A DNA stretch of 35,321 nt from Deltaproteobacteria bacterium (GTDB lineage: Bacteria > Desulfobacterota > Syntrophia > Syntrophales > Smithellaceae), in the NCBI GenBank assembly GCA_022703375.1, contig JAKLDS010000022.1, positions 1 through 35,321 on the forward strand. Direction: 5' to 3'. A program made the translations under genes and the position numbers. The notes beneath the pieces are model-generated. The model ran no database searches and was not told the origin of the DNA. It saw only the letters and a list, made by a program, of their open reading frames with translations. Below are positions 1 through 35,321 of the stretch, one piece after another (the first letter of the stretch is position 1; each line of letters begins with the position of its first letter).

Positions 1-380
1 GAAGACCAGCCCGCCAATAAAACGCCGTAAACACCCACGGAAGAAATAGCCATTAAATATAGAACGGCAACCGACAGGTCAGCGACAAGAATACCGCCGG
101 AAAAAGGAATAACGGCAAAACATAATGATGTTGCCGCCACCGCAATCATCGGCGCGGCAATAAAGTAAACCTTTTCGGCATGGTTAACCGTCATGTCGTC
201 TTTGAAAAGAAGCTTGATGCCGTCGGCAATCGGCTGAAATAGGCCAAAAGGTCCGACACGGTTGGGCCCCAGGCGAATCTGGAAAAATCCCAGGAATCTC
301 CTTTCCAGCAAAGTCGTATAAGCAATCGCGCTCATGATGGCCGCGAAAATAATTATTATCTTTAAAATCGTCAATTCCAC
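1..380 (-). CDS. nuoH: NADH-quinone oxidoreductase subunit H (partial, 5' end only)
   Basis: This is the N-terminal 126 residues of NuoH, the membrane subunit that forms much of the quinone chamber of complex I and joins the peripheral arm to the proton-pumping arm. The reading frame starts at a GTG at 378-380, one base after the nuoG stop, and runs open to the window edge. Visible family signatures are a first hydrophobic helix, then the conserved loop with ERRFLGFFQIRLGPNRVGP followed by a QPIADGIKLLFKDD segment, then two further hydrophobic stretches. The loop is diagnostic for NuoH. The gene is translationally coupled to nuoG, and the rest of the membrane arm (nuoI-N) presumably lies beyond the left edge. 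The missing C-terminus is a window effect, not a truncation. Confidence 0.95.
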   Translation of the reverse strand, partial: MELTILKIIIIFAAIMSAIAYTTLLERRFLGFFQIRLGPNRVGPFGLFQPIADGIKLLFKDDMTVNHAEKVYFIAAPMIAVAATSLCFAVIPFSGGILVADLSVAVLYLMAISSVGVYGVLLAGWS

Positions 381-381
381 T

Positions 382-2745
382 TTAGCTTTCACCTCCGGCT
401 AAACGAATATTTGCCGGAACAGCCGATACCTGCTCCGAAATCAGCCTGAGCCCTTCGGCGTTTCCCGGGATGTTTTCCACCAGAATATTTCCGGGGCGAA
501 CCTGCACAGACAGTTTTGCTATTCCTTTTGCTTCACCATAGGGAGTGCATATATGAACCGAAGCGTCATCGGCAATACCCGCTTTTTCACAGTCATCCGC
601 GTTCATCACGATTTTCAAGCTGCCTTTCAGTTTTTGCATTTCCGGGCTTTGCCGGGAAATGATGCCGTCTCCATAAATGGAGGGAACAGCAGTCATCATA
701 AAGGGAAATTGTTTTCTGTCATATTGCAACCTGGCAGGCGGCAGAAGCGCCGATGATATTATTTCATTTGCCGGGACATTCTTTACGACAGCGGAATTAT
801 TTTTCCAGAGGTTCTGTAGCTGGAATAAAATATCCGCGTCTGTCTTAACACCCGGCGGCGGCAGAAGCGCGGCCTTGATGATGTGTTCTTCTCCCCACAT
901 GTCAATTATCGAACCCGTTTTTTCCGGCAGGACGGCGGACGGCAAAACAGCGTGGGCGAACTTCGCGCTTCTTGTCAGGTAAGGGCTCTGGTGGATAATC
1001 AGTTCCAGTTTGCTAAATAATATTTCAATTTCCTGCGGATTTGCCGAATATTCCAGCGGGTCGTCTCCCAGGAGATATAAAGCCTTGATGTTCCCGTTTT
1101 TAATCTTCTGCAAAACATTTTCATTACCGCTGTCGTTGGACGCTTCTGCTTTCCTTGCCGTGAAGAATTCAGCACGGGTAACGGCGCCCCTGCTGTTGAC
1201 CGATGCGCCAAGCGGAATCACGGTTTTGACAAAATGATGCAGAATGGACGTAAGCCTGACCAATGCGGCGGACCCGCCGAATAATTGCGGAACGACAAGT
1301 AGGGTTATTTCCCTGCCGCTATGAATCAGGCTGACCAGTTTGGCAAAAGTGGCGGCAGGCACACCGAATTGGCTGATATCGCAGGACCCATCAGCGCTTT
1401 TCCCTTCGAGCGACTGGCAAAATTCCAGAAGAAATTTATCATAATATTCAGGATTAACGTAAATCGGCAAAGTGGCTTTTTCCCAGCAAAAATCCGGCCA
1501 GGGTGAAATAACGATAAGTTCGCGTTCTTCTTTTCTGATAAAGCTATTCAGCAGAGTCTTTAATACGGGGTGAAACTCGGCAGCGCCACCGCCCGCAACA
1601 ATTACAATATCACTTGCCTTTAAATCGGCAAGGCTTCCTATTTTGCAGGAAGCGCCGTGTGTTTCAAGAAGCCCGCTCAGGACTTGCCGGTATCCCGCGG
1701 CTGTCTGCGAACCGATCTTTTCGATTCCCAGTTCACTGCGCAGGAAAGCACGATAGGAAAGAGCTTCTTCCGTTGTCAGACAATCGGAGCTTAAAACGGC
1801 AATCGATTCCGGGCCGTATTTTTTACTGACATAAGCAAGTTTTTCAGCACAGTAAGACAAGGCGTCCGGCCAGCTCACATCTTTCCTTTGACCATCTGTA
1901 TTTATCTGCGGCTGAGTTGCCCGCGCTGATTTTTCATAAGCTCTCCAGCCAAAACGGCCGCGCGCGCAGAGATTGCCGATATTGCCATGATCCGACACCG
2001 GCGCCGTGACTCTCCTGATTTTACCATTTTGAATGTTGAGGTCAACTGAACAGGCCATTCCGCACTGCGAGCAGACTGCTTCCTGCTTCGCTAATTTCCA
2101 CACCCGCGTTGTGTTTTTAAATGTATTGTCAGTCAGTGCGCCTACCGGGCAGGTGGAAATACACTGGCCGCAAAAATCGCAATCCAGCGGCCTTTCACCG
2201 TCCGTGCCGATAATCGTTTTTATGCCGCGGTTGATAAAATCTATTTCATGACGCCCCTGCAGTTCAGCGCAAATACGCACACAGCGGCCGCAAAGGATAC
2301 AGCGGTTCATATCTCTCTCGATGAGGGAGGATTCTCTGTCCACTCTTTTATGACGAACTTCCAGTTTGTAAGGCGCGGCGGTAATACCATAGCGGATAAC
2401 AAGATCCTGCAGGACGCATTCTCCGGCTTTATCACAGACCGGGCAATCCAGCGGATGATTAATCAGAATAAGCTGAAGCTGTTTTTTTACGCTCTTGATA
2501 ATTTCCGGATTTTCCGTGATAATATCCATTCCTTCACGGGCCGGGGTAAAACAAGCAGGAATCAGTTTTGCCGGTTTTTTTCTTTCCGCGACCATACACA
2601 AACGGCAGGCGCCGTAAGGAGTCAGCCTTTCATCATGACAAAGCGTCGGAATAAATGCCCCGGCTTTTTTCGCCGCGGTCAGAATCGTGCTTCCTTTTTT
2701 AACTTCCACTTCTCTGTTGTTAATTTTTAATTTTATCATAGCCAT
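382..2745 (-). CDS. nuoG: NADH-quinone oxidoreductase subunit G
   Basis: 787-residue iron-sulfur subunit of the complex I electron-input arm. The order is an N-terminal plant-type [2Fe-2S] domain (CHDERLTPYGACRLC), the His/Cys-ligated cluster region (HPLDCPVCDKAGEC), two ferredoxin-type CxxCxxC motifs (CILCGRCVRIC and CDFCGQCISTCP), a further CSQCGMAC...C cluster site, and a large domain related to molybdopterin oxidoreductases. The N-terminal half also matches the iron-sulfur subunits of NAD-linked formate dehydrogenases and hydrogenases, but its position between nuoF and nuoH supports NuoG. The ATG overlaps the nuoF stop by one base (TGATG), so the two are translationally coupled. Confidence 0.95.
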   Translation of the reverse strand: MAMIKLKINNREVEVKKGSTILTAAKKAGAFIPTLCHDERLTPYGACRLCMVAERKKPAKLIPACFTPAREGMDIITENPEIIKSVKKQLQLILINHPLDCPVCDKAGECVLQDLVIRYGITAAPYKLEVRHKRVDRESSLIERDMNRCILCGRCVRICAELQGRHEIDFINRGIKTIIGTDGERPLDCDFCGQCISTCPVGALTDNTFKNTTRVWKLAKQEAVCSQCGMACSVDLNIQNGKIRRVTAPVSDHGNIGNLCARGRFGWRAYEKSARATQPQINTDGQRKDVSWPDALSYCAEKLAYVSKKYGPESIAVLSSDCLTTEEALSYRAFLRSELGIEKIGSQTAAGYRQVLSGLLETHGASCKIGSLADLKASDIVIVAGGGAAEFHPVLKTLLNSFIRKEERELIVISPWPDFCWEKATLPIYVNPEYYDKFLLEFCQSLEGKSADGSCDISQFGVPAATFAKLVSLIHSGREITLLVVPQLFGGSAALVRLTSILHHFVKTVIPLGASVNSRGAVTRAEFFTARKAEASNDSGNENVLQKIKNGNIKALYLLGDDPLEYSANPQEIEILFSKLELIIHQSPYLTRSAKFAHAVLPSAVLPEKTGSIIDMWGEEHIIKAALLPPPGVKTDADILFQLQNLWKNNSAVVKNVPANEIISSALLPPARLQYDRKQFPFMMTAVPSIYGDGIISRQSPEMQKLKGSLKIVMNADDCEKAGIADDASVHICTPYGEAKGIAKLSVQVRPGNILVENIPGNAEGLRLISEQVSAVPANIRLAGGES

Positions 2746-4532
2746 CAGTATATTGCTTCAAACTTGCATGCCCGGATACAGGATTTGCATTTCGTGCAGA
2801 TAATTTTATCAATGACCGGCATTTCCTTTTTCTGCCAGGAAATTGCGCCTGCCGGGCATACTTTGGCGCACAATCCGCATTTCTTACAATTGTCCGCGTT
2901 TATTTCAAAATGGATCAAATCGGTGCAAACCAGCGCCGGACAGCGTTTATCGTAGATATGCGCTTCATATTCATGCCGGAAATACCTCAATGTGCTTAAA
3001 ACGGGATTGGGCGCCGCCTGCCCCAGCCCGCAGTGCGACGTCTTCTGAATGTGGAGGGCAAGCGTTTCCAGTTCATGCAAATCTTCCGGCACTCCGTTAC
3101 CCATAATTATTTTTTCCAGAATACTCAGAATAACACTTAGGCCGGTCCGGCAGGGAACACATTTGCCGCAGGATTCATCCACTGAAAACTGCGTGAAAAA
3201 ACGCGCGACATCCACCATGCAATTAGTATCGTCCATAACGACCACACCGCCGGATCCCATCATGGAACCGACATTCTGCAGAGAATCAAATGTAATGGGA
3301 ATGTCCAGATGCTCCTCCGTTAAGCAGCCGCCGGAAGGCCCGCCCAGCTGCACAGCTTTGAATTTAGCATTGCCTTTTATTCCGCCGCCGATGTCAAAAA
3401 TCAGACTGCGAACCGTTATTCCCATCGGCACTTCCACCAATCCTACATTACGAACAGCGCCCGACATGGAGAATACTTTTGTGCCGGTGCTTTCCGGCGT
3501 TCCGAATGATTTGAACCAATCAGCGCCGCGCCTGATTATCTGCGGAATGTTGGCGAAAGTTTCCACATTGTTGAGACAGGTGGGTTTCTCCCAGAGACCT
3601 GCTTCCGCGGAACGGGGAGGCTTGATTCTGGGCATGCCGCGTTTGCCTTCAATCGAAAACATCAGCGCCGTAGATTCACCGCAGACAAAAGCGCCGGCTC
3701 CCGGATAAATACCGATATTGAAATTGAAACCCGATTTCATGATATTTCTACCCAGCAGGTTCTTTTTTACAGCATTGTCAATAGCAGTTTGCAGCATCTT
3801 AACGGCCAGCGGATATTCGGCGCGCACATAAATATAACCCTGCGGGGCGCCAATGGCATAACCGCAGATGGCCATCCCTTCGATAATGGCATGAGGATCT
3901 GATTCCATTAAGCTCCGATCCATGAAAGCGCCCGGATCTCCTTCATCACCGTTGCAAATGACATATTTGGGGTTAGTCTTATATCCCCTGGTTTCTTCCC
4001 ATTTGAGGCCGGTAGGAAATCCGGCGCCGCCGCGTCCTCGTAAACCGGAAGATTTTATTTCTTTGATGACATCTTCCGGTTCCAGCGCGGTGAGAACTTT
4101 ATAAAGGGCCATGTATCCGTCATGGGCTATGTACTCCTCGATGTTTTCCGCGTCTATATGACCGCGGTTGCGCATCACCACCAACTCCTGTTTGCTGAAA
4201 AATCCCATCTGTTCAATGGGAGGAATCTCCGCATCCCCGCGCAGCGAAATGGAAGGACGATGAGGAGAGTGATAAAGCGCGGCAATATTTGCTATTAGCC
4301 ATGCTGTAAAATTATGTCCGGGATTTACCTGAGCAACGCGTCCGGAAGGCAGCAGCATAATTGACGGACCCTCCTGGCAGGAAATCAGACAATCCGTTTC
4401 CACCAGTTCGACTTTATCGGCCAGCGACAGCTGGTACAGCGCCTTCATCAGCATTGTCCTAACATCAATATCACGCCGGTATGGACATTGCCGGTTGGTG
4501 CAGTAGACTATTTTGGTAATATTGGATATCAA
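2745..4532 (-). CDS. nuoF: NADH-quinone oxidoreductase subunit F, extended (HndC/HydB-like)
   Basis: 595-residue FMN- and NADH-binding subunit, about 150 residues longer than a minimal NuoF. Residues 1 to about 100 form an extra thioredoxin-like [2Fe-2S] domain with Cys11, Cys16, Cys48 and Cys52. The core carries the glycine-rich FMN/NADH loops (GLRGRGGAGFPTGLKWE and GAGAFVCGESTA) and the N3 [4Fe-4S] ligands (ESCGKCVPCRTG plus a later Cys). The C-terminus adds two [4Fe-4S] motifs (CKKCGLCAKVCP and CTKCKSCIRAC). This architecture is known from flavin subunits of NAD(P)-linked and electron-bifurcating [FeFe]-hydrogenases as well as from some bacterial complex I operons. Genomic position inside nuo genes decides the name; a ferredoxin-linked role is inference. 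Confidence 0.93.
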   Translation of the reverse strand: MISNITKIVYCTNRQCPYRRDIDVRTMLMKALYQLSLADKVELVETDCLISCQEGPSIMLLPSGRVAQVNPGHNFTAWLIANIAALYHSPHRPSISLRGDAEIPPIEQMGFFSKQELVVMRNRGHIDAENIEEYIAHDGYMALYKVLTALEPEDVIKEIKSSGLRGRGGAGFPTGLKWEETRGYKTNPKYVICNGDEGDPGAFMDRSLMESDPHAIIEGMAICGYAIGAPQGYIYVRAEYPLAVKMLQTAIDNAVKKNLLGRNIMKSGFNFNIGIYPGAGAFVCGESTALMFSIEGKRGMPRIKPPRSAEAGLWEKPTCLNNVETFANIPQIIRRGADWFKSFGTPESTGTKVFSMSGAVRNVGLVEVPMGITVRSLIFDIGGGIKGNAKFKAVQLGGPSGGCLTEEHLDIPITFDSLQNVGSMMGSGGVVVMDDTNCMVDVARFFTQFSVDESCGKCVPCRTGLSVILSILEKIIMGNGVPEDLHELETLALHIQKTSHCGLGQAAPNPVLSTLRYFRHEYEAHIYDKRCPALVCTDLIHFEINADNCKKCGLCAKVCPAGAISWQKKEMPVIDKIICTKCKSCIRACKFEAIY

Positions 4533-4533
4533 T

Positions 4534-4926
4534 TTACTTTCCTGTCAGCCTGTGCTGCGGTTTTTCCAGTCCCTGGCTCATGGCGTAATCAGCTTTCACA
4601 TGGCCGCCTAAAACGTGGCTGTAAAATATTTCCAGTGCTTTCTTCGCGTCCAGTTTTCCATACTTTACGGAGGGTTTTCCGGGAACATGGACGGTAATCA
4701 TCGGTTCCATGCTGCAAAATCCGGCACAGCCGGTGCTTCTTATTTTGATATTTTTTGCTTCGAGCTTTTCCATTTCCTTTTCAATAGCGTCAAAAATCTT
4801 CTGAGAGCCGGCAGCGATGCCGCATGTTCCCATATGAACATCAACGGTAACAAAACCGCTTTTGGCTTCGCTTTTAACTCTATCCACATACTGTTTTTTA
4901 ATTTTTATCAGATCCTGACCGGTCAT
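4534..4926 (-). CDS. Thioredoxin-like [2Fe-2S] ferredoxin, HndB-like accessory subunit
   Basis: 130-residue small iron-sulfur protein between nuoE and nuoF. The ATG at 4924-4926 begins MTGQDLIKIKK; a longer open frame to 5067 exists but would run deep inside nuoE and encodes a sequence unlike the family. Conserved motifs are GTCGIAAGS near the middle and GCAGFCSMEPM about 40 residues later, the signature of the HndB subunit of the NADP-reducing hydrogenase of Desulfovibrio and of related ferredoxins in bifurcating enzymes. Three cysteines are in these motifs, so the fourth cluster ligand is unclear. It overlaps the end of nuoE by 29 bases and sits one base from nuoF, so it is certainly co-translated. 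It probably adds an electron relay next to NuoF. Confidence 0.88.
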   Translation of the reverse strand: MTGQDLIKIKKQYVDRVKSEAKSGFVTVDVHMGTCGIAAGSQKIFDAIEKEMEKLEAKNIKIRSTGCAGFCSMEPMITVHVPGKPSVKYGKLDAKKALEIFYSHVLGGHVKADYAMSQGLEKPQHRLTGK

Positions 4927-5419
4927 GAAAATTCTCCTTATATTGTTTAAAAATATCTTCGGGCTTATCGGGATCAACCAGACCGAAAGCCTCTTCGCCG
5001 ATGATAACCAAAGGCGCAAGCCCGCACACACCGGGACAGAGAACCTCTTCCACCGAGTATTCGCCATCGGGTGTTACTTCACCTTCTTTTATTCCCAGAT
5101 ATTCCCTCGTTTTTTTCAAAATTTGACCGGAGCCTTTCATGTAGCAGGCGGTTCCCGTACAAACCTTGACGACATTTTTGCCTTTGGGAGTAGTGGAAAA
5201 ATAAGAATAGAAAGTAACAACACCGTAAACCTGACTCGGTGGCAGCATCATCTTCCCCGCAATATATCTTTGCAAACTTAGCGGCAGATAGCCGCAGACA
5301 TCCTGAATTTTTTCCAGAACGATCAGCAGCGAACCTTTTATTTCCTTATGCTGCTCTATGATCGCATCGGTTTTTTGCAGTTGTTCTTCCGTAAATATTT
5401 TTTTCAGATCCTTATTCAT
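4898..5419 (-). CDS. nuoE: NADH-quinone oxidoreductase subunit E
   Basis: 173-residue thioredoxin-fold [2Fe-2S] subunit (24 kDa type) that carries cluster N1a next to the NuoF flavin. The four ligands are visible as CTGTAC in the middle and CPGVCG about 40 residues later. The N-terminal helical domain with GYLPLSLQRYIA is also typical. A GGGAG ribosome site lies about nine bases before the ATG at 5417-5419. The C-terminus runs 29 bases into the HndB-like gene in another frame, and nuoD ends 18 bases upstream. The same family supplies the HndA/HydC subunits of bifurcating hydrogenases, which matters here because the next two genes also resemble those enzymes. Confidence 0.95.
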   Translation of the reverse strand: MNKDLKKIFTEEQLQKTDAIIEQHKEIKGSLLIVLEKIQDVCGYLPLSLQRYIAGKMMLPPSQVYGVVTFYSYFSTTPKGKNVVKVCTGTACYMKGSGQILKKTREYLGIKEGEVTPDGEYSVEEVLCPGVCGLAPLVIIGEEAFGLVDPDKPEDIFKQYKENFHDRSGSDKN

Positions 5420-5437
5420 TATTATTTTCTCCCAATA

Positions 5438-6616
5438 TCAGCGATCCACTTCCGCAAGAACTATATCGATGGAACCGATAATGCCCACCACATCGGAAAG
5501 CATCCGTCCTTGCGTCATTCGCGCCAACCCCTGTAAATTGACAAAAGACGGCGGCCTGACTTTGAGCCTAAGCGGCATTACACTGCCATTACTGACGATA
5601 TAAAAGCCCAGCTCGCCGCGCGGTGCTTCGATGCTGTGGTAAACTTCACCAGTGGGCGCTTTGATTCCTTCCATCACCAGATTAAAATGGCGAATAAGTG
5701 ACGCAATGTCTTTTTTTGTATCGCTTTTCGGCGGAAAAATCGCCGGCGAATTGAAATCCGCCCATAAACCCTCCGGCAATCCTTCAACAGCCTGTTTAAT
5801 GATCTTCGCGCTTTCCCTCATTTCCTTTATGCGCACCAGATAGCGGTCAAACACGTCACCCGCACTGCCCTGCGGCACGGCAAAATCAAAATCAGCGTAA
5901 GATGAATAAGGCTCTGATTTACGGATATCCCAATTAATTCCCGCCGCCCGGACAAGCGGCCCTGATAATCCCAGGTCAAGATATTCTTCCTGCGGCAGGA
6001 CACCAATGCCTTTAGTGCGGGACAGCCAGATGGGATTTTCCGAAAGCAGTGTTTCATATTCATCAACCCGCGAGGCGAATTCACTGACGAAGGAACTGAC
6101 TTTTTGCGGAAACTCGCGGTTAATATCGGATGCCAGGCCGCCAATTCTCATAAAAGACGGCGTCAGGCGGGAACCCGCCACAGCATCAAATATATCAAGA
6201 ATCTGCTCTCTTTCGCGCAGACAGTAAAAAAGCGGCGTCATCGCGCCCAAATCATGCGCATGCGTTCCCAGCCAGAATAAATGGCTGGCAATGCGCTGCA
6301 GTTCTGCCAGAATTACCCGGACATATTGCGCGCGTTTCGGCGCTTCAATTCCCAGCAGTTTTTCAATCGTCAGTACATAGGCAAGGTTATTGCTCATAGC
6401 CGCCAGATAATCGAGGCGGTCGGTTAAAACAATAATTTGATGATAAGTGCGGCTTTCAGACAGCTTTTCGATGCCGCGGTGCAGAAAGCCGATATCCGGA
6501 CGGGCATTGACGACAAATTCACCGTCCAGCTCCAGCACAACGCGCAAAACGCCGTGCGTGCTGGGATGCTGAGGCCCTAAATTGATAATGGTTGTTGTTC
6601 TGTCGCCGGCGTTCAC
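5438..6616 (-). CDS. nuoD: NADH-quinone oxidoreductase subunit D
   Basis: 392-residue 49-kDa-type subunit that together with NuoB forms the quinone-reducing site. The N-terminal NLGPQHPSTHGVLR motif, the GFLHRGIEKL segment and the C-terminal SDVVGIIGSIDIVLAEVDR end are classic for NuoD. It is related to the large subunit of [NiFe]-hydrogenases but lacks the Ni-binding CxxC pairs, as all NuoD do. It is a separate gene, not fused to NuoC. Its ATG overlaps the nuoC stop by four bases, so translation is coupled. Confidence 0.97.
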   Translation of the reverse strand: MNAGDRTTTIINLGPQHPSTHGVLRVVLELDGEFVVNARPDIGFLHRGIEKLSESRTYHQIIVLTDRLDYLAAMSNNLAYVLTIEKLLGIEAPKRAQYVRVILAELQRIASHLFWLGTHAHDLGAMTPLFYCLREREQILDIFDAVAGSRLTPSFMRIGGLASDINREFPQKVSSFVSEFASRVDEYETLLSENPIWLSRTKGIGVLPQEEYLDLGLSGPLVRAAGINWDIRKSEPYSSYADFDFAVPQGSAGDVFDRYLVRIKEMRESAKIIKQAVEGLPEGLWADFNSPAIFPPKSDTKKDIASLIRHFNLVMEGIKAPTGEVYHSIEAPRGELGFYIVSNGSVMPLRLKVRPPSFVNLQGLARMTQGRMLSDVVGIIGSIDIVLAEVDR

Positions 6617-7056
6617 TGCTTTCCCTCCAGCGGATAGTCTTTGCGCAGAGGATGACCTGAAAAATCATCCGGCAGAAGAATGCGGCGTAAATCAGGATGA
6701 TTGGCAAAACGAATGCCCAGCAAATCAAAACACTCCCTTTCGTGCCAGTCGGCGGCCGCCCAGATGGCAGTTACCGAATCAACGTCAGCGCACTCTTCGT
6801 TGAGAAAAACTTTAACACGCAAGCGATGGTTCCGGGGGAAGGAATAAAGGTGATAAACAACGCAAAAACGGGGAGTCTGCGGCCAGTAATCAACACCGCA
6901 TAAATCTGAAAGGTAATTGAAAAAAAGCTGATCCTTCAAAATACGGCAAACAGGCAGGATGTCTTTTTTATCAACATAAATCGTTAACTCACCGCGAAAC
7001 TCATCAGCATCAGTCATTAAATCGCCTAATTTTTCCCGAAGGAGAGCCAGCTTCAT
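6613..7056 (-). CDS. nuoC: NADH-quinone oxidoreductase subunit C
   Basis: 147-residue 30-kDa-type subunit, a scaffold of the connecting module without cofactors. The family signature is the [38 protein letters not shown] region near the C-terminus, of which [12 protein letters not shown] and [11 protein letters not shown] are clear. It overlaps nuoB and nuoD by four bases at each end. At 147 residues it is slightly shorter than many NuoC, but all the conserved C-terminal block is present. Confidence 0.95.
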
Positions 7057-7526
7057 TTGCCCCTCCCCTGTCCGACTAAATTCTGCAGCTTTATCAGTCC
7101 ATCCAGCAATGCTTCCGGCCTTACCGGACAGCCGGGAATATAAATGTCAACAGGCACAATTTTATCGGCTCCCTGCACCACGGCGTAAGTGTTGAATAAA
7201 CCACCGGAACATGCGCAGGCACCCATTGCTATAACCCATTTTGGTTCAGGCATCTGTTCATAAAGCCGCCGCACGGCCGGCGCCATTTTTTTCGTTATGG
7301 TGCCGGCAACAATCATCACATCAGCCTGCCTGGGTGATGCGCGAAATATTTCCATGCCGAAGCGGGAAATATCATAGCGGGCGGCGGCAGCGGAAATCAT
7401 TTCAATCGCGCAGCAGGCCAGGCCAAAAGTCATGGGCCAGAGAGAATTTTTCTGCGCCCATCTGATTAAAGGATCAATTTTTGCGAGCAGCACGGGTAAT
7501 TCATTATGAGAAGTTTTTATTCCCAT
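7053..7526 (-). CDS. nuoB: NADH-quinone oxidoreductase subunit B
   Basis: 157-residue subunit that binds cluster N2, the last [4Fe-4S] cluster before quinone. The adjacent cysteines (GLACCAIEM), the GACACSGG motif and the [13 protein letters not shown] motif supply the ligands and are all present. It is related to the small subunit of [NiFe]-hydrogenases. The start overlaps the end of nuoA by ten bases. Nothing is unusual in sequence or length. Confidence 0.97.
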
Positions 7527-7870
7527 TGCAAATCTCCCTTATGCCAGGCGTAAAGAAGTGGAATAAATAATATTGCAATAAAAACAATTATTTCGATCAG
7601 GCCGAAAACCCCTGTTTGTTCGGCCGAAACCGCCCACAAATAAATAAAGATGGTTTCCACATCGAAAATAACAAAGATAAGCGCTATCTTATAAAATTTG
7701 ACAGAGACAAGCCCCTGCTCCTGCTCGATAGGATCCATCCCGCATTCGTAAGGCACCGATTTTTCAGGTGTCATTGGCTTTCTGCCAATAAAATACGAAA
7801 GTAAAGGCACACCGATGGCTACACAGAAAACGAGGACGGCAAAGATTATCAAGGCTAATGTAGTTGTCAT
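7517..7870 (-). CDS. nuoA: NADH-quinone oxidoreductase subunit A
   Basis: 117-residue membrane subunit with three hydrophobic helices and the conserved loop YECGMDP between the first and second, then [22 protein letters not shown]. It is the first gene of the operon. The nearest purine-rich stretch (AGGAG) lies about 15 bases before the ATG, a long spacing, and an in-frame TGA prevents an upstream start, so initiation may be weak or use another element. A sigma-54 promoter candidate lies about 50 bases upstream (see 7922-7937). Confidence 0.95.
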
Positions 7871-7921
7871 TAAATTGATTCAAATCTCCTAAACTCTGCA
7901 AAATGCTGTTTTTGTTATTAG

Positions 7922-7937
7922 GCAAAATGAATGCCGA
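7922..7937 (-). promoter_or_regulatory. Candidate sigma-54 (-24/-12) promoter for the nuo operon
   Basis: Read on the minus strand the sequence is TCGGCATTCATTTTGC, with the invariant GG (7934-7935) and GC (7922-7923) separated by exactly ten bases. GGCA and TTGC match the -24 and -12 consensus cores. Transcription would start near 7911, about 40 bases before the nuoA ATG. It was the only GG-N10-GC arrangement I found facing nuoA in 7871-8060. The divergent neighbour encodes a sigma-54 activator. The match and spacing are seen; activity is inferred. Confidence 0.5.
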
Positions 7938-8067
7938 CAAACAGAGAAAAACCATCATAATATCATTTATGGCGATTAAGTAATTAATATTATAGCAATA
8001 TATATTTATTGCCGTTTATTATGATAGCAATTATTCCCTTTCCCGAAACTATTTTCTCTTATTTTTA

Positions 8068-8081
8068 TTTCAAAATGAAAT
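8068..8081. promoter_or_regulatory. Dyad operator/enhancer candidate, copy 1
   Basis: TTTCAAAATGAAAT contains the dyad TTTCA-N3-TGAAA. Its reverse complement recurs at 8169-8182. It lies about 160 bases upstream of the predicted nuo transcription start, within the usual reach of sigma-54 activators. Confidence 0.5.
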
Positions 8082-8160
8082 CATTAATGTTATTCTGAAA
8101 ATAAAAATATTATTTCAATTAAATCAAAATTATTTGTTGCTAAAGAAGCTTTTGATGATT

Positions 8161-8182
8161 AAAATGAAATTTCATTTTGAAA
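8161..8182. promoter_or_regulatory. Dyad operator/enhancer candidate, copy 2, with 18-bp palindrome
   Basis: Positions 8161-8178 read AAAATGAAATTTCATTTT, a perfect 18-bp palindrome. It overlaps a second TTTCA-N3-TGAAA dyad at 8170-8182, which is the exact reverse complement of the copy at 8068-8080. The site is about 20 bases before the ribosome site of the divergent activator gene, so it could mediate both autoregulation and remote activation of nuo. Confidence 0.5.
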
Positions 8183-8214
8183 AGCAGCTATTTCCTGGAT
8201 AGGATAAAACTATT

Positions 8215-9573
8215 TTGAAAAAAATATTGATAATCGACATTGATAAAACGGCAAGAACTCAACTTAAAGCTCATTTAATCGAAGAAGGTTACCTGGTAAA
8301 CGACACGGAAACTGAATCAGCCGGCATTGAATTGTTAAAAGAAAGCCGATATGACGTTGTCATCAGCGACCTGTGTACCAACCAGTGCGGCTGTGTCGGG
8401 ATTATGAAATGGATTTCTGAAAACGCTCCGGCAACAAAAGTAATTATTGTCACATCTTACGCATCTGTCGATTGCATTGTCCAAACCATGAAAATGGGTG
8501 CTTTCAATTATATGCTGAAGCCTGTTTCCGCGGCGGAAATCGCCCAGGTAATTGAAAACGCTTTAAAACTGGATGAAGAATTTGTCTGTTTAAAAAATGT
8601 CAGCCTTTCCAGCGGTTTTGACGATATAATCGGCGTTTCCGACAGCATTAAGCAAACAATTCAAACAGCGCTGAAAGTTGCTGAAATAGACAGCAATATT
8701 TTGATTATGGGGGAAAGCGGAACGGGCAAAGAACTCGTAGCGGAAGCAATCCATAACAACTCGCAAAACAGAAAGGATTTCCCTTATGTTGCCGTAAACT
8801 GTGCGGCCATTCCCGACAGTATTTTAGAAAGCGAACTTTTCGGTTATGTCAAAGGAGCTTTTACCGGCGCCGGACGTGATAAGAAAGGGCTTTTTGAAGT
8901 GGCGGACCGCGGCACTATTTTTATGGATGAAATCGGCGACACGTCAGCGCAATTTCAATCAAAACTCCTGCGGGTTATCGAAGCCAAAGAAATTCGCCGC
9001 GTCGGCGATACGCAGGCAAAACAAGTTGATGTTCGTATTATTGCCGCCACTAATAAAGACATTGCCAAAATGGCCGCCGCCGGCTCTTTTCGCGCCGATT
9101 TATTCTACCGCCTCAGCGTTGTTGACATCAACATTGCGCCTCTGCGGGAAAGAAAAGAGGACATCAGGCCGTTAATTGATTTTTTTCTTAATGAATCAGC
9201 AAAGCGGCTGGGGAAAAATATTACAGGAGTTTCCGAAGATGCGATTCGCATACTGTATGTATATGACTGGCCGGGCAACGTGCGTGAATTGAAAAACAGT
9301 ATTGAAAGGGCGGTGGCTCTTTCCGAGCACAGCACGCTTCATGCTGAAGATTTTCCGCTTGCTTACGATTATTTCAACCGTCTCGGTTTGGATACCGAAA
9401 AGCGGGAAGCGGAAAGCGAACGGGATATTGTGACGCTCAAAGAAATAGAAACAAAACACGTCTTGAAAGCGCTGGAAAAATACGGCAGCGACCACAAGCT
9501 TATCGCAAAAAAACTCGGCATCGGGTACACTACTCTGTGGCGCAAAATAAAAGAAATAGAAAACGGCGCTTAA
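8215..9573 (+). CDS. Sigma-54-dependent response regulator, NtrC family
   Basis: 452 residues: receiver domain (1-120), AAA+ sigma-54 activator domain (about 135-365) and a Fis-type helix-turn-helix at the C-terminus (about 415-450). Walker A is GESGTGK (166-172), the sigma-54 contact loop GAFTGA (214-219) and Walker B GTIFMDEIG (233-241). In the receiver, the phosphoacceptor Asp52, Thr80 and Lys102 are in place, but the acidic pocket reads Asp8-Ile9-Asp10 where three acids are common, so one magnesium-binding acid may be missing. The start is a TTG at 8215-8217 with GGATAGGAT upstream; no in-frame ATG gives a complete receiver. No kinase gene is adjacent. It is divergent from nuo, and the intergenic dyads suggest that nuo is its target (inference). 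Confidence 0.93.
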   Translation: MKKILIIDIDKTARTQLKAHLIEEGYLVNDTETESAGIELLKESRYDVVISDLCTNQCGCVGIMKWISENAPATKVIIVTSYASVDCIVQTMKMGAFNYMLKPVSAAEIAQVIENALKLDEEFVCLKNVSLSSGFDDIIGVSDSIKQTIQTALKVAEIDSNILIMGESGTGKELVAEAIHNNSQNRKDFPYVAVNCAAIPDSILESELFGYVKGAFTGAGRDKKGLFEVADRGTIFMDEIGDTSAQFQSKLLRVIEAKEIRRVGDTQAKQVDVRIIAATNKDIAKMAAAGSFRADLFYRLSVVDINIAPLRERKEDIRPLIDFFLNESAKRLGKNITGVSEDAIRILYVYDWPGNVRELKNSIERAVALSEHSTLHAEDFPLAYDYFNRLGLDTEKREAESERDIVTLKEIETKHVLKALEKYGSDHKLIAKKLGIGYTTLWRKIKEIENGA

Positions 9574-9618
9574 GAAAAATAAGGACATTATTGATACTTC
9601 CGAACTATCTAATAAAAT

Positions 9619-9636
9619 CCGCCGCCCGGTTTTTTT
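9619..9636 (+). terminator. Possible weak terminator after the sigma-54 activator gene
   Basis: A short GC-rich stretch (CCGCCGCCCGG) that can form only a small hairpin is followed by seven T residues. It lies about 45 bases after the activator stop codon. The stem is weak, so this is tentative. Confidence 0.3.
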
Positions 9637-9862
9637 TAACGCCGATAATAACCCAGGAGCATTGCTGTCACATCGCAACTAATCAAAGGCCCCGACATGT
9701 TGCCATTGAACGCGTAAATCTGATGACCGGTATTCCTGGACAGGACAAAGGGTATAAGATTCTGGAAGATTGGTTATTGCTTCATGAAGGTATCCCCACA
9801 ATCAACTTGTCAGAGGAATCAACATCGTGCCTGAAACAGGCAATTCATTACCTTATAATAAC

Positions 9863-9891
9863 TTGACCACCGGTATGTTTTCCATTATAAG
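9863..9891 (+). promoter_or_regulatory. Sigma-70-type promoter for adk
   Basis: TTGACC (9863-9868) and TATAAG (9886-9891) each match five of six consensus bases and are separated by an ideal 17 bases. Transcription would start close to 9898, about 35 bases before the adk ATG. Confidence 0.65.
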
Positions 9892-9932
9892 CGCTTGTCA
9901 TTCAATCTAAAGAATTTATTACGGAGGAAAAT

Positions 9933-10580
9933 ATGAGAATAATATTATTAGGAGCGCCGGGAGCAGGGAAGGGCACGGTGGCCAAGCTGTTAACTGAATT
10001 TGACGGATCAGTCCAGATTTCCACGGGAGACATTTTGCGTTCTGCGGTGAAAGAAGGTTCAGAACTGGGAAAGAAGGCCAAAGAATATATGGACAAGGGC
10101 GATCTGGTTCCCGACTCATTGATTATGCAGATTATGGAAAAGCGCCTGCAGGAGCCGGATTGTCAAAAAGGATTTATCCTCGATGGTTTTCCGCGCACTA
10201 TTCCGCAGGCGGAAGAATTAAAGACACTGCTGGCCAAACTGAAAATCAAAATGGATTTTGTCGCCAATCTGGATGTGCCGCGCGATGTCATTTTGGACAG
10301 GCTCACCACCAGAAGGACCTGCTCCAATCCTTCCTGTCAGGAAATCTATAATGTAAAAAGCAACCCGCCGGCCGCCGGTGACAAATGCAAGAAGTGCGGC
10401 AGTCCCGTTGTCCAGCGCGCTGATGAAACGGAAGAAGCAATCAGCAACAGACTGGAGACATACAATAATAAAACAGCGCCGCTGATCGGCTTTTACGAAA
10501 AAGAAGGATTGCTGAAGAACTTCCTTTCGCTCAGTTCGAAAGATACAGTTGCCGAAATCAAGAAAGCGCTCAAAAGTTAA
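9933..10580 (+). CDS. adk: Adenylate kinase
   Basis: 215-residue cytoplasmic enzyme that interconverts ATP + AMP and 2 ADP. The P-loop GAPGAGKGT lies at residues 7-15, the AMP-binding STGDILR follows at about 31, and LDGFPRT at about 84. The lid is the long form and carries four cysteines (CSNPSCQEIY and CKKCGSP), so it probably binds zinc, as in many Gram-positive and deltaproteobacterial enzymes. A strong GGAGG ribosome site stands before the ATG. It is a single gene with its own promoter, away from the ribosomal protein operon where adk often sits. Confidence 0.97.
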   Translation: MRIILLGAPGAGKGTVAKLLTEFDGSVQISTGDILRSAVKEGSELGKKAKEYMDKGDLVPDSLIMQIMEKRLQEPDCQKGFILDGFPRTIPQAEELKTLLAKLKIKMDFVANLDVPRDVILDRLTTRRTCSNPSCQEIYNVKSNPPAAGDKCKKCGSPVVQRADETEEAISNRLETYNNKTAPLIGFYEKEGLLKNFLSLSSKDTVAEIKKALKS

Positions 10581-10605
10581 ATTGAAGATTGTAATGAAAA
10601 TTATT

Positions 10606-10754
10606 GACGACTTCGGAAAATGCTCCAGAGGCAAGGCGCGCATGGTTCGACAAGCTCACCATGACAGTAAAGCGATGTCACCCTGAGTCTGTCGAAGGGC
10701 GCAACGACGAGGGATGCAGCGTAACGAAGCATATGGACTTTTAACGAGGTCGTT
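10606..10754. repeat. Outer intergenic repeat-like element with terminal inverted ends
   Basis: GACGACTTCG at 10606-10615 and CGAGGTCGTT at 10745-10754 are inverted (8 of 10 positions pair). Between them lie GCAAGGCGCGCA and GCGCAACGACGAGGGATGC-type sequence that resembles, from memory, dispersed intergenic repeats in deltaproteobacterial genomes. A second element is inserted in it (10643-10698). Its right end touches the helicase ATG and supplies GAGG five bases before it. The copy number in this genome cannot be seen from the window. Confidence 0.5.
10643..10698. repeat. Inserted palindromic repeat (REP-like) with 5-bp flanking duplication
   Basis: An imperfect hairpin has arms starting TTCGACAAGCTCA (10646) and ending TGAGTCTGTCGAA (10696). 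It belongs by appearance to the widespread intergenic palindromes with TTCGACA...TGTCGAA ends. GCGCA flanks it on both sides (10638-10642 and 10699-10703), as expected for a target-site duplication. Removing the element and one GCGCA restores a continuous outer sequence. Confidence 0.55.
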
Positions 10755-12716
10755 ATGATTGATTATGAAAAAGAGCTTAACCCTGAACAATACCGTGTTG
10801 TAATGGAAGAAGGCGGGCCGCTGCTTGTTCTGGCCGGAGCAGGCAGCGGCAAGACCCGTACGTTAACCTACCGCGTCGCCCGTTTACTGGAAAGCGGAGT
10901 TGCCCCGGAAAAAATTCTGCTCGCGACATTCACCAACAAGGCTGCCCGTTCCATGCTCAGCCGTGTCGAGGGATTGCTTAATTACTACACGGGAAAAATC
11001 ATGGGCGGCACGTTTCATCACATCGCCCATCTGCTCCTGCGGAGCCATGCCTTTCTGCTCGGTTATCAGAACAATTTTTCCATTCTGGACAGCGAAGATT
11101 CGCGTCAGGTTATTGCCACCTGCATGGCGGAGCTGAAAATTGATCCCAAAGTTACCAAATTCCCCAAAAGCAACGTGCTGGCGGAAATCATGGGACTGGC
11201 GATAAATACCCAGAGCACGCTCGAAGATATTCTCTATGCCCGCTATCCTTTCTTCACGCATCTGATTAATGAAATCAATCAAATCGGTTGCGTCTACGTG
11301 CAAAAGAAGCAGGATCTCAATGTGATGGATTTTGATGATCTGCTCAACAACTGCCGCCGGCTGCTCAAGGAATACCCGGAAATATTAAAAAGGCTGGCCG
11401 CAAGATTTGAACATGTTCTGGTTGATGAGTATCAGGATACCAATATTATTCAGGCTGATATTGTTGATTTGCTGGCCTCGGAACATCGCAATTTGATGGT
11501 CGTGGGTGATGATTCGCAAAGCATTTATTCCTTTCGCGGCGCCAATTTCAGCAATATCATCAATTTTCCCAATCGTTATCCGGATTGTAAAATCTTCAAG
11601 CTGGAAACCAACTATCGCAGCACGCCGGAAATACTCCATCTGGCGAATTTGAGCATCACCAATAATGAAAAACAATTTCCCAAAGAATTGCGGGCGGTGC
11701 GTGAAAAGGGAATGCGGCCGGTGCTGGTTTCCGCCCAGGATGTGGTCAAACAGGCGGATTTTGTGGCGCAGCGCGTAAGCGAACTTGGCCGTACCGGAGT
11801 GCCGCTCAAAGAAATAGCCGTTTTGTACCGTGCCCATTATCATTCCATGGAACTGCAGATGGAAATGGTCAGGCGCGATATTCCCTTTGATATTCGTTCG
11901 GGAATCCGGTTTTTTGAACAGGCGCATATTAAAGACGTTACCTCTTACATGCGGATTCTGGTCAATCCCGGCGATGAACTGGCGTGGCGCAGAATGTTGC
12001 TGATGTATCCCAAAATAGGGAAGGTCACGGTGGATAAACTCTGGAAATATCTGGCGGGGCAGGGCAATCAGCTGGCCGCTTTTCTGCAGGATGAATTTAT
12101 CAAAATTACGCCCAAACAGGGAAAACCCGGCATGGAAGAGTGCCGTAAGGTTGTCCAGACACTGCTGGAATTGCCGCCGCAGGAACGGATTCCCTCCCGG
12201 ATAATTGATACATTATTAAACAAAAGCGATTACCGCACCTATTTGCAGGATAGCTATTCGGATGCCTCGGCGCGCGAGGAAGATTTGATTCAACTGGGAA
12301 ATTTTTCCGCTAAATTTGCGACAATGGAAGAATTTTTAAATGAGCTGGCCCTGCTTACGAACTTATCCAAAGAAGAAGTTGCAGACCACGAGAAAGAAGA
12401 CAGGGTTATTTTAAGCACCATCCATCAGGCCAAAGGACTGGAATGGTCTTATGTATTCCTGATTTGGTGCGCCGACGGCATGATTCCGCTGCAGCGGGCG
12501 CTCCAAGAGCCCGGCGGCGAGGAAGAAGAAAGAAGACTGTTTTATGTAGCCGTGACCCGCGCCAAGGATCAGCTTTATCTCTCGTCGCCCGCGCTTGATT
12601 ACACACGCTCCTCGGGAACTCTGACGCTTTCCCCTTCGCGGTTCATCCGGGAAATCGCCCCTCTTTCCGCGCAGGATGAAAGACGGGCGTTTGAGCAATG
12701 GACGCTGTTTGACTAG
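10755..12716 (+). CDS. UvrD/Rep/PcrA-type superfamily 1 DNA helicase
   Basis: 653-residue 3'-5' DNA helicase, likely acting in repair or replication restart. Motif I (GAGSGKT) is near residue 30, motif II (DEYQDTN) near 220, motif III (GDDSQSIYSFRGA) near 250, and motifs V-VI (TIHQAKGLEW and FYVAVTRAKDQLYL) near 555-600. It is shorter than E. coli UvrD (720) and closer to Rep (673) in length, and the usual C-terminal extension of PcrA/UvrD is absent. Exact orthology to Rep, PcrA or UvrD cannot be settled by eye. The ATG follows directly after an intergenic repeat that provides the GAGG ribosome site. The following 251 bases before the next gene show no gene. Confidence 0.93.
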   Translation: MIDYEKELNPEQYRVVMEEGGPLLVLAGAGSGKTRTLTYRVARLLESGVAPEKILLATFTNKAARSMLSRVEGLLNYYTGKIMGGTFHHIAHLLLRSHAFLLGYQNNFSILDSEDSRQVIATCMAELKIDPKVTKFPKSNVLAEIMGLAINTQSTLEDILYARYPFFTHLINEINQIGCVYVQKKQDLNVMDFDDLLNNCRRLLKEYPEILKRLAARFEHVLVDEYQDTNIIQADIVDLLASEHRNLMVVGDDSQSIYSFRGANFSNIINFPNRYPDCKIFKLETNYRSTPEILHLANLSITNNEKQFPKELRAVREKGMRPVLVSAQDVVKQADFVAQRVSELGRTGVPLKEIAVLYRAHYHSMELQMEMVRRDIPFDIRSGIRFFEQAHIKDVTSYMRILVNPGDELAWRRMLLMYPKIGKVTVDKLWKYLAGQGNQLAAFLQDEFIKITPKQGKPGMEECRKVVQTLLELPPQERIPSRIIDTLLNKSDYRTYLQDSYSDASAREEDLIQLGNFSAKFATMEEFLNELALLTNLSKEEVADHEKEDRVILSTIHQAKGLEWSYVFLIWCADGMIPLQRALQEPGGEEEERRLFYVAVTRAKDQLYLSSPALDYTRSSGTLTLSPSRFIREIAPLSAQDERRAFEQWTLFD

Positions 12717-12911
12717 TGAGGTGAATTACAGTTCAAAAAGCTGGAAGCAAATACCAAAGAAAATAATTCAAACAATGTCTCCGAAAAAAAAGTTGCTTTT
12801 TTCGTTAATAAAATTAATAATCGACTCAGAAAGTGCCTCAACTACCAGACTCCCCATGAGGTCTTTTCTTTAGCTAAATGTGGTGCACTTTGAACTGGAA
12901 TTCAACAAAAG

Positions 12912-12939
12912 TTGCAAGATAATATTAAGAAGATAAAAT
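12912..12939 (+). promoter_or_regulatory. Possible sigma-70 promoter for the small universal stress protein
   Basis: TTGCAA (12912-12917) and TAAAAT (12934-12939) are separated by 16 bases. The -10 matches five and the -35 four of six consensus bases. It lies about 30 bases before the start codon. Confidence 0.35.
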
Positions 12940-12967
12940 ATATTTTCAGTAAGAAAGGAGTAAAATA

Positions 12968-13432
12968 ATGAAACTAGTTCTTGGTTACAATGGTTCCGAT
13001 TCTTCGAAAAAAGCTCTCGCGCTGGTGCAAAAATATGCCAAAGAATTTAACGCTGAAGTCCACATTTTAACTTCTCTCATTTCAGAACAAGTAGAACAGA
13101 GAGTACGTGCACCTATATCGTTGGCAACCACTAATGACTTGAAACAATTGAGAAAAAATTATGGCGAAGAATCTGATATCGCCAAGGAAGCGGAATCACA
13201 ACTTGAATCTGCGCAAAAAATATTGGCAAACGAAGGAATAAGTTGTGAAACGCATTTGTTTATTCAGGGATTGGAACCGGGCGAGGATATAGTTGATTTC
13301 GCAAAAAAGATAGGCGCTGATTTCATAGTGGTGGGAATTGGCAGAACATCACGTGTCGGCAAGATGTTTTTTGGTTCCAATGCTCAATATGTTATATTGG
13401 AGGCCTCCTGTCCTGTAATTACAGTTAAATAA
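12968..13432 (+). CDS. Universal stress protein (UspA family), single domain
   Basis: 154-residue cytoplasmic protein with the Usp alpha/beta fold. It starts MKLVLGYNGSDSSKKAL, and its C-terminal region reads GADFIVVGIGRTSRVGKMFFGSNAQYVI and then CPVITVK. The GxGR...G-x-x-x-GS pattern fits the ATP-binding subgroup. A clear AAAGGAG ribosome site is present eight bases before the ATG. It stands alone between the helicase and a convergent hairpin. Its specific role is not evident. Confidence 0.92.
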   Translation: MKLVLGYNGSDSSKKALALVQKYAKEFNAEVHILTSLISEQVEQRVRAPISLATTNDLKQLRKNYGEESDIAKEAESQLESAQKILANEGISCETHLFIQGLEPGEDIVDFAKKIGADFIVVGIGRTSRVGKMFFGSNAQYVILEASCPVITVK

Positions 13433-13746
13433 TGGATTATCCGGGGAGACAACAAATAATTCAACACCTTTTCTTTCTTCCCGGTTTCGCTCGTCGCAGT
13501 AAGCGTTCTGTCCGGCCTTCCATTACAGTGATAAAATCGGGAAACAATGGGGGACGCGGAAGGTGTCTCTAGCCCCCTCAGCTGTGCCCGGCCTGCGCCG
13601 GACTTCGCTTCGGGGATAAGTGAGACTAACAAATTCCGCTGCGCTATGCTTCTGTAGAAGGTGTCTCTAATCCCTATTCGCTTCGCTCACGGGATAAGAA
13701 AAACTAACACATTTCAGGTCGCTTCGTTCCCGAAATGTGAGTTTTT
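13433..13746. repeat. Convergent intergenic region with direct repeats and hairpins
   Basis: 314 bases between two converging genes. GAAGGTGTCTCTA occurs twice (13559-13571 and 13657-13669), 98 bases apart, each followed by a GCTTCG-rich palindromic stretch and a GGGATAAG...ACTAAC tail. The pattern looks like two tandem units of an intergenic repeat. No protein-coding frame is convincing. Confidence 0.45.
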
Positions 13747-13747
13747 C
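13698..13747. terminator. Bidirectional intrinsic terminator
   Basis: GAAAAACT-AA-CACATTTC pairs with GAAATGTG-AGTTTTTC, giving a 16-bp stem with one two-base bulge. A T-run is on each 3' side, so the hairpin can serve both the stress-protein gene (plus) and the citrate-synthase-like gene (minus), whose stop codon touches the stem. Confidence 0.75.
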
Positions 13748-15642
13748 TAATGTCGGCCGTGCGGAGCCTTGCTTTTCGCTTCTTCGTATTCGGCGCGCAG
13801 GGCAATGCTGTCCGTATCATCCATTTCTTCCGCTCTTTTTACCCAGTCTTCAAATTTAATATCCACGCCGAAAACGCCGATCATTTCATCCTTGTCATTG
13901 TCAATCGGCGATGAAACGGTAAAGCACAGGACTCCCGTCATCTTGGAGATATAAAAATCGGTGACATGAATTTTGCCGGTCTGCAGAGGCACGAGAAACC
14001 ATTCGCGGTCCGATTGATCGGTGCCGATGCCGTAATTTTCATATTTGGCGCGGTCCACAATATTGGTGATGTTTTTTGTGGTTTTCTTGCCGTTCATGTC
14101 AACTACGTAGGCAAACTGAACGGAAGGATGCTCGTCCACGAATTTTTGCATTACCGGTTCCTGAATCTTGGGCTTCATCGTTTTCATCTTGGCGTTTTCC
14201 ACAAGCTGGCTGACCGCCGCTACTGCCGCTTCTTCCGCTTTGAACTTTATCTTTTCCAACTGCGACATAAAGAGTTCCGGCAGGAAGGTGCGCGCTTTTT
14301 TCTCCAATTCGTCCGGCGAAATGCTGGTCTGACGGCCGCCGTCGTATTGTTCGGCTACCCATTTGTTGATTTTGGAAATTCCCGGATGCCTTTTATCCAC
14401 AGCGCTGTCGCCTTTGAGGTTGAAACGCTGGTTAATCCAGAAGGCGATGCCCGCGTTGCCGGATTTATCGGTAACCATAGTTACGATGGGGCGTTTCAGA
14501 ATTTTATTGGTATCGAAAATATTATAAATTTCCTCACATTTGATGAGGCCGTCGGCATGAACGCCGGCGCGGGTGACGTTGAATTCCGAGCCGATAAACG
14601 GATAATTATGCGGTATCTTGACGCCGATTTCCTTCTCAAAATAATTAGCAATATCCGTAATAACTGTCGTATCAATGCCGTCGTTGTTCCCCTTGAACGC
14701 AATATATTCCAGAATCAGGCCTTCAATGGGCGGATTGCCCGTCCTTTCGCCCAGACCCAGCAAAGTGGAATTGGCGGCGCTGCAGCCGTAAAGCCAGGCG
14801 GTAGTCGCGTTAATCATAGCCTTGTGAAAATCATTATGCCCGTGCCACTCCAGCAGATGGCCTGGAACACCGGCGTCTTCGATGAAAGAGCGGACAAGCT
14901 TATCCACGCTGCGGGGCAGAGCCGCGCCCGGATAGGTGACGCCGTAGCCCATCGTATCACAAAGGCGGATTTTAATATCAACGCCACTCTCTTCGCGCAG
15001 TTTCATCAGTTCGATGGCAAAGGGAATGCAAAAGCCGTAAATATCGGCGCGGGTAACGTCTTCAAAATGGCAGCGGGGAATGATGCCTAAATCCAGCACC
15101 GATTTGACAATTCCCAGATAACTGTCCATCGCCTGGCTGCGTTTTTTATTGAGTTTAAGGAAAATGTGATAATCGGATACCGATGTCAGCAGGCCTGTTT
15201 CCTTTAAACCGGCATCCTTGACCAGCTTGACATCCTCTTTGGCCGCGCGAATCCAGGCCGTCATTTCCGGATATCTCAAGCCAAGTTTCAGGCATTCGGC
15301 GACAGCCTCCTTGTCTTTTTTGCTGTAAAGAAAAAATTCCGTCTGGCGGATTACGCCATTGGGACCGCCCAGTTTGCTGAGCAATTTATATACCTCGACA
15401 ATCTGCTCCACTGTATAGGGAGGCCTTGATTGCTGGCCATCGCGGAAAGTTGTGTCGGTGATGAAGATTTCCTCCGCCGGCGCCACCGGAATGAGTTTAT
15501 GGTCAAAAACGATTCTGCTTACTTCGTCATACGGGAAAATGTCTTTGAGCAGATTCGGCTCATTAATTTCTTTGAGCTCATATTTCCAGAATTTATTATG
15601 CTGCTGGTCGAGCAGCTTCTTTTCCTTGTTCCATTTTACCAT
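13747..15642 (-). CDS. Re-citrate synthase-like DRE-TIM metallolyase with C-terminal Cache-like domain
   Basis: 631 residues. Residues about 55-480 form an isopropylmalate/homocitrate synthase-type TIM barrel: RDGQQ (67-71), the metal-binding HGHND (267-271), GLGERTGNPP (296-305) and TRAGVHADG (357-365). In this family, the Re-citrate synthases of Clostridium kluyveri and Syntrophus aciditrophicus make citrate from acetyl-CoA and oxaloacetate, and I recall the Syntrophus enzyme as having a subunit of about 72 kDa, matching this protein. Residues about 500-600 are not the usual regulatory domain: YVVDMNGKK, REWF, VTDFYISK, CFTVSSPI and IGVFGVDIKF resemble a Cache/PDC ligand-binding domain, normally found outside the membrane in sensors. 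No signal peptide or membrane helix is visible, so the domain should be cytosolic. Homocitrate or isopropylmalate synthase are alternatives. Confidence 0.8.
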   Translation of the reverse strand: MVKWNKEKKLLDQQHNKFWKYELKEINEPNLLKDIFPYDEVSRIVFDHKLIPVAPAEEIFITDTTFRDGQQSRPPYTVEQIVEVYKLLSKLGGPNGVIRQTEFFLYSKKDKEAVAECLKLGLRYPEMTAWIRAAKEDVKLVKDAGLKETGLLTSVSDYHIFLKLNKKRSQAMDSYLGIVKSVLDLGIIPRCHFEDVTRADIYGFCIPFAIELMKLREESGVDIKIRLCDTMGYGVTYPGAALPRSVDKLVRSFIEDAGVPGHLLEWHGHNDFHKAMINATTAWLYGCSAANSTLLGLGERTGNPPIEGLILEYIAFKGNNDGIDTTVITDIANYFEKEIGVKIPHNYPFIGSEFNVTRAGVHADGLIKCEEIYNIFDTNKILKRPIVTMVTDKSGNAGIAFWINQRFNLKGDSAVDKRHPGISKINKWVAEQYDGGRQTSISPDELEKKARTFLPELFMSQLEKIKFKAEEAAVAAVSQLVENAKMKTMKPKIQEPVMQKFVDEHPSVQFAYVVDMNGKKTTKNITNIVDRAKYENYGIGTDQSDREWFLVPLQTGKIHVTDFYISKMTGVLCFTVSSPIDNDKDEMIGVFGVDIKFEDWVKRAEEMDDTDSIALRAEYEEAKSKAPHGRH

Positions 15643-15660
15643 TTTATTTTCTCCATTTAA

Positions 15661-17478
15661 TTATGTTACGATTTTCAAAGAAAGTTCCATTAACTGTTCA
15701 ATGCTGACTGGCGAAGGCGCATCCGAAAGGAGGCACGCCGCTTTCTGCGTTTTGGGGAAGGCAATGACGTCACGAATAGATTCGGCATGCGTCATAATCA
15801 TCGTTAATCTGTCCAGTCCGAAAGCCAGGCCGCCGTGGGGTGGCGCGCCGTATTCCAGAGCGTCGAGCAGGAAGCCGAATTTGGTGCGGGCATCTTCATC
15901 CGATAAGCCCAGAGCGGCGAAAACCTGCGCCTGCACATCTTTGCGGTGGATACGAATACTGCCGCCGCCGATTTCCGAGCCATTCAACACGAGGTCATAA
16001 GCGCGTGCCCGGACCTTTCCCGGATCGCTTTTGAGCTTCGGCAAATCCTCCAGAAACGGTGAGGTGAACGGATGATGCGTCGAAACAAAACGCTTTTCCG
16101 AATCGGAGTATTCCATGAGCGGAAATTCCGTAATCCAGGTGAAAGCCAGCGCTTCCGGATCAATCAAATTGAGCTTCTTCGCCAGATGCAATCTTAAATT
16201 GCCCAGCGAATCATTAACGACGTGGGGCGTATCGGCGACAAAGAAGATAATATCGCCTTCTTTGGCGCTCAGTGCTTTCGCTATTTGTTCCACTTCCGCG
16301 GGCTGGAAAAATTTATAAATCGGCGATGTCCAGTCGGCGGCGTTGACTTTTGCCCAGGCCAGCCCCTTGGCGCCGTAGACGGCGACGAAATCACTTAACC
16401 CGTCCAGGTCTTTGCGCGAGAGGATTGCCGCCTGCTCGGCTTTAATTGCCTTGATAACGCCGCCGGAAGCGGCGACTTCCTGAAATAATTTAAAACCAGA
16501 GTTTTTGACAATTTCGGTCAAATCCGTAAGCTCCATGCCGAAACGCAAGTCGGGATTATCCTTGCCGTAGCGGCTGATGGCGTCGTGATAGGTGAGACGC
16601 GGCAGCGGCAGTGCGATTTCGCGCCCCAGACATTTTTTAAATATCGCCGCCATCAGACCTTCCATCATCTGCATGATATCTTCTTCTGTGATAAAGGACA
16701 TTTCGACGTCAATCTGGGTGAATTCCGGTTGGCGGTCGGCGCGCAAATCTTCATCGCGGAAGCATTTGACAATCTGATAATAGCGGTCGAAGCCGGAAAC
16801 CATCAAAAGCTGCTTGAATATCTGCGGCGATTGCGGCAGTGCGTAAAATGACCCCTGAGAAATGCGGCTGGGGACAAGATAATCGCGCGCACCTTCCGGC
16901 GTGCTCTTGGTCAGAAAAGGCGTTTCCACTTCGATGAAGCCGTTTTCAGCAAAATAATTACGGGTGGCTGCTGCAATTTTACTGCGCAAAAATAAATTTC
17001 TCTGCAGAGCGGGGCGGCGCAAATCGAGATAGCGGTATTTCAGGCGAATGTTTTCATTGGTCTCTTCCTCATCAAAGGAAAAAGGCGGCGTTTTCGATTC
17101 ATTCATGATTTCCAGCTCGGAAGTGATAACTTCAATCTCGCCGGTTTTTAAATCAGGATTGGTCATGCCTTCCGGCCTGATGCGGACAGTTCCCTTGATT
17201 GCCAGGACAAATTCGCTGCGGATTTTATGCGCCTGTCCGTGAACGGATTCCCCGGCATCGGGATTGAAAACCACCTGCACGATGCCTGACCGATCCCGCA
17301 AATCAACAAAAATGACGCCGCCGTGGTCACGCCGGCGTTGTGCCCAGCCCATCAGAATTACTTCCCTGCCTGCATCGGAAGACCGCAAATCTCCGCAGTA
17401 ATGCGTTCTTTTATTTTTTGTTAAAAAATCAGCCACAAACCTATTTACCTCTCTTTTTGATGTTATATCGTTTTGCAT
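15661..17478 (-). CDS. aspS: Aspartyl-tRNA synthetase
   Basis: 605-residue class II synthetase of the bacterial type that charges tRNA-Asp, and tRNA-Asn too if it is non-discriminating. Order: OB-fold anticodon-binding domain with [23 protein letters not shown], class II motif 1 and 2 region ([41 protein letters not shown]), the inserted GAD domain and motif 3 ([13 protein letters not shown]). The first 24 residues precede the usual RTHYCG start of the family and may be an extension. The ribosome site is weak and lies in a hairpin-rich spacer after hisS. The citrate-synthase-like gene follows after 18 bases. Confidence 0.96.
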
Positions 17479-17551
17479 TCAACGCCTGCCGTTGTTGGCA
17501 TCGTCGTCAGCTTCCTCAACGTATTTTTATATACGCCTGCGGAGTCACCTC
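17479..17551. repeat. Hairpin-rich spacer between hisS and aspS
   Basis: Read on the minus strand, AGGAGGTGA directly follows the hisS stop, then CGTAT...ATACG and CAACG-GCAGG-CGTTG form two short stems. The look is that of a dispersed intergenic element. It leaves only AGGCG as ribosome site for aspS. Confidence 0.35.
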
Positions 17552-18832
17552 CTAGCCGTCGCGGCATTCATTTGAATTCAAAATGATACTAATTAATTTT
17601 TCTTGCAGGTTGTCCAGCGACAATGCCTGCTGATCTTTCGTTTTCATGTTGCGCAGCTGCGCCTGTTTTTCATCAATTTCCTTATCGCCCAAAATCAGAG
17701 TAAAGGAACTGTTCAATTTGTCGGCGCGTTTCATCTGACTCTTCAGGCTTTTGTTGCCGTAATCCGTTTCTGCGGAAATTCCCGCCCGGCGCAATTCATT
17801 GGTCAGGCTAAAGCCGGTTTTTTGAGCTCTGTCTCCCAACGCGGCGATGAATATATCAGTTTGATATTTTGCCTGCTCCGCTTGCGGCAGCGAGGCCAGA
17901 AGCCTTTCCAGGCCGACGGCAAAGCCGATGCCGGTGACTTCAGGACCGCCCAGGAAACTAACCAGGCCGTCATAACGGCCGCCGCCCGCCACGGCGTTTT
18001 GCGCACCCAGCGCGCCCGACTTAACTTCAAAAGCCGTTCGCGTATAGTAATCAAGGCCGCGCACCATCATTGGATTAACGCTGCAGGGCACCTTTAAATC
18101 GGCCAGATATGATTTAACGGCTGTAAAATGATTCTGGCAGCTGCCACACAGATAAGCAAGAATCTGCGGAGCCTTGGCAATAATCGAACCGCAGTTTTCC
18201 ACCTTGCAGTCGAAAACCCGCAGCGGATTGGTATTCATTCTCCTCTGGCAATCTGGGCAAAGAGCATTTTGCACGTCTTTCAGGTAAGCTACAACAGCCT
18301 CGGAAAATTTTGGCCGGCAAGCCTTACAGCCCAGCGAATTGATTTCCACTGCCAGTTGCGTGAGGCCGGCTCTGTGGAGAAAATGAAACAGCATAAAGAT
18401 GACTTCCGCATCGGTCTGCGGCTGTTCATCGCCGAACACTTCCGCATCCAGCTGATGAAACTGGCGGAAACGGCCTTTCTGCGGGCGTTCGCGGCGGAAC
18501 ATCGGCCCTATCGTATAAAGCTTGGCTATCGGGTTTTCCGACAACATATTGTGCTCGATATAGGCGCGGATAACGGAGGCAGTGGCTTCCGGACGCAAAG
18601 TCAGCAATTCATCGTCGCGGTCGCGAAAGGTGTACATTTCCTTTTCGACGATATCGGTTGTTTCTCCGATACTGCGCTTGAATAATTCGGTTTTTTCCAT
18701 AATCGGCACGCGGATTTCCCGAAAACCGAAACAGGCAAAAACATCCCGGGCAATGGATTCGATCCGCCGCCAGGCGGGAGAATCATCCGGCAGTATATCC
18801 TTGAAACCCTTGATTAATGTTATCTTTTTCAT
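17552..18832 (-). CDS. hisS: Histidyl-tRNA synthetase
   Basis: 426-residue class II synthetase. Motif 1 region (IRVPIMEKTELFKRSIGETTDIVEKEMYTF), motif 2 (GPMFRRERPQKGRFRQFHQLDAEVFG) and the histidine-specific loops (GLDYYTRTAFEV, GGGRYDGL) with motif 3 (GIGFAVGLERLL) are all recognisable. Cysteines at CKACRPKF, CPDCQRR and FDCKVENCG sit in the inserted domain and could bind zinc. The C-terminal anticodon-binding domain is present. It starts MKKITLIKGFKDILPDD and lies upstream of aspS in what is probably one transcript. Confidence 0.96.
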   Translation of the reverse strand: MKKITLIKGFKDILPDDSPAWRRIESIARDVFACFGFREIRVPIMEKTELFKRSIGETTDIVEKEMYTFRDRDDELLTLRPEATASVIRAYIEHNMLSENPIAKLYTIGPMFRRERPQKGRFRQFHQLDAEVFGDEQPQTDAEVIFMLFHFLHRAGLTQLAVEINSLGCKACRPKFSEAVVAYLKDVQNALCPDCQRRMNTNPLRVFDCKVENCGSIIAKAPQILAYLCGSCQNHFTAVKSYLADLKVPCSVNPMMVRGLDYYTRTAFEVKSGALGAQNAVAGGGRYDGLVSFLGGPEVTGIGFAVGLERLLASLPQAEQAKYQTDIFIAALGDRAQKTGFSLTNELRRAGISAETDYGNKSLKSQMKRADKLNSSFTLILGDKEIDEKQAQLRNMKTKDQQALSLDNLQEKLISIILNSNECRDG

Positions 18833-19192
18833 AATAATTTCTTCGTAAAAAATAAGAAAGCTTGATTAACACACTTAAAAAAGCTTGGCAATATAAATGT
18901 AGCGTAGGGATGGAGACTGCGGGATGAAGCCTGAATTATCCGGTTTGCCGCCCATGTTTTAAATTCCCGCGGCATCCGGCATATTCAAAGTTCTGTTCGA
19001 GCTTTACCTGCCAGGCCGGCCGGTAAGGGAAAAAATAAAAAAACTGTAAATGGTCTATGGAAAGTCCCTGTAATTAGTCCCACCTGCCATTTGGCCGATA
19101 GTCACATTATAATTCCGGGGGGCACAGACGCAATCAAATCCGTACCCCCGGTTATTCATTACATTTCGATTAGTTTCCTGATTTGATATTAA
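18833..19192. other. Intergenic region upstream of hisS
   Basis: 360 bases. An inverted pair CCGGGGG...CCCCCGG (around 19118-19164, loop of about 25) could be a terminator for the minus-strand hydrolase but has no T-run. AAGCTTG occurs twice near the hisS start. I see no T-box signature (no GGTGGNACC-type sequence) and no convincing gene. Confidence 0.4.
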
Positions 19193-20449
19193 TCAGAAAC
19201 CTTCAACGTTTGCCGGCGCTGAAACGCGGCCTTTTATTGTGAAATCCACAACATCGTTGCAAAATTCCACAGGATTATCCGTATGCGGGAAATGACCGAC
19301 ATTCGGATAGACTTTGACAATGGGTGGCTTGCCTTCGGCCTTTAACCCGTCATAGAATGGTTTAATAATCTCTTTTTTCAAATCGGACAGACCACTCAGA
19401 AATTTAACAGGGATAAACGGATCGACTGCGCCAAAAATCAGCAAGACAGGAGCCTTGATGTATTTTGCGCGTTTTGTAATGCTGTTGGTATCCTCCTTGC
19501 GTATTTCCACGCCTAGCGTGTAGATATCATGAACATAAGTAATAATGTAATTGTCATATTCTTTCTTGTTTCCCGTTATCATCTTTACACGAACCTGGGT
19601 GACAAAATCAGCATAGGTATCTTCTTTCTTAAAGTAACCGGAGGCTATTGATTTAATTTCTCCTGTTTTGGGATCCCTGGCTTTATAGTAGTTCCATAGC
19701 TGAATATATTCCGCTGTCTTATTATATTCAGCGGCAAGCGTACTGCCATGTATTTTCTTCCATGTGTCGAAATCTTTCTCATAAGAAGGGGAAAAGTACG
19801 GCACGTCAATTATTTTGTCCTTGCTTACCGGTATTTTTATGATCGCCGGATACTCTTCCAGTCCACCGGGGCTTTCCAGAATAATTTTTTCTACTGTATC
19901 GGGATACCGGAGGGCATATCCTAAAACCCATTGGCCGCCCAGAGAATGCCCCAGATATGTCGCTTTTTTAACACCCAGTTGATTGACAATCACATCATGG
20001 ATAGCCTCCCGTGTATCCTCCAATGTCCTGGTCAGTGGTTTATCAATGTTGCCGGGTATTGATTTGCCGTAGTGGGGAATATCCGGCACGATAACGCGTA
20101 GGCCGCTGTCGGCCGCTGCCTTGATTACAGCGCCAAAGTACCCGCCGAAAGCGCCTTTGCCATGGATAAGCACCAGCGTTCGGGGATTGGCTTCCTTGCC
20201 GGTATAGACATCCATATAGCCAATTTCCCATTCAACACCCCTGCTGTCTTTTGCCCTGGCATATTTGACCGGATAAGGATATTGCACCTGATCCTTCCAG
20301 AAGCTCTTTGCTGTGTCCCCTTGTTCCACCTTCCATGGCATGATATCTGATGATTGATTAGCCGGCGTCTTGATTGCGCAGCAGCTTAAAAGACTTAACG
20401 AAAAAACAAGAACAACAGACAGGTAAAGGTATTTCTTAAAATTTTTCAT
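19193..20449 (-). CDS. Alpha/beta hydrolase, lipoprotein
   Basis: 418 residues. A lipoprotein signal peptide is clear: basic start, hydrophobic core and lipobox L20-L-S-Cys23. The mature protein is an alpha/beta hydrolase: oxyanion loop LVLIHGKGAFGG, nucleophile elbow GHSLGG (Ser169), probable acid Asp343 in GAVDPF and catalytic His386 in VGHFPH. About 120 residues between strands 6 and 7 (roughly 205-325) form a large cap, which suggests a bulky or hydrophobic substrate. It is likely anchored to the outer or inner membrane facing the periplasm. The substrate is unknown; an esterase or lactonase is plausible. An AAAGGAGG ribosome site precedes the ATG. Confidence 0.9.
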   Translation of the reverse strand: MKNFKKYLYLSVVLVFSLSLLSCCAIKTPANQSSDIMPWKVEQGDTAKSFWKDQVQYPYPVKYARAKDSRGVEWEIGYMDVYTGKEANPRTLVLIHGKGAFGGYFGAVIKAAADSGLRVIVPDIPHYGKSIPGNIDKPLTRTLEDTREAIHDVIVNQLGVKKATYLGHSLGGQWVLGYALRYPDTVEKIILESPGGLEEYPAIIKIPVSKDKIIDVPYFSPSYEKDFDTWKKIHGSTLAAEYNKTAEYIQLWNYYKARDPKTGEIKSIASGYFKKEDTYADFVTQVRVKMITGNKKEYDNYIITYVHDIYTLGVEIRKEDTNSITKRAKYIKAPVLLIFGAVDPFIPVKFLSGLSDLKKEIIKPFYDGLKAEGKPPIVKVYPNVGHFPHTDNPVEFCNDVVDFTIKGRVSAPANVEGF

Positions 20450-20802
20450 AATTCATTCCTCCTTTTTTCATGACTTGGGTAATATCTCAAGGAAGCTTCT
20501 TTGCCATCATTAACATGGCTGCTTCGTCGGCTGAATAGCAGGATGACCCGCCGGAAAAATAAAAAATATTAAACAGGATAAATCATCTTGAACAACGGCG
20601 TATTTAACTGCGTTATCCGGTCAGGTTAGGGAAATCTTCCTTCCAGCCTTGGGTATTTTTACCATTGATGACCGGGAAAATCCATTGTCTTTTTGGTCAT
20701 TCTTTCTTGACAAGGAGAAAAGACTATAATAGCGCAACACTTACCATGGTTTGTTAGAAAACGGCGCCAAAGAGAGGCGATGTTTCCTAAAGGAGGGGCT
20801 TT
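20450..20802. other. Divergent intergenic region between the two hydrolase genes
   Basis: 353 bases. TTGACA (20707-20712) and TATAAT (20725-20730) are perfect hexamers, but only 12 bases apart, too short for a normal sigma-70 promoter; TATAAT alone may be a -10 element. No gene seen. Confidence 0.4.
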
Positions 20803-22089
20803 ATGAAGAAACGAGGTATTTGGAGCGATTTTTTTCATTTTATATCATCTTCCGCGGCTGTTTTGTCTGGCGGGAGGGGAAATGGTGAAGCTGATGGCGC
20901 CGATTCTATTGCAACTGCGGGTGCAGGAAGGATAACAATTGATGGTGTTGCAGCTGGAGACCCGGCAGAAAGCATTTATGTCCGCCGGGCAGGTCATGGC
21001 GCAAAAACTATTGTCTTAATTCCCGGCAATAACACGTCCGGGATGGTTTTCGAGCCAATGCTGGATCATTTCAGATCAATTGCTGCTTTGGCTGAAGCCT
21101 ATACTGTTTATACATTTGATTATAGAGGCAGCGGCCGCTCAAGCTACAATAAAAAAATATCAGCTCTTAAAGATTTCGCTCTGGATTTTGAAAAAGTCAT
21201 GAGCAAAATAACTGATTTTCCAAACTCCGGCGTGACCATTGTAGGCTATTCAATGGGATTTGGTGTAGCCCAGGAAATGGTGATTGCTAATCCCGGCCGT
21301 TATTCTGATATTGTCAGTCTGGCAGGCATTGGTACGCGCGGTGTGCGTGTCGGCTTTGCCGCCGCTCAAGCTGGCACTGACTCTGCCGGTCAGGTGTGGT
21401 CAGAGGGAGATTGGGTAACCGTTACAAATGATACTAATGGCGTAACAGCGACAGGATTTCATCAAAGATCCTGGCAGGGTGAAAACAGAACTTATGCTAA
21501 TGTTGAATTTACCTGGGACCTGATTGTTTTTCAGGATATTTTGCAATATGACATAGCTGCCTTTAACGTCAAAGCTCCTGCTTTTAAGAGCAGTCAAAAC
21601 TATAAAAATGCCCTGCTTGACGTTTTGACCATTCAATATATGCCGGAGTCTTTGTACTATTCCCATAAGTTTAATGTTGCGCAAGCCGATTGCAGTCATA
21701 CCAACGCCGATGGCGCGATTGTTACAATTAAGGGAGATGGGCGGCTGAGCACGATTTTTACGGGTAAAAATGTCATGCTGGTAAAGGCGACTGCAGACCT
21801 TGCCGCCTGGCGCGGGGATCAGGTTATCCATGACAACTATACGGCAACGACAAAATATGACTTGCGGGAGGCCGGCGCAAAAGTTAACGCCGTTATGATT
21901 GGCGCAAATCAAGGATATGATCATGGATTCCCCATCTCTCATCCGCTGGAAACTATCAGGTTAATAGACACCTTCCTGAAGGGAACGCTTTGTGCGGCAA
22001 CTGCCGCAACGGCATTGGAGGGCGCTGCAATCAATTATTACCCCGATTCGGAAAAAATATGGGAGACTAATATTTTTACCGGATTTTAG
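20803..22089 (+). CDS. Alpha/beta hydrolase of unknown substrate
   Basis: 428 residues. An alpha/beta-hydrolase core is visible from about residue 60: TIVLIPGNNTSG oxyanion loop, FDYRGSGRSS, nucleophile elbow GYSMGFG (Ser150), a candidate acid at Asp332 or Asp339, and a His in GYDHGFPISHP (His374 or His380). A long insertion (about 180-310) separates the core halves. The first 45 residues are polar and glycine-rich with only a weak hydrophobic patch, so export is uncertain. It is not clearly similar to the divergent lipoprotein hydrolase beyond the fold. An AAAGGAGG ribosome site stands just before the ATG. Confidence 0.85.
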   Translation: MKKRGIWSDFFHFISSSAAVLSGGRGNGEADGADSIATAGAGRITIDGVAAGDPAESIYVRRAGHGAKTIVLIPGNNTSGMVFEPMLDHFRSIAALAEAYTVYTFDYRGSGRSSYNKKISALKDFALDFEKVMSKITDFPNSGVTIVGYSMGFGVAQEMVIANPGRYSDIVSLAGIGTRGVRVGFAAAQAGTDSAGQVWSEGDWVTVTNDTNGVTATGFHQRSWQGENRTYANVEFTWDLIVFQDILQYDIAAFNVKAPAFKSSQNYKNALLDVLTIQYMPESLYYSHKFNVAQADCSHTNADGAIVTIKGDGRLSTIFTGKNVMLVKATADLAAWRGDQVIHDNYTATTKYDLREAGAKVNAVMIGANQGYDHGFPISHPLETIRLIDTFLKGTLCAATAATALEGAAINYYPDSEKIWETNIFTGF

Positions 22090-22163
22090 GCCGGGTGCAT
22101 TGTTGCACAATCTGTAAAAACAGGGCAGACAAAGTCTTTTCTCATCTGATTTTTTTAAGGTGG

Positions 22164-24653
22164 CTATCTGTTTTTGCTGTGGCTTGCGGCGGATATTTTT
22201 TTACCGTCGGTTGTAAAAGTTACCGCTCCATCTTCATCGGTGCGGTAAAGTTTAATCCCTGCCGCGTGATAGCGCTCCAGCACTGCCGGATGGGGGTGGC
22301 GAAAAACATTGCCTTTGCCCGCGCTGACTGCAGCATAACGCGCACCGACTGCGGTAAGAAACTCCGCACTGCTGGAATGAAATGAGCCGTGATGAGGTAC
22401 GAAAAGCACGATAGAATTAATATCTCTGCCGGATTTGAGAATTGCCCTTTCCACTGTTGCCGATATGTCGCCGGTGAAGAGGAAGCTCGTCTTACCGTAT
22501 TTAATTTTCATAACCAGCGAGGCGTCATTAACTGCGTCATGTGTATAAAGAGAGCTGTCACGTTGCGGTGTCTTTTCCGGCCACAATATTTGAATTGCCG
22601 CGCCGCCGATGGTTTTCGCAGGTGATACCGCCGTTAGAATTTCCGTTTTAATTTTCCGCCGTGCAATTATCTCGCTTAATTGATTATAGCGTTCATCTTC
22701 CAGCGCCGTCTGGCCGTTATGCCAGAATTCCCGGACATTAAAATTGTCTAAAATGTAAATCAGCCCCTGATAGTGGTCGGGGTGAGGATGTGTTAGAACA
22801 ACAATGTCAACGGCGCTTATTCTTTCGGAATAGAGAAAAGGAGCAATGACCATCTTGCCCATATCAAATGTGCTCTCGGCAATGCCGCCGCCGTCAATCA
22901 GCATTTTTTGGCCGCCGGGGAAACGGATTAAATTAGCAGAGCCCTGCCCGACGTCAATGGCTGTCAGGCGCAGGTTAGATGAGAATCTTTCTGTTACATA
23001 AAGAAATACCTTGTTGACGGCAAAAAGAAGGATGATTAATATCAGACAATATCGCAATGCCTTTTTGTGGCGCAGAAAAAAATTATTTTTGCCTTTCTCT
23101 GACTGATAAGTTTCCGGCAAGCGGATAAGCAGAAATAAAAAAAAGTAATACATGACTATTTCATAGACGGCCGGCCTCGTCAGCGTGAAATAGGAATAGG
23201 GAAGGGATGCGAGCTCGTTGATTACTGCCACGGATACGCTGACAAAAGACGCCGACAATTTTATCAGGAAACCGGCGAGAGGCGCGGCAATCAGCGAAAG
23301 CGGCAATGACAGCATGGCCAGACAAAGAGCCATAACTCCCATGAGGGGGATGACTATTGAATTGGCAAGCAGAGTTACAGCGGAAAAAATGTGAAAATGG
23401 TAAACAATCAAGGGAAGTGTTCCCGCCGTCGCGGCAAGACTGACAATGATTAAAAGATATAAATAGCGAAAAATCTTTTGTAACCATAAGGGACGGTTGC
23501 GCAGAAAACTAAAATCAGCCCGGTCGAGGCGGGGAGTGATGTAAAGAATTGCCAGCACGGCTGTGAAGGAAAGCTGGAATGAAATATCGAAAAGAGCATC
23601 CGGCGCAAAAGAGAGGATAAGCAAAGCCGCCAGGATAAGCGAATTATAATAATCTCTTTGCCTGTTGAATAACAGCGCGCCTAAAAAAATCAGCGCCATT
23701 AAAGTGGCGCGGATAACTGTAACGCCCATTCCGGCAAGGAGCGCATAAATAATAATCAGCAGAAAGGCGGCTCCCGTGGACAGCTTGAATATATTGAATC
23801 TTAGTAAAAGATATTCGGATGACTTCAAAAGTAAGTTAAAGAAAAGGAATGCCGCGGCGGCTACCATGCCAATGTGCAGGCCGGAAATAGCGAGAAGATG
23901 GGAAGTGCCCGTCCTGGCGAAATTGTCTTTAACGGCGGAGGGGATTTCACTTTTCATTCCCAGCGTCATGGCTATGATGATTTCCGCTGCGGGGGATGGC
24001 GTGTATTGTTTAACCATACGCCTTAGCCCCATCCGGAAAGTTTCCAGCCTGGCCTGGAAAGGATTGGCTGTGTTTTTACGCAGCAGGACTATGCGCGAAT
24101 TATCGGCAATATGAGCTGTGGCGGTAATTCCCCGCAGCCGTAAATATCGCTCATAATCAAATCCTCCCGGATTTTTGAAACTATGATTTTTTTTCAGGAT
24201 TGCCTGAAAGCGGATTAAATCGCCGTATTCGAAGATTAAATCCGGCGGCAGCACAAGCCGGATATTGCCCTCTGCGGGTACGTATTGCCGTTTCTGATTG
24301 ATAATTCTGATGCATTTTACGGTTAAGGAATTCCTGTCGGGATAAAAAGCGGGGCTTTCGCTCACCATACCTTCCAGAGTAATTCTGTCGGGAGCGATAA
24401 AATTGCTGATGTGCTTGTCATTCCGGGGGAAATACAGCTGCTTTTGCATGATTATCAGGCCGAAGACAAAGGCAAATGAGATGATCAGCAGCAGGGACGC
24501 TCTGTGCCACTTCTTTTTCCCCGTCAGAATAATTCCGCCCAGAATAATCACGAGGAAGCCGGCCAGAAAAGGCAGCAGCTCGAAATCGGAAAAACTGCCG
24601 AGGTATATTCCGGCGATTAAGGCAAATAATGGATAGGCAAGCGGTCGCAGCAT
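22164..24653 (-). CDS. comEC: ComEC/Rec2 family DNA internalisation protein
   Basis: 829-residue polytopic inner-membrane protein that forms the DNA uptake channel. The N-terminus carries several hydrophobic helices and a DUF4131-like soluble segment. The Competence domain (about 215-490) includes LLAISGLHIGMVAAAAF and many membrane helices. The C-terminal domain (from about 555) is a metallo-beta-lactamase fold with LTAIDVGQGSANLIRFPGG, the THPHPDH metal motif near 620, LFTGDIS and VPHHGS. All three parts are intact, so it could be functional. It is divergent from a PilS/PilR-like pair, which may control type IV pili needed for DNA uptake. Confidence 0.94.
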   Translation of the reverse strand: MLRPLAYPLFALIAGIYLGSFSDFELLPFLAGFLVIILGGIILTGKKKWHRASLLLIISFAFVFGLIIMQKQLYFPRNDKHISNFIAPDRITLEGMVSESPAFYPDRNSLTVKCIRIINQKRQYVPAEGNIRLVLPPDLIFEYGDLIRFQAILKKNHSFKNPGGFDYERYLRLRGITATAHIADNSRIVLLRKNTANPFQARLETFRMGLRRMVKQYTPSPAAEIIIAMTLGMKSEIPSAVKDNFARTGTSHLLAISGLHIGMVAAAAFLFFNLLLKSSEYLLLRFNIFKLSTGAAFLLIIIYALLAGMGVTVIRATLMALIFLGALLFNRQRDYYNSLILAALLILSFAPDALFDISFQLSFTAVLAILYITPRLDRADFSFLRNRPLWLQKIFRYLYLLIIVSLAATAGTLPLIVYHFHIFSAVTLLANSIVIPLMGVMALCLAMLSLPLSLIAAPLAGFLIKLSASFVSVSVAVINELASLPYSYFTLTRPAVYEIVMYYFFLFLLIRLPETYQSEKGKNNFFLRHKKALRYCLILIILLFAVNKVFLYVTERFSSNLRLTAIDVGQGSANLIRFPGGQKMLIDGGGIAESTFDMGKMVIAPFLYSERISAVDIVVLTHPHPDHYQGLIYILDNFNVREFWHNGQTALEDERYNQLSEIIARRKIKTEILTAVSPAKTIGGAAIQILWPEKTPQRDSSLYTHDAVNDASLVMKIKYGKTSFLFTGDISATVERAILKSGRDINSIVLFVPHHGSFHSSSAEFLTAVGARYAAVSAGKGNVFRHPHPAVLERYHAAGIKLYRTDEDGAVTFTTDGKKISAASHSKNR

Positions 24654-24755
24654 TTTTTATTTTAAGGGGTTGTCAATATTGTTAGCGAAAATTTGTCAAA
24701 TAATATAACATAAAACAGCAGGGAAGTCTGAAAAAAGCACAAGAGGGGTTTTCCG

Positions 24756-26420
24756 ATGGTTACGGCTCTGGAAAAACAGATAAGTAAGAGGCGTCTGCGC
24801 CTGCTGATTTTTTTCCGGCTTGGTGTAAGTACCCTGCTTTTGGGAATTGCTTTTTTCCTTTACTGGAAAAGGTATGACCTTCATATTTCTGATACTGCTA
24901 TTTATTTCTTCTATCTGATTATCGCCGCAATATACCTGCTTTCCCTGATTTATGCCCTGATGTTAAAATTTGTTCAGGGCTTGCGAATCAACGTCTATGT
25001 TCAGGCATCATTTGACATAATTATCATTACTTCCCTCGTCTATATGATGGGAAGCCTGCGCAGCAATTATTCCGTTCTCTACACCATGATTATCATTTAC
25101 GCCGCCATTTTTCAGGGGCGCAAGGGGGCTCTGATTGTCGCTTCCATGGCCGGGATTGCTTACGGCCTGCTGCTGGATTTTGAATTCTACAAGTTAATCC
25201 CCCCGATTTCGGCTGTGGAATACGATTATAAACTGGTGCCCGGTGATATTATTGTCCGCATTGTGATTCATATCGCTTCTTTTTATATTCTGGCATTTCT
25301 CGCCAGTTATGTAGTTGAGCAGGAAAAGAAGACCAGATCGCTTCTGGAAGAAAAGGAATCGGCATTTAATCAATTGGATTTGCTCTTCAGCAGCATTATC
25401 GAATCGGTGGATACAGGAGTTATGACTCTTAATCTGGAAGGCCTGATTAAATCATTTAATCGCGCGGCTGAAGAAATAACGGGATTTCCCTTTGCCGAGG
25501 TCCGCAATCGAAGAGTTAAAGACGTATTGCCGGAATTTGAGACTGTGCTAACGGCCGGCAAGACAAAAAACAGAATTGAAATAGTGATTGCCGGGAAAAA
25601 TGAAAAGAAGATTACCCTGGGTTGTTCTGTTTCTCCTTTGCGCGAAAAAGATTCGCGAATAATCGGTAATATTCTGATATTTCAGGATTTGACTGAGATA
25701 AAAAAGATGGAGCAGAAACTGGAACAGCAAAAAAGGCTGGCTCTGATTGGCGAGATGGCGGCGGGGCTCGCCCACGAAATGCGCAATCCCCTGGCGTCCA
25801 TCACCGGTTCCATTGAGCTCTTAAAGCAGGGGCTGCAACTGGAGAAAACGGAAGAACGACTGATGCAGATAATTTTGCGCGGGCGTGATCAGCTGGAAAG
25901 CTTTATCCGCGATTTTCTCCAGCTTGCCAAGCCCATTCCTCTGACGCGCGGGAATATTCTGATTAAAGAAATTGTGGAAGATGTGCTGGAGAATCTGAAG
26001 CTTTCTACCGACTGGAATAATGAAATTAAAATCAGCCTGGCTATGGAAGAGAAGGCCAGCGCCTTTGCCAACCGTGAAGAGATTCGTCAGGTTGTCCGCA
26101 ATCTGCTTCTGAATTCCCTTCAGGCGATGAAAGAAGGAGGAAAATTATCCGTTGCCGTGAAAACGAGGTTTGAGGACGGCAAAGAATATTCCGAAATTAT
26201 CATTGCGGATGAGGGCTGCGGCATTGCAGCGGATATTTTGCCTAAAGTATTCGAACCGTTCTTTACCGATAAAGACAGGGGAACTGGCCTGGGCTTGACG
26301 ATTATCGGCAGAATCGTGGAAGGTTATGGCGGAAAAATATGGCTGGAAAGCAAAGTTAAGCAGGGCACAACCTGCCGGGTGTGGCTGCCCGGCGCGAAAA
26401 GAGAAAATCAGCAAAATTAA
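24756..26420 (+). CDS. Membrane sensor histidine kinase with PAS domain, PilS-like
   Basis: 554 residues. Residues about 15-190 contain six hydrophobic helices with short loops, as in PilS. A PAS domain follows (about 208-315: FNRAAEEITGFPFAEVRNRRV), then HisKA with the phosphorylated His in GLAHEMRNPLASI (near 340) and an HATPase domain with N box NLLLNSLQAM, DEGCGI and TGLGLTI. It autophosphorylates and would pass phosphate to the regulator encoded next. AGAGGGG precedes the ATG. Signals sensed are unknown; membrane topology without a large periplasmic domain suggests sensing within the membrane. PilS proper is supported only by layout and by the partner; other NtrB-type kinases are possible. 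Confidence 0.9.
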   Translation: MVTALEKQISKRRLRLLIFFRLGVSTLLLGIAFFLYWKRYDLHISDTAIYFFYLIIAAIYLLSLIYALMLKFVQGLRINVYVQASFDIIIITSLVYMMGSLRSNYSVLYTMIIIYAAIFQGRKGALIVASMAGIAYGLLLDFEFYKLIPPISAVEYDYKLVPGDIIVRIVIHIASFYILAFLASYVVEQEKKTRSLLEEKESAFNQLDLLFSSIIESVDTGVMTLNLEGLIKSFNRAAEEITGFPFAEVRNRRVKDVLPEFETVLTAGKTKNRIEIVIAGKNEKKITLGCSVSPLREKDSRIIGNILIFQDLTEIKKMEQKLEQQKRLALIGEMAAGLAHEMRNPLASITGSIELLKQGLQLEKTEERLMQIILRGRDQLESFIRDFLQLAKPIPLTRGNILIKEIVEDVLENLKLSTDWNNEIKISLAMEEKASAFANREEIRQVVRNLLLNSLQAMKEGGKLSVAVKTRFEDGKEYSEIIIADEGCGIAADILPKVFEPFFTDKDRGTGLGLTIIGRIVEGYGGKIWLESKVKQGTTCRVWLPGAKRENQQN

Positions 26421-26444
26421 TATTATTCCCCTGAGGTTTTGCCC

Positions 26445-26480
26445 GGGGATAATTACCCGCATCTCTGCGGGATAATTAAG
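26445..26480. repeat. Direct repeat and hairpin between kinase and regulator genes
   Basis: GGATAATTA occurs twice, flanking the perfect stem CCCGCA-TCTC-TGCGGG (26456-26471). Further on, ATCGGGATT is repeated at 26506-26514 and 26557-26565. No T-run follows, so this is not a standard terminator; it may affect mRNA stability between the paired genes. Confidence 0.4.
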
Positions 26481-26607
26481 CTTGCAAACCACGATAGCAA
26501 AGCATATCGGGATTCGAGCGTCATTAAGACCAGCAAATTTCAGTGCATTCCGCTTTATCGGGATTTCTGAGATTGGGGTCTCATTAAAAGCAGGACGAGG
26601 TGCAATA

Positions 26608-27975
26608 ATGGCGAAAATTCTGGTTCTGGATGATGATCAGGGCATGAGAGAATTTCTGGAAATAATGCTCAGCAAAGAGGGATACGATGTCACCACTGCC
26701 GATGATCCCGCGAAGGCGATTAATCTCTGCCGCAAAACGGCTTATGATCTGGTAATTACTGATTTGAAAATGCCGAAAATTGACGGGATAGAATTTCTCA
26801 AAGCAATCAAGGATCAGCGGCCGGAGACAATCGTAATCCTTGTCACGGCTTACGCTTCGGGAGATACGGCGGTCAATGCGATGAAAGAAGGCGCTTACGA
26901 TTATGTGGAAAAAGGCGGCAGCATTGATGATATGAAAAAAATAGTTCACGATGCCCTGTTGAAAAAAGGTCTGGTTGCCGAAAACCAATTGCAGAAAAAA
27001 AGAACACCGGAAAATCAGTTCAGCGGCATGCTGGGCCAGGCCCGCGAAATGCAGAAAATCTACGCGATGATAAAAAAAGTGGCGAATACTCCGGCCAATA
27101 TTTTAATTCTGGGAGAAAGCGGCACCGGCAAGGAACTGGTTGCCCGTGCGATTCACGATAATTCCGATCGGGCAAAAATGTCTTTCAAGGCAATCAACAG
27201 CGGGGGGATTCCGGAAAATCTTTTGGAAAGTGAGCTGTTCGGCTATATGAAGGGCTCTTTTACCGGAGCTTATGCCGATCGCCCCGGCCTGTTTGAAATT
27301 GCCGCGGGGGGTACGATGTTCCTCGATGAAATCGGCGAGTTGCCGCCGGTTTTGCAGGTGAAACTGCTGCGGGTGGTTCAGGAAAAAACATTCCGGCGCA
27401 TCGGCGGCTCAGAAGATATTAAAGTTGATGTGCGCATTATTTCAGCCACCAATCAGAATTTGGAAGAGAAAGTGAGAAAAGGGGAATTTCGGGAAGACCT
27501 TTTCTATCGCCTGAATGTCATTCCCATTCATATGCCGCCTCTCAGGGAACGCAAGGAAGATATTCCGCTCCTGACCAATCATTTTATTGAAAAGTATTCC
27601 CGGGAATTCGGCAAGGAAATAAGGACGATATCTTCTTATGCCATGCAATTGTTAATGGAACACGCTTTTCCGGGCAACATCCGAGAACTGGAAAATATCA
27701 TTGAACGCAGCGTGGCGATGGAAAGTTCCAATATAATCCTGCCGGAAAACCTTGTTTTGTCCACCGGTGAGACGAATTCAGCCACAGCGCTTGCTGCCAA
27801 TTTGCCCGAGAAGGGGATTGATCTGGACGAGGAACTGAAAAAATTTGAAAAGCAACTTATTGAAAAAGCTCTACAGAAAACGCGCGGTTCCAAAACAAAA
27901 GCCGCTGAATTTCTTCATGTTACTTTTGACTCGTTGCGCTATCGCATTGAAAAACTTGGTATTGACCAGAATTAA
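26608..27975 (+). CDS. Sigma-54-dependent response regulator, PilR-like
   Basis: 455 residues: receiver, AAA+ sigma-54 activator and Fis-type HTH. The ATG at 26608 ([10 protein letters not shown]) is chosen because GAGG lies nine bases upstream and the receiver begins at once; a 42-residue upstream extension of the frame has no such support. The receiver has an intact acidic pocket (Asp8-10), Asp52, Thr80 and Lys102, although Lys is followed by Gly-Gly rather than Pro. Walker A is GESGTGK, the sigma-54 loop is GSFTGA (Ser in place of Ala, a form known in PilR-like proteins), and Walker [11 protein letters not shown]. The HTH sits in the last 40 residues. It is the likely partner of the preceding kinase. 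Targets are unknown, but type IV pilin genes are the family precedent. Confidence 0.92.
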
Positions 27976-27977
27976 GC

Positions 27978-28005
27978 TTGACAAAAGCAATACAAACTTG
28001 GTAAT
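27978..28005 (+). promoter_or_regulatory. Possible sigma-70 promoter for the panC leader
   Basis: TTGACA (27978-27983, perfect) and GGTAAT (28000-28005, four of six) are separated by 16 bases. Transcription would start near 28012, giving a leader of about 100 bases that begins at the pan-motif candidate. Confidence 0.45.
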
Positions 28006-28011
28006 GCTGTA

Positions 28012-28046
28012 ACAGCTTGGATCCCGCAAGGGACTGAGACGAAGGT
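28012..28046 (+). ncRNA. Candidate pan motif leader RNA upstream of panC
   Basis: TCCC-GCAA-GGGA (28022-28033) forms a stem capped by a GNRA tetraloop, flanked by unpaired bases on the 3' side (CTGAGACG) and an outer short stem (GCTT with AAGG). The pan motif is a known conserved bulged hairpin found before pantothenate genes in deltaproteobacteria, Firmicutes and Chloroflexi. Position before panC and hairpin type match; I have not been able to align it to the covariance model. Confidence 0.55.
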
Positions 28047-28073
28047 AAAACAAAAAATAATCAATTTAAGCAA

Positions 28074-28102
28074 CCTCTCGTCTCCCAACGAGGGGTTTTT
28101 TT
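28074..28102 (+). terminator. Intrinsic terminator in the panC leader
   Basis: CCTCTCGT (28074-28081) pairs with ACGAGGGG (28088-28095) with one G-U pair, followed by seven T residues. It ends only 11 bases before the panC ATG, so it could attenuate panC as well as end the upstream regulator transcript. Confidence 0.75.
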
Positions 28103-28113
28103 GTGGAAAAATT

Positions 28114-28971
28114 ATGAAAATAATTAACTCAGCCAGGGAAATGCAGCTTTATGCGGAAGATCTGCGACTGCAGGGCAAAAGGATTTCTTTCGTGCCGACC
28201 ATGGGTTATTTCCATGAGGGCCATCTGGCGCTGATGAGAGAGGCCAAAAAGACAGGCGATTGCCTGGTTGTCAGTATTTATGTCAATCCGACGCAGTTCG
28301 GCCCGAAGGAAGATCTGGCGAAATATCCTCGCGATTTTGATCGTGATTGCCGGATGGCGCAAAGCGTCGGAGTTGACGTTATCTTTTTCCCGCCCAATGA
28401 AGAAATGTATCCCGCCGGTTATCAGACATATGTCAATGTAGAAAAGGTAACGCTTAATTTATGCGGGCTTTCCCGTCCGGGGCATTTTCGCGGCGTCACT
28501 ACGGTTTGCGCCAAGCTGTTTAATATCGTTAAACCCCATGTTGCCGTTTTCGGCAAAAAGGATTTTCAGCAGTATATAACTATTAAAAGGATGGTGGCCG
28601 ACCTTAATCTTGACTTGGAAATAAAGGGACTGGCAACAGTCCGGGAGGCCGACGGCCTGGCCATGAGTTCCCGCAATGTCTATTTGAAGGAAGAAGAAAG
28701 AAAATCGGCGCTGCAATTATCGCGGTCTCTGCAACTTGCGCAAAAACTTTACGCCGGCGGCGAAAAAAGCTCAAAAATTATCATCGCGGCAGTGACAGAA
28801 CTAATCAAAAGCGTCCCTTATACCGATATTGATTACGTTAAAATATGCGATACGGAAAATCTTGCCGATGTTGAAAATATAATAGGCGAATCGGTTATCG
28901 CTCTGGCAGTGCGCGTCGGCGCCACCAGATTGATTGATAATCATGTTTTTGGTGAGTATTTAAAATTTTAA
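28114..28971 (+). CDS. panC: Pantothenate synthetase
   Basis: 285-residue cytoplasmic ligase that joins pantoate and beta-alanine using ATP, the last step of vitamin B5 synthesis. Signatures are [18 protein letters not shown] (nucleotide HxGH motif), [16 protein letters not shown], the FGKKDFQQ segment and [13 protein letters not shown] (the KMSKS-like SSR). Length equals the family norm. No classical ribosome site is visible in front of the ATG because the terminator tail lies there; GTGGAAA is the nearest purine stretch. It is followed by panD after 22 bases, so both make beta-alanine and use it in one operon. panB is not in the window. Confidence 0.96.
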
Positions 28972-28993
28972 AAAATCAGGAGAATTTTCAGCG

Positions 28994-29350
28994 ATGCAAA
29001 GATTCATGTTGAAATCAAAGATTCATCGGGCCACTGTGACGGATGCCGATTTGCATTATGAAGGCAGCATTACCATTGATGAAAAGCTGCTGGAAGCGGC
29101 GGCAATGATTCCCTATGAAAAAGTAGATATCTACGATGTTGACAACGGCGAAAGATTTTCGACTTACATAATTAAGGGCAAGCGCAACTCGGGCACGATT
29201 TGCTTAAACGGCGCTGCGGCGCGCAAAGTTGCCAAAGGGGACCTGATCATTATCGCCTCTTACGTCATGCTGGAGGATAAAAAGGCCGTCAACTGGCACC
29301 CGAAATGCGTACTGGTAGACGGTAAAAATAAAATAAAAAAAGTTCGTTAA
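28994..29350 (+). CDS. panD: Aspartate 1-decarboxylase
   Basis: 118-residue pyruvoyl enzyme that converts aspartate to beta-alanine, the substrate of PanC encoded just upstream. The proenzyme cleavage site is Gly24-Ser25 in [10 protein letters not shown], which becomes the pyruvoyl group. The conserved Tyr58-region motif ([10 protein letters not shown]) and [12 protein letters not shown] are present. An AGGAGA ribosome site precedes the ATG. Confidence 0.96.
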
Positions 29351-29490
29351 AGAAAAAATTGAAGAGCCGGTGTTTTTAAACTGTAAATTTTTTCTGTCCG
29401 AATCATCCGGAAAAAGAGATTGAACTCAGCCTGCCGATGTGCTAATTGCTTTTCGCGTTGCAATATCAAATAAAAAGCGAGGAGAATAAA

Positions 29491-30669
29491 ATGCTTATTA
29501 CTTCTGAAGGAGTGAAAATAGGGCACCCGGATATGGTTTCCGATTCCATCGCGGCCAATATCATCGCGGCGATTCTGAATGAAGAAAATAAGATAGGGAT
29601 GGATATTAATTGCATGCCTCATTGCGGAATTGAGGTTTTCCTGGGCAAGGGGCTTTGCGTAGTCGGAGGCGAAATATCCACAAGAGTCTATATTGATATT
29701 GAAAAAAATGTCCGGGACACGGTTCTGGCAATCGGGTATCGCGATTCCGCACTCGGACTCAACGGCAGTTCCATGGGAATTCTCAATGCGATTATCCCCC
29801 AGTCGCCGGATATCAATATCGGCACCCGGGCTGATTTGGGGAAATACAAGGAAATCGGCGCCGGTGATCAGGGCATTATTTATGGATTTGCCTGCGACGA
29901 AACGCCGGAATTGCTGCCGCTGCCTTATGTTCTGGTCAACAGAATGATGCGCGCGTTTGAAAATTGCGGCAATCCTGTTTTTGCTCCCGACGGCAAGGGA
30001 CAGGTCACGGTGGAATATGATGAAAACGGCCGACCCGTAAGAGTGGCCACCGTGCTGATGTCCAATGCCATTGATTATCGCCAGGTGCCCGAGCGGTTCC
30101 GTTCCTCCATCGAGGAACAGGCGCGGCAGATAGCTCTGGAATGCCTGAACGGCTGGGTTGATGATAATACGAAGTTTTTGTTTAATCCGACGGGAGAATG
30201 GCAGTCTGTTAATTCCTGCTCGGCGGCTGATTCGGGTGTTACCGGACGCAAACTGGTCGTACAGCTTTACGGCGGTTATCCGGGAGCACAGCTGGGAGGC
30301 GGGGCGATTGTCAACAAAACTCCCGAAAAGGTAGATTGTTCAGCGGCTTTCGGAGCGCGTTACGTGGCAAAAAACATTGTCGCCGCGGGGCTGGCGACAA
30401 AATGTTCCGTGCAACTGGCTTATGCCATCGGAATAGCGCAGCCTATTTCGATTTATGTTAATACTTTTGGCACGGGAAAAGCACCGGATAAAAATATCGC
30501 TGCCGCGGTAAACAAATCATTTGATTTGACGCCCAAGGGAATGATTGAAAAATTTGCGATGCTCAACGGCGATGTTTACAAGAAACTGCCGAAATCGTTA
30601 TTCCTGGATATGAATTATATCTGGGAAAAGGCCGATAAAATTGATGAATTGAAGAGACTCTTACAATAA
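29491..30669 (+). CDS. metK: S-adenosylmethionine synthetase, divergent
   Basis: 392-residue enzyme making S-adenosylmethionine from methionine and ATP. The ATG at 29491 is preceded by GAGGAG; an upstream in-frame ATG at 29446 lacks one. GHPD (11-14), [18 protein letters not shown], the PDGKGQVTV lysine and [11 protein letters not shown] are conserved. In the phosphate loop the usual HGGGAFSGKDPSKVDRS reads [16 protein letters not shown]: both lysines and the Asp are kept, whereas the His, Phe, SGKD Asp and Arg are not, and the segment before it (YGGYPGAQL) is altered. So it is probably active but belongs to a diverged branch. It is followed by ahcY after 25 bases, completing the SAM-to-SAH part of the methyl cycle. 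Confidence 0.9.
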
Positions 30670-30694
30670 AAAATATAATAAAAACGGAGGCATA

Positions 30695-32119
30695 ATGGCT
30701 TTTAAAGAAATTGATAAATCATTAAAATATAAAGTGGCGGATATTGCACTGGCTGCCTGGGGACGCAAGGAAATGCAGCTCGCGGAAAATGAAATGCCCG
30801 GCCTGATGGCTGTGCGGGCAAAATACGGCCGCAAAAAACCTTTAAAAGGAATGAAGATAATGGGCAGTCTGCATATGACTATCCAGACGGCCATGCTGAT
30901 TGAAACGCTGCATGCGCTGGGCGCCGATGTACGCTGGGCTTCCTGCAATATATTTTCCACGCAGGATCATGCCGCGGCGGCAATAGCCAAAGCGGGAACG
31001 GCGGCTGTTTTTGCCTGGAAGGGCGAAACGCTTGATGAATACTGGTGGTGCACCGAACAGGCTCTGACCTGGCCGGATGGCTCCGGGCCGGACCTGATTG
31101 TTGATGACGGCGGCGATGCAACACTGTTTATCCATTACGGCGTCAAGATTGAACGGAATCCTGAACTGCTCAAACAGAAAATTGAAAATAAGGAATTTAA
31201 GATAGTAGTGGAGCGTCTGGCGAAGGCTTATCGGAAAAACAAGCAGCGCTGGCAGAAAATAGCGTCCCATATTCGCGGCGTTTCCGAAGAAACCACCACC
31301 GGTGTACATCGTCTTTATCAAATGAAGGCGGCCGGTGAATTGCTTTTTCCGGCAATCAATGTCAATGATTCTGTTACCAAATCCAAGTTTGATAATCTTT
31401 ATGGCTGCCGGGAATCTCTGGTGGACGGCATCAAAAGAGCAACAGACGTTATGCTGTCGGGAAAAATCGCCGTTGTGTGCGGCTATGGCGATGTAGGCAA
31501 GGGCAGCGCGCAGTCCATGCGCGGTTTCGGCGCCCGTGTTATTGTGGTCGAAATTGATCCCATCTGTGCCTTGCAGGCTATGATGGAAGGCTATGAAGTA
31601 AAGACACTCGATGATGTGGCTTCTCTGGGTGATATTTTTGTTTCAGCGACCGGCTGTTGCGATGTCATTACCGGCAGGCATATGGAAATGATGAAGGATG
31701 AAGCGATTGTCTGCAACATCGGCCATTTTGACAGTGAAGTTGACATGCACTATCTGGAGACAAGCAAATTCTGCAAAAAAGAAAATATCAAACCGCAGGT
31801 TGATAAATGGACGCTCAAATCAGGCCGCTCAATTATTATTTTAGCGGAAGGGAGGCTTGTGAATCTTGGTTGCGCGACGGGCCATCCCAGCTTTGTCATG
31901 AGCAACAGCTTTACCAACCAATGCCTCGCTCAAATTGAATTGGCAACTAAAAAACACGAGATAGGAGTTTATACTTTGCCGAAGAAACTGGATGAAGAAG
32001 TTGCCATGCTTCATCTGGAAAAATTAGGCGCCAGTCTGACGAAATTAACGAAAAAGCAGGCCGCTTATCTAGGCGTGCCGGTGGAAGGCCCGTTTAAACC
32101 GGAAAACTACCGCTATTAG
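30695..32119 (+). CDS. ahcY: Adenosylhomocysteinase
   Basis: 474-residue NAD-dependent enzyme that splits S-adenosylhomocysteine into adenosine and homocysteine, removing the product inhibitor of methyltransferases. Motifs: [37 protein letters not shown], the NAD loop [19 protein letters not shown] (near 262-280), [11 protein letters not shown] and the C-terminal KPENYRY with the conserved Lys/Tyr. Length is that of the bacterial long form. GGAGG lies before the ATG. It probably shares a transcript with metK. The next gene converges on it 37 bases away, with no strong terminator visible. Confidence 0.97.
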
Positions 32120-32156
32120 TAACAGGTGTCCTGGGTGATACTGAGTGCCGGTAAAA

Positions 32157-32996
32157 TCAGCGTGTCAGCAGGACGGGAATCGGACTTTTGCTGATGATGT
32201 ATGACGTGGTGCTGCCCAGCAGCAACTCCCTCAGACGATTATGGCCGTAGGCGCCCATAACCATCAATTCCACCGAACCCTGCTTGATGAATTCGATTAT
32301 TTTCTCGTCTTCCCTGCCCTGCAGGATAACGAAATCCATATCGGCGGCTTTATCTTCCGTTGCCTCTTCTATCTGCGAAGTCAACCTAGCCGCTTGGGCG
32401 GAATCCGCTGTAACTATCAGGGCGGTTATCGGCCAGGCCGCCTGAACTGCCAGTGCCAGGCACAAATGCAGCGCTTTTTTCGCCGGTTCACTGCCATCAT
32501 AGGCCATGCCCATGCTTTCAATTTCCAGAAATTTTTCCGGAGTAACCATTACCGGTTTGCCTGATTTGCGAATGACTGCTTCCGCGACAGTGCCGAGAAT
32601 CCCACCTTCCGGCAGGTGGAAATGCTCGCCTTTTTTCGCCATCAGGATTAAATCAGAATTTTCCGCTTGTTCAATGATGGATTCATCAACTATGCCGGTC
32701 GCTTTTTTTATCTCAGCGCTGATGCCGGCTTTGCCGCATCTTTCCCGGAAATCATTGATAATTAATTCGGCTTTTTTCTGGAGGGATGTTTCGACAATTT
32801 CATAAATTCCATCGCAAGCGCCAATGCCGCCGGAACAGGTAATGTCGGTAATCAGGGGTGCTTGAATCAGGCCTGCGTCTATGACATGAATGCCTTGCAG
32901 AGAGGCGTCAATGAGCCTGGCCAGATAAATTCCGTAATCCAGGGCGATATTGCCGTTGGCTGATCCGTCAACAGGGATGCATATTTTTTTAATCAC
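32157..32996 (-). CDS. Universal stress protein with two Usp domains
   Basis: 279-residue cytoplasmic protein with two tandem UspA-type domains. Domain 1 starts KKICIPVDGSANGNIAL; domain 2 starts near residue 160 (SMGMAYDGSEPAKKAL) and ends VMGAYGHNRLRELLLGSTTSYIISKSPIPVLLTR, the ATP-binding GxxGx9GS motif. The first domain has a degenerate end (LMAKKGEHFHLPEGGILGTVAEAVI), so only the second is likely to bind ATP. The gene is read toward ahcY and has no obvious partner. Confidence 0.92.
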   Translation of the reverse strand: MIKKICIPVDGSANGNIALDYGIYLARLIDASLQGIHVIDAGLIQAPLITDITCSGGIGACDGIYEIVETSLQKKAELIINDFRERCGKAGISAEIKKATGIVDESIIEQAENSDLILMAKKGEHFHLPEGGILGTVAEAVIRKSGKPVMVTPEKFLEIESMGMAYDGSEPAKKALHLCLALAVQAAWPITALIVTADSAQAARLTSQIEEATEDKAADMDFVILQGREDEKIIEFIKQGSVELMVMGAYGHNRLRELLLGSTTSYIISKSPIPVLLTR

Positions 32997-33024
32997 TATC
33001 CGCGCTCCCGGTAATTAATGAATA

Positions 33025-33705
33025 TTACCTGGTCTTTTTATCGAAATTCGCCAGGTCCTTCAACAAATCCGCCACATCTTTTTCTTCCAGCTTGTCGGAG
33101 CCGGAAGAAATATCCGCATTTTCCTGGCCGGTCCCCGGTATCTCCAGACCATCTTCATTAAAGACAGAAAAGGTTCCCGCCAGGTTGCCGTTTTTATAAA
33201 ATGCTTTTTCCCTTATCTTGCCATTCTTGTGAAAGGAAATATATTCCCCCTCCCGTTTGTCATCCTGGAAGAAACCCTTCTCCTTAAGCTGGCCATTTTT
33301 ATAGTAGCAGTTATATGCGCCTTCGAACTTACCGTTTTTAAAATTTTCTTCTTCCTTGAGTTGTCCGTTTTTGTAATAAAATTTATAATGGCCATCCAGT
33401 TTGCCGTCTTTATAGTTTTCCTCTTCACGGACATGCCCTGTCTCAAAATAAGATGTGTAAGTTCCATCCATTTTGTCATTGATGAAGTTAACTTTTTCCC
33501 TCAGCTGACCGTCATGATAAAAACTTTCTGCGGGTCCGTTTTTTTTACCACGGGTAAAATAAAGCCTGGCCAAAATCCGGCCGTTGTCAAAAAAAGAACA
33601 ATATTCGCCATCCGGTTTACCATCCAGCAGGAACTTTTTTTCTTTCAGTGTTCCGGAGGCATAGTATATTTTGTTCTCTTTTGCCGCTAAGCCGTCTTTT
33701 ATCAT
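33025..33705 (-). CDS. MORN_2 (YwqK-like) repeat protein
   Basis: About 226 residues from the ATG at 33703-33705, chosen because AGGGA lies about ten bases upstream; the frame stays open 27 codons further with poorer support. The body is a run of about seven repeats of roughly 23 residues of the form YKNGQLKEEENFKNGKFEG, the MORN_2/YwqK pattern, with neighbouring copies nearly identical in places (YYKNGQLKE twice). The C-terminal 40 residues are acidic and unstructured-looking. There is no signal peptide. YwqK-type proteins are annotated as antitoxin-like, but no toxin gene is adjacent. The function is unknown. Confidence 0.88.
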   Translation of the reverse strand: MIKDGLAAKENKIYYASGTLKEKKFLLDGKPDGEYCSFFDNGRILARLYFTRGKKNGPAESFYHDGQLREKVNFINDKMDGTYTSYFETGHVREEENYKDGKLDGHYKFYYKNGQLKEEENFKNGKFEGAYNCYYKNGQLKEKGFFQDDKREGEYISFHKNGKIREKAFYKNGNLAGTFSVFNEDGLEIPGTGQENADISSGSDKLEEKDVADLLKDLANFDKKTR

Positions 33706-33843
33706 ATTTGCTATTCCCTGATTTTGTGTGGCTATTTTTAAACAAACGTTCATAAATATGCAATCAAAAAAGTGAATCAGTATCAATAAGCCATCATTTT
33801 AATGTCACTTTTTTATTTTATTGATAAAAAGAGCGATTATTGT

Positions 33844-33873
33844 TTGACAGTCTGCCTCTTATTTACTTATAAT
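33844..33873 (+). promoter_or_regulatory. Consensus sigma-70 promoter for the GpsA-like gene
   Basis: Perfect TTGACA (33844-33849) and perfect TATAAT (33868-33873) with an 18-base spacer. Transcription would start near 33880, about 25 bases before the ATG. It is the strongest promoter match in the window. Confidence 0.8.
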
Positions 33874-33904
33874 AAACATATTAATTAATTACAGGGTTTT
33901 GCGA

Positions 33905-35098
33905 ATGCTGCTATCCGGTTTGGATACAACAAAAATTGCGATAATCGGTCCGGGTCGTCTGGGAACGTCTTTTGCTTATAAATTCGGTCGTGATAATAAA
34001 AATGTAACGATTTATTATCATAATTCGGATGTCTGCAAAGCAATCAACAGAGACCACCTGAATCCTATTCATCTGACCGCTGATCTGGTGGAAAGGTCGG
34101 GCGGCATGCGGAATATTCCCAGGTTATCCTCTAAAGTATTCGCCACCAATGATCTGGAATATGTCGTGGAAAACAATGATTTTATCGTGCTCGCCATCAC
34201 CATGCCGCGCCTGTCGGAATTACTTAATTTTCTCAAGCCGATGATTGATCAAAAGGCGGGAAACACCTGCCTGATTTCGCCGATTAAAGGTTTAATAGCC
34301 AATCAGGTATCAAAAGAATTAATTACTCCTTCGCAACTGATAAGAAACCACATGGATGGTTTGGAAGATAAATATTCTATCGTGTGTGTCGGCGGACCGT
34401 TTTTTGACGTTGACATCGCCATGGGCAATCCTGTTTGCGTCACAGTTGCCGGGAAGAGGCGCATTGCCAATATCATCCGCGAGGAATTTCTCAAATTCAA
34501 CCGCAAAGAACTCAGCTCTTATTACAATTTTGATCTTGTCGGCGTGGAGGCTTGCGGGGCGTTGAAAAATATTGTCGCGAATATCAAGGGATTGACGGAC
34601 ACGCTGGCGCTGGGTGATTCGCTTCCGGGAACGATTTTCGCGCGGTCCGGGGTGGAGATAAGGTCGCTTTCCCGTCTGCTGGGCGGCAGCTTTCAGGCTT
34701 TCCACAGCCAGGCGGGTGTGGGTGACATGTATGTGACTGTTTCTTCGCTGGCCAGCAAGAATTACCGCTACGGAAAATATTTTTATGAAAATTACACCGG
34801 CAATCCCATTGAAACTAATCTGAAGGTTCTGGAGAAAATTGACGGAACGCCGGAAGGGCCCAACACTATCAGAAATGTTTATAAGTATCTGGAAAAGAAA
34901 AATATGTACAGCCCGCTTTTCTCCTGCGCCTACGAGATATTCAACAAGGTCGGGAGCAAAGAAGCAATAAGAGATTTGATTATTCAGGCCTGCCAGTTTG
35001 ATAAGCGATCCAAAGAGTATATCGGCCCGCTCTCCCGTATGATGTATCGCCTCTTGCCTGATCACTGGTATCGGCGAGAAAGAGAACTTTTCGATTGA
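33905..35098 (+). CDS. GpsA-like NAD(P)-dependent glycerol-3-phosphate dehydrogenase
   Basis: 397 residues. The N-terminal Rossmann fold starts KIAIIGPGRLGTSFA (nucleotide loop Gly15-x-Gly17-x-x-Gly20), followed by VENNDFIVLAITMPRL, the substrate-region SPIKGLI, VGGPFFDVDIAMGN, and the C-terminal GVEACGALKNIVANIKGL with LGDSLPGTIFARSGVEI and AGVGDMYVTVSSLASKNYRYG, all characteristic of GpsA. It is about 65 residues longer than typical GpsA (about 335) and differs at several usually strict positions, so the substrate may not be glycerol 3-phosphate. The ATG at 33905 is preferred over a TTG at 33899 because CAGGG lies nine bases before it. A consensus promoter precedes it. Confidence 0.85.
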   Translation: MLLSGLDTTKIAIIGPGRLGTSFAYKFGRDNKNVTIYYHNSDVCKAINRDHLNPIHLTADLVERSGGMRNIPRLSSKVFATNDLEYVVENNDFIVLAITMPRLSELLNFLKPMIDQKAGNTCLISPIKGLIANQVSKELITPSQLIRNHMDGLEDKYSIVCVGGPFFDVDIAMGNPVCVTVAGKRRIANIIREEFLKFNRKELSSYYNFDLVGVEACGALKNIVANIKGLTDTLALGDSLPGTIFARSGVEIRSLSRLLGGSFQAFHSQAGVGDMYVTVSSLASKNYRYGKYFYENYTGNPIETNLKVLEKIDGTPEGPNTIRNVYKYLEKKNMYSPLFSCAYEIFNKVGSKEAIRDLIIQACQFDKRSKEYIGPLSRMMYRLLPDHWYRRERELFD

Positions 35099-35120
35099 CG
35101 GTCTGGTAAAGAGTTCAGAT

Positions 35121-35139
35121 ATCCCGATTGTATCGGGAT
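35121..35139. repeat. Perfect hairpin after the GpsA-like gene
   Basis: ATCCCGAT-TGT-ATCGGGAT is an 8-bp perfect stem with three-base loop and no T-run. ATCGGGATT also occurs at 26506 and 26557, so it may be part of a dispersed short repeat. Confidence 0.5.
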
Positions 35140-35174
35140 TGCGCTACAACCTTTCGTCATTTTATAATTAGCCG

Positions 35175-35321
35175 ATGGCCATCCTGAAAAAAATTTTTTA
35201 TAAAGAAGATACGGTGCGGATTGCCCGTTTTCTTTTAGGAAAAAAACTTATCAGAGAAATTCGCGGCATCAGGCTTGCCGGTATGATAACGGAAACGGAA
35301 GCATACTGCGGCAGGGCTGAC
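35175..35321 (+). CDS. DNA-3-methyladenine glycosylase (partial, 5' end)
   Basis: The first 49 residues read MAILKKIFYKEDTVRIARFLLGKKL and continue IREIRGIRLAGMITETEAYCGRAD, which is the start of the AAG/MPG-type 3-methyladenine DNA glycosylases: the DT...A..LLGK..R segment and ITETEAYxGxxD, whose Glu is the catalytic residue region. These enzymes remove alkylated purines in base-excision repair. The window edge cuts the gene after codon 49. No good ribosome site is visible. Confidence 0.85.
   Translation, partial: MAILKKIFYKEDTVRIARFLLGKKLIREIRGIRLAGMITETEAYCGRAD

Follow-up and report, generated by a model that had tools for sequence, protein, structure and literature searches.

Introduction

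The pan motif (RF01749) is described as a hairpin with two conserved bulged adenines and a GAAGG tail, located before panB, panC or panD in deltaproteobacteria, Firmicutes and Chloroflexi (Weinberg et al. 2010, PMC2864571). Most pan RNAs, though not all, consist of tandem hairpins, and a dimeric protein-binding motif has been suggested; the motif was marked 'Y' as a cis-regulatory element and '?' as a switch, and the supplementary alignments of that study are said to include terminator annotations (PMC2864571). A pan motif also precedes panB-panC-panD in Bacillus methanolicus (PMC4342826), and CoA riboswitches are absent among the known riboswitch classes (Breaker 2022, PMC9971707). The pan motif has been an orphan of vitamin B5 gene leaders since 2010: the papers that we searched provide neither a mechanism nor a ligand for it, in agreement with a first-pass annotation of the DNA analysed here, which had considered both its function and its ligand unestablished. 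Subscription papers fell outside the scope of this search, so that a report among them is possible, and papers on Bacillus subtilis CoA metabolism and on premature terminators make no mention of the motif.

Two types of leader RNA offer models for such an element. In the purine and TPP riboswitches of the Firmicutes, the aptamer shares a strand with an antiterminator, and the antiterminator shares a strand with an intrinsic terminator. In the PyrR, HutP and L10 leader attenuators, a short conserved hairpin governs the choice between a downstream terminator and an antiterminator.

The panC-panD locus and its predicted promoter

The window (the whole stretch of DNA analysed, 35,321 nt of a contig from a deltaproteobacterium of the Smithellaceae, order Syntrophales) encodes on its forward strand a pantoate--beta-alanine ligase (panC, 28114-28971, 285 aa; PF02569, E=1e-105, TIGR00018) followed by an aspartate 1-decarboxylase (panD, 28994-29350, 118 aa; PF02261, TIGR00223). 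The panC-panD leader sits between the start codon of panC (28114) and the stop codon (27975) of a response regulator gene. This upstream region (24756-27975) encodes a PilS-like histidine kinase (6TM_PilS) and a sigma-54-dependent response regulator of the PilR/NtrC type.

A promoter was predicted on the forward strand at 27978-28007, with a -35 element (TTGACA, 27978-27983), an 18-nt spacer and an extended -10-like element (TGG TAATGC, 27999-28007), which would place the transcription start near 28013, at the base of the pan hairpin. The output of a generic consensus promoter scan did not include this promoter. Each of the 45 order-level panC leaders with the hairpin also has a TTGAC motif 5' of it, mostly at a distance of 35-41 nt. 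From 5' to 3', the leader comprises the hairpin with two bulged adenines (28013-28041), the GAAGG tail, an A-rich linker and an intrinsic terminator (28072-28102), followed by panC. Attenuation by a leader peptide was rejected for this leader, which contains no ATG between the predicted transcription start and panC and no plausible upstream open reading frame. Translational control with the GAAGG tail as a Shine-Dalgarno sequence was likewise rejected, since the tail lies some 68 nt from the panC ATG.

A single-hairpin variant of the pan motif

The first-pass annotation had put forward a pan-motif candidate in this leader, and covariance-model searches bear it out in a specific form. Scanning the window with Rfam at gathering thresholds returned nothing, and in a permissive scan RF01749 reached 21.8 bits, below its gathering threshold of 36.2, with a good fit only for the second half of the model (the 3' hairpin). 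The score falls below threshold because this leader has just the 3' member of the hairpin pair that the Rfam model describes. A single-hairpin model (R1) was built from 61 sequences, all of them from outside this order (Firmicutes, Nitrospinota, Nitrospirota, Chloroflexi and other Desulfobacterota); in this training set 99.4% of the stem cells pair, with 26 double changes versus 6 in shuffles. R1 matched the hairpin and its conserved GAAGG tail at 28013-28045 on the forward strand with 29.1 bits (E=2.2e-6 in the window, 1.6e-4 over the whole genome). In the complete 2.57-Mb genome it returned only two good matches, the panC leader and the leader of a DUF2520-panB operon, and across the order it matched 146 of 155 genomes, most of them twice.

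The pairs of the hairpin (numbered by the last two digits of 280xx) are G15-C40, C16-G38, U17-A37, U18.G36, G19.U35, G20-C34, U22-A33, C23-G32, C24-G31 and C25-G30, closed by a GCAA loop, with A21 and A39 bulged in the R1 alignment. The predicted fold also bulges A21, and gives the G15-C40 pair, on which the A39 bulge depends, a probability of 0.15-0.30. Comparison of pan hairpins revealed that both bulged adenines, the U.G wobble and the stem are near-invariant, and that the apical loop is free in length and sequence. The panC leader hence agrees with the description of the pan motif in its stem with two conserved bulged adenines and in the pantothenate genes panC-panD directly downstream, and, with only the 3' half of RF01749 matched, we file the element as a single-hairpin pan variant, not as a full member of RF01749. 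The tandem form was rejected for this leader: the -35 element lies 36 nt upstream of the hairpin and leaves no room for another. A loose regular-expression search for tandem copies yielded scattered weak matches only.

Departures from this arrangement were observed elsewhere. The panC leaders of two genomes among 154 of the order (L027 and L036, genomes G014 and G030) lack the pan hairpin and present AGTCCAnGCAGGCCCGGACAAAACTGGAC followed by a terminator before panC. Furthermore, the panB leaders of Desulfuromonadales (L149, L155, L157, L189, L201 and others) contain a conserved GCCCGGAAC..n..GCCGGAGC element about 55 nt upstream of the pan hairpin, which in L157 aligns to the first hairpin of the Rfam model.

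Three mutually exclusive pairings in the panC leader

The 3' strand of the pan hairpin is also the beginning of a second predicted helix. The exact complementarity between GAGACGA (28036-28042) and TCGTCTC (28078-28084) proposed in the first-pass annotation was confirmed in the sequence, as was the location of TCGTCTC in the 5' arm and loop of the terminator. Its extension of this pairing stands in the single bulge but not in length, as the helix comprises eleven pairs instead of ten: G36-C84, A37-U83, G38-C82, A39-U81, C40-G80, G41-C79, A42-U78, A43-U76, G44-C75, G45-C74 and U46-A73, with C28077 bulged. The switch strand (28036-28046, forward strand) thus encompasses the 3' strand of the pan hairpin and the GAAGGU tail, and its partner (28073-28084, ACCU[C]UCGUCUC, identified by sequence, duplex energy and folding) takes up the entire 5' arm and some of the loop of the terminator. 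The terminator itself is formed by a stem pairing 28072-28081 with 28088-28097, a loop at 28082-28087 and a U-run at 28096-28102, and was found independently by a consensus scan (28072-28097, seven T). According to RNAduplex, the tail pairs with its own terminator 5' arm and loop with an energy of -15.5 kcal/mol; the same tail reaches only -5.4 +/- 2.4 kcal/mol with 281 other hairpins that resemble terminators, taken from the window and from further contigs with pan leaders, and none of these hairpins attains -15.5 kcal/mol.

Equilibrium folding of the growing transcript predicted a succession of these structures. The pan hairpin forms before the others (P 0.98) and stands alone until about 28078, the antiterminator dominates with the polymerase at 28082-28092 (P 0.99-1.0), and the terminator prevails from 28096 on (P 0.98). 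Over 184 leaders, the mean number of pairs between tail and terminator at these three stages goes from 0 to 6.8 and back to 0.4, that of the lower pan stem from 5.6 to 2.4 and 5.1, and the terminator ends at 9.8 pairs; under strict per-leader cut-offs, 78 of the 184 satisfy all three predicted stages. The mean energies in 44 order-level panC leaders are -12.1 kcal/mol for the pan hairpin, -15.3 for the antiterminator and -17.1 for the terminator. These are equilibrium predictions of a process that in reality is kinetic and, given that the full transcript favours the terminator at equilibrium, read-through would require kinetic trapping. As judged from prediction and comparison, the panC leader hence contains mutually exclusive structures like those of a riboswitch expression platform.

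Conservation and compensatory change across pan leaders

The comparative analysis encompassed 201 distinct pan leaders, 185 of them with a detectable terminator, compiled from relatives in the family and order, a sample of the phylum and a pattern scan of public genomes; Firmicutes and Chloroflexi are thinly represented. The arrangement of hairpin, antiterminator and terminator was observed in most of the 201, mainly in Desulfobacterota and also in some Nitrospinota, Nitrospirota and Firmicutes. For tail and terminator arm of the same leader, the mean pairing energy is -13.1 kcal/mol, versus -7.9 for shuffled arms. When partners were permuted among all leaders, the mean was -12.45 kcal/mol (sd 0.14) and none of 5000 permutations was as good as the true pairing. 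The difference is wider among the 65 leaders with atypical tails (-13.07 for own partners versus -11.05, sd 0.27, for permuted ones; 0 of 5000). Permutation within 44 close relatives gave a weak signal (p ~0.02), since these sequences barely vary and a wider set is needed. Variant tails are matched by variant arms in L056 (GACAGAGGG/CCUUCUGUC), in L147 (GACAGAAGG/CUUUCUGUC), in L057 and L083 (GAGACCAG/CUGGUCUU) and in one clade of the family (GACGAAAGG/CCUUUCGUC), and a few leaders, such as L091, L117 and L038, present poor pairing between tail and arm.

The three strands could be compared directly at the base following GAC (position b), at which the pan 5', switch and terminator bases are C/G/Y in 169 leaders, G/C/G in 4, U/A/U in 3 and A/U/A in 1, under a mapping that maximises pairing and therefore leans towards structure. 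With the register fixed by an alignment of the terminators only, 77% of the cells pair, as opposed to 35-56% when the strands are slid by 1-3 columns. In this fixed register 2 of the 11 antiterminator columns exceed shuffling (3 and 4 of 2000), in shuffles that ignore kinship among leaders that are not independent; the strong conservation of both switch strand and terminator arm keeps most columns from covarying. A 5' arm resembling CCUUCYG was found in 143 of the 185 leaders with a terminator, against 6 of the 281 other terminators. Terminators are not usually conserved in this way, and a second pairing partner would produce just such conservation. The complementary segment on which the first-pass annotation had based its proposal is hence kept, and covaries, across related leaders, as seen in the partner permutations, at position b and in the fixed register.

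Genes downstream of pan leaders

Nearly all the leaders (183 of 201) map within 500 nt upstream of panB (90), panC (86), DUF2520 (6) or panD (1). The second pan leader of the genome (L119, contig G000:C54, 13644-13740, reverse strand) precedes an operon encoding a Rossmann/DUF2520 protein and PanB and follows the same design, with a pan hairpin ending in GACGGGAUGG and a terminator beginning with GCCUUCCGUC. Its switch pairing has an energy of -15.3 kcal/mol and contains GACGG/CCGUC in place of the GACGA/UCGUC of the panC leader, so that a compensated base-pair change distinguishes the two leaders within a single cell. Although the genome also has a gene for a PanE-like protein (PF08546) on another contig (G000:C52), the DUF2520 protein (PF10727/PF10728) of this regulon is a possible ketopantoate reductase.

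Pan leaders were also observed before other genes. Four deltaproteobacterial leaders (L111, L122, L145 and L163) precede hxlB-hxlA, encoding the formaldehyde-fixing enzymes 6-phospho-3-hexuloisomerase and 3-hexulose-6-phosphate synthase, and in L111, L145 and L163 the lower pan stem is altered with compensation (TGGCC..GACCG, TAGC..GACTG). PanB also uses up a one-carbon unit, so that the link to hxlB-hxlA may be functional. In Clostridia, three leaders (L131, L183 and L192) precede a BioY-family gene and a type III pantothenate kinase gene (coaX); L131 and L183 are additionally followed by another ECF S-component gene, with a further promoter-like sequence between leader and genes. In L063 and L174 the leader is followed first by an aldehyde ferredoxin oxidoreductase family gene, and in L174 then by panB. 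Finally, a leader from the Dehalococcoidia (L164, 3604-3650) has no terminator and carries its GGAAGG tail immediately 5' of the panB ATG; in this one sequence the tail could act as a ribosome-binding site, in a putative translational version of the switch.

Discussion

We conclude that the panC-panD leader is in all likelihood a transcription attenuator with the pan hairpin as its anti-antiterminator, a reading to which we assign a probability of roughly 0.8. With the alternative pairing kept in almost 200 related leaders, the pan motif very probably acts by halting or permitting transcription. RNA polymerase would start right at the pan hairpin (28013-28041). The 3' strand of the hairpin and the GAAGG tail (28036-28046) could alternatively engage the terminator's 5' arm (28073-28084), and the resulting antiterminator would keep the terminator (28072-28097) from folding, allowing transcription of panC-panD. 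Should the pan hairpin be held closed, 28073-28084 would be left free, the terminator would form and transcription would stop, a scheme that probably serves for feedback repression of pantothenate synthesis when pantothenate or CoA is sufficient.

Sequence comparison and predicted folding establish that the leader has three pairings which exclude one another, that these are conserved and change in a compensatory manner, and which genes make up the regulon. We infer that these pairings switch in vivo, that the signal holding the hairpin favours termination and that this signal is a pantothenate- or CoA-related metabolite, or a protein responding to one. Since conservation is highest within the hairpin, the hairpin form would be what is recognised, and the signal would hence repress; the likely output is repression when such a signal, via protein or metabolite, holds the hairpin. 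The switch between termination and read-through of panC-panD envisaged in the first-pass annotation thus gains support from predicted folding and comparison, with switching, direction and signal at the level of inference.

Other readings of these data differ widely in probability. Terminator 5' arms generally show slight pairing to purine-rich tails (mean -5.4 to -7.5 kcal/mol), and the complementarity could in principle be a coincidence or a mere reflection of pyrimidine-rich arms, but this is highly improbable: the controls refute it, none of the 281 reaching the observed energy, and variant tails pair in a partner-specific manner, with three-way compensation. A switch operating in the opposite direction, in which a factor favours the antiterminator and activates expression, or a constant level of termination without any signal, would be in line with the preference of the finished leader for the terminator at equilibrium even without a factor, and the sequence alone does not set the direction. 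We nevertheless regard these options as unlikely, given that conservation is strongest in the pan hairpin, also at bases outside the antiterminator, which argues for recognition of the hairpin form, and that a constant attenuator would not require conserved hairpin bases.

There are about even odds that the signal is an RNA-binding protein, perhaps dimeric, which binds the pan hairpin and responds to pantothenate or CoA in the manner of PyrR or HutP, so that the RNA itself senses nothing. The hairpin is short (~30 nt), with a free apical loop and near-invariant bulged adenines, U.G wobble and stem, and a dimeric protein-binding motif was suggested from the tandem form (PMC2864571). The order studied here uses the single hairpin only, which is compatible with this proposal, yet a small ligand pocket could just as well be made up by the twelve invariant positions of this doubly bulged helix. 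That the hairpin is itself a minimal metabolite riboswitch for pantothenate, pantoate, CoA or another pathway compound is a tentative proposition, in keeping with its wide distribution and extreme conservation, its steady association with pantothenate genes, the riboswitch-like three-way switch and the naming of CoA among cofactors without a known riboswitch (PMC9971707). Against it stand the lack of a ligand in the literature searched, the small size of the hairpin, which in this order has no visible pseudoknot or second domain, and the '?' assigned to the motif as a switch by Weinberg et al. (PMC2864571). We weigh a protein somewhat above direct metabolite sensing, considering how small the hairpin is, that its loop varies freely and that pan hairpins occur in tandem elsewhere. 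Rather doubtful is the broader proposal that a minimal one-hairpin riboswitch directly senses CoA, pantothenate or another pathway compound and governs the entire pantothenate regulon, acting by attenuation in most lineages and, in some Chloroflexi, possibly through access to the ribosome site.

If the RNA does sense CoA or pantothenate, a recognised gap among riboswitch ligands would be closed; if the signal is a protein, a new RNA-binding regulator of CoA supply would be revealed. An output by antitermination is supported in several bacterial groups, and the compact one-hairpin version (~90 nt) offers a simple construct, with in vitro termination as a read-out, for finding the signal.

With respect to known systems, the panC leader resembles RF01749 in its hairpin with two bulged adenines, its GAAGG tail and the pantothenate genes downstream. 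It differs in comprising the 3' hairpin only, at which the transcript apparently begins, whereas the Rfam model consists of two tandem hairpins and ends at the GAAGG tail; the terminator/antiterminator platform lies outside both that model and the main text of the study that described the motif (PMC2864571). The leader is unlike attenuating riboswitches in relying on a single sensing hairpin of ~30 nt without a known ligand, and like them in the sharing of strands between hairpin, antiterminator and terminator. It similarly departs from the PyrR, HutP and L10 leader systems in having no known regulatory protein, and matches them in its short hairpin design. The motif is thus already known, and it is the attenuation platform that is new relative to the papers searched.
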